Assembly: GCA_036504815.1 (NCBI GenBank)
Contig: DASXUN010000030.1
Span: forward strand, 62,001-126,000
Direction: 5' to 3'
DNA from: Gemmatimonadaceae bacterium
GTDB lineage: Bacteria > Gemmatimonadota > Gemmatimonadetes > Gemmatimonadales > Gemmatimonadaceae
Length of the DNA stretch: 64,000 bases
Below are positions 1-64,000 of the stretch, one piece after another. The notes beneath the pieces were generated by a model. The model searched no databases. It saw only the letters and a program-made list of their open reading frames with translations, and was not told where the DNA came from. Made by a program: the position numbers and the translations under genes. The first letter of the stretch is position 1, and each line of letters starts with the position of its first letter.

Positions 1-92
1 GGGAGGCGAATGCGCTGGCAGAGCACGGTGGTGAGGGCGGCGACGCCGCACACCACCGCGAGCGTATACAGGAAGGAGTCGGCGCTGTGCAT
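1..92 (-). CDS. CPA2-type cation/proton antiporter, N-terminal fragment
   Basis: Cut by the left edge of the window. The minus strand starts with ATG at 92 and reads about 30 residues: a short polar start, a hydrophobic helix, then an Arg-Ile-Arg-Leu-Pro stretch. A first membrane helix followed by a short R-x-R-L-P segment is typical of the N terminus of Kef-type potassium or sodium/proton antiporters (CPA2 family), where the next residues start the second helix. Only this N-terminal piece is visible, so the call rests on little sequence. The gene diverges from the acyltransferase at 153, so the 60 bases between them must hold both start regions. Confidence 0.5.
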   Translation of the reverse strand, partial: MHSADSFLYTLAVVCGVAALTTVLCQRIRL

Positions 93-152
93 CGCAGGGA
101 GAGTGGTGTGCGGTGCGACGAGATGCAACGGGGGTGTGCGGCGTGCGCGCTG

Positions 153-1298
153 ATGGTGCATCCCGCCGCGCCGTGCGAAATTGTGCGCGTGTCGGAGCCG
201 ACTTCACCGCCGCGTCCTGATCGCGCGCGCATCCCGTCCCTCGACGGGTTTCGCGCGCTTTCCATCGCGCTCGTCATTGTCTATCACCTGGCCAGCCAGG
301 ATTCCGCGCCGGCCGGGCTGCGACAGGTCGGTTACGCGACGCACACCGGCGGGCTCGGGGTGCGGATCTTCTTCGCGATCTCCGGCTTCCTGATCACCAC
401 GCTCCTGCTCGCGGAGTACGAAGCGCGCGGCGACATCTCGTTGCGCCGTTTCTACTATCGCCGCACGCTCCGCATTCTTCCGCCGTACTACGCCTACCTC
501 GCCGTGACGGTGACGCTGGCGGCGTTCGGTGTGTTCTCCCTGCATCCGGGCGACGCGCTGCATGCGTGGACGTTCACGATGAACTTCCGGGCGCTCACCG
601 CGGCCTGGCCGGTGGTGCATGCGTGGTCGCTGTCCATCGAGGAGCAGTTCTACCTCCTCTGGCCGGGCGTCCTGCTGCTGCTCGGGCCGCGCCGGGCGCG
701 TCCGCTCCTGGTGGGGGTGATCGTGGGGGCGGCGCTCTGGCGTGTCGGGGCGTACGCGTACCTGTTCCGCATCGGCGAGGCCGCGCAGTACGCCTTCCGG
801 GGCGTCGCGGACTGGCTGGCGGCGGGGTCGCTGCTCGCCCTCGTGCGGACCCGCCTGCACGCCACTCCCTGGTATGCACGTGGGCTGGCCCACCCCGCCT
901 TTCCGCTGCTTGGGATCCTGGTCGTCGCGGCGTCGTGGACCGGACTTGGCTATTGGCGGCGCGCCGACCTCATGATGCCGGGCGCGGTATTGGGGACCGT
1001 GCTCCTGCTCGACTGGGCGATGACGCATCCGACGCACCTGCTGGCCCGCCCGCTCAACTGGGAACCCGTGGCCTGGGTGGGCCGCCTCTCGTATTCGCTG
1101 TACCTCTGGCAGCAGCCGTTCCATGCCCCGGGGTCGAGCCGCTGGTGGGAGCAGCCACCCCAGAACGTCGCCGTGGCGCTGCTCTTCGCCATGGCCTCAT
1201 ACTATCTCGTCGAACGACCAGCACTGAACTGGCGGGCCCGGCTCGAACCGCGGCTGCAGTGGCTGCGCCCCGTTCGTTCAGCGAAGCGAGCGCAGTAG
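153..1298 (+). CDS. Acyltransferase 3 family membrane protein (OafA/YrhL-like)
   Basis: Integral membrane acyltransferase expected to O-acetylate or otherwise acylate a cell-surface polysaccharide or lipid at the inner membrane. From ATG 153 it is 381 residues with about ten membrane helices. Family marks are visible: the D-G-x-R-A-L start followed by a helix ending in His near residue 46, the F-F-x-I-S-G-F-L segment, F-Y-x-R-R near residue 105, and S-I-E-E-Q-F-Y near residue 160. The length fits the family without the periplasmic SGNH domain of OafA. Upstream in-frame starts exist at 87 and 123, and GTG codons at 183 and 189; the conserved domain begins just after these, so the exact start is uncertain. 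The substrate cannot be told from the sequence. Confidence 0.88.
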   Translation: MVHPAAPCEIVRVSEPTSPPRPDRARIPSLDGFRALSIALVIVYHLASQDSAPAGLRQVGYATHTGGLGVRIFFAISGFLITTLLLAEYEARGDISLRRFYYRRTLRILPPYYAYLAVTVTLAAFGVFSLHPGDALHAWTFTMNFRALTAAWPVVHAWSLSIEEQFYLLWPGVLLLLGPRRARPLLVGVIVGAALWRVGAYAYLFRIGEAAQYAFRGVADWLAAGSLLALVRTRLHATPWYARGLAHPAFPLLGILVVAASWTGLGYWRRADLMMPGAVLGTVLLLDWAMTHPTHLLARPLNWEPVAWVGRLSYSLYLWQQPFHAPGSSRWWEQPPQNVAVALLFAMASYYLVERPALNWRARLEPRLQWLRPVRSAKRAQ

Positions 1299-1335
1299 AT
1301 TGCCGGGACCTGCCCCCTGCTCACCCGGATGACGC

Positions 1336-1833
1336 ATGCCGATCCTCGAATTCTCGGAGCTTCCCGCCGACGCGCGCGTTTGGCTGTTTGGCGCCGCCGC
1401 CCCTGTTGATGACGTCGATGCGCGGCGCGTGCTGACGGCGGTCGATTCCTTCCTGCTGACGTGGAAGGCGCACGGGCAGCCGCTGTACGCCGCGCGCGAC
1501 TGGCGCGACGAGCGGTTCCTGGCGGTCGGCGTCGACACCTCGCGCGAAGGCGCCTCGGGGTGCTCCATCGACGGGCTGTATCGCGCGCTGAAGCAGCTCG
1601 AAGCCGGCATCGGCACGACGCTCCTCGACAGTTCGCTCGTGTACTACCGCGACGCCGCCGGCTTTGTGCATGCGCTGACGCGTGACGACTTCTCGCTGCT
1701 GGCGCGCGCGGGACACGTGGGCGCGGACACCGCCGTGATGGACCTGTCCATCACGGACGCGGGCTCGTATCGCGCGCATTTCGAGCGGCGCGCCGCCGAC
1801 AGCTGGCACGCCGCCCTGCTGCCGTCCCGCTAG
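1336..1833 (+). CDS. Conserved small soluble protein of Bacteroidetes type, function unknown
   Basis: A 165-residue soluble protein with no signal peptide or membrane helix. It resembles a small family, common in Bacteroidetes, whose members are often labelled ABC transporter ATPase although they have no Walker motifs; none is visible here. Shared features are an N-terminal L-P-x-x-x-R-V-W-L-like start, a W-x-x-H-G-x-P/Q-L segment, and a G-C-S-I-D motif at about residue 75 with a possible functional Cys. I assign no function. It starts 37 bases after the acyltransferase and converges with the next gene, ending 7 bases before it. Confidence 0.7.
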   Translation: MPILEFSELPADARVWLFGAAAPVDDVDARRVLTAVDSFLLTWKAHGQPLYAARDWRDERFLAVGVDTSREGASGCSIDGLYRALKQLEAGIGTTLLDSSLVYYRDAAGFVHALTRDDFSLLARAGHVGADTAVMDLSITDAGSYRAHFERRAADSWHAALLPSR

Positions 1834-1840
1834 CCCGCGC

Positions 1841-2272
1841 TCAGGCGCGCTGCCAGTCGGCCTGCCAATCCTTGATGGCGGCCTTGATGTCCTTCTGCTC
1901 GACGAGTTCGCCCCTCACCACGCGCTGCACCAGCCCCGGAAGTTCGGCGTCGCTCGCGAAGCGGAGCCCGACGAACTGCCGCACGGTGATGCGGCGGATG
2001 TCGGCGTCGGGCACGCCCAGTTCGCGCAGCTTGAGGCGCATCTCGAGCCGGATGACGCGGTCCTGCACCGTGAGGGCCATGATGCGGGCCGACCAGACGA
2101 TGGCGAAGAAGCCGATCGAGAGCACCACGTTCCAGAGCGCGTAGCGCGTCGGGGCGTAGTAGGCGTGCCGCGCCTGGATGATGACGTTGAACAGCGCGAT
2201 GGGCGACGCGATGAAGTGATAGAGCACGTCCCAGCGCGTATGGTGCGTGAAATCCTGCGTCTTCTCGGACAT
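1841..2272 (-). CDS. DUF6526 family membrane protein
   Basis: A 143-residue protein with two membrane helices at about residues 18-36 and 45-68, followed by a basic cytoplasmic region ending in a Trp-rich tail. The H-x-R-x-x-x-L-Y-H-F start, the N-V-V-L-S region and the later R-L-E-M-R-L and R-Q-x-V-G-L-R-F-A-S-D-x-E-L-P stretches match proteins named DUF6526, whose function is unknown. It is the last gene of a minus-strand run after the MscS channel and ABC exporter, 38 bases behind the ATPase gene, so it may share their transcript. Confidence 0.65.
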   Translation of the reverse strand: MSEKTQDFTHHTRWDVLYHFIASPIALFNVIIQARHAYYAPTRYALWNVVLSIGFFAIVWSARIMALTVQDRVIRLEMRLKLRELGVPDADIRRITVRQFVGLRFASDAELPGLVQRVVRGELVEQKDIKAAIKDWQADWQRA

Positions 2273-2310
2273 GGAGTTCCTCAGGGGGTGGTGGGCGGTA
2301 CGCGTGGCCG

Positions 2311-3546
2311 CTAGGCGCGGGTCACGCCAAAGGTGTAGTCCTCGTGGTAGACCATGTGCGCCGGATGCCAGTCGTAGTCCGGGCGGGCCTGGCCTTCCAT
2401 GGTCACGTCGAACGGGCAGAGCCCGCTGAGATTCTCAAAGATGGTATGGGTGGCGCGGTCGGTGACCCAGACGCTGAGGGTGTAGTGCCCCATGGCGAGC
2501 CGGAACCTGGGGATGTCGATCCGCACCGCGAACCGCCCCGTCGCATTCCGGAACTCCGGGCCGTCGCCGTAGATCCAGAAGTGAGCCACGTTGCGGTCGC
2601 TCTCATCGACGACATGCACGGAGAAGCAGAGCTGGCTGACTGGCTCCGGCACCTCGAGCGTGAACGTCAGGGCAAACGGGTCGCCGTGGCGATGCAGTCC
2701 GTCGCCGGCGGATGCGACTACGTGCCCGTCCACGAGGTGGACGCCCGCGCGGCCGGCCGGGGCCCGGTAGGCGTGCGGTGATCCGGCTCCTTCCGACTGC
2801 AGCGCGCGATAGAAGGCGAGCCCGTCCGCCGTGGCCCCGTCAAAGGCGATCTGGCCGCGCTCGAGCACCAGGGTGCGCGTCGTCAATGTCGAGACGGCCT
2901 GCATCGCGTGGCTCACGAACAGCACGGTGCGCCCGGCGCCGGCCACCTCGCCCATCTTGCCCAGGCACTTGCGCTGGAACTCCTGGTCGCCGACGGCAAG
3001 CACCTCGTCCACCACCAGGATCTCGGCGTCGAGGTGCGCGGCGACCGCAAAGGCGAGGCGCATGTACATGCCGCTGCTGTAGCGCTTGACGGGCGTGTCG
3101 ATGAAGCGCTCGATGCCGGCGAATTCCACGATGGCGTCGAAGCGCCGCGCCACCTCATGCCGCCGCATGCCGAGAATCGCGCCGTTGAGGAAGACGTTCT
3201 CGCGGCCGGTCAGCTCGGGATGGAATCCGGTGCCGACTTCAATGAGCGAGCCCACGCGGCCGTGCAGCTCGGCCCACCCGGTGGACGGCGTCGTGATGCG
3301 GCTGAGCAGCTTCAGAAGGGTGCTCTTGCCGGCGCCGTTCCGGCCGATGATGCCCACGGCCTGTCCACGCGGGATCTCGAACCCCGCATCGCGCAGCGCC
3401 CAGAACAGTTCGGCGCGGCCGCCCGTGAAGGGGTGGCGCACGGCCGTGACGAGACGCTCGGCGAGCGTGGTCGCCCGCGGCCCGCGGCCGATCCGGTACG
3501 CCTTGCCGAGCCGCTCGGCCCGGATGGCGAGTTCGTCAGATCTCAT
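2311..3546 (-). CDS. Polysaccharide export ABC transporter ATP-binding protein (Wzt/TagH type)
   Basis: ATPase that powers export of a lipid-linked O-antigen-like polysaccharide or teichoic-acid-like polymer. The 411-residue product has Walker A at about 68-75 (G-R-N-G-A-G-K-S-T), the signature Y-S-S-G-M at about 156-160, Walker B ending in V-D-E at about 178-181 and the H-loop His near 213. The Y-S-S-G-M-Y-x-R-L-A-F-A-V-A form is specific to this subfamily. Residues from about 245 to the end form a beta-rich domain like the Wzt C-terminal domain, which in known cases binds the modified glycan end. ATG at 3546 is used because it begins the conserved fold; it overlaps the permease gene by 11 bases. 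Confidence 0.92.
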   Translation of the reverse strand: MRSDELAIRAERLGKAYRIGRGPRATTLAERLVTAVRHPFTGGRAELFWALRDAGFEIPRGQAVGIIGRNGAGKSTLLKLLSRITTPSTGWAELHGRVGSLIEVGTGFHPELTGRENVFLNGAILGMRRHEVARRFDAIVEFAGIERFIDTPVKRYSSGMYMRLAFAVAAHLDAEILVVDEVLAVGDQEFQRKCLGKMGEVAGAGRTVLFVSHAMQAVSTLTTRTLVLERGQIAFDGATADGLAFYRALQSEGAGSPHAYRAPAGRAGVHLVDGHVVASAGDGLHRHGDPFALTFTLEVPEPVSQLCFSVHVVDESDRNVAHFWIYGDGPEFRNATGRFAVRIDIPRFRLAMGHYTLSVWVTDRATHTIFENLSGLCPFDVTMEGQARPDYDWHPAHMVYHEDYTFGVTRA

Positions 3547-4363
3547 CGGCGAAGCTCCGCTCGATGCCGCGGAAGACGGCGCTTCCGCCCGCGACCAGCA
3601 CGAGGGCGGCGCCAACGCTGTACAGCAGCGCGCGCGTTGCCGGCGCCGGCGTGCCGAGCAGCGACCAGCGCACGAGCTCGATGGGGGCCGCCAGCGGGTT
3701 GGCGTAGTACAGCGCCTGCCACCGGGCCGGCACCGCCGATGCGGAGTACGCCACCGGGCTGGCGTAAAGCGCGAGCTGGATGGCGACGGGGATCAGGTAT
3801 TGCACGTCGCGATAGCGCACCGCGAGCGCCGCCGCGGCAAATCCGGCGCCAAGTGCGAGCGCGCCGAGCAGCACAATGGCGACCGGCAGCAGAAGCACGC
3901 GGGCACTGAACGCCTGTCCCTGCGCCACGGCGATCACCGCGAAGGCGGCGAGCGTCACCAGCAGGTCCACCAGCGCCGCCGGGACGACGGAGAGGGGGAG
4001 GATGAGCCGTGGAAAGTAGACGCGCGTGACGAGCTGCGGATTCTGGATGAGCGACGTACTGGCGCGCGTCAGCACGCTGGAGAAGAAGTTCCACCCGGCG
4101 AGCGCGGCGAGGGCGAACAGGACATACGGCCGGTCGTCGGTGGGGACGTGGGCGATGGTCCCGAAGACGAACGCGAAGATGCCGGCGGCGGCGAGCGGCT
4201 GCAGCACGACCCACGCGACCCCGAGAAAAGTCTGGCGGTAGCGCAGGCGCAGGTCGCGCCCGCCCAGCGCCCCGAAGAGGTCGCGATAATGCCAGATCTC
4301 GCGCACCGTGCGCAGCGGGGCTGCGCTCCCCTCGCCGATGCGAACGATGGGGAGGTCCGTCAC
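3536..4363 (-). CDS. Polysaccharide export ABC-2 permease (Wzm/TagG type)
   Basis: Membrane half of the exporter whose ATPase follows. The 275-residue protein has an amphipathic start with W-x-Y-R-D-L-F, then R-D-L-R-L-R-Y-R-Q-T-x-L-G-x-x-W, the usual cytoplasmic entry of ABC-2 sugar exporters, and about six membrane helices. The R-x-Y-F-P-R-L-I-L-P segment near residue 115 is also typical. The GTG start overlaps the stop of the upstream MscS gene in a GTGA junction and its end overlaps the ATPase start, so the three are probably translated as one unit. No glycan-synthesis genes lie beside the pair, so the exported polymer cannot be named. Confidence 0.9.
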   Translation of the reverse strand: MTDLPIVRIGEGSAAPLRTVREIWHYRDLFGALGGRDLRLRYRQTFLGVAWVVLQPLAAAGIFAFVFGTIAHVPTDDRPYVLFALAALAGWNFFSSVLTRASTSLIQNPQLVTRVYFPRLILPLSVVPAALVDLLVTLAAFAVIAVAQGQAFSARVLLLPVAIVLLGALALGAGFAAAALAVRYRDVQYLIPVAIQLALYASPVAYSASAVPARWQALYYANPLAAPIELVRWSLLGTPAPATRALLYSVGAALVLVAGGSAVFRGIERSFADEI

Positions 4364-5463
4364 GCGGTGCCTCGCGCCGAGGTGACGGTCGCCACGCCGG
4401 ACGCGAGGGTGATGCCCTCACGCTGGAAGGCCGAGTAGACACGGAGCAAGATGGCCTGACGCGCGTCCAGCCCCGTCAGCCAGTCGGCCGTCGTGACGAG
4501 GAACGCCGTCTCGAACTCATGGCCGGCCGGCGTGGTGCCGATGAGGTGCGACCGCTGGAACGTCACGTACGGCTGTCCCTCGACGGCCTGCTTGAACAGT
4601 TCGGGAATGCCCGACAGGCGCACCGCGTCGGTGCTGAGCGCGACCGTGGTGTGCAGCACGTACCGGCGGCTCTCGCGTCGCGCGAGGTTGCGGATGCGGA
4701 TCTTCAGCAGGTCGGCATTGGCGATGATGATCTCCTCGCCATTCACGCTGCGAATGCGCGTCGTCTTCAGCCCGACCTTTTCCACGGTCCCCTCGTGCTG
4801 GTCGACCACGATGTAATCGCCGACGACGAAGGGCTTGTCGAGCACGATGGAGAGGGCCGCGAACAGGTCGCCGAGAATGTTCTGCACCGCGAGCGCAATC
4901 GCGATGCCGCCCACGCCGAGGCCGGTGATGAGCGTGGTGATGTTGACGCCGTAGTTCTGCAGGGCGAGCAGCACCAGCAGGACCCACAGGGCCAGTCGGA
5001 CCCCGAAGCCCAGCGCCGCCATCGTGGTGCGGTCGCTCTGCTGCGGGTTGTTGCGCGCCCATTGGCCAAGCCAGAACCCGACGATGACGTTGGTCCAGGC
5101 AAAGCCCTGCAGCACGAGGGCGAGGATCTTGATGATCCGCACCGCTTCGTCGGCCGGCGGCGGGAACGTGATGAAGGCGTCGATGCCGACGAGCGCGACG
5201 AAGACAAAGAGCGACGTCCGGATGCCGTGGACGATCTCGATGGCGAAGTCGTCGGCCACGGTCTCAGTCTGCGCGGCGAGCTTCGCCAGCCGGTGTTCGG
5301 TGACCGTGCGCAGCAGCCACAGCAGCGCCATGCCGATCCCGGCCGCCGCCACGGCCTGCAGCCACTGTTCCGGTGTGCTGCCAAGGAAGGTGCCGCCGGC
5401 CATGAGGCGGTCCGCGGCGTCCGCGGCGCGCGTGAAGGTTCCGGTGGTGTCAGCGGTCTGCAT
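4360..5463 (-). CDS. MscS family small-conductance mechanosensitive channel
   Basis: Inner-membrane channel expected to open under membrane tension and relieve osmotic shock. The 367-residue protein has about four or five membrane helices. The conserved pore helix and beta domain are clear near residues 185-220, with [11 protein letters not shown], the L-x-D-K-P-F-x-V-G-D-Y-I stretch, then a [12 protein letters not shown] segment. The C-terminal mixed domain follows and the protein ends soon after. It heads the minus-strand run with the polysaccharide exporter, which it overlaps by four bases. It diverges from msrP; 185 bases separate the two starts. Confidence 0.92.
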
Positions 5464-5648
5464 TGGTGGCGGTGGGTCCCGGGCGGCGAGGGCGAACCAT
5501 CGGCGGTGTGGTGGCGTTCATCGGCAGGGCGGGGTGTTGCCCGCGCGCACTGCCTGAAGTTACGCTCCCTACGCGGACCCGTCAGCCCATCCCAGGGAAC
5601 CACGATGCCGCCGTGCAGGTACGTCAGCTACCTCCAGCCCCCCGACCC

Positions 5649-6596
5649 ATGCTGATCCGTCCCGCCGTGCCGCAGGACCTGCGCTCATCGGAGATCACCC
5701 CGGAGCCGCTCTACCTCACGCGCCGTGAATGGCTGGCCGCCGCCGGCCTCACGGTGGGTGCGATCGCCGGCGCTTCGGCACTGTTGCCGCGCGAGGCGCG
5801 GGGACAGCAGGCGCCCGGCAAGCCGTACGGCCTGCAGCCGGACGACAAGCCGACGCCGTGGGAGGACGTGACCACCTACAACAACTTCTACGAGTTCGGG
5901 ACCGACAAGTCGGATCCGGCGGAGATGGCGCGCGGTTTCAAGCCGCGGCCCTGGACGGTGCGCGTCGAGGGGCTGGTGCGGAAGCCCGCGAGCTACGCGC
6001 TCGAGGACTTCCTGAAGCCGAGCCGAGTCGAGGACCGCATCTATCGGCATCGCTGCGTGGAAGCCTGGTCGATGGTGGTCCCGTGGCGCGGGATCATGCT
6101 GTCGGACGTGCTCAAGCGGGCGGAGCCGACGCCGGGCGCGAAATTCGTGGAATTCACGACGCTGTACGATCCGTCGCGCATGCCGGGGCAGCGATATCCC
6201 GTGCTGCGCTGGCCGTATGTGGAGGGGCTGCGCCTCGATGAGGCGATGCATCCGCTGACGCTGCTCGTGACCGGCCTCTACGGACGCGACCTGCCCAACC
6301 AGAACGGCGCGCCGCTGCGCCTGGTCGTGCCGTGGAAGTACGGCTTCAAGGGGATCAAGTCGATCGTGCGCATTCGACTGACCGACACGCAGCCAGCCAC
6401 CGCCTGGAACGTCTCGGCGCCGGACGAATATGGCTTCTACAGCAACGTCAACCCGACCGTGGATCATCCGCGCTGGAGCCAGGCCAAGGAACGGCGCATC
6501 GGCGAGTTCCTGCGCCGCCCGACCCTGATGTTCAATGGCTACGCAGACCAGGTGGCGTCGCTGTACGCGGGGATGGACCTGCGGCGGAACTACTAG
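5649..6596 (+). CDS. msrP: Protein-methionine-sulfoxide reductase catalytic subunit MsrP
   Basis: Periplasmic molybdopterin enzyme that reduces methionine sulfoxide in proteins oxidised in the envelope. The 315-residue product begins at ATG 5649 and carries a twin-arginine signal (R-R at about 25-26 followed by a hydrophobic stretch and A-R-G cleavage region), as expected for a folded cofactor-carrying export. The Mo-ligating Cys is Cys136 in the R-H-R-C-V-E-A-W segment. Conserved [11 protein letters not shown] near residue 75 and a W-K-Y-G-F-K-x-I-K-S-I region near the end also match MsrP. The membrane partner msrQ follows directly. A longer reading frame reaches up to 5463 but its first 62 codons lack family similarity. 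Confidence 0.95.
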
Positions 6597-6659
6597 GTGG
6601 AACGAGGGCGGGGCGAGAGGCTCGGCGAGGGGGGACGCGTGCAGGAACGGGTGAAGCGG

Positions 6660-7301
6660 ATGCAGCGGCCGCGGTGGTGGACGTGGGCCGTCTGGATCGC
6701 GGTGCTCGTTCCCGGGCCGGCGGTGCTGGGGGTGCTCGTCTCCGACTTCGTGCTCGGGACGCGTTTCCTCGGATCGAACCCCGTGAAGGAAGGGGAACTG
6801 GTCCTCGGCCAATGGACGATCAAGTATCTCGTCGCCGCCCTCGCGGTCACGCCGGCGCGCCGGCTCCTTGGGTGGAACTGGCTGCAACGGGACCGCCGCA
6901 CCTTCGGGCTCGCGGCGTTCTTCTACGGACTCACGCACTTTCTGTGGTATGCGCTGCTCGACATCCAGCTCGACGGCGCCGAACTCGCCAAGGACCTGAC
7001 GAAGCGCACGTACATCATCGTCGGGTTCACCGCGCTGCTGGTGATGCTGCCGCTCGCCATCACCTCCACCCGTGCGGCGATTGCCCGCCTGAAGCGCCGC
7101 TGGGTGATGCTGCATCGTCTCGTCTATGTCGTGCCGGTGCTGGGCATCATCCACTGGTGGATGTCGGTGAAAGCCGATGTGGCGCAGCCGATCCTCTACA
7201 GCCTGATCTTCGCGCTCCTCCTCGGCTGGCGCGGGTGGCGGTACGTGGAGGCAAACCGCAGTCGCGGCCTCGCGGCAACCGTCCACAACGGGCCAGATTG
7301 A
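6660..7301 (+). CDS. msrQ: MsrP partner heme-binding membrane subunit MsrQ
   Basis: Membrane b-type heme protein that passes electrons from the quinone pool or flavin to MsrP. From ATG 6660 it has 213 residues and about six membrane helices, the usual length. Histidines that can ligate heme are seen in the helix with L-T-H-F-L-W-Y and in the M-L-H-R-L-V-Y and G-I-I-H-W-W helices, all typical of the family. The frame is open back to a GTG at 6597, next to the msrP stop, but the extra 21 residues are Arg/Glu/Gly-rich and lie in purine-rich DNA resembling an intergenic repeat at 43383, so the shorter start is preferred. GTG 6651 is another option. Confidence 0.9.
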   Translation: MQRPRWWTWAVWIAVLVPGPAVLGVLVSDFVLGTRFLGSNPVKEGELVLGQWTIKYLVAALAVTPARRLLGWNWLQRDRRTFGLAAFFYGLTHFLWYALLDIQLDGAELAKDLTKRTYIIVGFTALLVMLPLAITSTRAAIARLKRRWVMLHRLVYVVPVLGIIHWWMSVKADVAQPILYSLIFALLLGWRGWRYVEANRSRGLAATVHNGPD

Positions 7302-7356
7302 ACGCAGCGGCGGCGCGGACCGCATGCGATGGCGCGCAACGATGGCGGGGAGAACA

Positions 7357-8241
7357 ATGAGTTTGGTCAGGCAATTCGCGCAGTGGTGCGTGCGCCAGGA
7401 TGGCCTCTGGCGCATCCTGGACAAGAGCGTGCTTCGGATGGTGCGCTATCTGGAGTGGGCGCGAACGGAGGTTGACCGGACGACGGGATTCGCCGCCCTC
7501 ACGGCCCGCTTCCTCCCGCCGGCCGGTACGCCGCTGGTGGTGCTCGGCGGGCCGTTCGCGGGCATGCGCTATCCCGGCAGCCGAGCCGTCGGCAGCGCGC
7601 TGACCCCGAAGATTCTGGGCACATACGAGAGCGAGCTGCACGCGTGCATCGAGGACGCCTGCGCGAAGTCGTACGATCGGGTGGTCGATGTCGGATGCGC
7701 CGAAGGCTACTACGCGGTCGGACTCGCCCGGCGCCTGCCGTCCGCGACGGTGTACGCGTTCGACACCGACGCCGAGGCGCGCGAGCTCTGCCGTGACATG
7801 GCGCAGGTGAACGCGGTCGCTCATCGCGTGGTCATCGGCGCGGCGTGTGATGCACCCCTGCTCGCCGAGCTCGCGACGCAAGGTCCGATGCTGGTGATCA
7901 GCGACTGCGAGGGCTACGAGGACGAGCTGCTCTCGCCGAAGATCGTGCCGGCGCTCGCCCGGCATGACCTGCTCGTTGAATGTCACGACTTTCTCCGCCC
8001 CGGCGTGACGACCGCGCTCATCATCCGGTTCAGCGCCACGCACCACATACAGGCGCTCACGAGCACGCCGGACGGCGAGCGGCCCATTCCACCCGACGCA
8101 CCGGCGCTCGCTCGGTTCACGCCGACGGAGCGCCGGCGCCTGCTCGCTGAGCATCGGCCGGGACAGATGACCTGGTTGTACATGACGCCGAAGATCGAGC
8201 AACGAGCCTCACAGGATCGCTCGGACGTGGCGGTGGCCTGA
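7357..8241 (+). CDS. SAM-dependent methyltransferase (FkbM-like, substrate unknown)
   Basis: Class I methyltransferase of 294 residues. The SAM-binding motif I is V-D-V-G-C-A-E-G-Y-Y at about residue 110, followed by the acidic end of strand 2 (A-F-D-T-D) and, further on, I-S-D-C-E-G-Y-E, which resembles the D-V-E-G-x-E motif of FkbM-type O-methyltransferases. The first 100 residues are helical and show no domain I can name. ATG 7357 is chosen because a GGGGAG sequence lies five bases upstream; an in-frame ATG at 7324 lacks this. It follows msrQ by 55 bases in the same direction but has no clear link to it. Confidence 0.8.
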   Translation: MSLVRQFAQWCVRQDGLWRILDKSVLRMVRYLEWARTEVDRTTGFAALTARFLPPAGTPLVVLGGPFAGMRYPGSRAVGSALTPKILGTYESELHACIEDACAKSYDRVVDVGCAEGYYAVGLARRLPSATVYAFDTDAEARELCRDMAQVNAVAHRVVIGAACDAPLLAELATQGPMLVISDCEGYEDELLSPKIVPALARHDLLVECHDFLRPGVTTALIIRFSATHHIQALTSTPDGERPIPPDAPALARFTPTERRRLLAEHRPGQMTWLYMTPKIEQRASQDRSDVAVA

Positions 8242-8293
8242 CGCCCGCGACTCGGCTGGCGCGAAAGGCGTGCACGGCGCGACACTTCAGGGA

Positions 8294-9466
8294 ATGCCGC
8301 CGCACCGCACACCCGCCAGCGCACCGCGTGACGCGCTGATCATCACCGCGCCGGGCCTCGAGGCGCTGGCCCGGCGGGAGCTGGCCGCCCTTGGCATCAC
8401 CGTGAGTGGCGAGGAGCCGGGAGCGGTGTCGGCGACCGTCAGCGCGCGTGACGTGATGCGCGCCAACCTGCACCTGCGGACGGCGAGCCGCGTGGTGCTG
8501 CGCGTGGCGGAGTTCAAGGCGCTGAACTTCGCCGACGTCGAGCGGCACGCGAAACGGGTTCCGTGGGAGACGGTCGTCACCGTCGGGCAGCGGGTCCGCT
8601 TTCGGGTCACCTGCCGAAAGTCGCGTCTCTATCACTCCGGCGCGGTGGCGCAGCGGCTGACCGAGGCGCTGGCCGCGCGCATCCCCGGGATTGCGTCCGC
8701 CGACGCAGAGCGGTCCGATGAAGACGAAGGCGGCGCCGAGCAACTGTTCATCGTGCGCGTCTTCCGCGATCGCCTGCTGCTGAGCGCCGACACGTCAGGC
8801 GAACTGCTGCATCGCCGCGGCTACCGGCAGGCGACGGCGAAGGCGCCGCTGCGTGAGACGCTGGCAGCCGCGATGCTGCTGGGCGCGAACTGGGACGGGA
8901 CGACACCGCTGGTCGATCCGATGTGCGGATCGGGGACCATCCCCATCGAAGCCGCCATGCTGGCCCGCCGCCTCGCGCCGGGGCGCGCGCGGTCGTTCGC
9001 CTTCGAACGCTGGCCGGCGCACGACACGGCGATGTGGAAGGCGGTGCGCGACGAGGCGCTGGCGAAGGAACGGCCGGCGCCCGGCGTTCCCATCGCGGCC
9101 TCCGATCGCGATGCGGGCGCCGTGGCCGCGACCATCGCGAACGCGGCCCGGGCCGGCGTGACCGCCGACGTTGCGGTCGCGCAGCAGTCGGTGAGCGCGC
9201 TGCGCGTGAGCGAAGGCCCGGGACTGCTGATCGTGAATCCTCCCTACGGCATTCGTGTCGGCGACAAGGCGCCGCTGCGCAACCTGTTCGCGCAGCTGGG
9301 CAACGTCGCGCGCGCGCAGGCGGCCGGCTGGCGCCTCGCGATGCTGAGCGCCGATCGCGATCTCGAGCGGCAGCTGCGCCTGCCGCTCACGGAACAATGG
9401 AAGTCGACGAACGGCGGGATTCCCGTGCGTCTTGTCACGGCGGAGGTGCCGGGCGATGACCGATGA
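8294..9466 (+). CDS. THUMP-domain RNA guanine-N2 methyltransferase (RlmL/YpsC type)
   Basis: Soluble enzyme expected to methylate a guanine base in 23S rRNA or tRNA using SAM. The 390-residue protein has an N-terminal ferredoxin-like and THUMP region (about residues 10-165) that binds RNA, then a Rossmann methyltransferase fold. Motif I is D-P-M-C-G-S-G-T-I-P-I-E-A-A near residue 208 and the catalytic motif IV is N-P-P-Y near residue 315, the form used by N2-guanine and N6-adenine methyltransferases. Length and order match Bacillus YpsC and the N-terminal half of E. coli RlmL. GTG 8270 is an alternative start. Its end overlaps the MOSC gene by 11 bases. Confidence 0.9.
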   Translation: MPPHRTPASAPRDALIITAPGLEALARRELAALGITVSGEEPGAVSATVSARDVMRANLHLRTASRVVLRVAEFKALNFADVERHAKRVPWETVVTVGQRVRFRVTCRKSRLYHSGAVAQRLTEALAARIPGIASADAERSDEDEGGAEQLFIVRVFRDRLLLSADTSGELLHRRGYRQATAKAPLRETLAAAMLLGANWDGTTPLVDPMCGSGTIPIEAAMLARRLAPGRARSFAFERWPAHDTAMWKAVRDEALAKERPAPGVPIAASDRDAGAVAATIANAARAGVTADVAVAQQSVSALRVSEGPGLLIVNPPYGIRVGDKAPLRNLFAQLGNVARAQAAGWRLAMLSADRDLERQLRLPLTEQWKSTNGGIPVRLVTAEVPGDDR

Positions 9467-9932
9467 GCAGGGCGTGATCGTCTCCATCAACGTGTCGCGC
9501 GGCGGAGTGCCCAAGCTACCGGTGCAATCGGCGCGCATCAGCGCGGGCGGCCTTGAAGGCGACGGCCAGCGCGACCTGCGCCATCACGGCGGGCCCGACC
9601 GGGCGGTATGTCTCTACGCGATCGAGCGCATCGAGAGCCTGCGACACGAAGGGCACCCTGTTGCACCGGGCACGACGGGCGAGAATCTCACCATTCGCGG
9701 TCTCGACTGGGACGCAATCATCCCCGGCGCTCGCCTGCTGGTCGGCGACGTCATGATCGAGATCACCGGGTATGCGTCTCCCTGCACGAGCATCCGGCCG
9801 TCATTTGCCGATGCCGACTCCACGCGCATCTCCCAGAAGGTGCATCCGGGATGGAGCCGCGTGTACGGGCGGGTCCTCGGCGAAGGCGAGTTGAACTGTG
9901 GAGACGCCGTGCGCCTGAGCGTGCCCGGCTGA
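9456..9932 (+). CDS. MOSC domain protein
   Basis: A 158-residue stand-alone MOSC domain, related to the C-terminal part of molybdenum cofactor sulfurase and to YiiM-type enzymes that bind molybdenum cofactor. Visible marks are the S-x-G-G-x-P-K start, G-G-L-x-G-D-x-Q-x-D-x-x-H-H-G-G-P-D-R-A-V near residues 30-50, the G-E-N-L-T segment, and the conserved Cys near residue 110 in S-P-C-T-S-I, the residue thought to carry sulfur. Physiological substrate unknown; N-hydroxylated compounds are reduced by relatives. It overlaps the end of the RNA methyltransferase gene, a coupling that is probably only translational. Confidence 0.9.
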   Translation: MTDEQGVIVSINVSRGGVPKLPVQSARISAGGLEGDGQRDLRHHGGPDRAVCLYAIERIESLRHEGHPVAPGTTGENLTIRGLDWDAIIPGARLLVGDVMIEITGYASPCTSIRPSFADADSTRISQKVHPGWSRVYGRVLGEGELNCGDAVRLSVPG

Positions 9933-9955
9933 GCATCGCGGATCGGCCGAGCAAT

Positions 9956-9978
9956 GCGCGGCGGCACCGCCGCCGCGC
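9956..9978. terminator. Hairpin between convergent MOSC and porin genes
   Basis: A perfect 10-base-pair GC stem (9956-9965 with 9969-9978) around a three-base ACC loop sits in the 51-base gap between two genes that end towards each other. There is no long T tract, so it is a likely but not proven bidirectional terminator. Confidence 0.55.
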
Positions 9979-9983
9979 GTTCG

Positions 9984-11282
9984 CTAGAACTCGAAGCCCA
10001 CGCCGACGTTCAGGTGATCGTTCGTCCAGGACCGCGCCGTGTACGTGGTGGTCATGCGACGCCACTCGAAGCTCAGCACCAGTGGGCCGCCGGGATGCGC
10101 AATGGCGTGCATTTCGCTCGAGACATTCTTGAGCCGTCCCGACGCCGGCAGATCCGCGTCCCGGGGGTCGTCAAACCCGTAGCCGGCGCCGAGCAGCAGG
10201 CGCGGTGACGGCTTCACGTTGACCTGTCCCCAGCCGCCGCTGCCGCGCACCACCACACCGCCCCTGCCATAAAGCTGCCCAACCTGGCCGCCGCCGAGGA
10301 CGCGCATGCCTTGCCCGCTGAACCACTCGCCGCGGGCCTCCACATGGCGCCCGAGGGGCACGAGCGCATCGAGCGTGACGGCGTGATTCTCGAGCATCGA
10401 GTCGCGTGCGGGCGAGAGCCATCCGACGTGATAGCCAAGGCCGATCTCTCCCAGCGACTCGTCCTCGCCCCAGCGGGCCCGCACCCGTCCTTCGAGATAC
10501 GGCCGGCGCGCGCGCTCGGCGGCGTCAAAGTCGGTGTCGAAAGTGCCCACCGACTCGCCGGTCATCGGGGCGAGGATGGCGCCGGCAACTCCCCAACGGA
10601 CCTTCCCCGGGCGCTCGACAGTCAGCCGCACCTGCGGCATCCAGTACCACGTGTTGCCAGCGGCGGTGAATACGGGCGTGCCGACGCCGGCGAGCGAGAC
10701 GGGGTTCAGGTTCGAGACCAGCGGCTGTTCCTGGCCGAGCAGCAGTTCCGCACGCGGCCACGTGAGCACGGCGCGGGCGGTCCGCATGCGAATGAGCGGC
10801 AGGGTGCGTCCGCCGATGTTCGCCAGTTGGCCGCCGTAGAAATCGACGTCAAGGTCGCCGAGGAATTCGGCGCCCATCACGTGCGACGAGGTCACCGAGA
10901 GTCCGAGCGTCGTCTGGCGAATGGTCATGCCCGCGCCGCCGTAGTTCGAGCTGTAGCCCGTGTCGGAACGGACGATGAACGGCACGTCGGCATTGTTCGT
11001 GCGCCGCGTGTTGGCAAAGGCGTTCATCAGCACTCGGCCGTGGAGTTCGACGGTCATGCCGGACTTCGATTTCACCGACGACTCACCCTGCGCGGCCAGC
11101 TGCTGCCGCAGCATCTCGATCATTTCCTCGGCGCGCTCAAGCCGGGCGCCGAGCGAATCGATGGCGGCCTTGGTGCTGTCGGGTTTCTGCCCGGCGGCCG
11201 CGGCAGGCAGGGCGGCCAGCGCAAGGATCAGCGGCGCGCAGCGTCGCGCCAGGGTGCTTGACCGAGGTATTCGCAATGTCAT
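9984..11282 (-). CDS. Outer-membrane porin-like beta-barrel protein
   Basis: A 432-residue exported protein. It begins with a basic, hydrophobic signal ending near A-A-A-A-G-Q, then a short helical coiled-coil segment at about residues 30-60 (L-G-A-R-L-E-R-A-E-E-M), then a long run of alternating hydrophobic/polar strands rich in Gly, Tyr and Trp, ending in Phe (G-V-G-F-E-F), the usual signature recognised by the outer-membrane assembly machinery. This plan resembles trimeric porins with an N-terminal coiled coil (DcaP-like). Solute unknown. ATG 11282 is only 33 bases from the divergent cupredoxin start. A longer upstream frame overlaps that gene and is spurious. Confidence 0.82.
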   Translation of the reverse strand: MTLRIPRSSTLARRCAPLILALAALPAAAAGQKPDSTKAAIDSLGARLERAEEMIEMLRQQLAAQGESSVKSKSGMTVELHGRVLMNAFANTRRTNNADVPFIVRSDTGYSSNYGGAGMTIRQTTLGLSVTSSHVMGAEFLGDLDVDFYGGQLANIGGRTLPLIRMRTARAVLTWPRAELLLGQEQPLVSNLNPVSLAGVGTPVFTAAGNTWYWMPQVRLTVERPGKVRWGVAGAILAPMTGESVGTFDTDFDAAERARRPYLEGRVRARWGEDESLGEIGLGYHVGWLSPARDSMLENHAVTLDALVPLGRHVEARGEWFSGQGMRVLGGGQVGQLYGRGGVVVRGSGGWGQVNVKPSPRLLLGAGYGFDDPRDADLPASGRLKNVSSEMHAIAHPGGPLVLSFEWRRMTTTYTARSWTNDHLNVGVGFEF

Positions 11283-11315
11283 AACGTGGCCCTGTCCCTT
11301 TTCGGTTACGAAAGC

Positions 11316-12014
11316 ATGACGCGCTCCCCCCGCATACGGCAATGCCTGCCGGTGCTCACGCTTGTCACGATCCTGGCGTTGCCGACCGCCCTCGCCGCGC
11401 AGGGGGCGGTCAGTGGACGCGTGACGATGACCGAGCGCCCCGGAGACGTCACCGCAGACATCGGGAACACGGTCGTCTATCTGCTCCCCGCCGACGGCCG
11501 GACGCTGCGCACCACCTCCGCCAAGGTACCGATCGCGATGAATGGCAAGGAGTTCCGGCCGCACGTGCGGGTGGTGACGCCGGGAAGCGCGGTGGAATAT
11601 CCCAATCAGGATCCGTTCAGCCACAACATCTTCTCCACGGCGCCCGGCGCGGCGTTCGACCTCGGGACGTACCCCAACGGTGTCTCGCGGGCCGCCACCT
11701 TCAGGAAGACGGGGGCGTTCCCCATCTACTGCAACATTCACGCACGGATGACGGCGTACGTCGTGGTGGTGCCCACGCCGTATCACACGATGGCGGGGAA
11801 CGATGGCCGATGGACGATCGACGGGGTGGCGGGGGGAAGCTACGAGTTGCATGTCTGGCACGAACGGGCGCCTGAAGTCGTGACACCGGTGACCGTGACG
11901 GCCACCGGGATTGAAGGCCTCGCCACGACGCTCGATGCTCGCGGCTTCGTGGCCGGAGCGCACAAGAACAAGTTCGGCAAGGAATACACCAGCACCGGCA
12001 AGGATCGGTACTGA
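11316..12014 (+). CDS. Exported cupredoxin (plastocyanin/azurin-like copper protein)
   Basis: A 232-residue periplasmic protein with a signal peptide ending near A-L-A-A-Q. The type-1 copper ligand set is visible: His103 in F-S-H-N-I-F, then Cys139, His142 and Met145 in Y-C-N-I-H-A-R-M. After the copper site a C-terminal carboxypeptidase-regulatory-like beta domain is suggested by G-R-W-T-I-D-G-V-A-G-G-S-Y. Such proteins are found in electron transfer and in clusters labelled methylamine utilisation, but no such enzyme is here. ATG 11316 begins the signal; another ATG at 11286 would add ten residues and leave only three bases to the porin start. The kinase gene follows after one base. Confidence 0.88.
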   Translation: MTRSPRIRQCLPVLTLVTILALPTALAAQGAVSGRVTMTERPGDVTADIGNTVVYLLPADGRTLRTTSAKVPIAMNGKEFRPHVRVVTPGSAVEYPNQDPFSHNIFSTAPGAAFDLGTYPNGVSRAATFRKTGAFPIYCNIHARMTAYVVVVPTPYHTMAGNDGRWTIDGVAGGSYELHVWHERAPEVVTPVTVTATGIEGLATTLDARGFVAGAHKNKFGKEYTSTGKDRY

Positions 12015-12015
12015 C

Positions 12016-14055
12016 TTGATTCCTCCGCTCTTTGCCTTGCAGCGCGGCTCGCTGACGTGGAGGATCTTCCTGTCCACGGCCGCCGTCGTCACGACCGTGC
12101 TCGCGGCCACGCTGGCCGTCACGGCGCTCGAAGCGAACCGGACGGCGGACGCGGCGGTGGACCGGGCGCTGCGCTCAACCCGCGAGCAGGCACTGCAGAT
12201 CCTGGTGTCGCGTTCGCGCGCCCTTCGCGGCGGCGCGGAAGTGTTCGTGCAGAACCCCAACTTTCGGGCGCTCGTCCAGCGGCGCGATCTCAGCAGCATG
12301 CTGGATCAGTCGCAGGAGGCGGCCGCGCAGCTCGGCGTGCAATGGGCGCAGATCACCGACGCCGCCGGCATCCGGCTGGCCAAGAGTGATGATCCCGGAG
12401 CCCCAGCCGACACGCTGGCCGGCTCCGCCCTCATCCAGTCGGCACTGCAGGGCAACTCCAGCGACGGCATCATCGTCATCGGCGATTCCGCGCTGGCACA
12501 GGCGGTCACCGTTCCCATCGTCGGTGCCGGCGCGATTGCCGGCGTGCTGATGGCGGTCACGCCGATCGATGCGAGCGTCGCCGCGGCGATCAAGCGGAAT
12601 GCGCAGGGCGACGTGGACATCGCATTCTTCGTGCGGCAGGCATCGGGAACGGCGCGGCTCTTCACCACGACCCTGCAGCGCACCGAAGACCTGGAGGCGC
12701 TGGTGCGCGCGCTGCCGCCCAGCGCCAATCCGGGCACCGGCGACACGCTCGCGGCGGCCAACGGCGCTGTCCGCACCAATCCGGTGATCGGGGAGGAGCA
12801 CTACGTGGCGCTGGCCGAGCCGCTGCGCTCGGTGTCAGGCGTCGAGTACGGCGGCCTCGTCCTGCTTCGCAATCGCGACGTCGAGTTCGCCGCGTTCAAC
12901 CGGCTGCGCAGCACCATTCTCTTTGGCGGACTCTTCGGCCTCCTGCTCGCCGCGCTCGCGGCGGCGGCGATTGCGCGCCAGATCACGCGACCCATTGGCG
13001 CGCTCGTCGACGCCACGCGGCGCGCGGCGGATGGCGACTACGGCGCCGACATCACGGGATCGGGCGCCGACGAGGTGGGCCGGCTGGCCGACGCGTTCCG
13101 GGCGATGCTGCACGACCTGCGCGAGAAGCAGGCGATGGTCGAGTTCCTCTCCGGCGGTGCTCCGTCCGAGGCGATGACCGTGCAATTGGCGCAGATGCGC
13201 TCCTCGATCCAGCTGGCAGCGCGCGAGGCGGGGATCACGCCCGGCATGCGCTTTGCCGATCGCTATGATGTCAAGGAAGTCCTTGGCATAGGGGGAATGG
13301 GGTCCGTCTTCAAGGCGGTGGACATCGAACTCGGCGAGGTCATTGCCATCAAGACCTTGCGCCGCGACTTCGTCTCGATGGACCCCTCGGCGGTGGAGCG
13401 ATTCAAGAGCGAGATCCGTCTGGCGCGCCGCATCTCGCACCGCAACGTCGTGCGCACGCACGATCTGGGGGAACACGGCGGCGTCTACTTCATCACCATG
13501 GAGTACGTCGAGGGGCCGTCGCTCAAGCAGATCATCCGCGACCGCGGTCGGCTGCCGGTGGCCGTCACGCTGACGGTCGGCAAGCAGCTCTGCCGGGCCC
13601 TCGAGGTGGCGCATGAGCAGGGAATCATCCACCGCGACATCAAGCCCGCGAACATCGTCGTGGAAGCCGACGGCGTGCTGAAGGTGATGGACTTCGGCAT
13701 CGCGCGGCTGTCCTCCACGCAGAGCGGCATGACCCAGACCGGCATGCTGGTCGGCACCCCGGCGTATATGGCGCCGGAGCAGCTCATCGGGCAGGACATC
13801 GACGTCCGCGCCGATCTGTATGCCGTCGGCTGCGTGCTGTACGAATGTCTCGCCGGCCGGCCGCCGCACGTCGCGGAGTCGGCGATCACGCTGATCGCGA
13901 AGGTGTTCGAAGAGACCCCGAAGCCGCCCTCGGCCTGGAACGAGGAAGTGCCGCCGGCGCTGGACGCGCTCGTCATGCGCCTGCTGTCGGCCGACCGGAA
14001 CGCGCGGCCGGCCGATGCGCTGAGCCTCCACGACCTCCTGGCCGCCATCGAGTAG
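12016..14055 (+). CDS. Membrane sensor-HAMP-Ser/Thr protein kinase
   Basis: A 679-residue receptor kinase. Order: membrane helix at about 11-37; an extracytoplasmic sensing region to about 298 that looks like a Cache-type domain; second helix at about 300-322; HAMP linker to about 372; then a full eukaryotic-type kinase domain from about 417. The kinase has the glycine loop G-I-G-G-M-G-S-V, the ATP Lys in I-A-I-K near 445, H-R-D-I-K-P-A-N near 540 and D-F-G near 558, so it should be active. Most bacterial kinases of this class have the kinase first and the sensor outside at the C terminus; here the order is that of histidine kinases. The TTG start at 12016 is inferred: the frame overlaps the cupredoxin gene further upstream, and AAGGA lies 11 bases before it. 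Confidence 0.9.
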   Translation: MIPPLFALQRGSLTWRIFLSTAAVVTTVLAATLAVTALEANRTADAAVDRALRSTREQALQILVSRSRALRGGAEVFVQNPNFRALVQRRDLSSMLDQSQEAAAQLGVQWAQITDAAGIRLAKSDDPGAPADTLAGSALIQSALQGNSSDGIIVIGDSALAQAVTVPIVGAGAIAGVLMAVTPIDASVAAAIKRNAQGDVDIAFFVRQASGTARLFTTTLQRTEDLEALVRALPPSANPGTGDTLAAANGAVRTNPVIGEEHYVALAEPLRSVSGVEYGGLVLLRNRDVEFAAFNRLRSTILFGGLFGLLLAALAAAAIARQITRPIGALVDATRRAADGDYGADITGSGADEVGRLADAFRAMLHDLREKQAMVEFLSGGAPSEAMTVQLAQMRSSIQLAAREAGITPGMRFADRYDVKEVLGIGGMGSVFKAVDIELGEVIAIKTLRRDFVSMDPSAVERFKSEIRLARRISHRNVVRTHDLGEHGGVYFITMEYVEGPSLKQIIRDRGRLPVAVTLTVGKQLCRALEVAHEQGIIHRDIKPANIVVEADGVLKVMDFGIARLSSTQSGMTQTGMLVGTPAYMAPEQLIGQDIDVRADLYAVGCVLYECLAGRPPHVAESAITLIAKVFEETPKPPSAWNEEVPPALDALVMRLLSADRNARPADALSLHDLLAAIE

Positions 14056-14142
14056 CTGGCGCCACCGCGCAAACGCGCGTTTCGGGTCGGCCCGGGGGCG
14101 TGAAGTGCGGCGGTCCCGCTCTCGGATCGCCCCCGCCCTGAT

Positions 14143-14148
14143 TAGATT
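14143..14148 (+). promoter_or_regulatory. Candidate -10 box for sucA
   Basis: TAGATT ends nine bases before the sucA ATG, with no ribosome-binding sequence between, which suggests transcription starts at or next to the start codon. No good -35 is seen. Confidence 0.4.
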
Positions 14149-14157
14149 CCTGCTGTT

Positions 14158-16947
14158 ATGAGCCTCCCAGTCTCTTCCGTCTTCAACGACGGCTACATCG
14201 CCGAACAGTTCGAGGCCTACCGCCGCGATCCGAACTCGGTGGATGAGTCCTGGCGACAGATCTTCCGCCTCGCCGAAGCGCTCGGCGGCGCCACGCCGGC
14301 CCGAGCAGCGGTGCCGATGGCCGCGCCGGGCGGGGACGCACAGGAGTTTGCCCGCAAGGTGGCGGGCGTGGCGCGCTACACCGCCGCCATTCGCCGGTAT
14401 GGACACCTCGCGGTGCAACTCGATCCGCTCGGTACGCCGCCCCCCGGGGCCGTCGAGCTGACGCTCGAACACTACGGCATCACGGATGCCGATCTGGACC
14501 TGGTGACCGGCGCGGCCATCGACTTCCCGCACCTCGCCACGGCGCGCGACGTCGCCGAGCGTCTCAAGTTCCGCTACACGCGCAACCTTGCGGCGGAGTT
14601 CGTCCACTGCGGGTCGGAGGAGGAGCGCCAGTGGTTCCGCGCGGTCTTCACCGCGGAGCAGCTGACGCGACCGCTGACCGTCGAGGAGAAGCACACCGTG
14701 CTCCGCCGCCTCTCTGAGGTGGACGGGTTCGAGCGGTTCCTCGGCAAGGCGTACGTCGGCTACAAACGATTCTCGATCGAGGGAACCGACGCCCTCGTGC
14801 CGATGCTCGACAGCGCGCTGGACGAAGCCGCGACGGTGGGCGTACGCCACGTGGCAATCTCCATGGCGCACCGTGGGCGGCTCAGCGTGCTCACCCATAT
14901 CCTGGGCAAGCCGTTCGAGCAGGTATTTGCCGAGTTCGAGGGCCGGCACGATCACCTCGACGGCACGTCGACGGGCGACGTGAAGTACCACCTGGGCTTC
15001 GAGGGATCAAAGGTTGCCGCGAACGGCGCGACGCTCGACGTCTCGCTCACGCCGAATCCGAGTCACCTCGAAGTGGTCAATCCGGTGCTGATGGGACTGG
15101 CACGCGCCGAGCAGCGCGTTGCCGGACATCCGCTCGACCGTGATGAGCGCACCGTGATTCCGGTGTGCATCCACGGCGACGCGGCCTTCCCCGGCGAAGG
15201 GATCGTGGCCGAGACGCTGAACCTGTCGCGCCTCGACGGCTACTCGGTGGGCGGCACGGTGCACATCATCGTGAACAACCAGGTCGGCTTCACCACCGAC
15301 CCCACCGATTCGCGCTCGACGCGCTATGCGAGTGACCTCGCGAAGGGCTTCGAGATCCCGGTGATCCACGTGAATGCGGATGATGCCGAAGCGTGCGTGG
15401 CGGCCATGCGCATCGCCGTGGCGTACCGGCAGCAGTTCAAGCGCGACTTCCTCATCGACCTGGTCGGTTATCGCCGTCACGGGCACAACGAGGGCGACGA
15501 GCCCACGTACACACAGCCCCTGCAGTACGAGCTGATCAAGAAGCATCCAACGCCGCGCCAGGTGTGGGGCCAGCGGCTGATCGCCGAGGGCGCGGCGACG
15601 CAGGCGGACGTCGACGCGGCGGAGCGCGCAGTCGCCGAACGGCTGCAGGCGATTCATGCCGCCATGCCGCGCGGAGAGTCCGCGGCACCGCATGCGCCAT
15701 CGCACGAGGGCGAAGCGCCGGCCTTCCCGCCGATTGCCGGCACGGCGGTGCGCGCCGAAACGCTGGCGGCGCTGAACGAGCAGCTGCTGCAGTATCCCGC
15801 CGATTTCGCGCCGCACCCGCGTCTGGCCAAGCAGCTGGAGCGCCGGCGCGACGCGCTGGGCGACACGGGCGGCATCGACTGGGGACATGCGGAAGCGCTC
15901 GCCTTCGGATCGCTCATCGCCACCGGCACCTCGGTGCGCCTCACGGGGCAGGACGCCGAACGCGGCACGTTCTCGCACCGGCACGCGGTGCTGAGCGACG
16001 TGAAGACCGGGCGCAAGTACGTGCCGCTGCAGCACCTCCCCAGCGCGACGGCGACGCTTGAGATCCACAACTCCGCCCTCAGCGAGATGGCGGTGATGGG
16101 CTTCGAGTATGGCTTTAGCGTGGCCGCCCGGGACACGCTGACGCTGTGGGAAGGACAGTTCGGCGACTTCGTGAACGTGGCGCAGCCGATGATCGACCAA
16201 TTCCTCGTGGCCGACCGCGCCAAGTGGGGGCAGGACAGCGGGCTCGTCCTGCTGTTGCCGCACGGCTACGAAGGGCAGGGACCGGAGCACTCGAGCGCAC
16301 GCCTCGAGCGTTTCCTGCAGCTGTGCGCCGAGAACAACATGACGGTGGCGTATCCCTCGACGCCGGCGCAGTACTTCCACCTCCTGCGCTGGCAGGCGCG
16401 GCGCGAGCCTCGCCGGCCGCTCATCCTCATGCAGCCCAAGTCGCTGTTGCGCCTGCCGCAGGCGGCGTCACGGCTCGCCGATCTTGCGACGGGGACGTTT
16501 CAGCCCGTCATCGACGATCCGCGTGGCGAGAGCAAGCGCGAGCAGGTGCGCCGCCTCGTGTTCTGCACCGGCAAGGTCTATTACGACCTGATGGCCAAGG
16601 AGCCGGGCGATCACGTGGCGGTGGTGCGGGTGGAGGCGCTGTACCCCTGGCCGCTCGACGATGTGTCACGCCTCGTCGACCGCTACCCGAACATCGACGA
16701 AGTGGCGTGGGTGCAGGAAGAACCCAAGAACATGGGGGCGTGGAGCTACGTGGCACCGCGTCTCCGCGTCGCGGCGGGCAATGCCCTGGTCATCCGCTAC
16801 ATCGGGCGGCCGGAGCGGGCGAGCCCGGCCGAGGGCTATCCCAAGGCGCACGCGGACGAGCAAGGGCGTATCGTGCAGGACGCGCTCGAGGTACCGCCGC
16901 CACGTGGCGGCGCCGGCACGCGGCGCTCGGCCGCACTCGCGAAGTAG
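14158..16947 (+). CDS. sucA: 2-oxoglutarate dehydrogenase E1 component
   Basis: Thiamine-diphosphate decarboxylase of the 2-oxoglutarate dehydrogenase complex in the citric acid cycle. At 929 residues it matches the E. coli enzyme in length. It has the short N-terminal segment (Y-I-A-E-Q-F-E-A-Y-R-x-D-P) that binds the E2 core, A-H-R-G-R-L-x-V-L near residue 240, the thiamine-binding G-D-A-A-F-x-G-E-G and N-N-Q-V-G-F-T-T-D segments near residues 340-380, G-H-N-E-G-D-E-P near 440 and a C-terminal transketolase-like half with H-G-Y-E-G-Q-G-P-E-H-S near 700. The partner genes sucB and lpd are not in the window. Confidence 0.97.
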   Translation: MSLPVSSVFNDGYIAEQFEAYRRDPNSVDESWRQIFRLAEALGGATPARAAVPMAAPGGDAQEFARKVAGVARYTAAIRRYGHLAVQLDPLGTPPPGAVELTLEHYGITDADLDLVTGAAIDFPHLATARDVAERLKFRYTRNLAAEFVHCGSEEERQWFRAVFTAEQLTRPLTVEEKHTVLRRLSEVDGFERFLGKAYVGYKRFSIEGTDALVPMLDSALDEAATVGVRHVAISMAHRGRLSVLTHILGKPFEQVFAEFEGRHDHLDGTSTGDVKYHLGFEGSKVAANGATLDVSLTPNPSHLEVVNPVLMGLARAEQRVAGHPLDRDERTVIPVCIHGDAAFPGEGIVAETLNLSRLDGYSVGGTVHIIVNNQVGFTTDPTDSRSTRYASDLAKGFEIPVIHVNADDAEACVAAMRIAVAYRQQFKRDFLIDLVGYRRHGHNEGDEPTYTQPLQYELIKKHPTPRQVWGQRLIAEGAATQADVDAAERAVAERLQAIHAAMPRGESAAPHAPSHEGEAPAFPPIAGTAVRAETLAALNEQLLQYPADFAPHPRLAKQLERRRDALGDTGGIDWGHAEALAFGSLIATGTSVRLTGQDAERGTFSHRHAVLSDVKTGRKYVPLQHLPSATATLEIHNSALSEMAVMGFEYGFSVAARDTLTLWEGQFGDFVNVAQPMIDQFLVADRAKWGQDSGLVLLLPHGYEGQGPEHSSARLERFLQLCAENNMTVAYPSTPAQYFHLLRWQARREPRRPLILMQPKSLLRLPQAASRLADLATGTFQPVIDDPRGESKREQVRRLVFCTGKVYYDLMAKEPGDHVAVVRVEALYPWPLDDVSRLVDRYPNIDEVAWVQEEPKNMGAWSYVAPRLRVAAGNALVIRYIGRPERASPAEGYPKAHADEQGRIVQDALEVPPPRGGAGTRRSAALAK

Positions 16948-16971
16948 CAGGAGTCTTCCGGAGGAATCCGC

Positions 16972-19650
16972 ATGACGATGCGCCCGCTGCGCGCGCTCCT
17001 GGCGTGCGCCGTGCTGCTCATACTGACCGCGCCGCGCTCCGCCCTCGGGCAGGACCACGGCGCGGCGGCGTTGGATCACCTGGTGCACGGCCTCACCGTC
17101 ACGCCGCGCGTGCTCGTCATCGCCGCGCACCCGGACGACGAGGACACGCAGCTCATCGCCTGGCTCAGCCGCGGGCGCCACGTCGAGACCGCCTACCTGT
17201 CGCTGACGCGCGGCGACGGCGGGCAGAACCTCATCGGCAACGAGCTTGGCGAGGCGCTCGGCGCCATTCGCACCGAGGAACTGCTCGCCGCGCGGCGTAT
17301 CGACGGCGGTCGACAGTACTTCACGCGCGCCTACGATTTCGGCTTCTCCAAGAGCGCCGAGGAGACCTTTAAGCACTGGGATCACGAAGACGTGCTGCGC
17401 GACGTCGTGACGGTGGTCCGCGCCTTCCGGCCCAACGTGATCGTGGCGGTCTTCTCGGGAACGCCGCGCGACGGCCACGGGCACCATCAGGTGTCGGGGA
17501 TCGTGGCGCGCGAGGCGTACGACCTGTCGGCGGACACCGTGCGGTTTCCGGTCGAGCAGTACGGCCCCGCGTGGGCAGCGCAGAAGTTCTATCGCGGCGC
17601 CCGTTTCACGGGAGTGCAGGCCACGATTTCGTTCAACGTGGGTGAGTATGACCCCGTCGCCGGCCGCAGCTACGCGGAGATCGCCGGCGAGAGCCGAAGC
17701 CAGCACCGCTCGCAGGGCTTCGGCGTGCTGCAGCGCCGCGGGGTCTCCATGGACGCCGTTGCACGGCAGGCCAGCCGGGTGAACGAGGCGACGCCCGCCA
17801 CGAGCGAGCGCTCGATCTTCGACGGCATCGACACGTCGCTCGCGCGGCTCGACGCCGGCTTGACGACGGCGGCGCGCGCGCAGCTGCAGATCGCCCGCGC
17901 CTACGCGGATTCCGCGCGGGCGGTGGCGGACCTCCGGCGCCCCGACCGCCTGGTGCCGCACCTGTCGGCCGTGGCGCGCGCCGTGTCGGCCGCGCGCCGG
18001 GACTGGCTGCCGTGCGTCGTGCCGGTCGGCTGGCGCCGCCGGCAGGACTTCGTGAACTGCACGCCAGCCCAGCTCGACGCCGATGCGGCCGTGGAGCTGA
18101 TGTATGCGCGCAGCAACGAGGCACTGCTCGAGGCCGCCGGCGTGGCGGTGGAAGTGACGGCGGAACGCGAACTGCTGGCCTTCGGCGACTCGATGCCGGG
18201 CACGATCACGGTGTACAACCGCGGCACGCAGCCGGTGACCGTGCGCGCCGTGCGCGTCAATGGCCACACGACGCCGCTGCCCGCGCCGGCCGTGATTGCG
18301 CCCGACAGCTCGTGGCGCACGATGTGCATGCTCGTCGGTCTCGTGGACACGCGTCCGTGGTGGGTGGGCGGCCGGCAGGGCGACATGTTCGCCGACCGCC
18401 GATCGCCGGCGGACGGGCTCAGCCGCGTGTCGGCCGTTTCCACCGGGATGCTGCGCGGCGTCGCGTTGCGCGAGGATTCGCGACGCGAATCCGAGGCGGG
18501 GGTGGACGTCGAGATCGCCGGCGTCACGGTCTCTTCGGCGCCTGAACCGTTCGTCTATCGTTTTGCCGACCCGGTGCTGGGCGAGCAGAACCGTCCCGTG
18601 GGTGGGGCGCCGGCCGTGTCCCTCGCCTTCGACCGCGGCCTTGAGTGGCTGCCGGCCGGCAAGCCGATGGACCGGATGCTGCGCCTCACGGTGCAGTCGT
18701 ACTCGACCACCCCGCGCACCTATACGCTCAAGGTGCTCGCGCCCAAGGGGATCACGGTCGACTCAGTGACGCGCACCCTGTCACTCGAACCGCTCGAGTC
18801 GCGCGAACTCTTCCTCCGCATCCGTGGCACGCTGGTCGAGGGACGCTACGAGTTCGGGGTCATCGCAGAAGGGGAGATGGGGCGGTACGCCGAGGGCTTC
18901 CGGACCATCGAGTACTCGCACATCCACCCCATTCGCCTCTATCGCTCGTCGGGCGTCTGGCTGCAGGCCGTGAATATCACCGTCCCCGCCGGGTTGCAGG
19001 TGGCGTACGTGCAGGGCGTCGGCGATCTCTCGGCGGCCGGACTGCGCCAGCTCGGCGTTCCGCTGACGGTCGTCACGCCAGCCGAACTTCCGCTGCTCGA
19101 TCTCACCCGCTTCACCACGGTGATCGTCGGCCCGCGGGCGTATCAGGCGTCACCTGAACTGCGCGCATACAACCGGCGCCTGCTGCAGTTCGTCAAGGAC
19201 GGCGGCACGATGCTGGTGCAGTACGGACAGCAGGAAATGGCGCGCCCCGGCCTGATGCCGTATCCGGTGTCGCTCGGACGTACCGCGCAGCGCGTGACGC
19301 TCGAGGACGCGCCGGTGACGGTGCTCGACCCCAAGTCGCGGCTGCTGAACTGGCCCAACAGGATCACTGAGGCCGACTGGACGAATTGGGTACAGGAGCG
19401 GGCGCTCTACATGCCCGGCGAGATCGACCGCCTCTACGAGACGCCGGTGGAAATGCATGATCCCGACGAGCCCGCAAATCGCGGCGCGATGCTGATGGCG
19501 ACCTATGGCAAGGGGACGTACGTGTACACCACGCTGTCGCTCTTCCGGCAGTTCCCGGCAGGCGTGCCGGGAAGCGCGCGCCTGTTCGTGAACCTGCTGT
19601 CGCAGGGGCGGGGCGCGGCGGCGCCCAGGCCGGCGCGCGTGCAGCCGTGA
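16972..19650 (+). CDS. Secreted LmbE/PIG-L family deacetylase with C-terminal extra domains
   Basis: An 892-residue exported protein (signal peptide to about residue 25). The LmbE zinc motif A-H-P-D-D-E is at about 52-57 and the second His motif H-G-H-H-Q near 170; the family removes acetyl groups from N-acetylglucosamine-like sugars. After about 350 residues the protein continues with a beta-sandwich region and, near 680-800, a glutamine-amidotransferase-like fold (V-G-P-R-A-Y then F-V-K-D-G-G-T-M-L-V-Q-Y). A GGAGGAAT ribosome site lies just before the ATG. The stop overlaps the tiny membrane gene in a GTGA junction and the symporter follows, so a secreted sugar deacetylase and an uptake system appear to be one operon. 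Confidence 0.88.
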   Translation: MTMRPLRALLACAVLLILTAPRSALGQDHGAAALDHLVHGLTVTPRVLVIAAHPDDEDTQLIAWLSRGRHVETAYLSLTRGDGGQNLIGNELGEALGAIRTEELLAARRIDGGRQYFTRAYDFGFSKSAEETFKHWDHEDVLRDVVTVVRAFRPNVIVAVFSGTPRDGHGHHQVSGIVAREAYDLSADTVRFPVEQYGPAWAAQKFYRGARFTGVQATISFNVGEYDPVAGRSYAEIAGESRSQHRSQGFGVLQRRGVSMDAVARQASRVNEATPATSERSIFDGIDTSLARLDAGLTTAARAQLQIARAYADSARAVADLRRPDRLVPHLSAVARAVSAARRDWLPCVVPVGWRRRQDFVNCTPAQLDADAAVELMYARSNEALLEAAGVAVEVTAERELLAFGDSMPGTITVYNRGTQPVTVRAVRVNGHTTPLPAPAVIAPDSSWRTMCMLVGLVDTRPWWVGGRQGDMFADRRSPADGLSRVSAVSTGMLRGVALREDSRRESEAGVDVEIAGVTVSSAPEPFVYRFADPVLGEQNRPVGGAPAVSLAFDRGLEWLPAGKPMDRMLRLTVQSYSTTPRTYTLKVLAPKGITVDSVTRTLSLEPLESRELFLRIRGTLVEGRYEFGVIAEGEMGRYAEGFRTIEYSHIHPIRLYRSSGVWLQAVNITVPAGLQVAYVQGVGDLSAAGLRQLGVPLTVVTPAELPLLDLTRFTTVIVGPRAYQASPELRAYNRRLLQFVKDGGTMLVQYGQQEMARPGLMPYPVSLGRTAQRVTLEDAPVTVLDPKSRLLNWPNRITEADWTNWVQERALYMPGEIDRLYETPVEMHDPDEPANRGAMLMATYGKGTYVYTTLSLFRQFPAGVPGSARLFVNLLSQGRGAAAPRPARVQP

Positions 19651-19745
19651 GCACGCCGTTCCGCCGGGTGCTCCTGCGCGTGCTCGCCGCTGAATTGGTG
19701 GCGTGGGCGCTGCTGTTCCTGCTGCAGACGCGATACGGGTGGTAG
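19647..19745 (+). CDS. Tiny single-helix membrane protein before the symporter
   Basis: A 32-residue product starting with GTG 19647 that overlaps the deacetylase stop and ends with TAG two bases before the symporter ATG. It has a basic N terminus (R-R and R), one hydrophobic helix of about 18 residues with Trp, and ends in Tyr-Gly-Trp. Its tight placement between two co-directional genes and its perfect helix suggest a real gene. Small proteins of this kind are known beside sodium/solute symporters in other bacteria, where they are called symporter small accessory proteins; whether this belongs to that group is my inference. Confidence 0.6.
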   Translation: MSTPFRRVLLRVLAAELVAWALLFLLQTRYGW

Positions 19746-19747
19746 CC

Positions 19748-21412
19748 ATGCACTGGATCAATTGGGCGATCGTCATCGGCTACCTCGCGTACATCTCGAT
19801 CGACGGGATCCGTCGCGCCAAGGGGACGAAGAAGCTGGAGGGGTACTTCCTCGGCAACCGCAGCCTGCCGTGGTGGGTGGTGGGGCTGTCGGTGATGGCC
19901 ACGCAGCTGTCGGCCATCACGATGATTGGCACGACGGGGCAGGGCGCGAATGACGGGATGCGCTTCGTGCAGTTCTACTTCGGGCTGCCGGTGGCGCTGG
20001 TGATCCTCGGCGTGACGCTGGTGCCGTTCCTCCACGGCGCGAAGGTGTACACGGCGTACGAGTTTCTCGAGAAGCGCTTCGACGCCCGCACCCGGTCGCT
20101 CACCAGCCTGCTCTTCCTGCTGTCGCGGGGGCTCTCGTGCGGCACCATCATTGCGGCGCCGGCGGTGGTGTTTGCCTCCATCTTCGGCATGCCGATTCCC
20201 TATGCCGTTGCCCTCATCGGCGTGCCGACGGTGATCTACACGATGATCGGCGGCGTGCAGGCGGTGGCGTGGACCGACGTCAAGCAGATGGTCCTCGTCA
20301 TCACGGCGATCGTCGCGGTCATCGTCGTGCTGCTGATGCGCATCCCCGTCAACCCGGACGATGCCCTCCGCGTCGCCGGAGCGGCGGGACGGCTGCAGGT
20401 CTTCGACTTCGACTTCACGCTCACCAAGCAGTACACGTTCTGGAGCGGGATCATCGGCGGCACGTTCCTGATGCTCTCGTATTTCGGGACGGACCAGAGC
20501 CAGGTCCAGCGCTATCTCACCGCGAAGTCCGTGGACGAGGCGCGCAGTTCGCACCTGATCAGCGCGTACTGGAAGATCCCGTTGCAGGCGATGGTGCTGC
20601 TGGTCGGCGTGCTGGTCTTCGTCTTTTACCTCTTCACGCCGCCGCCGCTGTACTACAACCCGGCGCAGGCCGCGCGCGCGAAAGCGGCCGACCCGGCGGC
20701 GTTCGCCGCGGTGTCGGCGCGCTATGACGCGGCGCTGGCCCTCAGGGCCAGTGCGGCGCGCGCGCTCTCGGCGGCGCCCGCCTCCGCCGACGCGCCGCGC
20801 CGCGACCTGCGCGCCAGCGACCAGGCGGTGGCGGCCGTGCGGACGGACGCGATGAAGATCGGCGCCGCTCCCGGGGCGAAGCCGGTGTCGGACGTGAACT
20901 ACATCATTCCGCACTTCGTGCTCACCGAGCTCCCCATCGGCCTGACGGGCATCTTCATCGCGGCCGTCATCGCCGCGGCGATGTCGGCCGTGGCGGGTGA
21001 ACTGGCGTCGCTGTCGAGCACAACGGTCATCGATCTCTATCGGCGGTGGGTGCGCCCCGAAGCGGACGACGCGCACTACCTCAAGGTGTCGCGCGCGGCC
21101 ACCGGGGCCTGGGGCGTCTTTGCCTGCGTGGTGGCGACCTTCGCGGCCAACCTCGGTTCGCTCATCGAGGTGGTGAACCGGTTCGGGTCGTATTTCTACG
21201 GTTCCATCCTCGGCGTCTTCCTGCTCGCCATGATTCCGCGCACGCGGGGCAGTGGTGCGTTCTATGGCCTGCTGGCCGGCATGGCGGCGGTCGGCGCCGT
21301 GAACTTCAGCGCGCCATCGGTGGCGTACCTGTGGTATAACGTCATCGGCGCGGTGACGGTGGTGATGGTCGGGATGCTGTTCGGCCGGAAGCCGGAGACG
21401 GCGGCCGCCTGA
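19748..21412 (+). CDS. Sodium:solute symporter family transporter
   Basis: A 554-residue transporter of the SSS family that takes up a small solute with sodium. About 13 membrane helices are predicted, with the family start (Y-F-L-G-N-R-S-L-P-W-W-V-V-G-L-S) near residue 38, Q-L-S-A-I-T-M-I-G-T-T-G-Q near 56 and G-G-V-Q-A-V-A-W-T-D near 172, which is typical of sodium/glucose-like members. A polar Ala-rich insert of about 85 residues (about 310-395) separates two helices. ATG 19748 is used because it starts the first helix. Operon context with the LmbE-like protein suggests an amino-sugar-related substrate, but this is a guess. Confidence 0.92.
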   Translation: MHWINWAIVIGYLAYISIDGIRRAKGTKKLEGYFLGNRSLPWWVVGLSVMATQLSAITMIGTTGQGANDGMRFVQFYFGLPVALVILGVTLVPFLHGAKVYTAYEFLEKRFDARTRSLTSLLFLLSRGLSCGTIIAAPAVVFASIFGMPIPYAVALIGVPTVIYTMIGGVQAVAWTDVKQMVLVITAIVAVIVVLLMRIPVNPDDALRVAGAAGRLQVFDFDFTLTKQYTFWSGIIGGTFLMLSYFGTDQSQVQRYLTAKSVDEARSSHLISAYWKIPLQAMVLLVGVLVFVFYLFTPPPLYYNPAQAARAKAADPAAFAAVSARYDAALALRASAARALSAAPASADAPRRDLRASDQAVAAVRTDAMKIGAAPGAKPVSDVNYIIPHFVLTELPIGLTGIFIAAVIAAAMSAVAGELASLSSTTVIDLYRRWVRPEADDAHYLKVSRAATGAWGVFACVVATFAANLGSLIEVVNRFGSYFYGSILGVFLLAMIPRTRGSGAFYGLLAGMAAVGAVNFSAPSVAYLWYNVIGAVTVVMVGMLFGRKPETAAA

Positions 21413-21460
21413 CCGCGCGCCGCCACAATTCGGGGCGCGACCTGCAGGAGGAGGTTCAGC

Positions 21461-22198
21461 ATGACGAAGCGCGAGCTTGGGCCAACGGTGACCGGCACCA
21501 CCCCCCGCGAGCAACGACTGGCCGCGGCGGGACGCGTGGCGGCGGGACTGATGCACGAGTTCCGCAATGTCCTGATGCCCATCGCCAACGCCGCCTTCGT
21601 GCTCGAGCAGCAGGCGGAGGATCCAGCGAAGGTGCGTGAACTCGCCCGGCGGCTCGCGCAGATGGCGCAGGTGCGCGGCCGGGTGCTCGACCGGCTTCGC
21701 GATTTCCTTCGGCAGGACGCCGAACGCTTTCCCGACGACGCCGTCGTGGACCTGTCGGCGGCAGTCCGGGAGACGGTGGCGCTCTGCACGACGCTGGCGG
21801 CATCGCAGCCGAATGCGGCGCCCCGATTTGCCTGCGAGGCAGTCGCCGAGTTGCCGGTGGCCGGCGACGGGAACGACCTCAGGACCGCGGTCTTCGAACT
21901 GCTCCTCAATGCGATGGAGGCGACCCCGGCTGGTGGCGTCATTCGCGTCCGCACCTGGTCGGACGGGGATCGCGCCGTCCTCGAAGTGCGTGACGCGGGG
22001 GCCGGCCTGACGGAAGGGATGGCGGAAGTCGCGTTCGACCCTTTCATTTCATCCAAGGGAGAGCTCGACGCGGGGCTCGGACTGTCAGCAGCCTGGGGCA
22101 TCGCGCGTCGCCACAACGGCGAACTCACCCTCGGAACAGTTGTTTCCGGCGGTGCAGTCGCGGTCCTCAGCTTACCCCGCTTCGCCGCTGTTCGGTGA
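21461..22198 (+). CDS. Soluble sensor histidine kinase
   Basis: A 245-residue cytoplasmic kinase with no membrane helix and no separate sensor domain. The dimerisation helix carries the phospho-accepting His32 in M-H-E-F-R-N, and the catalytic domain shows the N box (E-L-L-L-N-A-M-E-A), the G1 box (V-R-D-A-G-A-G-L) and the G2 region (G-L-G-L-S-A-A-W-G-I-A-R-R-H). A strong GGAGGAGG ribosome site precedes the ATG. The next gene, 16 bases downstream, is a response regulator, its probable partner. The input signal must come from another protein or from a ligand bound by this small protein. Confidence 0.88.
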   Translation: MTKRELGPTVTGTTPREQRLAAAGRVAAGLMHEFRNVLMPIANAAFVLEQQAEDPAKVRELARRLAQMAQVRGRVLDRLRDFLRQDAERFPDDAVVDLSAAVRETVALCTTLAASQPNAAPRFACEAVAELPVAGDGNDLRTAVFELLLNAMEATPAGGVIRVRTWSDGDRAVLEVRDAGAGLTEGMAEVAFDPFISSKGELDAGLGLSAAWGIARRHNGELTLGTVVSGGAVAVLSLPRFAAVR

Positions 22199-22214
22199 GT
22201 ACAACGGTATTCCA

Positions 22215-22835
22215 ATGGCCGCCACCATGACCCCCGTTTCCGCAACCAGCGCCCGAGTCCTCGTCGTCGATGACGAACTCACCGCCCGTGAATCGCTGAC
22301 GGAATTGCTCACGACGCTCGGCCATGACGTGCTTGACGCCGTGCCCGACGCCGCGACGGCCGAGGAGCGCGCCAAGACCCTGCGCCCCGACGCGATCCTG
22401 ATGGACGTTCTGCTTCCAGGCGCCAACGGCATCGAGGCGGCGCAGGCCATCTCGCGCGCCCTTCCCGGCACCGCCATCCTGCTGATCAGCGGAGACGAGA
22501 CGATCCGGCTTACCGATGCCGAAGCTGATGCTTCGGGGGCCGTCGCCTTCCTCACGAAGCCGGTGCCGCCCCGGGTGCTCGACTCGGCCATCCGGCTCGC
22601 CGTCGCGCGCGCAACCGCGCTGCGCCAGGCCCGCCAGGAGGCGCTCGATCTCAAGCAGATGCTCGAAGACCGCAAGCTCATCGAGCGGGCCAAGGGAATC
22701 CTGATGCGCCGCACGGGCTGCTCCGAGCCCGAGGCGTACCGCATCCTGCAACGGTCGTCCCAGGACCGCTCCAAGAAGATGGTCGACATCGCCCGCGCGG
22801 TGCTCGACGCGGAGCCGGGCGCGACCCCTTCGTAA
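22215..22835 (+). CDS. Response regulator with ANTAR RNA-binding output domain
   Basis: A 206-residue regulator. The receiver domain has acidic residues in V-V-D-D-E near 18-22 and the phospho-acceptor Asp64 in I-L-M-D-V-L-L-P-G, with the Lys in F-L-T-K-P. The C-terminal part (about 140-200) has the ANTAR pattern L-I-E-R-A-K-G-I-L-M-R-R-x-G-x-S-E-x-E-A-Y. ANTAR domains bind paired hexaloop hairpins in mRNA leaders and stop premature termination, so the output is probably antitermination of target transcripts. The targets are not obvious here. ATG 22215 is preferred to an upstream ATG at 22140 that lies inside the kinase gene. Confidence 0.9.
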   Translation: MAATMTPVSATSARVLVVDDELTARESLTELLTTLGHDVLDAVPDAATAEERAKTLRPDAILMDVLLPGANGIEAAQAISRALPGTAILLISGDETIRLTDAEADASGAVAFLTKPVPPRVLDSAIRLAVARATALRQARQEALDLKQMLEDRKLIERAKGILMRRTGCSEPEAYRILQRSSQDRSKKMVDIARAVLDAEPGATPS

Positions 22836-22858
22836 ACACGCGAGGTCCGCGCGCCAGT

Positions 22859-24124
22859 CTACCGGGCATCCTCGACCGCAGGCTGCCCGTACGATTCCAT
22901 GTCGAGTCCCAGCAGGATGGTCAGGAGCACCACCGCCGCGGCAGTGAGGAACGGCACCTGCTGGCCCAGGTGATCGTACGCCCATCCGAAGTAGAGCGGG
23001 CCCGCCACGCGGGCAATGCCGCCGAACGTCTGCTGCACGCCCATGTACAGGCCGCGCTCGTGTGACGCGACGACACGGCTCAGCAGCCCGGTGACGCACG
23101 GGAAGGTGAAGGCCGTGCCCAGCGGCACGAGCGCCACCGCGATGGCGAGCACCGGAATGTTGGGCGCGAAGGGCATGCCGCCCAGTCCGCAGGCGAGCAG
23201 CACCATTCCCAGTCGGGACAGCTGTGCCTCCCCGAATCGGTCCACCATCTTGCCGAGGATCAGCGCGCGCGTGATCACCGAGATGACGCCGATGTACGTG
23301 AAGAAGAACCCGATCGTCGCCGCCGTCACGCCGAATTTCCAGGAGAGGAACAGGGCCAGCGCGGTGGACTGCGCCTGGAACGACCCCATCGTGATGGCAT
23401 AGATCCAGATGAGCCGCGACGACGGTTCGGCGCTGTGCGAGACGACGCGCCAGATGGCCTCGCCAGACTTCCGTACCGTCTTGCCGGCGGCGTGCACGGC
23501 CGCGGTGTCGTGCGATTCGGTGAGGTAGTGGAAGGCGAAGAGCATCGTGATGCACGACATCAGCGCCGCGGCGAGCCCGGGACCGCTCTTCCCGAGGAAG
23601 TGCATGGCCGCGCCACCGATCACCGGGCCCAGCGCCACGCCGGCGTTGGTCGCTGCCGAGAGCCAACCCAGCGCCTTGGCGCGCTCTTCCGGCTTCGTCG
23701 AATCGGCCACATACGCCTGGATGACGCCGACGGTCCCGCCCCCCGCGCCCTGCACGATGCGGCTGAGGAAGAGCCAGTCGAGCGTCGGCGCGTACGCGAA
23801 GACGATGTACGCCAGCGCCGAGCCACCGAGGCCAATCATCATCGCCGGCCGGCGGCCGAACCGGTCCGACACCCGCCCCCACTGCGGCGCGCTCATCAAC
23901 TGCACCACGGCATACGTCGCAATGAGGAGCGACACGGCCGCCCCCTCGCCGCCCATGCCGATGGACGCGAGCAGGCGCCCCATCACCCCGCTCTGGTGCA
24001 TGTCCTTGGCGTAGAACGGCAGGAGCGGAACGACCATCAGGATCCCCACCATGTCCATAAAGGCGGTGATCATGAGGACGACCAGCTTGCCGCGTCCCTC
24101 GGCCGCTGCGATGGGTGCCTTCAT
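22859..24124 (-). CDS. MFS drug/metabolite exporter (TetA-like, DHA1 family)
   Basis: A 421-residue inner-membrane exporter with 12 predicted helices. Motif A of the major facilitator family is seen between helices 2 and 3 (R-V-S-D-R-F-G-R-R-P), and D-x-x-G-x-x-x-V-x-P-L-L-P near the start is typical of the TetA-like group. Helix 5 carries G-P-V-I-G-G, the antiporter signature. Substrate unknown. It converges with the response regulator and lies 6 bases after the CopD-family gene on the same strand, so the two are probably co-transcribed. Confidence 0.88.
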   Translation of the reverse strand: MKAPIAAAEGRGKLVVLMITAFMDMVGILMVVPLLPFYAKDMHQSGVMGRLLASIGMGGEGAAVSLLIATYAVVQLMSAPQWGRVSDRFGRRPAMMIGLGGSALAYIVFAYAPTLDWLFLSRIVQGAGGGTVGVIQAYVADSTKPEERAKALGWLSAATNAGVALGPVIGGAAMHFLGKSGPGLAAALMSCITMLFAFHYLTESHDTAAVHAAGKTVRKSGEAIWRVVSHSAEPSSRLIWIYAITMGSFQAQSTALALFLSWKFGVTAATIGFFFTYIGVISVITRALILGKMVDRFGEAQLSRLGMVLLACGLGGMPFAPNIPVLAIAVALVPLGTAFTFPCVTGLLSRVVASHERGLYMGVQQTFGGIARVAGPLYFGWAYDHLGQQVPFLTAAAVVLLTILLGLDMESYGQPAVEDAR

Positions 24125-24130
24125 GTGCGT

Positions 24131-25030
24131 CTATCCGATTGGAGGCGTGCCGACCAGGACGGCCGTCACGAGCAGCACGATGAGGGCAAACACACACTCA
24201 CCCAGCAGGGAGCGTCCCACCGTATCCGGGCGGATCGCGCTGGCGCGCCGGGTCGCCAGCTTCGAATGCCCGGCGCCGATGAATCCCACCACGCCCGCCA
24301 GCAGCAATTTGGCGACGAACAGGCCGCTGTAGCTCGAGGAGGCGATCCCTTCGGGAACGCCCATGCGAAGCCACGCGGAGGTGAGCCCCGTCGCAAAGAC
24401 AGTTGGCGCGGCGACCATCGCCACGGGATGGAAGCCTGCGAAGAGCGCCGCGGCCGCCGCCGCGCCGCCGTCCGCCCAACGCGTCCGCGCGACAAGTAGG
24501 GTGAGGAGCGCCAAGCCGCCCACCCACGCTCCCGCGGCCGCGCCGTGCACGACATCCACGAGATACGCGACGCCCTGCAGTTCGTGCGCGCTGCCGGCAT
24601 GAGCGAGCGCCGGCGGAATGAGCGCGAGCGCGATCACGCTCGCCTCCGCTCCGATGGGCCACGCGGTTTGCGGACGGGCGCGCATCGCGAGGAAGATTGC
24701 GGCCAGGCCGGCCACGACGGCCTGCGCGTGGAGGGCGATCGTCCAGGTGATGCTGTTGAAGAGGCGCTCCACGGCATCCGGCCCGGACGGGAGCGCCGAC
24801 CCCGGCACCTGTGAGCGCACGAGGGCGGTGACGGCGACCGCGATGGAGCACCACGTCGCGGCACGCACGGCCAGCGCCTGCCACCCCTGGCGTTCTGCTG
24901 CGTCCGCGGTGACCGGCACTCGCGGCAGCACGAACCGATGGAATGCCCACGCCCCGAGTGCGCCGGTGGTCGCGGTGAACGCGACGAACCGCAGCGCGAT
25001 GGCAAGCCAGCCGCCGGCGCCGTCAATCAT
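24131..25030 (-). CDS. CopD family membrane protein (copy 1)
   Basis: A 299-residue protein with about eight membrane helices. The later part matches the copper resistance D domain: a H-A-G-S-A-H region, H-G-A-A-A-G-A-W-V-G-G-L near the middle and F-V-A-K-L-L-L-A-G-V-V-G-F-I-G-A near the end. CopD proteins move copper, or anions in related groups, across the inner membrane; the true substrate is not proven. ATG 25030 is used; a longer frame has a non-conserved basic tail. It precedes the MFS gene on the same strand. A second CopD-like gene lies at 26679, with nadB between them. Confidence 0.82.
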   Translation of the reverse strand: MIDGAGGWLAIALRFVAFTATTGALGAWAFHRFVLPRVPVTADAAERQGWQALAVRAATWCSIAVAVTALVRSQVPGSALPSGPDAVERLFNSITWTIALHAQAVVAGLAAIFLAMRARPQTAWPIGAEASVIALALIPPALAHAGSAHELQGVAYLVDVVHGAAAGAWVGGLALLTLLVARTRWADGGAAAAAALFAGFHPVAMVAAPTVFATGLTSAWLRMGVPEGIASSSYSGLFVAKLLLAGVVGFIGAGHSKLATRRASAIRPDTVGRSLLGECVFALIVLLVTAVLVGTPPIG

Positions 25031-25153
25031 GGCGAGCCGGGGTCTTCGGGAGGGGGGACGCACGCATGCACCGAATTTCGCCTGCGCGGCGCCCCCTGCC
25101 AACCTCCTCGGGCCCGGGCTTCACCCACGGGTGCCAAAGTGCGAGCATTAGAC

Positions 25154-26665
25154 ATGGCCCAGCGCATTCGCACCCGGTTCATCGTCGTCGGCTCCGGTGT
25201 GGCCGGACTGCACACGGCGTGGCGGGCCTCCGCGCACGGCGAAGTCTATGTCCTGACCAAGCGGACGCTGTTCGATTCCGCGACGGCCTATGCGCAGGGC
25301 GGGATTGCGGCCGCGCTGGGGGCAGGTGACTCGCCCGATCTGCACCGCAAGGATACGTTGGCGGCCGGGGCGGCGCTCTGCGACTCCGCCGCGGTCGAGG
25401 TGCTCACATCAGAGGGGCCAGCCCGGGTCAAGGAACTGGCCAGCGCCGGGGCGCGCTTTGACACGGACCTCCGTGGCCGGCTCTCGCTCGGCAAGGAAGC
25501 GGCGCATTCGCGGCATCGCATCGTGCACGCGCATGGCGACCAGACCGGGGCCGAGGTGGCGCGCACCCTCATTCAGCGCGTGAGCGAGACGCCGAACATC
25601 CACGTGCTCGAGAGCGCCCGCGTGCTGGACCTCATCGTGCATGCCGACCGCTGCTGCGGCGTGCGCGCCAGCGTGATGGGGAAGGCGGTGGAGATCATCG
25701 CCGATGCCACCGTGCTCGCCGCTGGAGGCTGTGGACAGCTCTTCCGGTACACGACCAATCCCGTAGTCGCCACCGGCGACGGGTACGCCATCGCGCATCG
25801 CGCGGGGGTGAAGCTCGCGGACATGGAGTTCGTGCAGTTCCATCCGACGGCGCTGGACACGCCGGAGAATCCGCTGCAGCTCGTTTCGGAAGCCGTGCGC
25901 GGCGAAGGGGCCGTGCTTGTCAACGATGGCGGCAGCCGCTTCATGGTCAAGATCCATCGCAGCGCCGAACTGGCCCCGCGCGACGTGGTGGCGCGCGCGA
26001 TCTTCCGCGAGCAGCAGGCGGGGCGGAGCGTCTTCCTCGACGCGCGGGCATTGAAGGGCAGCTTCGCCAAGCGCTTCCCCGGGATCTTCGCCCTGTGCGT
26101 GGCGCGCGGCATCGACCCGCGCCGCGAACGGATTCCCGTCACGCCGGCCGCGCACTACATGATGGGTGGCATCGTCACCGACCTGGCCGGCCGGTCGTCG
26201 CTCGACCGCCTGTACGCCTGCGGCGAAGTCTCCTGCACCGGGGTGCATGGCGCCAACCGGCTGGCGTCGAACTCGCTCCTCGAGGGGCTCGTCTTCGCGG
26301 AACGCGTCGCGCGCGACATGGGCACGCGGCCGCACCTGCCGCGCCTGCCGCGCAAGACCGAGTGGCGCGTCCCCGTGCTGCGCGATCGCGGCGCGGCCCA
26401 GGTGGCGGCCGACCTCGTCCGCATGCTGATGTGGGAGTACGCGGGGATCGACCGCACCGCCAAGGGGCTGCGCACCTGTGTCGAGCGCCTCGATGAACTC
26501 GTCGGCCGCCTGCCGGACGGCGCCACCGAGGAAGCGAACATGATCGAGACAGCGCAGGTGATCGCGATGGCGGCGCTATTGCGGCGCGAATCACGCGGTG
26601 GCCACTTCCGCCGCGACTTCCCGCGCCCGAAACACAAGTGGCGCGGCCGCCACATCGAGTTCTAG
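25154..26665 (+). CDS. nadB: L-aspartate oxidase
   Basis: First enzyme of de novo NAD synthesis: it oxidises L-aspartate to iminoaspartate with FAD. The 503-residue protein has the FAD-binding G-S-G-V-A-G-L near residue 12, A-Q-G-G-I-A-A near 50, the catalytic region with H-R-I-V-H-A-H-G-D, then Q-F-H-P-T-A-L and the G-G-I-V-T-D and N-R-L-A-S-N-S-L-L-E-G-L segments typical of the fumarate reductase-like fold. The start at ATG 25154 gives a normal N terminus; the frame is open further upstream but without family similarity. nadA and nadC lie a short way downstream, beyond one minus-strand gene. Confidence 0.96.
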   Translation: MAQRIRTRFIVVGSGVAGLHTAWRASAHGEVYVLTKRTLFDSATAYAQGGIAAALGAGDSPDLHRKDTLAAGAALCDSAAVEVLTSEGPARVKELASAGARFDTDLRGRLSLGKEAAHSRHRIVHAHGDQTGAEVARTLIQRVSETPNIHVLESARVLDLIVHADRCCGVRASVMGKAVEIIADATVLAAGGCGQLFRYTTNPVVATGDGYAIAHRAGVKLADMEFVQFHPTALDTPENPLQLVSEAVRGEGAVLVNDGGSRFMVKIHRSAELAPRDVVARAIFREQQAGRSVFLDARALKGSFAKRFPGIFALCVARGIDPRRERIPVTPAAHYMMGGIVTDLAGRSSLDRLYACGEVSCTGVHGANRLASNSLLEGLVFAERVARDMGTRPHLPRLPRKTEWRVPVLRDRGAAQVAADLVRMLMWEYAGIDRTAKGLRTCVERLDELVGRLPDGATEEANMIETAQVIAMAALLRRESRGGHFRRDFPRPKHKWRGRHIEF

Positions 26666-26678
26666 CGCTCGCGCCGTC

Positions 26679-27716
26679 TCAACGCGGCAGTTCGACGTCC
26701 CGCGAATCGGCGGCGCCGCGCGGCGCACTGCGGAAGACCTCGCTGCGGACTTCATTCACCCCGGGTGGCGTCGTGTCCGCGAGCAGCGCCGTCAGCGCCA
26801 GAACGAGCGCAATGAGCCCCGCCTGGAAGCGCATCGTGTGCACCAGCTGCGCACGCTCGCCGGTGCGCGCCTGACGCTCGGCGTGACGCCGATGGTACTC
26901 GTGAAAGGCGAACAGGATGGCGACGATCGCCACCTTGCCGGCCAGCAGGCGGCCATAGGGCGAGCCCTGAATGTCATCGAAGCCGGTGAGGTGCGTCGAG
27001 GAGCTGAACAAGCCGGTCAGCAGTACCGCGGTTCCCAACGGCCCCGACACGCGAAAATAGCGCTCGATCATCGCACCCAGCGGATCCGTCCACGGCGACG
27101 CGGTATGTGCCTGCAGGCGGCGCTCGGCCAGCACCAGGTAGAAGAACGAGCCCAGCCACCCGCCAACGACGACCGCATGCAGGCCGTCGAAGATCGGGGC
27201 GAGCGTCAGCGTCGAGAAGGCGTCGAAGGGATGTCCCTGCAAGCCGGCGCCGGCCGCCAGCACGGGGACGCTGAGCAGGACCAGCCACCATCCGATCGGC
27301 CGCCGCTTCCCCACCAGCAGGTAACCGGTCCAGGCGAGCACGCCCGCGACGATCGCGGCCGCGAATCCCACGCCCCACTCCGATCGCAGGATCAGCGCCG
27401 AGAGACGACTCCCCAGCGGAAAGCGGTCCGAGAGCAATGACGCCACGCCCATCGCCCGCGGAATCGTCAGCAGCAGGTACGCGGCGGCGCTCCACGTGCC
27501 CCAGCGCACGACCAAGGCGTCCATCTGCTCCTCGGTGGCGTTGCGCACCGGTCCAATCGGCAGCGCCGTGCGGCTCCAGATCAGGAAGTGAAACGCCGTC
27601 GCGCCCACCAGCAGCAGGATCGCCGTGAAGTACAGCAGGCCGATCACTTCGGAGCCGAGCAAGAGGAGAATCTGCACAGCTGGATGATCGCGGGTGAGCG
27701 CGCCTGCCGCCAGCAC
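26679..27716 (-). CDS. CopD family membrane protein (copy 2)
   Basis: A 345-residue protein with about nine membrane helices and a CopD-like C-terminal half: H-A-V-V-V-G-G-W-L-G-S near residue 190 and L-L-A-G-K-V-A-I-V-A-I-L-F-A-F-H-E-Y-H near 275. It ends with a helix and a short acidic/basic tail. GTG 27716 is chosen since GAGG lies five bases upstream. The next in-frame ATG, at 27761, would overlap the nadA start on the other strand. It sits between nadB and nadA and runs against both. Confidence 0.75.
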   Translation of the reverse strand: MLAAGALTRDHPAVQILLLLGSEVIGLLYFTAILLLVGATAFHFLIWSRTALPIGPVRNATEEQMDALVVRWGTWSAAAYLLLTIPRAMGVASLLSDRFPLGSRLSALILRSEWGVGFAAAIVAGVLAWTGYLLVGKRRPIGWWLVLLSVPVLAAGAGLQGHPFDAFSTLTLAPIFDGLHAVVVGGWLGSFFYLVLAERRLQAHTASPWTDPLGAMIERYFRVSGPLGTAVLLTGLFSSSTHLTGFDDIQGSPYGRLLAGKVAIVAILFAFHEYHRRHAERQARTGERAQLVHTMRFQAGLIALVLALTALLADTTPPGVNEVRSEVFRSAPRGAADSRDVELPR

Positions 27717-27746
27717 CCCCGCCTCGCCGCATGGCAGGCGCTCGGC

Positions 27747-27752
27747 TAGCTT
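27747..27752 (+). promoter_or_regulatory. Candidate -10 box for nadA
   Basis: TAGCTT ends seven bases before the nadA ATG with no ribosome site between, a spacing seen before several genes of this window. Confidence 0.35.
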
Positions 27753-27759
27753 ACGCCAC

Positions 27760-28776
27760 ATGTCGATCGACCAGCCCGAAGCGGCCGCCACGGCCGCGCT
27801 CGTCGAGGAGATCCGCGCGCTGTCGCGGGAACGCCGTGCCGTGATCCTGGCGCACAACTACGAGCGTCCGGAAGTGCAGGATGCCGCGGACTTCGTGGGC
27901 GACTCGCTGGGCCTGTCACGCGAGGCGGCCCGCACCGACGCGGACGTCATCGTCTTCTGCGGCGTGCACTTCATGGCCGAAACGGCGGCCATCCTCTCGC
28001 CGGCCAAGACGGTGCTGTTGCCCGACCTGGCGGCCGGCTGCTCGCTGGCGTCGACCATCGACGCGGCGCAGCTCCGCCAGTGGAAGAGCGAGCACCCCGG
28101 CGCCATCGTGGTGTCGTACGTCAACACGACGGCCGAAGTGAAGGCGGAGACCGACTACTGCTGCACGTCGGGAAACGCGGTGGAAGTGATCAACGCCATT
28201 CCCGCCGACCGCGAGATCCTGTTTCTCCCCGACATGTTTCTTGGCGCGCACGTGCGCCGCGTGACCGGGCGCGCCAACATCCACGTCTGGATGGGGGAAT
28301 GCCACGTGCACGCGGGCATCGATCCGGAGAACATCCGGCTGCAGCGGGCGCTTCACCCCGGGGCCGAGTTCCTCATTCACCCGGAGTGCGGCTGCGCCAC
28401 CAGCGTGGTGGAGGCGGTGTCGGCGGGCGATGTGGATCCGCGTGGCGTGCACATCCTGTCCACCGAGGGAATGATCAAGCGCCCCGGGGACAGTCCGTCC
28501 GACACCTTCATCGTGGCGACGGAGGTGGGGATCCTTCACCGCCTTCGGCGCGCCTATCCCGGCAAGCAGTTCTTCGCCGCGAACGAGCGGGCCTCCTGTG
28601 CCTACATGAAGGTGACCACGCTCCCCAAGGTGCGTGATGCGCTGCGGCACCTGCAGCATCGCATCGTGGTGCCCGAGGACGTGGCCAGCCGCGCGCGGCT
28701 GGCGATCGAGCGCATGGTCGCCATTGGCGCCGGGGCGCCGACCCCCGCGTCGGAAGGCGTGGACCCGGGCGAATGA
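27760..28776 (+). CDS. nadA: Quinolinate synthase
   Basis: Second step of NAD synthesis: condenses iminoaspartate with dihydroxyacetone phosphate to quinolinate using a [4Fe-4S] cluster. The 338-residue protein has the H-N-Y-x-x-P-E-V-Q-D start, F-C-G-V-x-F-M-A-E near residue 67, and the cluster cysteines: Cys134/Cys135 in Y-C-C-T-S-G-N, Cys210 and Cys212 in E-C-G-C, and Cys280 in S-C-A-Y-M-K. The three conserved positions needed for the cluster are therefore present. The stop overlaps nadC by four bases (ATGA). Confidence 0.96.
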   Translation: MSIDQPEAAATAALVEEIRALSRERRAVILAHNYERPEVQDAADFVGDSLGLSREAARTDADVIVFCGVHFMAETAAILSPAKTVLLPDLAAGCSLASTIDAAQLRQWKSEHPGAIVVSYVNTTAEVKAETDYCCTSGNAVEVINAIPADREILFLPDMFLGAHVRRVTGRANIHVWMGECHVHAGIDPENIRLQRALHPGAEFLIHPECGCATSVVEAVSAGDVDPRGVHILSTEGMIKRPGDSPSDTFIVATEVGILHRLRRAYPGKQFFAANERASCAYMKVTTLPKVRDALRHLQHRIVVPEDVASRARLAIERMVAIGAGAPTPASEGVDPGE

Positions 28777-29687
28777 CACCGGATCGGGTTCCTCCGCGGC
28801 GAATCACCGCCATGGATGCGCCCGCGTTTGCGGCGGGCGAGCCCGACTTTCCGCTCACCGAGGCGCAGACGGCACGCCTCGTGAAAAGTGTGCTCGACGA
28901 GGACCAGGCCGGCAACGACATCACCACGCTGGCCACGGTCATCCCGACGCGCCGCGCGCGCGCCGCGCTCGTGGCGCGGGAAGCAGGATCCCTGTGCGGC
29001 ATCCCGCTCGCGCTCGCCGCGTTCTGTCAGTGCGACGACAAGGTGGAGATTCGGGTGGACGTCGAGGACGGACAGCGCGTGGCGCCGGGCACGACAGTGC
29101 TCTTCCTCAACGGCCGGGCGCGCGGCCTGCTGGCCGCCGAGCGCAGCGCGCTCAACTTCCTGCAGCGGCTGTCAGGCGTCGCCACGCTCACCGCGCGCTT
29201 CGTGGACGCCGTACGCGGGACGCGCGCCCGCATCGTGGACACGCGCAAGACGACGCCGGGCTGGCGCCGGCTCGAGAAGTACGCAGTGCGCTGCGGCGGC
29301 GGCGCCAACCACCGCGAGACGCTGGCCGATGCCGTGCTGGTCAAGGACAACCACCTGGCCGCGCTCGACGGCGACGTGGCGATGGCGGTGCGCCGTTCGC
29401 GCGAGCAGGCACCGCCGGGGACGTTCGTGCAGATCGAGTGCGACGACCTCGCGCAGGTGCGCGCGGCGGTCGCCGCCGGCGCCGACGGGGTGCTGCTCGA
29501 CAACATGAACGTGGCCATGCTGCGCGAGGCCGTGGCCATCGCCGGGGGACGCGTCCTGACCGAGGCGTCGGGCGGCGTGACGCTCGACACCGTGCGCGCG
29601 ATCGCCGAGTCGGGCGTCGATCGCATCTCGGTGGGGGCGCTCACCCACTCCGCGCCCGCCCTGAACCTCGCGCTCGATTTCGAGTGA
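28773..29687 (+). CDS. nadC: Nicotinate-nucleotide pyrophosphorylase (quinolinate phosphoribosyltransferase)
   Basis: Third step: converts quinolinate and PRPP to nicotinate mononucleotide and carbon dioxide. The 304-residue product has the family segments D-x-x-G-N-D-I-T-T near residue 50, E-R-S-A-L-N-F-L-Q-R-L-S-G-V-A-T near 115, D-T-R-K-T-T-P-G-x-R near 155, G-G-G-x-N-H-R near 175 and K-D-N-H near 190. The first 13 residues may not be part of the protein, since ATG 28812 also fits; the ATGA overlap with nadA supports the longer form. The zinc-ribbon gene overlaps its stop. Confidence 0.96.
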   Translation: MTPDRVPPRRITAMDAPAFAAGEPDFPLTEAQTARLVKSVLDEDQAGNDITTLATVIPTRRARAALVAREAGSLCGIPLALAAFCQCDDKVEIRVDVEDGQRVAPGTTVLFLNGRARGLLAAERSALNFLQRLSGVATLTARFVDAVRGTRARIVDTRKTTPGWRRLEKYAVRCGGGANHRETLADAVLVKDNHLAALDGDVAMAVRRSREQAPPGTFVQIECDDLAQVRAAVAAGADGVLLDNMNVAMLREAVAIAGGRVLTEASGGVTLDTVRAIAESGVDRISVGALTHSAPALNLALDFE

Positions 29688-29866
29688 CCAGCGAGCGACG
29701 CCCGCCGCCCGCCACGCCGCCCGATACACCGCCGCGCGCGGCACGCACGTCGCGCGCCGAAGACCTGCCGTGCGACTATTGCGGCGGCGGGCCGCTCCGC
29801 TGGCGCAAGTGCAAGCTGATCTGCGACCAGTGCCGGCAGATCAACAAGTCGTGCGCCGACCTGTAG
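29684..29866 (+). CDS. 60-residue zinc-ribbon protein coupled to nadC
   Basis: A small protein starting with GTG 29684, which overlaps the nadC stop in a GTGA junction. The first 25 residues are Pro/Arg-rich and unstructured; the rest has a likely zinc site from C-D-Y-C, then Cys43, Cys47 and Cys50 (spacing C-x2-C-x9-C-x3-C-x2-C) with a further Cys near the end. The end lies three bases from the end of the convergent gene. No function can be assigned, but the junction and the Cys pattern make it a likely real gene. Confidence 0.7.
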   Translation: MTSERRPPPATPPDTPPRAARTSRAEDLPCDYCGGGPLRWRKCKLICDQCRQINKSCADL

Positions 29867-29869
29867 CCG

Positions 29870-31903
<2,034 letters not shown>

Positions 31904-31949
31904 GGCGTCGGGGGCAAAGGGGCGTGCGGGACGGTAGATTCTGAACCTA

Positions 31950-31979
31950 ATGCGTTTCGTCCGCGCCTTCGTTCCATGA
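31950..31979 (+). CDS. Candidate nine-residue leader peptide before GT39 gene
   Basis: An ATG at 31950 opens a short frame of nine codons (Met-Arg-Phe-Val-Arg-Ala-Phe-Val-Pro) whose TGA overlaps the ATG of the glycosyltransferase gene as ATGA. A TAGATT box ends nine bases before it, the same layout as sucA. This may be a leaderless peptide that couples translation of the next gene. It is very short, so chance is possible. Confidence 0.35.
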
Positions 31980-33574
31980 CCGTCTCCTCTCCGGCACATC
32001 GGGCGGCCACCGCCGAGTGGACGCGCGCCCTGCAGCTGCTCGCGGCCGGCACGGTGCTGCGCCTGCTGATGGCCGCGCTCGTCCCGCTCACCAACGACGA
32101 GGCGTACTACTGGGAATGGAGCCGCCGCCTGGCGGCGGGTTACTTCGATCATCCGCCGGCCATCGCCTGGCTTGTCGCCCTCGGCGGCGACTCGCCGTTG
32201 GGCGTGCGCGTCGGTTCCGTGCTGGCCGGCACGCTGGCCGGCCTCGCCGTGCTTCGTACGGCCCGGCGGCTGGGCGGAGATGCGGCCGCCCTGTGGGCAT
32301 CGCTCATCTTCGCCTGTTTGCCGCTTGCCGCGGCCGGCTATGTGCTCGCGACGCCGGACGCCCCGCTCTTCTGTGCGCTGGCCTGGACGCTGCATGCCGT
32401 AGTCGAAGCGCTGGAGGCGCCGGCGGCATCGCGCGCGGCGCTGCGCTGGTGGAGCGTCGCGGGCGTCGCCATCGGCGTGGCGATGCTCTCCAAGTACACG
32501 GCGGTGCTGGTGCCGGCGGCCATCGCGCTGTCGTGCGCGCTCTACGCGCCGCTGCGGGCGCGCTTTCGTGAGCCAGGGCCATACGTTGCGGTGGCGATTG
32601 CCTCTGTGGTGCTCGCGCCGAACCTGTGGTGGAATGCCACGCATGAGTGGACTTCGTTCGCCTTCCAGTTCGGGCATGGCCTCGGCGCGCCCAAGGCGAC
32701 AGGCCTCGGCGCGGTGGTGACCCGTGAGCTCAACCTGATTGGCGGTCAGGCCGGCCTCACATCACCCATCCTGTTCGTGCTGCTGGTCGGCGCCGTCTGG
32801 CGCGCCGTGCGGCAGCGCGACGATGCGGTGCTTCGCCTGCTGGCGTCGGTCAGCGTCTTCGTGCTTCTGTTCTTCGCCTGGAGCGCGACGCGAAAGAACG
32901 TGGAGGCCAACTGGCCCGCCTCGGCGTGGCTCCCCGCGATCATCCTCGTGGCGCTCGAGGCGGCCCATGGAGTGCGCCGGGGATGGCTGCGCGGCGGGCT
33001 CTGGCTGGGTGCGGCGCTCGTGGTGCTCGTCTATGTCGATGCCGCCACGTTGCTCGCGCCACGCCTCGGCCTGCGTCCGGGACGCGACCCCATAAGTCAG
33101 GCGTACGGATGGGACGCCGTCGCCGGCGGCGTTGGCGAAGCGGTGCGCATCGCGCAGTCGGCGCGACGGGGAGAGCCCATGCCGCGGCACGTCTGGGTGG
33201 CGGCCGATCGCTACCAGCAGGCGGCCCAGCTCGCATGGGGCCTGCGCCAGTCAGGTCGCGACTCCATCGGCGTCTTCTCCACCAATCTCGCCGGCCGCGC
33301 CAACCAGTACGATCTCTGGTGGGGCTTCCGCGAACGCGCGAGCCCCGGCGACGCGCTCGTGCTCGTGCTGGATGAGGCTGCCCCGGAAGCGGCGGCCGCG
33401 GAACCCGCCCCCATCGTGGCGCTCGCGCCATATTTTTCACGTGTCGATCAAGGCCCCCCCGTGGTGCGATCCGCCCACGGTCTACTGCTCGGGCGCCAGC
33501 GCGCCTGGTTGCTCCGCGACTGGCGCGGCGGCTGGCCCGGGCATTCAACGCCGTCCATACCGGAGTCCCGATGA
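31976..33574 (+). CDS. GT39/ArnT-type lipid-linked glycosyltransferase
   Basis: A 532-residue integral membrane glycosyltransferase of the PMT/ArnT class, which moves a sugar from a polyprenyl phosphate carrier to a periplasmic acceptor. The first loop has the acidic N-D-E-A-Y-Y-W-E-W motif near residue 40 and Y-F-D-H-P-P near 60, both typical of this group. About 11 membrane helices are followed by a soluble C-terminal domain of about 150 residues. The start overlaps a short upstream frame, and the stop overlaps the next gene (ATGA). The acceptor is not known; a surface lipid or protein is most likely. Confidence 0.88.
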
Positions 33575-34950
33575 CCATCGCGGCCGACCTTGAAGGACGC
33601 TTCGCCGCACGCGAAGCGCAGCTCCTCGACGATCTCTTCGCCTTCCTTCGCATCCCGAGTGTCAGCGCGAAGGCCGAGCACAACGCCGATACCCAGCGCG
33701 CCGCCGCCTGGGTGCACGGACGCTTTGAGAAGATGGGATTCGCCGTCGAGACGTGCCCGACGCCCGGGCATCCCGTCGTGCTGGCCGAGTGGCGCAAGGC
33801 ACCCGCTGGCGCGCCCACGTTCCTGGTCTACGGCCACTACGACGTGCAGCCGGCCGAGCCGCTCAACCTGTGGACCTCGCCCGCCTTCGAGCCGACCGTT
33901 CGCGATGGCAAGCTGTTCGCCCGCGGCAGCGTGGACGACAAGGGGCAGCTGTTCGCGCATATCGCGGCGCTCGAGACGATGCTGGAGGTTCGCGGCAAGC
34001 TGCCGGTCAATGTGATCGTCATCGCCGAGGGGGAGGAGGAGGTCGGCAGCGAGAACCTCGCGCCGTTCATCGAGAAGAACAAGAAACGGCTCGCCTGCGA
34101 CGGCGTGGTGATCTCCGATTCATCCATGTTCGCCCCCGGCATCCCCAGCATCCTCAGCTCGCTCCGCGGACTCGCGTACTTCGAGATCAACGTGCGCGGC
34201 CCGGCGCAGGACCTGCACTCGGGCTCGTACGGCGGTGCCGTGGTGAACCCGGCCATGGCGCTCGCCCGCATCCTCGCGACGATGCACGACGCCAACGGAA
34301 AGATCATGATCGACGGCTTCTACGACGACGTGCTCCCGTTCCCGCCCGACGTCATCGCCGGCATGCGCAAGCTGCCGTTCGACGAGGAGCATTTCCGCCA
34401 GGAAGTCGGCGCGCCGTCCCTCGGCGGCGAACCGCAGTTCACCGTGCTCGAGAAGCTCTGGACGCGCCCGACCTGCGAGGTGAACGGCCTGCTCAGCGGT
34501 TACACCGGCGAGGGCGCCAAGACGGTGCTCCCCGGCGTGAGCATGGCCAAGGTCAGCTGCCGCCTGGTGCCGAAGCAGGATCCCGCCAAGATCGAAGCGT
34601 TGATGAAGGCGCACGTCGCCAAGGTCGCGCCCAAGGGAGTGACCGCCACGGTCACGCACCTGCACGGCGGCAAGCCATGGCGCGCCGACCTCGAGGGATC
34701 GCTGTTCGACGCCGCCAAGAAGGCGCTGTCGGCGGCGTTTGGTCGCGAACCGGTGGTGACCGGCGAGGGCGGCTCCATTCCCGTGGTCGGTGATTTCGAG
34801 CGCATCCTCGGCGTCCCGGTGCTGCTGATGGGCTTCGGTCTGCCGGGCGAGAACGCCCACGCGCCCGATGAGTGGATGAGCGTGGAGAACTTCAACAAGG
34901 GCATGCGCGCCATCGCGGCGCTGTTCGAGGAGCTAGGCAGCGGCACGTGA
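33571..34950 (+). CDS. M20 family dipeptidase/metallopeptidase
   Basis: A 459-residue cytoplasmic metallopeptidase. Metal ligands are visible: His and Asp in Y-G-H-Y-D-V-Q-P near residue 90, Asp in S-V-D-D-K-G near 122, Glu pair in G-E-E-E-V-G-S near 155 and Asp in I-S-D near 188, and a late His in E-N-A-H-A-P near residue 430. The pattern, with D-L-H-S-G-x-Y-G-G and the long lid domain, fits the dipeptidase group (carnosinase/DUG1-like). The ATG overlaps the GT39 stop, and the stop overlaps the FkbM gene in GTGA. Confidence 0.93.
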   Translation: MTIAADLEGRFAAREAQLLDDLFAFLRIPSVSAKAEHNADTQRAAAWVHGRFEKMGFAVETCPTPGHPVVLAEWRKAPAGAPTFLVYGHYDVQPAEPLNLWTSPAFEPTVRDGKLFARGSVDDKGQLFAHIAALETMLEVRGKLPVNVIVIAEGEEEVGSENLAPFIEKNKKRLACDGVVISDSSMFAPGIPSILSSLRGLAYFEINVRGPAQDLHSGSYGGAVVNPAMALARILATMHDANGKIMIDGFYDDVLPFPPDVIAGMRKLPFDEEHFRQEVGAPSLGGEPQFTVLEKLWTRPTCEVNGLLSGYTGEGAKTVLPGVSMAKVSCRLVPKQDPAKIEALMKAHVAKVAPKGVTATVTHLHGGKPWRADLEGSLFDAAKKALSAAFGREPVVTGEGGSIPVVGDFERILGVPVLLMGFGLPGENAHAPDEWMSVENFNKGMRAIAALFEELGSGT

Positions 34951-35819
34951 GCGCCGCGCTCGGGACGCTCGCGTTTGATGCCGTTGCGAGGCTAAGCCGG
35001 ACGCTCCCGCATTTTCGCGGCAAGTGGCAGGTGGCGGATGTACTCCGTCGCCTGCTGCTTCCGCTTCGAGCGCCGGCGGACGGCCTCTGCCGCGTGCGCA
35101 TGAAGGACGGCAGCGTCATGACGTGGGACGTACGCGACGCGGCCGAGGGACGCGCGGTCTTCCTGGGGATCTGGGATGACGACCTGCGCAACGCCGTCTG
35201 CGCGCGGCTCGCGACCGGCGGCGTGACCCTTGATGTTGGGGCGAGCGTCGGCGCGTGGACCGTGCCACTGGCACGGCACGTCGGCGCGGAGGGCATGGTG
35301 TATGCCTTCGAACCGGTGCCAGCCAATCTCACGCGGCTCGAGCGCGCCGTGGCGGACAACGCCCTGGCCCGCGTTGTGATCGTGCCCTTCGCACTGGGCG
35401 ACGCGGAGCGGACCGTTGACATGTGGCTGCGTTCATCCGTCACCACCGCGTCCTCCGGCACCGCCGCGATCGTCGCGGCTGGCGCCGGCCAGATCTCCGT
35501 GACGATGCGGCCGCTCGATGGCTGGATTGAGACGGCGGCCCTGCCACGCCTCGACTTCATCAAGCTTGATGTCGAAGGGTCGGAGCTCATGGTGCTCGCT
35601 GGCGCCGAGCGTGCCATTGCCAGGTTCCGGCCGGTCATTCTGGGGGAATTCGACGAATACTGGATGTCGCTGCATCAGCAATCGCGCGCCGACGCGCGCG
35701 CGTGGGCGGTATCACATGGCTACCGATTGTTGCGATGGGAGCGGCGCGCCCGGCGCTTCGTGCCGACCGAATCGCCATCCGGCGATGCCACGCTGATGGT
35801 GCCATCAGAGCGCGGCTAA
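34947..35819 (+). CDS. FkbM family methyltransferase
   Basis: A 290-residue SAM-dependent O-methyltransferase. Motif I is L-D-V-G-A-S-V-G-A-W-T near residue 95, followed by A-F-E-P-V-P-A-N near 118 and the diagnostic I-K-L-D-V-E-G-S-E near 208. FkbM members methylate hydroxyls of sugars or polyketides. The GTG start overlaps the dipeptidase stop. Ending with a clear terminator, it closes the operon that begins with the GT39 glycosyltransferase, so a surface sugar substrate is plausible. Confidence 0.9.
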   Translation: MSAALGTLAFDAVARLSRTLPHFRGKWQVADVLRRLLLPLRAPADGLCRVRMKDGSVMTWDVRDAAEGRAVFLGIWDDDLRNAVCARLATGGVTLDVGASVGAWTVPLARHVGAEGMVYAFEPVPANLTRLERAVADNALARVVIVPFALGDAERTVDMWLRSSVTTASSGTAAIVAAGAGQISVTMRPLDGWIETAALPRLDFIKLDVEGSELMVLAGAERAIARFRPVILGEFDEYWMSLHQQSRADARAWAVSHGYRLLRWERRARRFVPTESPSGDATLMVPSERG

Positions 35820-35824
35820 GCAGC

Positions 35825-35854
35825 GAGGGCCCGAGACAACAGTCTCGGACCCTC
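35825..35854. terminator. Terminator between FkbM gene and rho
   Basis: A 13-position stem (35825-35837 with 35842-35854, one C/A mismatch) around a four-base AACA loop lies between two convergent genes. It is likely to serve both strands; the T tract after it is short. Confidence 0.75.
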
Positions 35855-35874
35855 TTCGCCATGCGTCGACGCGA

Positions 35875-37425
35875 CTAGAGCAGCCCCGCCAGCAGCGTGT
35901 CGTTGTCCGGCGTGCTCCCGATGCGCTTGATGAGCCACTCCATGCCGGCCTGTGGCGGCATCTGCTGGAGCCCGCGGCGCAAACTGTAGATGGCATCGAG
36001 CTGGCCGGGCTTGTAGAGCTTCTCCTCGCGCCGCGTGCCGGAACTCGCGATGTCGAACGCGGGGAAGATGCGCTTCTCCGACAGTCCGCGGTCGAGCTTG
36101 ATCTCGCAGTTGCCGGTCCCCTTGAACTCCTCGAAGATCACGTCGTCCATGCGCGATCCCGTCTCGACCAGCGCCGTCGCGATGATCGTCAGCGAGCCGC
36201 CCCCGTTTTCCGGGGCGATATTGCGCGCCGAGCCGAAGAACGCCTTGGGTTTCGCCATCGCCGAGGTGTCGAGGCCGCCCGACATCGTGCGACCGGTGCC
36301 GCGCTCGGCGGTATTGTGCGCCCGCGCCATGCGCGTGAGCGAGTCGAGCACGATCACCACGTCCTTGCCCAGCTCCACCAGGCGGCGCGCCCGCTCGAGC
36401 ACCATCTCGGTGACTTCGACGTGGCGCCGCGCCGGCTGGTCGAACGAAGACGCGATCACTTCACCCACGCCCCACGAGATGGCTTCGCTCACTTCCTCGG
36501 GCCGTTCGTCCACGAGCAGGATGAGCAGCGTGGCGTCGGGATGCTTGAGGGCCACGCCCTCGGTGATGGCCTGCAGCAGCATCGTCTTGCCGGCGCGCGC
36601 CGGTGCCACGATGAGCGCGCGCTGGCCGTAGCCGATCGGCGCGATCAGGTCGATGCAGCGCCGCGTCAGCTCCGGGCCGACGCGTGCGGGGCGTCCCGTC
36701 TCGAGCGTCAGGCGCCGGTCGGGATAGCTCGCCGTCAGTGAGGCAAAGTCCGGACGGCGCACCGCCTCGAGCGGGTCGTGGCCGTTGATGGACAGAATGT
36801 CCACGCACGTCGGACGGCCGCGATGGTCGCGCCCCGTGGTGGCCTTCACCAGATCGGACTTGCGCAGCCCGAATTGCCGGGCGAGGAATGATGGCACGTA
36901 CGCGTCGCCCTGGTCCTCGAGGTAGCTCGCCCCCGCGCGCCGGATGAAACCGGCGTCGCGCGACGGGTCGTACCAGCCGGACGTCTCGCTGTCGGCGACA
37001 ATCGGCTGCGGCGGTGCGCCGCCGCCTGCCGGCTGTCCGTTGGGTTCCACCCCGCCGCGATTGCGGCCCCGATGCCGGCGACCGCGGCGGCCAAAGCGCC
37101 CTTCTCGTCCCTCCCGCCCTTCGCGTCCCTCGCGCCGGTGTTCGAAGGGCGGTCGGCTGGCGCCGTTGCCGTCGGGGCTTCCTGCCTCCACCGGTGAGGT
37201 GGGGGGCGCGCCTTCGAGCGGGGCTGCCGGAGCCGACGGCGCTTCTGCCGACGTCTCTACTGGCGCAGGGTCCGCTGGGGCAGCGGGGGCCTCGAGTGCC
37301 GCTGGCGCATCAGGCGCTGCGGAGTCGAGGTACGGATCGGGCTCGGCCGAAGTGGATTCGGGAGCGGTCTGCCCGCGCGAACGCGTGGGGCGGCCGCGAC
37401 GGCGAGGACGACGATTCTCGGCCAT
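35875..37425 (-). CDS. rho: Transcription termination factor Rho with long disordered N-terminal region
   Basis: RNA helicase that ends transcription. The 516-residue product is longer than the 419 residues of E. coli Rho because of the first 150: an Arg-rich start, an Ala/Pro/Glu region, then an E-G-R repeat and Arg/Gly tracts. The RNA-binding OSB-like fold follows, then the ATPase: Walker A P-A-R-A-G-K-T-M-L near residue 285, V-D-E-R-P-E-E-V, D-S-L-T-R-M-A-R-A-x-N and G-G-S-L-T-I-I-A-T-A-L-V-E-T-G-S. All are normal. Basic low-complexity inserts of this kind in Rho of other phyla help RNA binding. A leader of up to 428 bases precedes the gene. Confidence 0.97.
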   Translation of the reverse strand: MAENRRPRRRGRPTRSRGQTAPESTSAEPDPYLDSAAPDAPAALEAPAAPADPAPVETSAEAPSAPAAPLEGAPPTSPVEAGSPDGNGASRPPFEHRREGREGREGREGRFGRRGRRHRGRNRGGVEPNGQPAGGGAPPQPIVADSETSGWYDPSRDAGFIRRAGASYLEDQGDAYVPSFLARQFGLRKSDLVKATTGRDHRGRPTCVDILSINGHDPLEAVRRPDFASLTASYPDRRLTLETGRPARVGPELTRRCIDLIAPIGYGQRALIVAPARAGKTMLLQAITEGVALKHPDATLLILLVDERPEEVSEAISWGVGEVIASSFDQPARRHVEVTEMVLERARRLVELGKDVVIVLDSLTRMARAHNTAERGTGRTMSGGLDTSAMAKPKAFFGSARNIAPENGGGSLTIIATALVETGSRMDDVIFEEFKGTGNCEIKLDRGLSEKRIFPAFDIASSGTRREEKLYKPGQLDAIYSLRRGLQQMPPQAGMEWLIKRIGSTPDNDTLLAGLL

Positions 37426-37853
37426 GCGTCAGTATGTGGTGTTGATGCGAAACGATAGGGGTCCGCTCCGCGTACACGCGGGCCGACCAAGAATGGGAGT
37501 GGGCACTCCGACAGCTTCCTCTGGGACAGGGCCCGTGACTTCCACGGACCGCGCGCGCCATGGCGCGCCAACGTGCAAACCTTCGATGAATACGGACGAG
37601 ATTGGGCGCGCGGGGCGCCTCGGCATCCCAGGCCACGGAACGTCACGGGGCCCGGCAGGATCCAACGGACACACCGTCACTCGCGGCGCCGAGCGCCGGA
37701 GTCGCATGCCGCGACAGGCGGCAGAGGCGGAGGGGTGCGTTCACCGGCGTGCGCAACGCGCAGGCCAAGTGAAGTGGAGTATGGTGGGGTCCCTCCCTTC
37801 GCGCAACCCTCCGGTGCCCCGCCTTTCCGGATGAAGCGCATAAATTGGGAGCG
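37426..37853 (-). promoter_or_regulatory. Long structured region upstream of rho
   Basis: No convincing gene is seen in this 428-base gap between rho and the divergent gene at 37854. It holds a hairpin near 37462-37490 (5-bp CCGCG stem, extended by GGTC/GACC) and a perfect 16-base palindrome at 37553-37568. A frame of 92 codons ends four bases before rho but uses rare T/A-ending codons and looks non-coding. rho is autoregulated through its leader in E. coli, so a regulatory leader is a reasonable guess. A CATACT box five bases from the rho ATG is an alternative, leaderless start. Confidence 0.3.
37841..37846 (+). promoter_or_regulatory. Candidate -10 box for the gene at 37854
   Basis: TAAATT ends seven bases before the ATG. 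The bases between (GGGAGCG) could also act as a ribosome site, so leaderless start is not certain. Confidence 0.3.
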
Positions 37854-38438
37854 ATGACCAACCCGGCTCACACGCTGTCCCGGCTTACGGCGATCGTCGA
37901 TGCCTACAAGGGACACCACGACGTACCCCGGCTGCTCGGCGAGCTGCAGGCGCTGGCTGACGCGTCGCCCACGGACGAACTCTTCGCCGCGGCCGACGCG
38001 CACGCCGCCCTGCCCGAGGTGCTCGGTCCGCTGATGGAGGTTGTCGTGGCGCGCGAGCCGCTGCACGCCCGCGCGCTGGTGCGCCTCGCGAACGCGTACT
38101 GGCTCAGCGGCCGGGGGCCCGACGTGGTCGGCGAACTCGCGTCGCGGGCCATCAGCGCCGATCCCGCGCATCGCGGCGGCTGGCACCTCTGGGCGCTGAC
38201 GGAAACCGACCCGCGGGCGCGCATGAACCGCTGGCTGCAAGTGACGGAACGCTTTCCCGAGGATGACCTCGCGCGCGCGAATCTTGCCGACAACGCCGCC
38301 TCCGTCGGCACCACCGAAGACGATCCCGTCGCCATCAAGCTGGCCCTCGAGACATTTGCGGCGCTGCGTCGCACCGCGCCGCATCCGGCGCAACGCGAGG
38401 CAATCGACCGCGCCATCGAGGCACTGCGCGGTCGCTAG
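37854..38438 (+). CDS. Tetratricopeptide-like helical protein, function unknown
   Basis: A 194-residue soluble protein made of helices, rich in Ala, Leu and Arg. Segments such as A-R-A-L-V-R-L-A-N-A-Y-W and A-D-P-A-H-R-G-G-W-H-L-W have the spacing of TPR-like helical pairs, but no repeat is strict. I do not recognise the family. It runs away from rho and towards the deacetylase gene; ends of the two are 33 bases apart. Confidence 0.6.
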   Translation: MTNPAHTLSRLTAIVDAYKGHHDVPRLLGELQALADASPTDELFAAADAHAALPEVLGPLMEVVVAREPLHARALVRLANAYWLSGRGPDVVGELASRAISADPAHRGGWHLWALTETDPRARMNRWLQVTERFPEDDLARANLADNAASVGTTEDDPVAIKLALETFAALRRTAPHPAQREAIDRAIEALRGR

Positions 38439-38471
38439 AGTGTCCGCCGCGCGCGATGCCGCGCGCCACCG

Positions 38472-39365
38472 CTAGCGTGGACGGAAACGCCGAGGCTCGA
38501 TGTCGTCGAGCAGCTTCGCGAGATTGTTGCCGACCACCTGCGTTCGCGGAATCTCCAGCGGGTTGAATCCCGGTCCGTACGGTGTGCCCTGCAGGGCGCC
38601 CGTGACTTCGAGGATCGCGTCATGGCGATAGGCGGTGGTGCGTCCCGACCTGGCGTCGGTCCAGGTGCCGGCGCGTGCCAGCGCGTGATTCCTCGGCCAG
38701 AGACCCTGCGGGAGGGCGAAGGTTCGCACCCGATAGCCCGCCACGGCGGAGTCGATCGCCAGCGCGCCGCGGGCAATCTGCTCCTGAACCATCGCCTCGC
38801 TGAACCTGTTGAGCTGGCCATGCCACAGCGTGTGGTTGCACAACTCGAAGCCCTGCGCCGCGAGCCAGCGCACCTTCGACAGGCGCCATTCCGACTTCTG
38901 CCCGTCGATTCCCTTGTCGCCGAAGAACGCGTGGCCCGCCTTGGCGGCCGGCAGCAGGCAGAATGTCGCGCGCGGCTTCCAGTCCGGATGTTTCCGGCTG
39001 AAGTCGAGCCAGATGCCGACCGCGCTGTTCGGGTCGATCGTGAGCTTGCCCTGCTGTTCGATGTAGGAGAACTGGCCCGGCGACGCGTCGTCGAACGTGA
39101 AGACCACCGGCGACGTTCCGCCGGGGATGTCGAACTGCCGGTCGACCAGCTGGGCCACCGTGATGGGGCGGTAGCCGCGATCGTACAGGAGCTGCAGGTC
39201 GCGGCGAAACCCGTCACGCGAACGCTTCCACCGGCTGTCGCTGTCGCCGATGAGGTGGTACTGCAGGATCGGGACCTTGTACGGGAGCGACGGCGCGGTC
39301 GCCTGGGCCAGCACGGGAGACGCCCACCACACTGCGGCCAGCGCGAAGATTCGGATGCAACGCAT
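38472..39365 (-). CDS. Exported polysaccharide deacetylase-like protein
   Basis: A 297-residue protein with a signal peptide ending near V-L-A-Q. The NodB-like fold is indicated by I-L-Q-Y-H near residue 33, V-F-T-F-D-D-A-S near 88 (the metal-binding Asp pair) and C-N-H-T-L-W-H-G near 176, which supplies the two metal His. A further long loop with W-L-D-F-S-R-K-H-P-D-W lies between. Such enzymes remove acetyl groups from cell-wall or capsule glycans. A TAGAAT box stands eight bases before the ATG. Confidence 0.82.
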   Translation of the reverse strand: MRCIRIFALAAVWWASPVLAQATAPSLPYKVPILQYHLIGDSDSRWKRSRDGFRRDLQLLYDRGYRPITVAQLVDRQFDIPGGTSPVVFTFDDASPGQFSYIEQQGKLTIDPNSAVGIWLDFSRKHPDWKPRATFCLLPAAKAGHAFFGDKGIDGQKSEWRLSKVRWLAAQGFELCNHTLWHGQLNRFSEAMVQEQIARGALAIDSAVAGYRVRTFALPQGLWPRNHALARAGTWTDARSGRTTAYRHDAILEVTGALQGTPYGPGFNPLEIPRTQVVGNNLAKLLDDIEPRRFRPR

Positions 39366-39373
39366 GATCCCGA

Positions 39374-39379
39374 ATTCTA
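39374..39379 (-). promoter_or_regulatory. Candidate -10 box for the deacetylase gene
   Basis: On the minus strand TAGAAT ends eight bases before the ATG at 39365, with no ribosome site between. Confidence 0.4.
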
Positions 39380-39415
39380 GCGGCGTGCACGCTCCAATCA
39401 GTAGCGCGGCCGCCG

Positions 39416-40666
39416 CTAGCCGAGCACGCCGGGCATCGCGCCAGGCAGGCAGCCGGGAAAGAGCGACTCGAGCGACGTCGCGCCAAGGTGCTTGACGGCG
39501 ACTTCGGCGAATACCGCGCGGAAGTCCGTCGTCAGCGCCAGGTCGCGCCCCTCGTACAGCTGTTCGGGGGCGAGCCCCGGCCAGCGCCCATGCACACGGC
39601 GACCGTTCACCGACCCGCCGATGACGAACATCGCTCCCGCGTGTCCGTGATCGGTGCCCCCGCTGCCGTTCTGCCGCGCCATGCGCCCGAATTCGGACAT
39701 CGTCACGATCACGACATCCTGCATGCGATCGCCGAGGTCGGTGGCGAGCTCGGCGATGGACGCCCCGAAGTCGGCGAGCCGCTGGGCCAGCTGTCCAGTG
39801 GCCGCGCCCTGATTGACGTGCGTATCCCAGCCGCCGACGTCCGCAAACGCGATCTCCAAGCCGACGCCGGACTTGATCAGCTGCGCGATCGAGAGCAGGC
39901 GCTGTCCGAACTGCGTCGCGGGGTATGCAGCCCCGTTCTCGGGCTGATAGCGCTGCGGATTCGCCGCGCGCAGCATCTTCACCGCCTCGAACATCTCGGT
40001 GCCGGTGCCGTGGATCAGGTCGGCCGACCCGGTGCGATAAAGCGCTTCGAGTTGGGCAGCCTGCGTGCCACCGCCGCGCACCGTGAACTCCGCCACCGAG
40101 TTCATGGCGACCGTCGGGGCGCTTCCTTGGAGCACGCGGGGGGTCTGCGGCGTCATCGCGACCGCGCGGAACGGACTTGGCGTGCATGCTTCGCACGTTC
40201 CCGACGTCGCGAGGTACCGGTTCAACCAGCCATCGCTCGTCCCCTTGTTGTCGGGCGTCGCGCTCTCCATGTAGTCCTGCGCGTCGAAGTGCGACCGCGT
40301 CGCGCTCGGGCTCCCCACCGCGTGGATGGGCGCCAGCAGGCCGCGATCCCAGAGCGGCTTGAGCGGCGCCAGCGCCGGATGCAGCCCGAAGAAGCCATCG
40401 AGGTCCAGGGCCCCCGCCTCTCCCGCGGCGCGGGACGGCGGGGCGATGGCAATGGCGGGACGCAACCCGTAGTACGCGCGCTCGCCGAATGGCACCACGA
40501 CGTTCAACGCGTCGGCCGCGCCACGCTGGAAGAGGCAGATCAGCACCTTGCCCTTGGCGGCCCGAGGCAGCTCCATGCCCAGAACCGTGCGGCGCAGGAA
40601 GCTCGGGCTCAGTCCCATCGTCACGAGCGCGAGGGCGGAGTTTCGAACGAAGACGCGGCGATGCAT
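39416..40666 (-). CDS. DUF1501 family exported protein
   Basis: A 416-residue protein with a twin-arginine-like start (R-R-V-F-V-R-N-S-A). The DUF1501 fold is related to sulfatases/alkaline phosphatases: C-L-F-Q-R-G-A-A-D near residue 45, F-D-A-Q-D near 115, V-G-G-W-D-T-H near 285 and S-E-F-G-R-M-A-R-Q-N-G-S-G-G-T-D-H-G near 335. Function is unknown; the family nearly always follows a DUF1800 gene, as it does here. Its ribosome site GGAGG overlaps the stop codon of the upstream gene. Confidence 0.9.
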   Translation of the reverse strand: MHRRVFVRNSALALVTMGLSPSFLRRTVLGMELPRAAKGKVLICLFQRGAADALNVVVPFGERAYYGLRPAIAIAPPSRAAGEAGALDLDGFFGLHPALAPLKPLWDRGLLAPIHAVGSPSATRSHFDAQDYMESATPDNKGTSDGWLNRYLATSGTCEACTPSPFRAVAMTPQTPRVLQGSAPTVAMNSVAEFTVRGGGTQAAQLEALYRTGSADLIHGTGTEMFEAVKMLRAANPQRYQPENGAAYPATQFGQRLLSIAQLIKSGVGLEIAFADVGGWDTHVNQGAATGQLAQRLADFGASIAELATDLGDRMQDVVIVTMSEFGRMARQNGSGGTDHGHAGAMFVIGGSVNGRRVHGRWPGLAPEQLYEGRDLALTTDFRAVFAEVAVKHLGATSLESLFPGCLPGAMPGVLG

Positions 40667-40671
40667 GGGGG

Positions 40672-42396
40672 CTACCTCCGTTGGAACTCGGGACTGCCCA
40701 GCGCGAGCCCGATCAGCTGGGGCAGCGCGCGCAGCGGCGGCAGCGTGGCGGCGGTGTCGAGCAGCGGATTCTTGCCGGTGAGGAGGACGGCACGCGTCAC
40801 GCTCGAGACGTCGCCGCCAAGGAATGCCGTCACCACGGCGTCCACCTGTACATCGCGCGCCGCCTGCCGCAGCATGTCGGCGCCTGGAAGCGACAGCGGA
40901 TTGGCGCCCGGCACCCGGCCCGCGGCAACGAGGAGCCCGAAATTGATCCGGTTCAGGATGGCACCGGTGCCGAGCCATCCGTCCGCGGTCTCCGGCCAGC
41001 CGTCCGGCGTCTGGCGACCGTAGACCGGCTGACCCAGGCCGGCGACGAGCTGCGCCGTGCGAACGGAACGATCCGGCGGCGCGTCCAGCGCGCGCAACGT
41101 GCTGATCACCACTTCGAACGGCGATTTCACTTTGGCACGATAGGCCTCCCGCGAGAAGAACTCCGGACTCGTCACGATGGTCCGCACGACCTCGCGGAGG
41201 TCGCCATCGGTGCGCAGGAAGGTCGCCGCCGCGCGGTCCACGAGGGTCTGGCTCGGCGTATCGCTCACGAATCGGCGCGCCAGCTTGAACGCGATGTGGT
41301 GTGCCGTGCTCGGATGCCGCGCCACGATGTCGAGCAGCTCTTCGCCGTCCTCGATGCCGCGCCCCGCCCTCAGCCGGTGGCCAAGCACCTGTTTCTCGCC
41401 GGCGTCGTGCATGAACGGCGTGAAGGTGAAACTGCCGCCCTGACGCGGCCCCGCGATCGTCCAGCCGGTGAGCGCCCGGGCGGCGTTGATCACATCCTGC
41501 TGCGTGTAGCCGCCGTCCACGCCCAGCGTGTGCAGTTCGAGGAGCTCTCGACCGTAGTTCTCATTGAGACCGGCGCGGAGACGGCGCTGCGCCTGCGGCG
41601 CGACGGGCGACGACGGGTTGGCGGCGGCCGGAAACCGCCGCGGCACGGCGCGGCGCGCGATTGGCGCGTTGACGCCATCCAGCCGGGGACGCCCGCTGTC
41701 GGCCGCGCTCTCCCAGTTGTCGAGATAGAAGAGCATCGCGGGACTCTTGGCGACCGCGCCCAGCAGGTCGCGAAACTTGCCCAGCGCGCGCGGCCGGACC
41801 ACGCGGTTCTCGTAGTCGGCCAGATAGTACTGCTCGCGGATCCCCTTGCCGGCAAAGACGGTGAAGTGATTGAGCCAGAAATCGGTCATCACTTCCTGCA
41901 GCTGCCGCTCGCTGAGCAGGGCGCGTCCCACCCGCGTCACCTGCGCCTCCTCGGCGATGCGGCGGACGTTCTGCCGGGCGTGCCGAAGGAGCGCCGAGTC
42001 CTCGCGTGTGAGCGCGCCGGCGTTCCGCGACGAGAGCTGGCTGGCCAACACCCCGGGGTTCTGGTACTCGTTTTCGAGCTGCGCGGCGGTCTTCTGCACG
42101 ACCTCGAACTCGCCGGCCCACTCCTCGGCCTTCGCGTCGTCGATGCGCTCCGGGTGCAGCTGGTCGTCGATCCAGCGGTCGGTGCCCATGGCATGCAGGC
42201 GATCCAGGTCGCCGGGACGCGCGCCGAACGTGAGGCGTGACAGGGCGTGCACGGCCTGCTGGTCCGAGGTCTGGGTGCGCGCCGTGCTGGCGGCGAGCAT
42301 CGACTCCCCGCGCACGACCACGGGCGACGCGACGCGTGTGGACGCGCTGGAGCAGCCGGCAATGACGAGGGCGAAAGCGGGGGCAAGGCGGCGCAT
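40672..42396 (-). CDS. DUF1800 family lipoprotein
   Basis: A 574-residue exported protein with a lipobox (I-A-G-C near residue 15). DUF1800 marks include H-A-L-S-R-L-T-F-G-A-R-P-G-D near residue 50, W-L-N-H-F-T-V-F near 173, N-E-N-Y-G-R-E-L-L-E-L-H-T-L-G-V-D-G-G-Y near 270 (here split by Leu/Asn changes) and a late F-F-S-R-E-A-Y region. Function is unknown; some relatives act in polymer breakdown. It is co-transcribed with the DUF1501 gene five bases away. Confidence 0.9.
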   Translation of the reverse strand: MRRLAPAFALVIAGCSSASTRVASPVVVRGESMLAASTARTQTSDQQAVHALSRLTFGARPGDLDRLHAMGTDRWIDDQLHPERIDDAKAEEWAGEFEVVQKTAAQLENEYQNPGVLASQLSSRNAGALTREDSALLRHARQNVRRIAEEAQVTRVGRALLSERQLQEVMTDFWLNHFTVFAGKGIREQYYLADYENRVVRPRALGKFRDLLGAVAKSPAMLFYLDNWESAADSGRPRLDGVNAPIARRAVPRRFPAAANPSSPVAPQAQRRLRAGLNENYGRELLELHTLGVDGGYTQQDVINAARALTGWTIAGPRQGGSFTFTPFMHDAGEKQVLGHRLRAGRGIEDGEELLDIVARHPSTAHHIAFKLARRFVSDTPSQTLVDRAAATFLRTDGDLREVVRTIVTSPEFFSREAYRAKVKSPFEVVISTLRALDAPPDRSVRTAQLVAGLGQPVYGRQTPDGWPETADGWLGTGAILNRINFGLLVAAGRVPGANPLSLPGADMLRQAARDVQVDAVVTAFLGGDVSSVTRAVLLTGKNPLLDTAATLPPLRALPQLIGLALGSPEFQRR

Positions 42397-42782
42397 GGTC
42401 GGCTCGAGGGGGGACTGCGGAGGGAGACGTCAGCAAACGCCTGCTGTTAATCCGTCGTGTGGCCGCTACCGCGTCAAGACGGACTATACGCCGGCGACGA
42501 GTGACGTGCGTCACGTTGCGCCCGGTGCGGCAGACTGGCCGGGACGCGCTCGCCCGGGCTGAGGCGTTGTGCGTGGAGCATCGCACAGTGCGGCGGTGTA
42601 TGACACGAGCCGGCAGTGCGTCGCGCGCCGATCACAAGCAGCGCGCGGCCGGTGGAAGGTGTGGCATCAGAGGGATCGGGTCCGTCGACGCCGGTTCGTG
42701 ACATCTCCGTGACAGGGCGAGCGTGACGCGGCTCGGTCCTTGCAGGTAATCATCTATGAAGCAGTGCCCCCTTGGAGGAAGT
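42397..42782. other. Intergenic region without a convincing gene
   Basis: The 386 bases between divergent genes hold no coding frame I trust. A near-perfect dyad GTGACG-TG-CGTCAC at 42501-42514 could be a regulator site, and TATACG at 42485 may be a weak -10. Nothing else stands out apart from the ribosome site GGAGG at 42774-42778. Confidence 0.4.
42501..42514. promoter_or_regulatory. Dyad GTGACG-TG-CGTCAC, possible operator
   Basis: Two six-base half-sites in exact inverted order with two bases between, about 105 bases upstream of the DUF1800 start and 270 before the next gene. The half-site resembles those of CRP/FNR-like or bZIP-type factors, but no regulator is seen nearby. Confidence 0.3.
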
Positions 42783-43325
42783 ATGGACGTTCTCGTGATG
42801 GTAGAGGAGCAGCCGCCCGAACACTCGAGCGTGCTGGCGCACGTTAGTTCGGTGCCCTCGCCGCTCACGATGGAGCGTCCGTCACGCGATGTGGTGACGC
42901 TGTACGGCGTTCCGAGCCCCGAGTCCCTCGCGCTCGCGCTGGCGGCAGCCCTTGAATCGCGGCGCTCGGCCGATGACCGTGCCGACACCGTTCGTCACGT
43001 CGGCGTCTGGCCCGAACGCGGCGCCGTCGGCGACGCGGCGTGGCGCGACGAGGAGACCGGCGAACTCGTGACGCGCGATCTCCAGATCCCGCTGGCGGTG
43101 CTCGCGGAGACGGCCCAGGCGTTGCTGCTGGAAGGCGGGCAGGCCATCCGTCGCCTCGTCGGCGGCCTCCGCATGCCCGATTGGCCCGAAGGGACGCGGC
43201 GCGCGGTCTCGTTCTCCTTCACGCCAACACCGGCCTTCGCGTCCGCCGCGACATCCGAAGCGGTCCTCGCCGTGCTGCGCGAGGCCGAAGGGCTGACCTA
43301 CGACCTGGATGCGGACGAGAACTGA
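42783..43325 (+). CDS. Hypothetical soluble protein
   Basis: A 180-residue protein of no family I recognise. It is acidic at both ends, with a central region rich in Ala/Arg/Leu and a Phe/Ser/Thr-rich strand near residue 145. No signal, membrane helix or motif is visible. The start is well supported: GGAGG lies four bases before ATG 42783, better than an in-frame ATG at 42756. It stands alone and ends at a strong terminator. Confidence 0.6.
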   Translation: MDVLVMVEEQPPEHSSVLAHVSSVPSPLTMERPSRDVVTLYGVPSPESLALALAAALESRRSADDRADTVRHVGVWPERGAVGDAAWRDEETGELVTRDLQIPLAVLAETAQALLLEGGQAIRRLVGGLRMPDWPEGTRRAVSFSFTPTPAFASAATSEAVLAVLREAEGLTYDLDADEN

Positions 43326-43343
43326 CTCGATCCGTCGGTTGCG

Positions 43344-43373
43344 CGCGCGGCCCGCCTGATGGCGGGCCGCGCG
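43344..43373 (+). terminator. Strong rho-independent terminator
   Basis: A perfect 13-base-pair GC stem (43344-43356 with 43361-43373) with a TGAT loop, followed by TTCTTATT, 18 bases after the stop of the hypothetical gene. Confidence 0.85.
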
Positions 43374-43382
43374 TTCTTATTG

Positions 43383-43543
43383 CGGAACGAGGAGGGGGTA
43401 GAGGCCCAGGAACGCGGGACGAGAGGTGGAACGAGACGCGCGAGCCAGGTGGTTTCCCTCTCCCGTTCCTGCACTCATTCCACGTCCCCACGCCTCTACC
43501 GCCTCCTCGTTCCGCCCTCGCACCTCATCCCCCTCCTCGTTCC
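43383..43543. repeat. Inverted purine/pyrimidine word-repeat element
   Basis: The first half is purine-rich and the second pyrimidine-rich. Its outer arms 43383-43404 and 43493-43514 are inverted repeats of 22 bases with one mismatch. The word CCTCCTCGTTCC occurs at 43503-43514 and 43532-43543 on the plus strand, and its reverse complement is in the left arm. Inside are more copies of GGAACG-type words. It follows a terminator and sits in a 319-base gap, so it is not needed to end the preceding gene. No transposase or coding frame accompanies it. Confidence 0.6.
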
Positions 43544-43571
43544 CCTACACCCAGGTCAGGGACGCTTACCC

Positions 43572-43577
43572 TTGACG
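43572..43577 (+). promoter_or_regulatory. Candidate -35 box for the EF-G-like gene
   Basis: TTGACG is followed 17 bases later by GATGCT, a weak -10. This is the best promoter-like pair before the gene at 43645. Confidence 0.3.
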
Positions 43578-43644
43578 TTCGCGTGAACTAATTGGATGCT
43601 CCCGTACCTATTAAGCGACGCCGATTTGATCGGCGGAGGGCAGC

Positions 43645-45750
43645 ATGAAAGAGTACAGGAGTGAGGCAATCAGAAATGTCGCGGTAGTGGGACACGGGAC
43701 GAGCGGCAAGACCACACTGGTCGACGCCCTCGCCTTCGTGTCCGGCAGCAGCAAGCGACATGGCCAAGTCAAGGACGGAACCGCGTTGACCGTGACCTCT
43801 CCCGAGGAAATCGAGCGCGGTTTTTCCATCTCCATGGGCTGCGCCTTCGCCGAGTGGCGTGACACCAAGATCAACCTGATCGACACGCCCGGGTTCCTCG
43901 ACTTCCAGGGCGATGCGATTGCTGGCCTCACCGCCGCCGATGGCGCGCTGATCACCGTCGCCGCGGCGGCGGGCGTCGAGGTGGGCACGGAGCGCATGTT
44001 CCGCGAGGCGCTTTCGCGCCGCGATCCCGTGCTCTTCGCCGTCACCTTGATGGACAAGGAACACGCCGACTTCGACCGCGCGTACGAAGCGATCAAGGAG
44101 AAGCTCACCGCCAAGGTGGTGCCGGTGGAGATTCCCATCGGCGCCGGCGCCGGCTTCAAGGGGATCATCAACCTCTTCACCAAGAAGGCGCACGTCTTTG
44201 CCGCCGGCACGAAGTCGGGCGAGTACACCGAGACGGAGATCCCCGATTCGGAGAAGGCGCGCTTCGAGAAGTACCACCAGGAAATGGTCGAGGCGATCGC
44301 GGCCACCGACGACGCGCTGCTCGAGCGCTTCTTCGGCGGCGAGGAGATCCCCGGCGAGGAAGAAATGGCCGCCATGAAGCAGGCGATGAAGCGGCAGGAG
44401 CTCTTCCCGCTCCTCTGCTGCTCCGCCCAGCTCACCTGGGGCGTCCGCACGGTGCTCGACTTCCTCGTGCAGCTGATGCCGTCGGCGTACGACATGGAAG
44501 AGCAGAAGGCGTTCAAGGGGGCCGAAGGCAACAAGACCGTTGACATCCATCCCGACGAGACCGCGCCGTTCACCGCGCTCTGCTTCAAGACGATGACCGA
44601 GCCGCACGTCGGCGAGGTGACGTACTTCCGCACCTTCAGCGGCACGGTGGCCAACGGGCAGGAGGTCTTCAACGCCACGCGCGACCTGACCGAGAAGCTC
44701 ATGCACCTGTCGGTGCCGCAGGGACGCGAGCGCCTCGAGGTGCCACGGCTCTTCCCCGGCGACATCGGCTGCGTGGCGAAGCTCAAGAACACGCACACCA
44801 ACGACACGCTGTCCACCCGGGAGCACCCGGTCCGCCTGCCGCAGATCGAGTTCCCGCCGCCGCTCGTGACCTACGCCGTGAAGGCCACGGTCCACGCCGA
44901 CGAGGAGAAGCTGCAGGTCGGGATGCACAAGATCCACGACGAGGATCCGACGTTCGAGACCCATTACGACGCCGAGACGCACGAGACCATCCTCAGCGGC
45001 ATGGGCGAGCGCCACGTGGAAGTGGCGATGGCCAAGCTGAAGCGGGTGCTCAACGTGACGGCCACGCTCAAGACGCCGCGCATCGCCTATCGCGAGACGC
45101 TCACCGCGACGGCGGAAGGGCAGGGGCGGCACAAGAAGCAATCGGGCGGCCGCGGCCAGTTCGGCGATTGCTGGGTCAAGCTGCGCCCGGCGCCGCGCGG
45201 CAAGGGCTACGAGTACGTCGACGCCATCAAGGGCGGCGTCATCCCGCGCCAGTACATCCCCGCGGTCGACAAGGGCGTGCAGGAAGCCGCCGAACGCGGC
45301 ATCCTCGCGGGCTATCCCGTGGTGGACTTCATCTGCGAGTGCTTCGACGGGTCGTCGCACTCCGTGGACTCGAACGAAGCGTCATTCAAGATGGCGGGCA
45401 TTCTCGCCTTCAAGAACATCGCGCCCAAGTGCCGGCCCGTGCTGCTCGAGCCGCTGCATGAGGTCGAGATTCTGACCCCCGACGTCTATCTGGGCGACGT
45501 GATGGGCGACATTTCCGGCCGCCGCGGCCAGATCCTCGGCTCCGAGAACATCGACGGCATCGGCACCAAGGTGAAGGCCATCGTGCCGCAGGCCGAGCTG
45601 TACCTCTACGCCACGAAGCTCCAGTCGATGACGCAGGGTCGCGGCACCTTCACGCACAAGTTCCACACGTATGAACTGATGCCGCACGAAGCCGCGGCCA
45701 AGGTGATAGCGGAGTCGGAGAAGGAGAAGAAGGAGGAAGCGGAGGAGTAA
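43645..45750 (+). CDS. EF-G-2-type translational GTPase
   Basis: A 701-residue GTPase with the five-domain plan of elongation factor G, closest to the EF-G-2 group (as in Thermus and mycobacteria), which is not the main translocase. G1 is G-H-G-T-S-G-K-T-T at 16-24; G3 is D-T-P-G-F at 80-84, with Phe in place of the catalytic His found in true EF-G; G4, usually N-K-x-D, reads T-L-M-D at 134-137. Domain IV shows G-Q-G-R-H-K-K-Q-S-G-G-R-G-Q-F-G-D. A 7-bp hairpin (43619-43635) touches the GGAGGG ribosome site, which may affect translation. It stands alone, with its own terminator. Confidence 0.93.
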   Translation: MKEYRSEAIRNVAVVGHGTSGKTTLVDALAFVSGSSKRHGQVKDGTALTVTSPEEIERGFSISMGCAFAEWRDTKINLIDTPGFLDFQGDAIAGLTAADGALITVAAAAGVEVGTERMFREALSRRDPVLFAVTLMDKEHADFDRAYEAIKEKLTAKVVPVEIPIGAGAGFKGIINLFTKKAHVFAAGTKSGEYTETEIPDSEKARFEKYHQEMVEAIAATDDALLERFFGGEEIPGEEEMAAMKQAMKRQELFPLLCCSAQLTWGVRTVLDFLVQLMPSAYDMEEQKAFKGAEGNKTVDIHPDETAPFTALCFKTMTEPHVGEVTYFRTFSGTVANGQEVFNATRDLTEKLMHLSVPQGRERLEVPRLFPGDIGCVAKLKNTHTNDTLSTREHPVRLPQIEFPPPLVTYAVKATVHADEEKLQVGMHKIHDEDPTFETHYDAETHETILSGMGERHVEVAMAKLKRVLNVTATLKTPRIAYRETLTATAEGQGRHKKQSGGRGQFGDCWVKLRPAPRGKGYEYVDAIKGGVIPRQYIPAVDKGVQEAAERGILAGYPVVDFICECFDGSSHSVDSNEASFKMAGILAFKNIAPKCRPVLLEPLHEVEILTPDVYLGDVMGDISGRRGQILGSENIDGIGTKVKAIVPQAELYLYATKLQSMTQGRGTFTHKFHTYELMPHEAAAKVIAESEKEKKEEAEE

Positions 45751-45773
45751 CGACGGTCACCGTCGAGAAGACC

Positions 45774-45806
45774 GGGCGGGGCGTGAATTCACTTCACGCC
45801 CCGCCC
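45774..45806 (+). terminator. Terminator after the EF-G-like gene
   Basis: A perfect 14-base-pair stem (45774-45787 with 45793-45806), loop TTCAC, followed by TGCTCTTG, 23 bases after the stop. It lies between convergent genes and may also serve thyX. Confidence 0.8.
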
Positions 45807-45886
45807 TGCTCTTGCACGACGGTATTAAGGCCGGCCCGCCTGCGCCGGCCCGTCGAGACGATCCCAGGGGACGCCGCCGCGCGCGC

Positions 45887-46642
45887 TCACACCTTGTGGT
45901 AGCCGATCCGCGCCGACTCCACCCGGTCGTCGGCGGTGTAGATCTCGAAGTCGCTGAAGAAACCCGGCGCCTCCACTTGGAGCACGCGCAGCACCATCAC
46001 GGCGAGGCGGCGAATCTCCTGCTCGGCCCCCTCGCCCGTGCGCAGTTCCAGCATCGTGCGCCACGCGCGCACATTGGCGGTCACGACGATCTTCGTCTCG
46101 GTCGAGTTCGGCAGCACGCCGCGCGCCGCTTCGCGCGCCATCTTGCGGCGGTGCACCTTGTCGGCGACCCAGCTGTACCGTTCCATCAGCTTCTCGACCA
46201 GGGCGATGTACGTCGCCTGCGCCGACTCCACCTGGGCCTTCCACTGCGCCACCAGCGCCTCGTCGCCGAGCATGGCCGGGGGGATCACGAACGCGGCGTC
46301 GCTCTCGTCCACGTAGCGCTGCGAGAGCTGCGAGTACGCAAAGCCGGCGCGATGCCGCACGAGTTCATGCGTCAGTGACCGGCTGATCCCCTCGAGCAGG
46401 AGCGAGAAGTTGGCGTGCTCGAGCACCGAGCCGTGCCCCTGCTTCTTGATGTTCTCCAGATAGTCGCGCGTCGAGCGATTCGCGGGATTGCGCTGGCTCA
46501 TGTAGCACAGGCGTCCCGCGAACTCGGAGAGCCGCTCGCCGTCGGTGCTCTGGCCCTGCCACTGCACCGGCAGATGGGCAGGCTCGATGAACTGCGGGCG
46601 CGAGAGGACGGAGACCTTGGGCGCAGCGTAGAAATGCGGCAT
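45887..46642 (-). CDS. thyX: Flavin-dependent thymidylate synthase
   Basis: FAD enzyme that makes dTMP from dUMP with methylenetetrahydrofolate. The 251-residue protein has R-H-R at 96-98 and S-x-R-Y at 107-110; the usual pattern has seven residues between R-H-R and the Ser, but here there are eight. H-G-S-V-L-E-H-A-N-F near 70-79 and A-R-G-V-L-P-N-S-T-E-T near 172 are also typical. No folate reductase or thyA gene is near. A TAAATT box lies 24 bases before the ATG. The gene stands between two terminators/other genes on its own. Confidence 0.95.
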   Translation of the reverse strand: MPHFYAAPKVSVLSRPQFIEPAHLPVQWQGQSTDGERLSEFAGRLCYMSQRNPANRSTRDYLENIKKQGHGSVLEHANFSLLLEGISRSLTHELVRHRAGFAYSQLSQRYVDESDAAFVIPPAMLGDEALVAQWKAQVESAQATYIALVEKLMERYSWVADKVHRRKMAREAARGVLPNSTETKIVVTANVRAWRTMLELRTGEGAEQEIRRLAVMVLRVLQVEAPGFFSDFEIYTADDRVESARIGYHKV

Positions 46643-46720
46643 CGGAAGGGTGTTGGGGTTCCGCGGAATTTATGGCGCTGACCGAATGAACGTGAGGGCC
46701 GCCGGCTGCGGGTGCGCGAT

Positions 46721-47767
46721 TCACCCCGCCAGCGTGCCGAACGGGCGCTCGCGCACCGTCGCAATGAGCCGGCGCAGCAGCGCGTTGCTCCCCAGCGCCG
46801 CCAGCCCCGCGATCATCAGTCCGCGGACCTCGGAGCGGCCGATCTTCACCACCCCGCCCGGACGCAGCATCGCATCGGAACGCGTCAGCTCGCGCAGCGT
46901 GGCATAGGCGTAGAGCAGGGGGAGCACGCAAAAGGCGCGCACGGTCACGGCGCGGCGCGGGACCAGCAGCAGGTACTCGAACGCCTCGTCGAGATCGGTC
47001 CACGCGAGCGCGATGAACTCGCCCACCGCCGCCCGGTTCGCCGCGAGGTGCGCCGCATCGAGGAGCGTCGCCTGCGACCCGCCGTGCGCGCGGAGCGTCG
47101 CCTCGGGCACGTAGATGGCATTCTCGCGCTCGGCGTCGGTGGCGATGTCCTTCAGGATGTTCACGGTCTGCAGCGCCTCGCCGAAATGCGTGCAGCGCGC
47201 CCACAGCGCGTCATACCGGGTGGCCGGTACGTGGCCAAACTCGCGCCAGAGTTCGGTCAGCATGCAGCCGACCGTCCCGGCCACGTAGTAGCAGTACTCG
47301 CGGTATTCCTCGACCGTCTGGATGCGCAGGCCATGCGGATGCCGCAGGGTAAAGGCCGCCATGCCGCGCGCCATCTCGCGCACCCAGTGCGCCACGCGGG
47401 CGCTGGCGGCCGGCGGGAGCGAGCGGAAGAGCACGCAGACCAGGTGGGTGTTGCGCAACAGCCGCACGTGCGCCGCGTCGCCGCGGATGAGCGCGGCCCG
47501 CGCCGGAAAAGCGTCGGCCGCCGCCGCGTCGTCCAGGCAGCCAAGGAACTCCTCGAGCAGGCGTGCCTTGTCCTCGGGGGCGGCGGTGCCGTCATCCTCG
47601 AGCGTGTCGGCAATGCGGCATAGCAGGTAGGCGCAGAGCACCGATCGTCCCAGCTCGCCGCGCAGCAGCCGCACGGAGAGCGCGAATGTCCGCGACACCG
47701 CTGGCAGGATCTCGCGCGAGAAGCGCTCGGCTTCTCGCACGCGCGCGGCGGTGTCGGCGGTGGGCAT
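46721..47767 (-). CDS. Squalene/phytoene synthase family protein
   Basis: A 348-residue prenyl transferase that joins two prenyl diphosphates head to head. The two Asp motifs are clear: D-T-L-E-D-D near residue 54 and N-I-L-K-D-I-A-T-D near 203, plus S-R-T-F-A-L-S near 25 and Y-C-Y-Y-V-A-G-T-V-G near 158. The Y-L-L-C-R-I-A-D-T-x-E-D form and the following C-terminal helix point to the squalene synthase side rather than carotenoid phytoene synthase. No hopene or carotenoid gene is adjacent, so the product is open. A TAGATT box stands six bases before the ATG. Confidence 0.9.
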   Translation of the reverse strand: MPTADTAARVREAERFSREILPAVSRTFALSVRLLRGELGRSVLCAYLLCRIADTLEDDGTAAPEDKARLLEEFLGCLDDAAAADAFPARAALIRGDAAHVRLLRNTHLVCVLFRSLPPAASARVAHWVREMARGMAAFTLRHPHGLRIQTVEEYREYCYYVAGTVGCMLTELWREFGHVPATRYDALWARCTHFGEALQTVNILKDIATDAERENAIYVPEATLRAHGGSQATLLDAAHLAANRAAVGEFIALAWTDLDEAFEYLLLVPRRAVTVRAFCVLPLLYAYATLRELTRSDAMLRPGGVVKIGRSEVRGLMIAGLAALGSNALLRRLIATVRERPFGTLAG

Positions 47768-47773
47768 GCGGCA

Positions 47774-47779
47774 AATCTA
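47774..47779 (-). promoter_or_regulatory. Candidate -10 box for the squalene/phytoene synthase gene
   Basis: On the minus strand TAGATT ends six bases before the ATG at 47767, with no ribosome site between. Confidence 0.4.
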
Positions 47780-47826
47780 CGGAGCCGCGCGTTGTGGCTG
47801 CCACCGCGCCGGACCTCCGGATGGCG

Positions 47827-48654
47827 CTACTTGGACGGGAGCAGGCTCCGGGTCAGTCCGTCGATCAGTTGCTGCGTGGGCGACGGCCGGTCGGGGAACT
47901 CGAGCCGGTCAAGCACCCGTTCCAGCGACACCAGCGCCTGCCGCCGCAGCGCGCGCCACGCATTGCGCGCGACCACCCAGCCAACCCACCCCAGCACGAT
48001 GGGCGGCAGCGCCCCGAGCCACGGGTAGAGCGTCAGCACCGCCAGCGGCACCCCCGCCAGCGCGCCGATGACGGCCAGGGCGATGGGCGTCGCCAGCTGC
48101 TTGCTGCGGGCTCGGCGCAGGTCCGCCGCGAGCGCCACATGCGTGCGCCGCGCATCCACGGCACCGACGCTGACCACCACCTCGCTCGCCCGCGACAGGT
48201 AGTAGCCCTTGCCCCCAAAGTCCATCGCGCGCGCCACCTGGTCGAACACGCCCCGTTTCGGCTCGAGCACCAACTGGTCGGGGTAGCGGCGAATCACGCC
48301 CAGCGATTCGTCGTGGGCAAGCACGGCTTCGAGCCGGCCAAGCAGCTCGCCGGGCGCCCCGGGCACGACGCGCGCCGCCGAGATCGCCGGGTCGGCGAGC
48401 ATCGCATCGCTCTCGCGCTGGGCGGCCGCCAGCGGCGCCCGTGCCCGCTCCTCGGCGATGGCCTGGCGCACGGCCTCGGGCGCAATGCCCACCTCGCGTG
48501 CGATGTCCAGGACGCGCGCTTCGCTCAGATCGTCGCTGCGTTCCGCCGCGTCGTCTCCGTGGACATGCAGTTCCATCGCGCGCGCCAGCACACGCTCCAG
48601 CGCGGCGCGGCTGAGGGCACGGTCATCGGGGCGTGGCGACAAGGGGTTGGTCAT
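47827..48654 (-). CDS. Membrane protein of unknown function
   Basis: A 275-residue protein with a long N-terminal soluble part (to about 185) and two membrane helices near 187-230, then a basic C-terminal tail. The start contains a short segment (A-R-E-V-G-I-x-P-E-A-V-R-Q-A-I) that looks like a helical DNA/protein-binding module seen at the front of many small membrane proteins. I do not recognise a family. It stands at the end of a minus-strand series with 132 bases before it. Confidence 0.6.
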   Translation of the reverse strand: MTNPLSPRPDDRALSRAALERVLARAMELHVHGDDAAERSDDLSEARVLDIAREVGIAPEAVRQAIAEERARAPLAAAQRESDAMLADPAISAARVVPGAPGELLGRLEAVLAHDESLGVIRRYPDQLVLEPKRGVFDQVARAMDFGGKGYYLSRASEVVVSVGAVDARRTHVALAADLRRARSKQLATPIALAVIGALAGVPLAVLTLYPWLGALPPIVLGWVGWVVARNAWRALRRQALVSLERVLDRLEFPDRPSPTQQLIDGLTRSLLPSK

Positions 48655-48786
48655 GGCAGAAGCCGCGCGCCAGGGCGCGCCGGGAGGTTGCAGGAGTCAG
48701 TCACACCACGGCGCTGGTCAGCGACCAGCCGCGTCTCACCTTCCGTACGGCGGAGCGCGCGCGCCGGTTCCGGTTCGGCCCGCCGG

Positions 48787-49530
48787 TCAACTGGTTGTCG
48801 AGGCGCGGCCGCAGACCACGCAGAATTTCCAGGCCGGATCAATCTCGGCGCTGCACCCCGGACAGCGGTTCACCTTCAGGTTCTGCCCGCAGTGGGGGCA
48901 GAACGTGACCGCGCGGCCTTCCGGCAGCATCTGGCCGCAGAAGCGGCATCCCGGGCGCGGCGTGCGCATCACCGATTCGATGGTCGGGTCCGGAATGTGC
49001 GCGCCGCGCGCCTGGTATGATGCCCGCGGCTTCGCGTGGCTGCCGGCGCCGAGTGCCTCACCCAGGTCCGCCGGGCTCGGCGGGAGCTGACGCTGGATCG
49101 CGTCCAGCGCCGCCGAGATTTCCGAAGGGTTGGCCGCGTGCGATGGCGGTGTCGTCTCGCTTGCCCGTACCTCCGGGGCCGGCGCCGATTCCAGCACCTG
49201 GCGCATCGCGTGCTGCGCCAGCGTCACCTTCGCCGTGCTGTACGCGTGCAGTGCCCGCAGGTCGGGGTTCCCGGAATCCAGCTCGCGTCGCAGGTCCTCC
49301 TGCATCGCATCGTCCACGAAGAGCAGCCCGCGTTCGCCGGAAAGGAGGCGGAGCACCAGGACTTCGTAGTCCTCCGCGGAGTCGATCCCCATCTCGGCGC
49401 GCGTGGAGCGGTACGGCACGAAGGTGCGCAGGATCTCGCCCACTTCAAAGGCGCGCGACAGGTGTTCCGGTCGCACGTCTCGGATCCGACGCACCAGGAT
49501 GCGAAAGAGTCTCTCGAGCTGGTCAGCCAT
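48787..49530 (-). CDS. Zinc-ribbon protein of unknown function
   Basis: A 247-residue soluble protein. The first half is helical; a Pro/Ser-rich linker (about 115-180) leads to two C-terminal zinc ribbons with C-x2-C pairs near residues 194-197, 210-213, 222-225 and 236-239. Such double ribbons often bind nucleic acid or serve in protein contacts. It starts at the base next to the stop of the upstream small membrane gene and is the last of a minus-strand run that starts with the M20 peptidase. Confidence 0.65.
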   Translation of the reverse strand: MADQLERLFRILVRRIRDVRPEHLSRAFEVGEILRTFVPYRSTRAEMGIDSAEDYEVLVLRLLSGERGLLFVDDAMQEDLRRELDSGNPDLRALHAYSTAKVTLAQHAMRQVLESAPAPEVRASETTPPSHAANPSEISAALDAIQRQLPPSPADLGEALGAGSHAKPRASYQARGAHIPDPTIESVMRTPRPGCRFCGQMLPEGRAVTFCPHCGQNLKVNRCPGCSAEIDPAWKFCVVCGRASTTS

Positions 49531-49746
49531 CTAGTGAGCCGCCTTCATCTTTTCGTCTGCGTTCTGCTGCAACTTCTTCTCGGCGTCGACTTTCAGCGAC
49601 TCGGCGCGCTGCACGGAGTTGATCCTCGAATTCGTGACGGACTTGACCATCCGCAGCACCGTCGGCTCTGTGTGGTGACGACCGTCATAGAAGCCGTAGG
49701 AGTATCCCGCGGCCAGTCCGAGCAGCAGTCCGAGGAGCAAGCGCAT
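49531..49746 (-). CDS. Small single-pass membrane protein
   Basis: A 71-residue protein with one N-terminal helix or signal anchor (L-L-L-G-L-L-L-G-L-A-A-G) followed by a charged Lys/Glu helical tail (K-V-D-A-E-K-K-L-Q-Q). A strong GGAGG lies five bases before ATG 49746. Its stop abuts the start of the zinc-ribbon gene, so the two are likely translated together. No family recognised. Confidence 0.6.
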   Translation of the reverse strand: MRLLLGLLLGLAAGYSYGFYDGRHHTEPTVLRMVKSVTNSRINSVQRAESLKVDAEKKLQQNADEKMKAAH

Positions 49747-49765
49747 TCCAGCCTCCGGCGTGACG

Positions 49766-50377
49766 TCAACCGATCCGTGGCAAAGATGCGTGCGGCGTGA
49801 ACGTCGCGCCATCGGGAAAGGCGTCTGGTTCGCTCGCGCGGCTGCCGCGGGCGCGGTACGCGGCGAGCCATTCATCGAACGCCGACTCCACCAGTCCGCC
49901 GCTCGCCGTCTGGTCGGCGGCGGCGCGGGTGGCGAGATGGTTCGCGTATTCGTTCTGCGCGTGCCCGACATGTCCGCGCACCCACCGCCAGGCGATGGCG
50001 TGCCCCTCGCAGGCGGCGAGCGCGGCGCACCACAGGTCGAGGTTCTCGATGGCGCCGGTCTTGCGCTTCCAGCCGTTGCGCGCCCAGCCGTGCACCCACC
50101 CCGTCATGCCGTCCACGATGTAGCGTGAGTCGGAGGTGAAACAGACGCGGAACCGGCCGCCCTTCGCGCCGATCGCCTGCAGGGCCTCGATGACGGAGCG
50201 CAGCGCCATCCGGTTGTTGGTCGTCGCCGGCTCGCTGACCCAGAGGTCGCGGCGCACCAGCGCGCCGCCCGGCCGCTGATACTCGATCAGGATGCCGGCA
50301 CCGCCCGGATTGTCGCCGGCCTGGCCGTTGCCCAGGCACGACTCGTCGGCGTAGATCGCCACCAGTTCCACGCTCAT
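49766..50377 (-). CDS. RNase HI-like protein with altered catalytic residues
   Basis: A 203-residue protein with the clear fold of ribonuclease HI: Y-A-D-E-S-C-L-G-N-G near residue 11, T-T-N-N-R-M at 52-57, S-D-S-R-Y near 82-86 and V-R-G-H-V-G-H-A-Q-N-E near 133-143. In E. coli the metal is held by Asp10, Glu48, Asp70 and Asp134. Here they correspond to Asp11, Ala58, Asp83 and Asn146, so two are changed; the nearby Glu64 might replace one. Family members with loss of the Glu are normally inactive, so cleavage of RNA/DNA hybrids is doubtful. It overlaps the upstream gene by four bases (ATGA). The usual C-terminal segment is extended by about 50 residues. Confidence 0.85.
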   Translation of the reverse strand: MSVELVAIYADESCLGNGQAGDNPGGAGILIEYQRPGGALVRRDLWVSEPATTNNRMALRSVIEALQAIGAKGGRFRVCFTSDSRYIVDGMTGWVHGWARNGWKRKTGAIENLDLWCAALAACEGHAIAWRWVRGHVGHAQNEYANHLATRAAADQTASGGLVESAFDEWLAAYRARGSRASEPDAFPDGATFTPHASLPRIG

Positions 50378-50589
50378 TTCACGATCTCCAGCCGCTCGGC
50401 CTCATCGAGCCAGAGCGTGAGATGGTCGCCCGTGGTCGGGTGACGCGCCTCGATGCACTCGCGCCGGTTGCGCAGCACCAGCCGCTCGGGAATGACCAGG
50501 AACTCGGTGCCGCGCCGGAAGACGGCGATCCGCAGTCCGCGGGAGATGGCGTGCTCGAGGGCGTCATATTGCTTGACGGTCAGCTGCAC
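50374..50589 (-). CDS. Small conserved-looking protein of unknown function
   Basis: A 71-residue soluble protein starting with GTG 50589, directly after the stop of the M20 peptidase gene. It is basic in the middle and has a C-terminal segment with H-P-T-T-G-D-H-L-T-L-W-L-D-E-x-E, which looks conserved in small proteins of several bacterial groups, but I know no function. Its stop overlaps the RNase HI-like gene, so translation is coupled. Confidence 0.6.
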   Translation of the reverse strand: MQLTVKQYDALEHAISRGLRIAVFRRGTEFLVIPERLVLRNRRECIEARHPTTGDHLTLWLDEAERLEIVK

Positions 50590-51756
50590 TCAGCGCACCC
50601 CGAACCAGTCCAGGGCGGCCTGCGCGAGCACCGCCGTGGCCCGCTGCACCTCCTGCACCGGCACCCACTCCGTGGCGCTGTGCGCCAGCCGGATGTCACC
50701 CGGCCCGTAACAGATGGCGGGAATGCCGGCGGCCGAAAGCAGCGCGGCGTCCGTCCAGTACGAGAGACCTTCCACCGCCGGTGCCGTCCCCTCGACCGCC
50801 TCGATCGCGCGCGACAGCGATTGCACGATGGGCGCGTCCACGGCGACGTCGTTGGACGCCTGGACGAAGGTCACCTCCACGTCGGCGCGGAAGCGCGCGT
50901 CGCGCGCCGCCACGCGGTCGCAGGCGGCGCGCAGCTCGGCGGCGAAACTCTCGCCCGTCTCCCCTGGAAGGGTGCGGCGCTCGAACTCGACGCGGCAGCA
51001 GTCCGCGTAGGTCGAGAGCCCCTGCCCGCCGCTGATGCGCGCGGCGTGGAACGAACCGCGTCCGAGCAGCGGATGCGTGCGCTGCGGCAGGACCGTCTGC
51101 TGGTACACCTCGAGCTCGGCCAGCAGCAGGGCGGCCATCGTGTTCGCGTCCACCCCCACGTCATACCGCGAGCCGTGCGCCGCCACGCCGTGCACCTGCA
51201 CGACGGCCCACGCAAAGCCGCGGTGCGCCGGGCCGATTGCCAGTCGCGTCGGCTCGGTGACGATCGCGGCATCGGCGCGCACGCCGTGCGCAATCAGCGC
51301 CGCGGTTCCGGCCGACTGCCATTCCTCGTCCGTCACGGCGGCGATCACGATCTCGCCGTCGATCCCCGCATCGGCCGCATGTACGGCCGCGGCGCACATC
51401 GCCGCCACGCCACCCTTCATGTCGCAGCTGCCGCGGCCAAAGAGATGCCCCTCTCGGATCGCCGGCTCGAACGGCGGGTGCGTCATCCCCGCCACGCCAA
51501 CCGTGTCGAGGTGCCCGTTGAACATCAGCGTGCGTCCCCCGGGGCGCCCGATGCGGGCCACGACATTCGGCCGGTCGGCGGCCGTCTCCATGAGCGCGAC
51601 ACGGAATCCCCACGTGGTCAGCACATCGGCGAGCATCCGTGCACACTCGCCTTCACCCGGGGCGCCGGGCACCAGTGTTGGGTTGCGCGAGTCAACGGCG
51701 ACGAGCGCTGCGGTGAGGGCGACGGCATCGCCACGCGGTGGCGGAATCACGGACAC
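50590..51756 (-). CDS. M20 family deacylase (ArgE/DapE-like)
   Basis: A 388-residue metallohydrolase. The metal ligands are H-L-D-T-V-G near residue 80 (His and Asp), G-S-C-D-M-K-G-G near 110 (bridging Asp), D-E-E near 145 (catalytic Glu pair), and T-E-P near 168, with a final His in R-L-A-H-S near residue 360. This fits N-acyl amino acid deacylases such as acetylornithine deacetylase; substrate not certain. The frame stays open up to an ATG at 51792, but that codon lies in the terminator stem of the upstream gene, so GTG 51756 or 51750 is more likely. No ribosome site is evident. Confidence 0.85.
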   Translation of the reverse strand: MSVIPPPRGDAVALTAALVAVDSRNPTLVPGAPGEGECARMLADVLTTWGFRVALMETAADRPNVVARIGRPGGRTLMFNGHLDTVGVAGMTHPPFEPAIREGHLFGRGSCDMKGGVAAMCAAAVHAADAGIDGEIVIAAVTDEEWQSAGTAALIAHGVRADAAIVTEPTRLAIGPAHRGFAWAVVQVHGVAAHGSRYDVGVDANTMAALLLAELEVYQQTVLPQRTHPLLGRGSFHAARISGGQGLSTYADCCRVEFERRTLPGETGESFAAELRAACDRVAARDARFRADVEVTFVQASNDVAVDAPIVQSLSRAIEAVEGTAPAVEGLSYWTDAALLSAAGIPAICYGPGDIRLAHSATEWVPVQEVQRATAVLAQAALDWFGVR

Positions 51757-51777
51757 AGGCAGGGAAGGAAAAGGGAA

Positions 51778-51809
51778 ACGGGCGCGCCCCACTGAAGGTG
51801 CGCGCCCGT
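51778..51809 (-). terminator. Terminator of the PhaF-like gene
   Basis: A perfect 10-base-pair stem (51778-51787 with 51800-51809); on the minus strand it is followed by TTTCCCTTTTCC. It lies 26 bases after the end of the gene at 51835. Confidence 0.75.
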
Positions 51810-51834
51810 CACGTCGCGTGGAAGTCGGCGCCGG

Positions 51835-52392
51835 TTACTTCTTGGGCGCCGGCTTCTTGGCCGCCGGCGCCTTCTTGGCGGGTGCCTTCTTGGCGGGGGC
51901 CTTCTTGGCGGGTGCCTTCTTCGCGGGGGCCGCCTTGTGCGTTGCCGGCTTGTGCGCGGCCGGCTTGTGCGCGGCCGGCTTGTGCGCGGCTGGCTTATGC
52001 GCGGCTGGCTTATGCGCGGCTGGCTTGTGCGCGGCCGGCTTGTGGACCTCAGCCTTCGCGGCCGGCTTCGCCGCCTTGTGCTTCTTGCTCCACGCCTCCT
52101 CGACGCCGTGCAGCAGTTTGTCGGCCTCGTCCTGCGTCATCTGGCCGCGGCGCACCATGAACTGCACCACATCGCGCGCGCTTTCGATGGCAAACCCGCT
52201 CAAGCCGGCGGCGGCGTTGATGACATCCTTCATGGCGGCTGCCATCTTGCTGCCGGCCTCCATGGAGATCTCGGCGGCCTTGGCCGCCATCTCGGCGACC
52301 GCGTCGCGGACGTCCTGGCCACGATGACCGGGATGTCGGCGGGGCAACACAGTGCCGCTCCCTTCTGGCTTGGCCGGGGCTTTGTCTGTCAT
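51835..52392 (-). CDS. Phasin-like protein with histone H1-like Lys/Ala/Pro repeat tail (PhaF-like)
   Basis: A 185-residue protein in two parts. The first 100 residues form an amphipathic helical region with R-D-A-V-A-E-M-A-A-K and M-V-R-R-G-Q-M-T-Q-D-E-A-D-K-L, a pattern of polyhydroxyalkanoate granule-associated phasins. The tail has seven H-K-P-A-A repeats followed by five P-A-K-K-A repeats, like the DNA-binding tails of bacterial H1-like proteins. The same layout is found in Pseudomonas PhaF, which binds granules and nucleoid; the match here is by architecture only, and no polymer synthase is in view. GGAG lies before ATG 52392. Confidence 0.75.
   Translation of the reverse strand: MTDKAPAKPEGSGTVLPRRHPGHRGQDVRDAVAEMAAKAAEISMEAGSKMAAAMKDVINAAAGLSGFAIESARDVVQFMVRRGQMTQDEADKLLHGVEEAWSKKHKAAKPAAKAEVHKPAAHKPAAHKPAAHKPAAHKPAAHKPAAHKPATHKAAPAKKAPAKKAPAKKAPAKKAPAAKKPAPKK
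51844..52053 (-). repeat. Tandem 15-base repeats coding the histone-like tail
   Basis: Two blocks of in-frame 15-base repeats: about seven copies giving H-K-P-A-A (51944-52053) and about five giving P-A-K-K-A (51844-51930). Units differ at a few synonymous bases. Such repeats can change in copy number by slippage. Confidence 0.8.
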
Positions 52393-52520
52393 TTTGATGC
52401 TCCTTGCTCGAGCCGCCGGTTGCAGGCCCCGGCGTCGGGCCCCATCGCATCGAGCACTAGGCGATGGAGCGAGGGGGCGCTCAGGAACGTCTCGTTAGAG
52501 CGCTCGCCCATTGATCGGGG

Positions 52521-52647
52521 CCAAGTATATGATTTTCGTAGAGATAATCAAGGTGACCGGAACGAATTTCTGGATCGAAGTTCTTGCTCGCAATATCGAA
52601 GAGAATAGTACATTTTTAATACACAATCAACACATTATCAATACATA
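52521..52647. promoter_or_regulatory. AT-rich regulatory region with tandem 11-base repeats
   Basis: This 127-base stretch is far richer in A and T than its surroundings and separates the divergent PhaF-like and CoA-transferase genes. Two tandem 11-base repeats, AATCAACACAT and TATCAATACAT (52625-52646), end one base before the ATG at 52648. Likely to hold promoters and a regulator site, though none can be named. Confidence 0.5.
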
Positions 52648-53754
52648 ATGGAGACACTTCCGCTTTCAGGACTCAGAATTCTCGACCTCAGCCGAGTGCT
52701 TGCCGGGCCGCTCTGCACGATGATTCTCGGCGATCTGGGCGCAAATGTGATCAAGGTCGAACGTCCGGAGGGTGGTGACGACACCCGAGGGTGGGGGCCG
52801 CCGTTCGACGCAGCGGGGCGAAGTGCCTACTTCCTCTCGATCAACCGGAACAAGCTCTCCGTCGCCCTGGACCTCTCGACCGACGCGGGCGCCGCGCTGG
52901 TGCGGGCACTCGCCGCGCAGGCCGACGTCGTCGTGGACAACTTCCAGCGCGGCGTGCTGGAACGCTGGGGACTCGCCCCACAGCGCCTGCTGGCCGAACA
53001 CCCGCGGTTGATCTGGTGCACGATCACCGGGTTCGGCCCGGACTCCGATCGCCCCGGGTACGATTTTGTCGTGCAGGCGGAGTCGGGGTGGATGGCCATC
53101 ACGGGTGAGCCCACTGGCGCGCCCATGAAAGTGGGGGTCGCGCTGGCCGACGTGATTGCCGGGAAGGACGCCGCGATCGCGATCCTTGCAGCGCTCGCCG
53201 GGCGTGATCACCCGCGCGACGCGGGGGCGCGCCACCTGACCATTTCACTCGCGCACAGCGCCATCGCGTCGCTGGTGAACGTCGCCCAGAATGCGCTCGT
53301 GTCGGGGCGCGGCGTCTCGCGCTGGGGTAACGCGCACCCGAATCTGGTGCCCTACCAGCTCTTCGACGCGCTCGACCGGCCCATCGTGATCGCGGTGGGA
53401 AGCGACGCCCAGTTCATCGCCGCGATGCGTGCCCTCGGCCTCACTGCGATGGCCGAGGACGAGCGCTACCGGACCAATAGCGGCCGCCTCGCGCATCGTG
53501 AGGCCGTCGTGGGGGCGATCGCGGAACGCATCCGCACACAGCCGGCGGCGGCCTGGCTCGCCGCGCTGGAGGGCGCGCGCGTGCCATGTGGCGTCGTCAA
53601 GCCGGTGCTCGAGGCGCTGCGGGACGTGGAGGCGTCGCCGCTGACCGGGGTGGCTCCCCTCGCGCCGGGGAGTGTACGACGTGAACCCCCGATGCTGGAT
53701 CAGCATGGTGCGCTGGTGCGGGCCCGCGGCTGGGATGCGTTTCAGTCGCCCTAG
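52648..53754 (+). CDS. CoA transferase family III (CaiB/BaiF type)
   Basis: A 368-residue enzyme that moves CoA between carboxylic acids. The start has L-R-I-L-D-L-S-R-V-L-A-G-P, the D-x-G-A-x-V-I-K-V-E-x-P segment near residue 32, N-R-N-K-L-S-V-A-L-D-L near 67, F-x-x-D-x-x-P-G-Y-D near 132 and the nucleophilic Asp168 in A-D-V-I-A-G. All core features of the family are present. Substrates cannot be told. The start is next to tandem A/T-rich repeats, and the gene stands alone. Confidence 0.92.
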   Translation: METLPLSGLRILDLSRVLAGPLCTMILGDLGANVIKVERPEGGDDTRGWGPPFDAAGRSAYFLSINRNKLSVALDLSTDAGAALVRALAAQADVVVDNFQRGVLERWGLAPQRLLAEHPRLIWCTITGFGPDSDRPGYDFVVQAESGWMAITGEPTGAPMKVGVALADVIAGKDAAIAILAALAGRDHPRDAGARHLTISLAHSAIASLVNVAQNALVSGRGVSRWGNAHPNLVPYQLFDALDRPIVIAVGSDAQFIAAMRALGLTAMAEDERYRTNSGRLAHREAVVGAIAERIRTQPAAAWLAALEGARVPCGVVKPVLEALRDVEASPLTGVAPLAPGSVRREPPMLDQHGALVRARGWDAFQSP

Positions 53755-53798
53755 CTGGTCGATTCCGTCCCTCGCTGTGAATCGCTTCCCCTCGCGGC

Positions 53799-53804
53799 CA
53801 TATT
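53799..53804 (+). promoter_or_regulatory. Candidate -10 box for the lipoprotein gene
   Basis: CATATT ends seven bases before the ATG at 53812; the same box and spacing precede the gene at 60232. Confidence 0.35.
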
Positions 53805-53811
53805 CCTCGTA

Positions 53812-55038
53812 ATGCGTTCGCGTCTGCCGCTTCTGCTGCTGCTGGTCGCCGCCTGCTCGGGCGACGCGCGCATCAGCGCGCCTGCCGGCGCATCGGCCTT
53901 CCGTCGCTTCGTGGCCGTGGGCACCGGCCTGACGATGGGCGAGCAGGGCGCGGGCGTCGTCTACGAGTCCCAGATCGCCGCCTGGCCGGCACGACTCGCG
54001 GCGCGCGTCGGCGCGCCGTTCCGCGTGCCGGCCCTCAAGGCGCCCGGGTGCACCCCGCCGCTCGTGGCGCCGCTGTCGATGTTCCGCACGCTCGCCGGAC
54101 CGGTCGTCGCCGGTACCTACACGTGCAGTGGCCGGCTTGGCGCCGACACGCTCCCGGCCAATAGCGTGGCGGTTTCGGGCGCCACGGCGTGGGACGCCCT
54201 GCACACGTCGCCGCGCTCGCTCGTCTCGCAGCCGGCCTCGCTCGACCAGGCGCGGTACCAGCTCGTCCTCCCGACCGTGCAGACGCAGGTGCAGGCCATG
54301 CAGGCGCAGCAGCCCACGCTCGTCGCCCTGGAGCTCGGCGCCGGCGAGGTCTTGCGCGCGGCGACGACGGGCCTCGTGGTGACCGGGACGAGCTACACGC
54401 AGAAGACGGCGTGGACGCTGATGCCTGCCGCCGTCTTCGCCGTCGTGTTCGATTCGATCGCCGACAGCGTGAAGGCGACGGGCGCCCGCGCCGTCTTCGT
54501 CGGCGTTCCGCAGCTGATGTCGCTCCCCGCCTGGCGCAGCGGCGATGACCTCTGGCAACAGCGCACCGCGCTGGACGCATTCGGTCTTGAGGTCCAACCG
54601 GATTGTCAGGGGAGCACGAATCTCGTGCAGACCGTGGCGGTGCTGCCGTCGCTGGCCGCGGCGGCCCGAGCGGCGGGAACGTCGCAGCCGCTCTCGTGCG
54701 CCAACCGGCCCGGCGAGGCGGATTACATCCTCACCGCCACCGATGCGGCGCTGATCACGCAGACCATCACCGCGATCAACGCCGCCATCAAGGCGGCTGC
54801 GGAGAAGCGGGAGTTCGTATACGTGGAGGTGCCGCTCTTCGCGCGCGAGGTGCCGTTCCACGCGCCCGCCTTCACGGCGACGGGCTTCTTCAGCAGCGAC
54901 GCCCCGTTCGGTCTTGCGACCTCGCTCGACGGCGTGCTGCCCAGCGCGTACGGCCACGAGCTGCTTGCCGACCGCGTGGCCGCCGCGCTGAACACCCGCT
55001 ACGGCCTGTCGATCCCGATTCCGCCGCGGCCGCTGTAG
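53812..55038 (+). CDS. SGNH-hydrolase-like lipoprotein with lost catalytic residues
   Basis: A 408-residue exported lipoprotein (lipobox V-A-A-C, Cys15). The sequence after it has the form of SGNH/GDSL hydrolases found in diderm outer-membrane lipoproteins, but the Gly-Asp-Ser block reads G-T-G at 37-39, so the nucleophilic Ser is missing, and the C-terminal D-G-x-H block reads D-G-V-L at 373-376 followed by P-S-A-Y-G-H, so the His is also gone unless His382 serves. The protein therefore probably binds rather than cuts its ligand. Two Cys (near 82 and 105) may form a disulfide. The gene stands alone. Confidence 0.7.
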   Translation: MRSRLPLLLLLVAACSGDARISAPAGASAFRRFVAVGTGLTMGEQGAGVVYESQIAAWPARLAARVGAPFRVPALKAPGCTPPLVAPLSMFRTLAGPVVAGTYTCSGRLGADTLPANSVAVSGATAWDALHTSPRSLVSQPASLDQARYQLVLPTVQTQVQAMQAQQPTLVALELGAGEVLRAATTGLVVTGTSYTQKTAWTLMPAAVFAVVFDSIADSVKATGARAVFVGVPQLMSLPAWRSGDDLWQQRTALDAFGLEVQPDCQGSTNLVQTVAVLPSLAAAARAAGTSQPLSCANRPGEADYILTATDAALITQTITAINAAIKAAAEKREFVYVEVPLFAREVPFHAPAFTATGFFSSDAPFGLATSLDGVLPSAYGHELLADRVAAALNTRYGLSIPIPPRPL

Positions 55039-55191
55039 CACAGATGGGTGCGCGCGAGCAACGGGCGCCGTCCGCCGACGCGACGTCGGTGTTACCAGTC
55101 GGCAATCGGCTCGTCTCAATTGTGCGACACCCCAGCGTGGCCCGTTCGGGCGGCGGTGGGGGTGGGCCTGTCCCCGGCGCGTGTGTGGCAT

Positions 55192-55197
55192 TACACT
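55192..55197 (+). promoter_or_regulatory. Candidate -10 box for the ECF sigma gene
   Basis: TACACT ends six bases before GTG 55204, with no ribosome site between. Confidence 0.35.
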
Positions 55198-55203
55198 AGC
55201 GTC

Positions 55204-55770
55204 GTGAAACTGAGCCAGCCCTCGCCGCAGCAAGAACAGGCCGACGCGGACCAGGCGGTTATTGACCGCGTGCTCGCCGGGGACCGGAACGCCTTCGGCA
55301 GTCTCATCCAGCGATACAGCGACCCGCTGTATCGCCATGCGGTGGGAATGACGGGGAGTCCCGACGTCGCCGAGGACATCCTGCAGGTCTCGTTCATCAA
55401 GGCGTACAACCACCTCAGCGAGGTGCGCGGGCGCTTCGATGCATGGGTCTTCCGCATCGTGGCCAACGGGTGCAAGGACTGGCTCAAGAACATCCGCCGG
55501 ACCCACCTGAGTTACGAAGAGGACGATCAGCCGTCTGGATACGAGACCCCGGAGGAAGAACTCGATCGGGGTGAGTTGCGATCCGACCTGGACCGCGCGT
55601 TGTCCGCGCTCCCCGCGTCACTGCGGGAAGCGTTCGTGATGAAGCACGTCGAGGGTCGGTCGTACGAAGAGATGGCCGAGTTGCTCGACACGACCGTGGG
55701 TGCCCTGAAGATGCGCGTGCACCGTGCACGCGAGGCGCTTCAGGCGCTGCTGGAGGAGCGATACCAGTGA
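55204..55770 (+). CDS. ECF (extracytoplasmic function) RNA polymerase sigma factor
   Basis: A 188-residue sigma-70 family factor with only regions 2 and 4. Region 2 (about 20-90) carries F-G-x-L-I-Q-R-Y, A-E-D-I-L-Q-V-S-F-I-K-A-Y and F-D-A-W-V-F-R-I-V-A-N; region 4 (about 125-180) has L-P-A-S-L-R-E-A-F-V-M-K-H-V-E-G-x-S-Y-E-E-M-A-E-L-L, then the helix-turn-helix with V-G-A-L-K-M-R-V-H-R-A-R. These match the RpoE/SigW-like group. The start at GTG 55204 is inferred; the frame is open to 55048. The next gene overlaps its stop and may encode its regulator. Confidence 0.9.
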   Translation: MKLSQPSPQQEQADADQAVIDRVLAGDRNAFGSLIQRYSDPLYRHAVGMTGSPDVAEDILQVSFIKAYNHLSEVRGRFDAWVFRIVANGCKDWLKNIRRTHLSYEEDDQPSGYETPEEELDRGELRSDLDRALSALPASLREAFVMKHVEGRSYEEMAELLDTTVGALKMRVHRAREALQALLEERYQ

Positions 55771-56054
55771 TGCACAAAGATCTTGATCCGCGCGACGGTC
55801 TCGAACCGGGAGCGCCCCGCACGCCCAAGGAAGCGCCGACGGCCGACCAGGAGTTGGCGCCGACCGGGCGCATCTCCGACGCCGTGCATGCCTGGCTTGA
55901 TGGCGAGCCGGTGGCCGAGGCTGCGCTGAACGCCGCGCCGCGCGAGGTCGCTTTCTGGAAGAAGGTCGAGGCCGAGACGACGACGCGTCGCCGCATGGTG
56001 ACGCCGGCGCACGTCCCGGCGCAGATCCTCGCGAAATTGCCCGACAAGCGCTGA
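55770..56054 (+). CDS. Small protein coupled to the ECF sigma gene, possible anti-sigma factor
   Basis: A 94-residue soluble protein that starts at ATG 55770 inside the sigma stop codon (TGATG). It is acidic with one helical segment (I-S-D-A-V-H-A-W-L-D-G-E) similar to the N-terminal helix of anti-sigma factors, which usually read H-x-x-x-D-G-E, and a later F-W-K-K-V-E-A-E-T. It has no zinc Cys/His pair and no membrane helix. Anti-sigma function is a guess from position and this helix. It ends just before a strong terminator. Confidence 0.6.
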   Translation: MHKDLDPRDGLEPGAPRTPKEAPTADQELAPTGRISDAVHAWLDGEPVAEAALNAAPREVAFWKKVEAETTTRRRMVTPAHVPAQILAKLPDKR

Positions 56055-56071
56055 GCCGCGCGCGGGATGCC

Positions 56072-56101
56072 AAGGGCCGTCCGGGATTCCGGGCGGCCCT
56101 T
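56072..56101 (+). terminator. Terminator after the ECF sigma operon
   Basis: A 13-base-pair stem (56072-56084 with 56089-56101, one wobble) with a GATT loop, followed by TCGTGTTT, 17 bases after the stop. Confidence 0.8.
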
Positions 56102-56265
56102 CGTGTTTCCTCCAGTCTTCGGACGGCGCGATGCGCCCGCGTGTCGTTGCCCGCGAGCGATGTTCGCGGTGCTTCGTCGGCGTGCGTCCTACATCGGCAC
56201 ACTCGAGGGAACATGGGGTACGAGCGCCATCGCCGCGTTCATCACCCCAACGAGGATCTCTGTCC

Positions 56266-56778
56266 ATGGCCATCTGGAAGGACCAACCCGCGCCGAAGAA
56301 GGATGATGTGCTTGCCGTGGCGGACACGCCCATCAAACGCGACATCGACCTGCGCCCTGATCCGACGCCGCGCGTCGCGCCGCCGCAGACGCCCGCGCCG
56401 GCGCGCGAGCAGCGCGAGTCGCTCATCGCGTCCGAGATCACGATCGAGGGAAAGATCGAGGGCTCCGGCCACGTGCGCCTTGCGGGACGCTTCAAGGGTG
56501 ACGTGCAGGTGCAGGGCAACCTCTCCATCGAACAGGGCGCGAAACTCACGGGCGGCGTCCGCGCCAGCACGGTGGTGATCGGCGGCGAACTCGAGGGCAA
56601 CATCACCGAAGCGACCCGGGTGGAGCTCCTCGATTCCGGCGTGCTCAACGGGGACCTCAAGGCAGGCTCGCTCACCGTGGCGGCGGGTTCACGCATGCGC
56701 GGTCAGGTCGAGTTCGGCTGGGGTGACGCCGGAGCGCCCGCGCCGGCGAAGAAGCTGGAGCGCGGCGCGATGCCATGA
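56266..56778 (+). CDS. Bactofilin
   Basis: A 170-residue polymer-forming cytoskeletal protein. After a charged N-terminal tail (to about 60), the core is a right-handed beta helix of short turns with hydrophobic residues at regular steps: I-T-I-E-G-K-I-E-G-S-G-H-V-R-L-A-G-R-F-K-G-D-V (two segments), V-I-G-G-E-L-E-G-N-I and V-L-N-G-D-L-K-A-G-S-L. It ends with a short disordered tail. Bactofilins assemble without nucleotide under the membrane and take part in cell shape and stalk formation. A GAGGA site precedes ATG 56266. The next gene overlaps its stop. Confidence 0.92.
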   Translation: MAIWKDQPAPKKDDVLAVADTPIKRDIDLRPDPTPRVAPPQTPAPAREQRESLIASEITIEGKIEGSGHVRLAGRFKGDVQVQGNLSIEQGAKLTGGVRASTVVIGGELEGNITEATRVELLDSGVLNGDLKAGSLTVAAGSRMRGQVEFGWGDAGAPAPAKKLERGAMP

Positions 56779-57116
56779 CGGTGGGGCGTCAGGCGACGCC
56801 GGGCGCGGCGCGAACGTGTCCACACTGCCGGCAGACGATCCTCGCCAGCGCGGCCGTCTGCCCGGCGTGCCGGAAGCACCTGCGCTTCGAGGCGAAGGTG
56901 GCGCCCGAGCGCGTTGCGCCCATGCTCGTGCCCTTCCGTGTCGAGGGAAAGATCACGCCCCCGCCGGAGAGCGAACCGTGGGAATACTCGATGGTCGCCG
57001 AAATCCGCGACGAGCGCGGTGAGGAGATCGCGCGCCATGTGATCGGCGTCGGCGTGCTGCGGCCGACGGACGTGCGTACGTTCGCCGTGGTCATCGAGGT
57101 GACGGTTGCGAGCTGA
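56775..57116 (+). CDS. Zinc-ribbon protein coupled to bactofilin
   Basis: A 113-residue protein starting with ATG inside the bactofilin stop (ATGA). The first 40 residues form a zinc ribbon with C-P-H-C near residue 15 and C-P-A-C near 29; the rest is a beta-rich domain with F-R-V-E-G-K-I-T and A-V-V-I-E-V-T-V. I do not recognise a function. Its coupling to bactofilin suggests a partner in the same structure. Confidence 0.65.
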   Translation: MTVGRQATPGAARTCPHCRQTILASAAVCPACRKHLRFEAKVAPERVAPMLVPFRVEGKITPPPESEPWEYSMVAEIRDERGEEIARHVIGVGVLRPTDVRTFAVVIEVTVAS

Positions 57117-57228
57117 GGCTGACGGCGGGGACGCGGAATGTCGAACCGGGAGTGAGCGTCGTGTACGGTGTGCGGTCTCTCGAGCGCCTGGTGAAAGCCA
57201 TGGCGCTCGCCCGTAGCTAAGTTCAGGC

Positions 57229-58287
57229 GTGACCGAAACCACGATTCGCGAGAGTGCGCCGCCACCATTGGCAGGTCTGGGATGGAAGCGGCCGTTCCTG
57301 ATGCTGGTGCTGTTCGGCGCAGCGACCTGGTTCCTGCTGCCGCGACTCGTGCACGCCAATCCCCTGTCGTCGCTGCGCAGCCTGCGCTGGCCGCTCGTCG
57401 CCGCGGCGCTGGTGGCGCAGGCTGCGTCGCAGTGGGGGAGGGCGTTGCTGCTGCACGGTGTTATCGTGGGCAACGGCGGCACCATGACGAGGCGACGCGC
57501 CACGCAGGTGCTCCTGGCGGCCTCGAGTCTCGGACTCCTGGGCGGCGCCTTCGCGGGCTATGCGGCCGCGCTGTACCGCTGGTCGCGCTCGGGCGGCGCC
57601 ACGGTGCCCGGCGCCCTGCTGGCGAGCTGGCTGCCGTCGCTGCTGTTCAGCGCGGCGGTGCTGCTCATCGCGCTCATCGCGCTCATCGCCGGCGTGTCGG
57701 TGTCCTCAGCGGGATTCCTGAGCGATGGCGAGTGGATAGGCGCGGCCGTGAGCGTGCTGCTCGTGCTCCTGCCGTTCGCGGGGCTCTGGTGGGTCATACG
57801 TAATCCGGCGCGCGGGCCCAGGCTCCTCAAGGGCATCGAGCGCGTCTGGAGCACGCTCCGGCGACGCCCCGCGAATACCGCCGGCATCGAGGAGAAGGCG
57901 CGGAAACTGAACCTCGCCTGGAGTTCGATGAGTTCCCGGACGTGGGGCGCGCTGGCCGGCTTCGCGATGTTCAGCGCGCTGTGCGACGCGTCGTCTGTCT
58001 CGCTGTTGCTCGCGGCCGCGCGAGTGCCCCTGGGCATCGGCGCCGCCTTCGCCGCGTGGGGAATCCCGCACCTGCTGGGCAACGCGAGCATGCTGCCGGG
58101 TGGGGCGGGTGTGGTGGAAGCCACGATGACGCCAGGCCTCGCGCGGTTGGGCGTCCCGGCGGCTGAAGCGCTGCTGGTGGTGCTGGCGTATCGCGCGCTC
58201 GCGTTCTGGACACCGCTGGTCGGCGGCCTGCCCTTTATTGCCTGGCTCGAGCGACGCTACGTTCCGGCGCCGAGTGGTGGCACATGA
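57229..58287 (+). CDS. YbhN/UPF0104 family membrane protein (LPG synthase transmembrane type)
   Basis: A 352-residue protein with about seven membrane helices, related to the flippase/synthase membrane half of lysylphosphatidylglycerol synthase. Marks are G-x-A-x-G-Y-A-A-A-L-Y near residue 110 and the highly conserved P-G-G-A-G-V-V-E near 292. Members move or bind lipids in the membrane; here the next two genes code for a glycosyltransferase and a deacetylase, so a glycolipid carrier is plausible. The start is GTG 57229, with two A/T-rich boxes (57214-57223) just before it. The stop overlaps the next gene (ATGA). Confidence 0.85.
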   Translation: MTETTIRESAPPPLAGLGWKRPFLMLVLFGAATWFLLPRLVHANPLSSLRSLRWPLVAAALVAQAASQWGRALLLHGVIVGNGGTMTRRRATQVLLAASSLGLLGGAFAGYAAALYRWSRSGGATVPGALLASWLPSLLFSAAVLLIALIALIAGVSVSSAGFLSDGEWIGAAVSVLLVLLPFAGLWWVIRNPARGPRLLKGIERVWSTLRRRPANTAGIEEKARKLNLAWSSMSSRTWGALAGFAMFSALCDASSVSLLLAAARVPLGIGAAFAAWGIPHLLGNASMLPGGAGVVEATMTPGLARLGVPAAEALLVVLAYRALAFWTPLVGGLPFIAWLERRYVPAPSGGT

Positions 58288-59468
58288 CCGCGCATCCGGT
58301 GGTTCCTCAACCCGAATGCGACACGGTCCTCGCCGACGGCGGCCCGCCGCTGCGGATCGCGCTGGTCAGCGAGTACTACTATCCGCATTTCGGCGGCGTC
58401 ACCGAGCACGTTCACTTCCTGCGGCGTGAACTGTGCGAGCGCGGACACCATGTGGATATCATCACGTCGCACCTCGGCGAGGCGCCCGACGAACCGGGGC
58501 TGTTTCGCCTTGGCCGCAGCCAGCGTGTGTTCGCCAACGGATCCGAGGCGCGCCTGACGTTCGGCGTCAGCCGACGTCAGCTGCGCAAGTTGTTCGCCGA
58601 GCAGCGGTACGATCTCATTCACGCGCATTCGCCGCTCGCGCCCACACTGCCGCTCTTTGCCGTGGAGGCGGCCGAGGTGCCCGTCATCGGCACGGTGCAC
58701 ACGAACTTCGGGCGCTCGCTCCTGTACACGCTGCTGAACCGTCGCGTGCAGAAGGTGGCGAACCGCCTCGCCGCGACCATCGCGGTGTCGCCCACGGCCG
58801 CCGCCGCGCACGACCGGTACTTCGACATCAATTGGCACATCATCCCGAACGGCGTGGATCTGAACCAGTTCCGCCGCGGGCTCGAACCGCCGGAGGCGAT
58901 GCGCGGTCACGGGCCGTACATCCTGTTCCTTGGCCGGCTCGATCCGCGCAACGGGCTGTCGGAACTCATCACGGCGTTCCAGCTGGTGTCCGAGCGACTG
59001 CCTGATGCGCGCCTGATCGTCGTGGGCGACGGGCCGCGGCGCAGTCACTACCGGCGGCAGGCCGCGGACAATCCGGCCATTCGCTTCGAAGGCGCGGTGA
59101 AGGACGAGCGCGGTTCGTACTACGCCAATTGCACCGTGTACGCCTGCCCGACCACCAAGGCCTCCTTCGGCATCACGCTGCTCGAGGCCATGGCCTGCGG
59201 CGCGCCGATCGTCTGCTCCAACATCGAGGGCTTCACCGACGTGGTGCGCGACGGCCACGACTGCCTCATGACGGAACTCGGCGATCCGCACGCGCTGGCC
59301 GTGGGCCTCCTGAAGGTGCTCGGCGACGCGGCGCTGCGGCGACGTCTCGCCGATAACGGCCACCAGACGGTGCAGCGCTATGCCTGGCCGATCGTCACCG
59401 ACCAGGTGCTTGCGCTCTATCGCGAGGTGCTGGCCGGCCGCGGCTTGCCGCGCACGGCGCCGCGATGA
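58284..59468 (+). CDS. GT4 glycosyltransferase (PimA-like)
   Basis: A 394-residue soluble GT-B enzyme that transfers a sugar from a nucleotide donor to a lipid or sugar. The N-terminal half shows Y-Y-P-H-F-G-G-V-x-E-H near residue 30 (the PimA-like acceptor region), H-S-P-L-A-P near 115 and V-G-T-V-H-T near 135; the C-terminal half has the donor-binding E-x7-E motif (F-G-I-T-L-L-E-A-M-A-C-G) near 295. It is translationally coupled to both neighbours, the YbhN-type protein and the deacetylase, so the three probably make one surface lipid. Confidence 0.9.
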   Translation: MTAHPVVPQPECDTVLADGGPPLRIALVSEYYYPHFGGVTEHVHFLRRELCERGHHVDIITSHLGEAPDEPGLFRLGRSQRVFANGSEARLTFGVSRRQLRKLFAEQRYDLIHAHSPLAPTLPLFAVEAAEVPVIGTVHTNFGRSLLYTLLNRRVQKVANRLAATIAVSPTAAAAHDRYFDINWHIIPNGVDLNQFRRGLEPPEAMRGHGPYILFLGRLDPRNGLSELITAFQLVSERLPDARLIVVGDGPRRSHYRRQAADNPAIRFEGAVKDERGSYYANCTVYACPTTKASFGITLLEAMACGAPIVCSNIEGFTDVVRDGHDCLMTELGDPHALAVGLLKVLGDAALRRRLADNGHQTVQRYAWPIVTDQVLALYREVLAGRGLPRTAPR

Positions 59469-60160
59469 ACGGCATCCTGCTTGGGGGCGGCGCGGTGGCC
59501 GTGCTCGGCGGGCTCGCGCACGGCACGTGGCATCGCAACAGCCCGCTCTTCGGGCCGGTGTTGTCGCGCCTGCCGGGCGACAGTCGCTGCGTCTCGCTGA
59601 CGTTCGATGACGGTCCCAATCCCGATGCGACGCCGCGCGTGCTCGACGCGCTGGGCGAGGCGGGAGTCAAGGCGACGTTCTTCCTGCTGGGCAAGCACGT
59701 GGACCGATGGCCCGCGCTCGCGGCTCGAGTGGCGGCCGAGGGACACCAGCTGGGGAACCACGGCTGGCACCATCGCAAGCTGCACGTGCGTCTGCCCGCG
59801 TACGTTCGCGACGACCTCGGGCGCGGCCTCGCGTCCATCGAAGCGGCGACGGGTGTGCGACCCGCGTTCTTCCGCGCACCGCACGGCTTCCGCAACCCGT
59901 GGGTTTCATCCATCGCGCACAGCCTTGGCGAGCGCGTGGTGGGATGGACGATCGGTGTGTGGGACTCGGCGCGTCCCGGCGCGCGCGTCATCGCGCAGCG
60001 GACGCTGGTGCACGTGCGGCCCGGCAGCATCGTGCTGCTGCATGACGGCGACGGCTACGACCCGGCCGGTGACCGCACGCAGACGGCGGAGGCGCTGCCG
60101 GCCATCATTGGCGGCCTGCGCGATCGCGGCTACCGGTTCGACGTGCTGCCCGCGGGGTAA
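59465..60160 (+). CDS. Polysaccharide deacetylase (NodB homology domain)
   Basis: A 231-residue enzyme with the NodB fold: T-F-D-D-G-P near residue 45 (catalytic Asp pair), a metal-binding N-H-G-W-H-H near 100, R-A-P-H-G-F near 137 and L-L-H-D-G-D near 190. These are all the conserved elements of the family. Its hydrophobic N terminus may be an anchor. It overlaps the glycosyltransferase stop (ATGA), and would deacetylate a sugar of the lipid made by that enzyme. Confidence 0.9.
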   Translation: MNGILLGGGAVAVLGGLAHGTWHRNSPLFGPVLSRLPGDSRCVSLTFDDGPNPDATPRVLDALGEAGVKATFFLLGKHVDRWPALAARVAAEGHQLGNHGWHHRKLHVRLPAYVRDDLGRGLASIEAATGVRPAFFRAPHGFRNPWVSSIAHSLGERVVGWTIGVWDSARPGARVIAQRTLVHVRPGSIVLLHDGDGYDPAGDRTQTAEALPAIIGGLRDRGYRFDVLPAG

Positions 60161-60218
60161 GGCAGCGCGGAAGGCGTGCATCGGTCGCACCAGAGTCGCG
60201 AACGCCGGGCATCGCAGG

Positions 60219-60224
60219 CATATT
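60219..60224 (+). promoter_or_regulatory. Candidate -10 box for the glycosidase gene
   Basis: CATATT ends seven bases before the ATG at 60232, the same box and spacing as at 53799. Confidence 0.35.
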
Positions 60225-60231
60225 CGCGGAC

Positions 60232-62871
60232 ATGCGACAGATCATCGTAGGGCTCGCGCTTGCCACCGCCTTCCCCGTGGTCGCCGGCGCCCAGACCATC
60301 GCCCCCTTCGACCTCGGGCGATCACCCATCGCGCTCGGCGGCGACGCCCGCCCCGGACAATTCGTCAGCGCCGTCGGCCGACGCGCCATCGCGATGGGGA
60401 CCGAAGACGGCGCCTTCGAGCTGTGGAGCTGGCCGTACAAGTGGATGCACGACCTCAAGCTCAGCTTCCGCGTCCCCAAGTACACCCAGGCCATTCCCGG
60501 GCGCGACGTCGCGCGGTCGGTGCTGGTGCGCCCCGAAGGCGTGACCATCACGTACGCCTACGAGACGTTCACCGTGAAGCAGACGGTCTTCGCCTCCATC
60601 GACAAGCCGGCGGTGATGATGCTGCTGGAGGTGGACGCCATTCGCCCGATGGAGATCATCGCGTCGTTCGTCCCCGACTTGCATCTCGCCTGGCCGGCCT
60701 CGCTCGGCGGGCAGTACGTCGCGTGGCACGCGGGAGCCAAGGCCTTCGTGTTCAGCGAGAGCCGCCGCAAGGTGAGTGCCTTCCTCGGCTCGCCGGCGGT
60801 CACGCAGGCGAGCGACGTCCCGGCGCACATGCTCAGCGCCGCGCCGCCGCAGTTCACCATCGGCGTGGGCAGCGACAAGGAGCGCTACACCGAGCCGCGC
60901 CTCGGCGAACCGCCGGGGGGCAACGTCAACATCCACGCCAAGTACATCCCCATCGTGATGGCCGGCGGCGAGATGCCGCGTGATTCGGTGCTCGCGCTCT
61001 ATCGCTCGCTGCTGCAGCCGGGGGCCATCGAACGCGAGTGGAAGAAGCGCGTGGCACACGCCGACTCGATTCGCACGCAGCAGGTGTCGGTGAGCACGGG
61101 CGACGCCACGCTCGACCTGGCGGCCGAGTGGGCCAAGGTGAACCTCGACGAGTCGATGGTCTGCAACCCCGACCTCGGGTGCGGGCTCGTGGCGGGGTAC
61201 GGGCTATCGGGCGCCGCGAGCGACCGTCCCGGCTTCGGCTGGTTCTTCGGCGGCGACGCGTCCATCAACTCGTTCGCGATGAGCGCGGCGGGACAGCACG
61301 ACCTGGTGCGCGACGGCGCGCTCAAGTTCTTCGCCAAGTACCAGCGCGCCGACGGCAAGATCACCCACGAGATCTCGCAGGGGGCGGGGAAGATCGACTG
61401 GTTCGGCTCGTATGGCTACGCGTACTACCACGGCGACACCACCCCGTTCTGGATTCTGGCCTTTGGCGAGTACTGGAAGCAGACCGCCGACACGGCCACC
61501 GTGCGTGCGCTCTGGCCGAAGGTGAAGAAGGCCTACGAGTGGTCGCGCAAGTGCGACACCGACGGCGACGGGCTGATGGAGAACACCTGCGCCGGCGCCG
61601 GCGCGCTCGAGGTGGGCGACCTGCAGGAGGGGATCGTCAGCGACGTCTACCTGAACGGCGTGTGGGCGGCGTCCCTGGAGCGGTTCGCGCGCATGGCCGA
61701 GGCGATGGGCGAGACGGCCCTGGCGGCCGAGGCGCGGGCCGAGCGGGTGCGCGCCGTCGCGGCGCTCGACGGCAAGCTCTGGATTCCGGCCAAGGGACAG
61801 TATGCCTTTGCCGTGCTCGAGCAGGGGAAGATCAACGAGACGATGACGGCCTGGCCGGCGACGGCGATGGCGTTTGACGTGTTCGGCAAGACCAACGGCC
61901 GGCTGATGGCCGAGCGCATGGCGCGCAGCGACCTCACCACCGACTGGGGGGTGCGCCCGCTCTCGACGACCAGCCGACTGTTCGACCCGCTGCACTACAA
62001 CAACGGCGCCGTCTGGCCGTTCGTGACCGGCTGGGTGGCGACCGCGCAGTTCCGCTATGGCAATCCGCAGGCGGGGTGGCAGGCGCTGCGGGCAATCGCC
62101 GGCACGACCTTCGATGAGGCACGCGGCCGGAACCCCGAGGTGATCAGCGGCCGCGTGTACAAGCCGCTCGACACCGCGGTGCCGCAGCAGTTCTTCGCGA
62201 CGTCGATGATCCTGACACCGCTGCTCCGGGGGCTGATGGGTCTCGAGGTGGATGCGCCGGCGAACACGCTGACGGTGGCGCCGTGGGTGCCGCCCGGCCA
62301 CGAACAGGTGCGCGTGGAGAAATTGGCGGTCGGCGGGGTGCGACTGGACCTGTCGGTCACCGATATGGCGCAGCAACCGGAGCGGGTGTTGCTCGTTGCT
62401 CCGAGCGCGGGCGTCACGCTCTCGCGGCCGCTCAAGGTCCGCTTTGCACCGCCCGGCGGCGGCGTTGCCGAGGGGGTGCTGGCGCCGGGTGCCCGGTCAT
62501 TGCGCCTGGCGCTGGCCAGGGCGCGCGAGTGGAGCGTGATGCTGGCCGATGCCCGGCCGGCCGTGATCGGCGAGCGGTCGAAGAATCCACGGATCGTGGC
62601 CGCGCAAGCCGACGGCGCGGGGTACCGTGTGACGGTCGAGGCGTTGGCCGGCAGCATCGTCGCACTCTGGGTGCAGCCCCCGGCGTCCCGCTCGTTCGAG
62701 GCGGAGGGCGCCGGGGTTCGCGTGCGCAACATCCCCGCCGACTTCGCTGTCGTCGACTCACCGCTCAAGCGATTCGCCGCCCATGCAGCGCCTGCGGAGA
62801 TCACCATGCCCGCGAGCGGCGAGGATGCGGACGGATATGTGAGGAGGGAGGTAGTGTTTAGGGCCAGGTAA
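60232..62871 (+). CDS. Exported glycoside hydrolase with alpha/alpha toroid (amylo-glucosidase-like)
   Basis: An 879-residue protein with a signal peptide (ending near A-G-A-Q). The N-terminal part is a beta-sandwich (to about 280); residues 290-680 form an (alpha/alpha)6 toroid seen in glucoamylases and debranching enzymes: F-G-W-F-F-G-G-D-A near 335, K-I-T-H-E-I near 380, W-F-G-S-Y-G-Y-A-Y-Y near 393, C-D-T-D-G-D-G-L-M-E-N near 440 and N-N-G-A-V-W-P-F near 582, in which acidic residues are candidates for acid/base roles. A C-terminal beta domain follows. Substrate likely an alpha-glucan or glycan; not proven. The gene follows the deacetylase by 71 bases. Confidence 0.85.
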   Translation: MRQIIVGLALATAFPVVAGAQTIAPFDLGRSPIALGGDARPGQFVSAVGRRAIAMGTEDGAFELWSWPYKWMHDLKLSFRVPKYTQAIPGRDVARSVLVRPEGVTITYAYETFTVKQTVFASIDKPAVMMLLEVDAIRPMEIIASFVPDLHLAWPASLGGQYVAWHAGAKAFVFSESRRKVSAFLGSPAVTQASDVPAHMLSAAPPQFTIGVGSDKERYTEPRLGEPPGGNVNIHAKYIPIVMAGGEMPRDSVLALYRSLLQPGAIEREWKKRVAHADSIRTQQVSVSTGDATLDLAAEWAKVNLDESMVCNPDLGCGLVAGYGLSGAASDRPGFGWFFGGDASINSFAMSAAGQHDLVRDGALKFFAKYQRADGKITHEISQGAGKIDWFGSYGYAYYHGDTTPFWILAFGEYWKQTADTATVRALWPKVKKAYEWSRKCDTDGDGLMENTCAGAGALEVGDLQEGIVSDVYLNGVWAASLERFARMAEAMGETALAAEARAERVRAVAALDGKLWIPAKGQYAFAVLEQGKINETMTAWPATAMAFDVFGKTNGRLMAERMARSDLTTDWGVRPLSTTSRLFDPLHYNNGAVWPFVTGWVATAQFRYGNPQAGWQALRAIAGTTFDEARGRNPEVISGRVYKPLDTAVPQQFFATSMILTPLLRGLMGLEVDAPANTLTVAPWVPPGHEQVRVEKLAVGGVRLDLSVTDMAQQPERVLLVAPSAGVTLSRPLKVRFAPPGGGVAEGVLAPGARSLRLALARAREWSVMLADARPAVIGERSKNPRIVAAQADGAGYRVTVEALAGSIVALWVQPPASRSFEAEGAGVRVRNIPADFAVVDSPLKRFAAHAAPAEITMPASGEDADGYVRREVVFRAR

Positions 62872-62872
62872 G

Positions 62873-62980
62873 AGAGACAACAGCGAGAAAACAGAAAGAA
62901 AACAGAGAGACAACAGGACGGCGCTCGCGCGCATCTGTTGTCTCTCTGTTTTCTCTCGGTTGTCTTTCTGTTGTTTCTCT
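62873..62980. repeat. Word-repeat inverted element A
   Basis: Begins two bases after the glycosidase stop. The left arm (62873-62916) is built of A/G/C words such as ACAACAG and AGAGAGA; the right arm (62935-62980) is its T/C counterpart. The innermost 20 bases (62897-62916 with 62935-62954) pair perfectly; the outer parts pair with mismatches. The loop is a GC-rich 18 bases. The same words form element B 950 bases away. It may serve as a terminator. Confidence 0.7.
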
Positions 62981-62991
62981 GCCCTTAACGA

Positions 62992-63100
62992 GTCGCGGTA
63001 GGTCAGCGGTTGACGAGCCAGTGACGGCCCCCCGGCGCACTGTACGCGCCCCCCGCTGTGCCTACCGCGACACGCTGGGTCGCTCGAGGCGACCCTGCGT
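62992..63100. other. Strongly structured intergenic segment, candidate RNA element
   Basis: Two stems follow one another. The first has 62992-63002 paired with 63061-63071 (11 base pairs, perfect) and 63004-63009 with 63053-63058 (6 base pairs), with bulges of one and two bases; its 43-base loop can form an inner CAGTG/CACTG stem. The second has 63072-63075 with 63097-63100 and 63077-63083 with 63089-63095 around a five-base loop. No protein frame explains this. It could be a small RNA, an mRNA leader or DNA structure. Confidence 0.5.
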
Positions 63101-63211
63101 TACCTGCTATGTTTGTCTCCGGTGCGGCGCCGCGATCGTTCAGCGCGCTCCCGGTCGCAGAGGGAATGTCTAATTCGGGGCATCGTCGCGGAATGGGGTG
63201 CAATTATGGAA

Positions 63212-63238
63212 GTTTTGTGAGGCAATTCCTCACGAAAC
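63212..63238. promoter_or_regulatory. Operator-like dyad upstream of dinB-family gene
   Basis: Eleven-base arms 63212-63222 and 63228-63238 (GTTTTGTGAGG and CCTCACGAAAC) are inverted with one mismatch and five bases between. They lie over and next to the expected -35 region of the promoter at 63249. Such a symmetrical site fits binding of a dimeric regulator. Confidence 0.5.
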
Positions 63239-63248
63239 CCTTACACCC

Positions 63249-63254
63249 TAGATT
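63249..63254 (+). promoter_or_regulatory. Candidate -10 box for the dinB-family gene
   Basis: TAGATT at 63249-63254, 35 bases before the ATG; a ribosome site AAGGGGG lies between, so a leader of about 28 bases is expected. Confidence 0.5.
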
Positions 63255-63289
63255 CACTCCGGAAAGTGGAATTCCAAAGGGGGATTTAG

Positions 63290-63820
63290 ATGAGCATCGC
63301 CGCGACCATGCGCCCAGGCGCTGATGAGTTTGCCCCATTCTACGCGGGATACGTCGCCGCCGTCCCCGATGGCGACATCTCGCGGACGCTTGCGCAGCAG
63401 GGGGAGGACATGCTCTCCCGCCTCAAAGGGCTCAGCGAGGCGCAGGCCGCGCACGCGTACGCCCCGGGGAAGTGGACGGTGAAGGAAGTCGTCTGCCACA
63501 TCTCCGACGCCGAGCGGATCTTCGCGTATCGCCTGCTGCGCATCGCCCGCGGCGATGCCACGCCGCTCGCGCCCTTCGACGAAGACGCCTATGCCGCGCA
63601 CTGCGAGGCCAACGACCGCACGCTCGACACGCTCCTTGGCGAGTTCGCCGCCGTGCGCGGCGCTTCGCTGGCCCTGCTGCGGTGGCTCCCCGAAGCCGCC
63701 TGGACACGGCGCGGGACCGCGAGCGGCAAGGAGATCAGCGTCCGCGCCCTGGCGTGGATCATGACCGGACACGCCCTGCACCACGTGTCGGTGCTCAAAG
63801 ACAGATACGGGGTGGCCTGA
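63290..63820 (+). CDS. DinB family protein
   Basis: A 176-residue four-helix-bundle protein of the DinB/YfiT group. The metal-binding His triad is visible: V-C-H-I-S-D-A-E-R near residue 65 and H-A-L-H-H near 160-164, the usual spacing. Members include bacillithiol and mycothiol transferases and proteins induced by DNA damage; the exact reaction is not shown. The ATG is preceded at good distance by AAGGGGG. The gene has its own promoter and a dyad site, and is bracketed by two related hairpin elements. Confidence 0.85.
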   Translation: MSIAATMRPGADEFAPFYAGYVAAVPDGDISRTLAQQGEDMLSRLKGLSEAQAAHAYAPGKWTVKEVVCHISDAERIFAYRLLRIARGDATPLAPFDEDAYAAHCEANDRTLDTLLGEFAAVRGASLALLRWLPEAAWTRRGTASGKEISVRALAWIMTGHALHHVSVLKDRYGVA

Positions 63821-63936
63821 GAGAGACAACAGAGAGACAACAGAAGAACAACAGAGAAAAAACAGAGGTGCCCACGTTGAATCGGGCACCTCTGTTGTCT
63901 TTCGGTTGTCTCTCTGTTGTTTGTCTGTTGTTTCTC
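63821..63936. repeat. Word-repeat inverted element B with terminator core
   Basis: Starts right after the dinB-family stop. The core is a perfect 13-base-pair stem (63861-63873 with 63884-63896) with a 10-base loop, like a terminator. It is extended outwards on the left by A-rich words (ACAACAGAGAGA) and on the right by their T-rich counterparts, with imperfect pairing. It lies between convergent genes and reaches the stop codon of the minus-strand gene, so it may act on both strands. Confidence 0.75.
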
Positions 63937-64000
63937 TAGATGTGAATCGCTCGCCCCAGCGCCGCCAACGCCGCTTCCTTCACCGTCTCGCCGAGCGTCG
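63936..64000 (-). CDS. C-terminal end of a minus-strand gene, unidentified
   Basis: The last 20 or so codons of a gene that continues past the right edge. Reading from the edge, the tail is Thr-Leu-Gly-Glu-Thr-Val-Lys-Glu then an Ala/Leu-rich helix and a Gly-Arg-Ala-Ile-His-Ile end, stopping at TAG 63938-63936. The clean codon use with GC third positions suggests a real protein. I do not recognise the family from this piece. Confidence 0.4.
   Translation of the reverse strand, partial: TLGETVKEAALAALGRAIHI

Follow-up and report, generated by a model that had tools for sequence, protein, structure and literature searches.

The untranslated regions of bacterial genes are usually thought to follow no common sequence plan. 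Dispersed intergenic heptanucleotide repeats are found in cyanobacteria, where they are referred to as STRR or long simple sequence repeats. In Xanthomonas and Nostoc, intergenic tandem arrays of the heptamers GGGAATC and GGGGA(C/T)T have been described, whose purine-rich strand lies on the sense side up to 50 bp after stop codons and on the antisense side before start codons (PMC4692102). Those arrays overlap stop codons, prefer four units and mostly keep their single or paired state between species; about 70 inverted pairs per genome are formed by the Xanthomonas GGGAATC repeat, whose four-unit preference has been linked to the four G-tracts of a G-quadruplex (PMC4692102). The GGGAATC arrays are the nearest described case to the elements reported here. 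More distant are the TAACTGA direct repeats of Beggiatoaceae, Cyanobacteria and Bacteroidetes, which are a single fixed, stop-codon-bearing heptamer located mostly just 5' of start codons (PMC4679880), and the A-enriched, fast-evolving tandem repeats of archaeal Borg elements, some of which start at the end of an ORF (PMC9879509).

Two inverted elements beside a DinB-family gene

The stretch analysed here, a 64,000-nt part of a Gemmatimonadaceae genome (the window), carries the following features at its right end.

60232-62871, plus strand: glycoside-hydrolase-like gene (MGH1-like/GH116 domain; PF22422, E 2.3e-13; PF04685, E 2.7e-10)
62871-62916, plus strand: left array of element E1, four 11-nt AGAGAGACAAC-type units (TRF period 11, 4.2 copies)
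62917-62934, no strand: tip of E1, GC-rich, separating the arms
62935-62981, minus strand: right array of E1, four units in minus-strand sense
62985-63101, minus strand: conserved structured RNA, its strand assigned from the array at the RNA 3' end
63290-63820, plus strand: DinB_2-family gene (DinB/mycothiol-transferase superfamily; PF12867, E 8.5e-23)
63820-63867, plus strand: left array of element E2, four 11-nt units
63867-63890, no strand: tip of E2, a terminator-like GC-rich hairpin GGTGCCC...GGGCACC
63890-63937, minus strand: right array of E2, four units in minus-strand sense
63936-64000, minus strand: 3' end of a dihydrolipoamide-dehydrogenase-like (lpd-like) gene that extends past the window

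Both E1 (62871-62981) and E2 (63820-63937) are composed of four AGAGAGACAAC units, a GC-rich tip and four reverse-complement units, each arm holding 4.2 to 4.4 tandem copies of the 11-nt unit. They lie, as an earlier note on this DNA had described, directly after the stop codons at 62871 and 63820. Hereby, the TAA of ORF 60232-62871 supplies the first A of the E1 left array, whose purine strand points away from the stop codon, and the first unit of the E2 left array begins with the A of the TGA of ORF 63290-63820. The right array of E1 points away from the 3' end of the conserved structured RNA, while that of E2 begins with the TAG that ends the convergent lpd-like gene (63936-63938), to which it is fused; the earlier picture is thus to be corrected in that E2 adjoins a gene on both sides. 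The two elements had also been said to be built of the same words. They do have words in common, yet the unit variants differ between the arms and between the elements, and E1 and E2 are not copies of each other.

Allowing up to three mismatches, CAGAGAGACAACAG matches the window 18 times, with 16 of the matches inside the E1 and E2 arrays, compared to 3.55 expected and a maximum of 8 in 100 shuffles. Both elements fold far more stably than shuffled sequence, the two strands reaching -72.4 (z -10.7) and -73.1 kcal/mol (z -10.6), values equalled by no shuffle. Since matches and folds exceed those of shuffled sequence and further copies occur in the genome and the genus, chance low complexity was rejected as the source of the elements. 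An assembly artefact was likewise rejected, because arrays are found at the same sites in MAGs of independent projects. Four contigs of the window's genome, G000 (C1, C10, C14 and C15), end in or near arrays, so that assemblies break at these elements. A comparison of the elements with Rfam returned only weak microRNA-hairpin matches, all below gathering, which arise from the long-stem shape.

A GC-rich stem after the gene end, as expected of an intrinsic terminator, is present in the E2 tip (GGTGCCC/GGGCACC) and 35-60 nt from the stop codon at many 3' arrays; in E2 it is followed by TCTGTTGTCTTTC, which is U-rich and interrupted. With a GC hairpin, an A-rich 5' flank and a U-rich 3' flank the elements resemble the bidirectional intrinsic terminators of convergent genes, but their flanks are 44-nt word arrays, which also occur singly and at start codons.

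The order glycoside hydrolase gene, E1, non-coding RNA, dinB, E2, lpd is conserved locally within the genus. Orthologs of the DinB protein show 68-81% identity in eight other genomes of the genus. The lpd-like gene, whose family was named from its GGTCVNVGCIPSKALL motif, encodes 475 aa at full length in a second locus (L221:4437-5864). In the structured RNA, 95 of 119 aligned columns are invariant across nine species; it is limited to the genus except for one weak 28-nt match in another family, and no Rfam family reaches the gathering score for it. A dyad, TTTTGTGAGGCAATTCCTCACGAAA, at 63213-63237 on the 5' side of dinB is largely kept in nine species and looks like a repressor operator.

A genus-wide population at gene borders

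The search for further copies proposed in the earlier note revealed a genome-wide population. Neither of the refuting outcomes named there, a lack of other copies or absence from relatives, occurred. In the window's genome (3.5 Mb), an 18-mer of the arrays has 119 + 138 matches with up to two mismatches. A scan of 395 Gemmatimonadota genomes gave matches in 8 of the 10 from the same genus and in 0 of the 385 others, and a scan of the genus found the 18-mer in 9 of 11 genomes. The matching relatives are MAGs, e.g. Gemmatimonas sp. PR.004 and Gemmatimonadetes from groundwater and lakes. One MAG labelled Acidobacteria from the same groundwater project (L134, JACQZV010000023.1) has an 11-mer array as well and is probably misnamed or mis-binned. 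A literature search for such arrays in Gemmatimonadota found nothing relevant.

For quantification, 42 stretches of the window's genome were used together with 120 loci of relatives, the latter of up to 8 kb, and genes were called with a simple codon-usage finder; the MAGs are fragmentary, with contigs often ending in arrays. In 163 loci (1.32 Mb searched) 258 11-mer arrays were found, comprising 61 facing pairs and 136 singles; as the relatives' loci had been picked for carrying the 11-mer, class proportions are biased toward it and these rates are not genome-wide. The word consensus is common to scores of loci per genome and to several species. Four units are the sharp mode (160 of the 258), and longer arrays of 8-16 units are present in some genomes.

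Begin positions are concentrated at stop codons: 155 of the 258 arrays start between -3 and +13 nt from one, with peaks at -2, -1, 0 and +4. A further nine lie 3-8 nt after tRNA 3' ends, and 39, in the opposite sense, precede a start codon by 0-25 nt. At offset -2 the stop codon is always TAG and at offset -1 it is TAA or TGA; in both cases it is itself the first bases of the array. Stop-codon usage beside arrays (TAG 77, TAA 49, TGA 27) differs from that of other genes (213, 75 and 322; chi2 p 6e-16). The host genes are diverse (glycoside hydrolase, lpd, ribE and nagB-like genes, tRNAs) and the junctions convergent, tandem or divergent. The start-codon cases in several species concern ribE, one CaiB-like and one nagB-like gene, all three named by sequence resemblance; a divergent pair is also among these cases. 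At four loci (L217, L214, L049 and L126) arrays of tandem junctions lie upstream of genes whose MKNFLK- or MRQFLN-like starts resemble those of prepilins.

The earlier view of a terminator family after stop codons thus holds for the larger part, given the stop-codon arrays and the many among them that lead to a GC-rich hairpin. A 4-nt SD match is seen in 0 of 25 array-led genes compared to 199 of 786 others (p 0.001). One could accordingly imagine a translational device, in which CU-rich, SD-less leaders precede the starts and A-rich words after the stops protect the mRNA end, both polarities being consistent in the RNA sense (pyrimidine leader, purine trailer). Since some arrays come after tRNAs or a non-coding RNA, and the majority are situated 3' of genes, we consider such a device quite improbable.

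Orientation, arm matching and conserved length

In 49 of 58 7-mer, 19 of 19 10-mer and 157 of 172 11-mer arrays, the strand rich in purines points away from the gene border, so that neighbouring genes have facing arrays. When words of low purine skew are excluded, 101 of 117 neighbouring pairs of all word classes are facing and 16 show other orders (7, 7 and 2); facing and back-to-back pairs stand at 101 versus 2. Both arms carry the same word class in 82 of the 101 facing pairs, compared to 55.5 ± 3.8 expected and at most 71 in 5000 shuffles, and they share word variants beyond the class (p 0.002, 7- and 11-mers). The longest perfect complementary run between arms is 25.5 nt versus 23.9 nt when shuffled, a value reached in 0 of 100 shuffles. 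For 11-mer arms, the mean duplex energy equals that of shuffled arms, strict stem covariation was not found, and the unit-by-unit register is not above shuffled.

Mixed pairs of 7- and 11-mer words make up 16 of the 101. Such junctions, with the 11-mer on one side and the 7-mer on the other, recur across species beside apparently the same flanking genes (L197, L091, L145 and L155; L120, L144, L216 and L118), and hence a border can have had its word class for a long time.

At the dinB site, the layout gene, array, hairpin, array, gene is found for both elements in seven of nine species, with changed words. The 11-mer is present in G000 and G031, AGAACGACAG (10 nt) in G301 and G230, and AGAAAAAGCAG or AGAGAAAGCAG in G174 and G222, with an 8-mer at E1 of G230; in G395 and G114 the arrays are nearly or fully missing. 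An unbiased survey of 20-kb stretches from members of the genus likewise showed arrays of 7-, 8- and 10-mers at gene borders. Orthologous sites may thus carry words of 7, 8, 10 or 11 nt, while position and total length (about 43-50 nt) are retained. Median lengths of border arrays are 43 nt (about 6 units) for 7-mers, 50 nt (about 5 units) for 10-mers and 48 nt (about 4.4 units) for 11-mers, and the middle half of the 11-mer arrays spans 47-58 nt. Length rather than unit count is therefore similar across word classes, and four units as a general rule fails for the 7-mers, whose mode is 5-6.

Spacer lengths agree with this. Counted by hand, the stop-to-start distance between ribD and ribE amounts to 47, 55, 56, 60 and 68 nt for the five species whose spacer carries 11-mer arrays; two array-less species have 52 and 54 nt, and one species, G301, has a longer spacer. 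At E2, G395 has an array-less spacer of the same length and G114 a short gap of 17 nt. As the ribD-ribE spacers are alike with or without arrays, the arrays seem to replace sequence within a gap of set length rather than to add to it, though the G114 case indicates that such gaps may also be short. The change of the word between species, while place, length and layout stay, points to a maintained separation of genes and not to a moving cassette.

The earlier note had considered a cassette that moved as a unit, a suggestion that is contradicted by copies at many different genes, their mostly single state and the conserved local gene order. More generally, a cassette, a MITE or an element of the REP/RAYT type with the arrays as its inverted ends could provide many dispersed copies and a genus-specific dialect, and identical 44-mers are shared between loci slightly above expectation (22 pairs versus 12.3, p 0.04), making block copying of whole arrays weak at best. 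Against mobility stand the majority of single arrays, the fixed positions relative to stop codons, which are common to orthologs, and the array-less spacers of equal length, by which no clean insertion is seen, although the 17-nt gap of G114 departs from this. The Y1 (RAYT) transposase (PF01797) occurs in only 2 of 11 genomes and is absent from G000; a REP/RAYT system was rejected because the transposase is missing from 9 of 11 genomes. Altogether, mobility appears to us the least probable origin, and a very improbable one.

Compared to the Xanthomonas and Nostoc arrays, those of this genus share the outward purine strand near or over stop codons and, with Xanthomonas, the inverted intergenic pairs. 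Four units are the mode of the 11-mers and not of the 7-mers. The E1 and E2 unit has 11 nt, unlike the heptamers, although the genome also has heptamer arrays at other places, and words of 7, 8, 10 and 11 nt coexist, with length and not unit count being similar. Neither AGAGAGACAAC nor its main variants contain GG, so that a G-quadruplex is impossible for the 11-mer word and cannot explain its arrays. Like the TAACTGA repeats, they are short words in tandem, scattered over many gene borders that frequently lack SD sites; the words used here are different and mostly follow stops, and facing pairs such as ours are not reported in the part of that study considered here (PMC4679880). Borg repeats are perfect, lie in ORFs for about half and are extrachromosomal, whereas the arrays here are imperfect, chromosomal and bound to gene borders (PMC9879509). 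The cyanobacterial STRR resemble the arrays here in that heptanucleotide repeats are scattered between genes; the 10- and 11-nt words, the outward polarity and the words common to both arms are results obtained for the present arrays.

A DNA- or RNA-binding protein with sequence specificity, recognising about four successive words and co-evolving with them as dialects, would account for one consensus over scores of loci and across species, for the sharp four-unit mode of the 11-mers and for an arm pairing energy no higher than shuffled. However, a single genome holds unrelated words of 7, 10 and 11 nt, and the 7/11 mixes occur even within one junction, which makes it hard to fit one protein to all of them, and the 7-mers have about six units, not four. 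We therefore regard this as unlikely.

Growth by slippage, as proposed in the earlier note, is compatible with the change of word and word length, but the total stays at about 43-50 nt and the arms share words, for which slippage by itself gives no account. The arrays might then be tolerated, functionless by-products of slippage and template switching that expanded in unconstrained untranslated sequence up to a functional border. Words that vary by site and species, the arrays of 8-16 units and the retention of the same genes in a few array-less species would fit such an origin, hairpin-templated repair would yield the homogenisation of arms, and an excess of heptamers is a known slippage-like feature of prokaryotes (PMC4679880). 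Slippage alone, however, predicts no single polarity and explains neither the tight length nor the shift in stop codons, and the arrays persist where proteins have diverged to 68-81% identity. This neutral origin with homogenisation is the main rival of the insulating spacer set out below; we judge it possible, though rather doubtful.

A proposed role in spacing, termination and insulation

Strong hairpins in the 110 nt after stop codons are found for 58% of genes with and 57% of genes without arrays, and within this distance hairpins are neither more frequent nor stronger after arrays. What differs is their position: hairpins below -18 kcal lie 35-60 nt from the stop codon with 3' arrays and are evenly spread without, and at 3' arrays the strongest hairpin, if any, begins at the array end. 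The gap between facing arms is GC-rich with a median of 26 nt in convergent regions and has a median of 74 nt in divergent ones (p 0.02 for convergent versus tandem plus divergent), with 64-117 nt in five of six divergent regions. This suggests that arrays reach from the coding end to the terminator, and from the promoter to the start codon. In divergent gaps between facing 7-mer arrays a symmetric AATATATT box is seen (L063:627-711, L221:8117-8234 and L263:6619-6717), a possible -10 element shared by both directions.

The explanation we prefer, tentatively and with slightly less than even confidence, is that the arrays are length-set spacers in untranslated regions between coding sequence and terminator or promoter, and that facing arms pair in read-through transcripts and so insulate neighbours. 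Each array would keep a stretch of set length free of structure, separating the coding region from the terminator or promoter. A transcript crossing the entire intergenic gap would contain a purine array followed by the complementary pyrimidine array, which could base-pair on either side of the GC hairpin, forming a 45-50 bp stem, and act as a two-way terminator or insulator separating the neighbouring genes, while a transcript begun within the gap would have one arm only and escape. With an A/G-rich 5' arm and a U/C-rich 3' arm, the polarity is that required by an intrinsic terminator in both directions. Word identity could drift freely, with slippage homogenising the units and hairpin-templated copying the arms.

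Several observations count against this explanation. Among them are the 11-mer duplex energy at the level of shuffled arms, the missing covariation of unit register and the equal hairpin frequency with and without arrays. Singles outnumber facing pairs, though some of them face an array of another class; about 11 tandem junctions are filled by an array in the pyrimidine sense, where termination is impossible; and the pyrimidine arm is U-rich in 10- and 11-mers only, that of the 7-mers being C-rich. Single and tandem-junction arrays thus fit the insulating spacer poorly.

A broader proposal, which we put forward as speculative and regard as rather unlikely, is that some maintained process writes a species-specific word over untranslated gene ends up to a set length, keeping polarity and arm matching. 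It would be active in this genus, in Xanthomonas and in Nostoc, hence in three or more distant groups, and be unrelated to G-quadruplexes, the words being interchangeable and the facing, length-set layout being selected. Irrespective of this proposal, scores of unrelated genes in one genome have the same outward-reading words in their untranslated regions, and relatives keep the plan while changing the word. A Xanthomonas-like layout with words unable to form G-quadruplexes means that the explanation given for Xanthomonas needs re-examination. Words of four lengths (7, 8, 10 and 11 nt), in part at the same orthologous site, amount to a natural replacement experiment on whether word, length or pairing matters.

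Most other genera that were sampled have no arrays. Two other genera of the family have heptamer arrays of AGCCAAT, GTGACTA and CAGAATT (L251 and L283-L285 in G047; L252 and L294 in G048), several of them as inverted pairs, and in G047 the purine polarity appears reversed.
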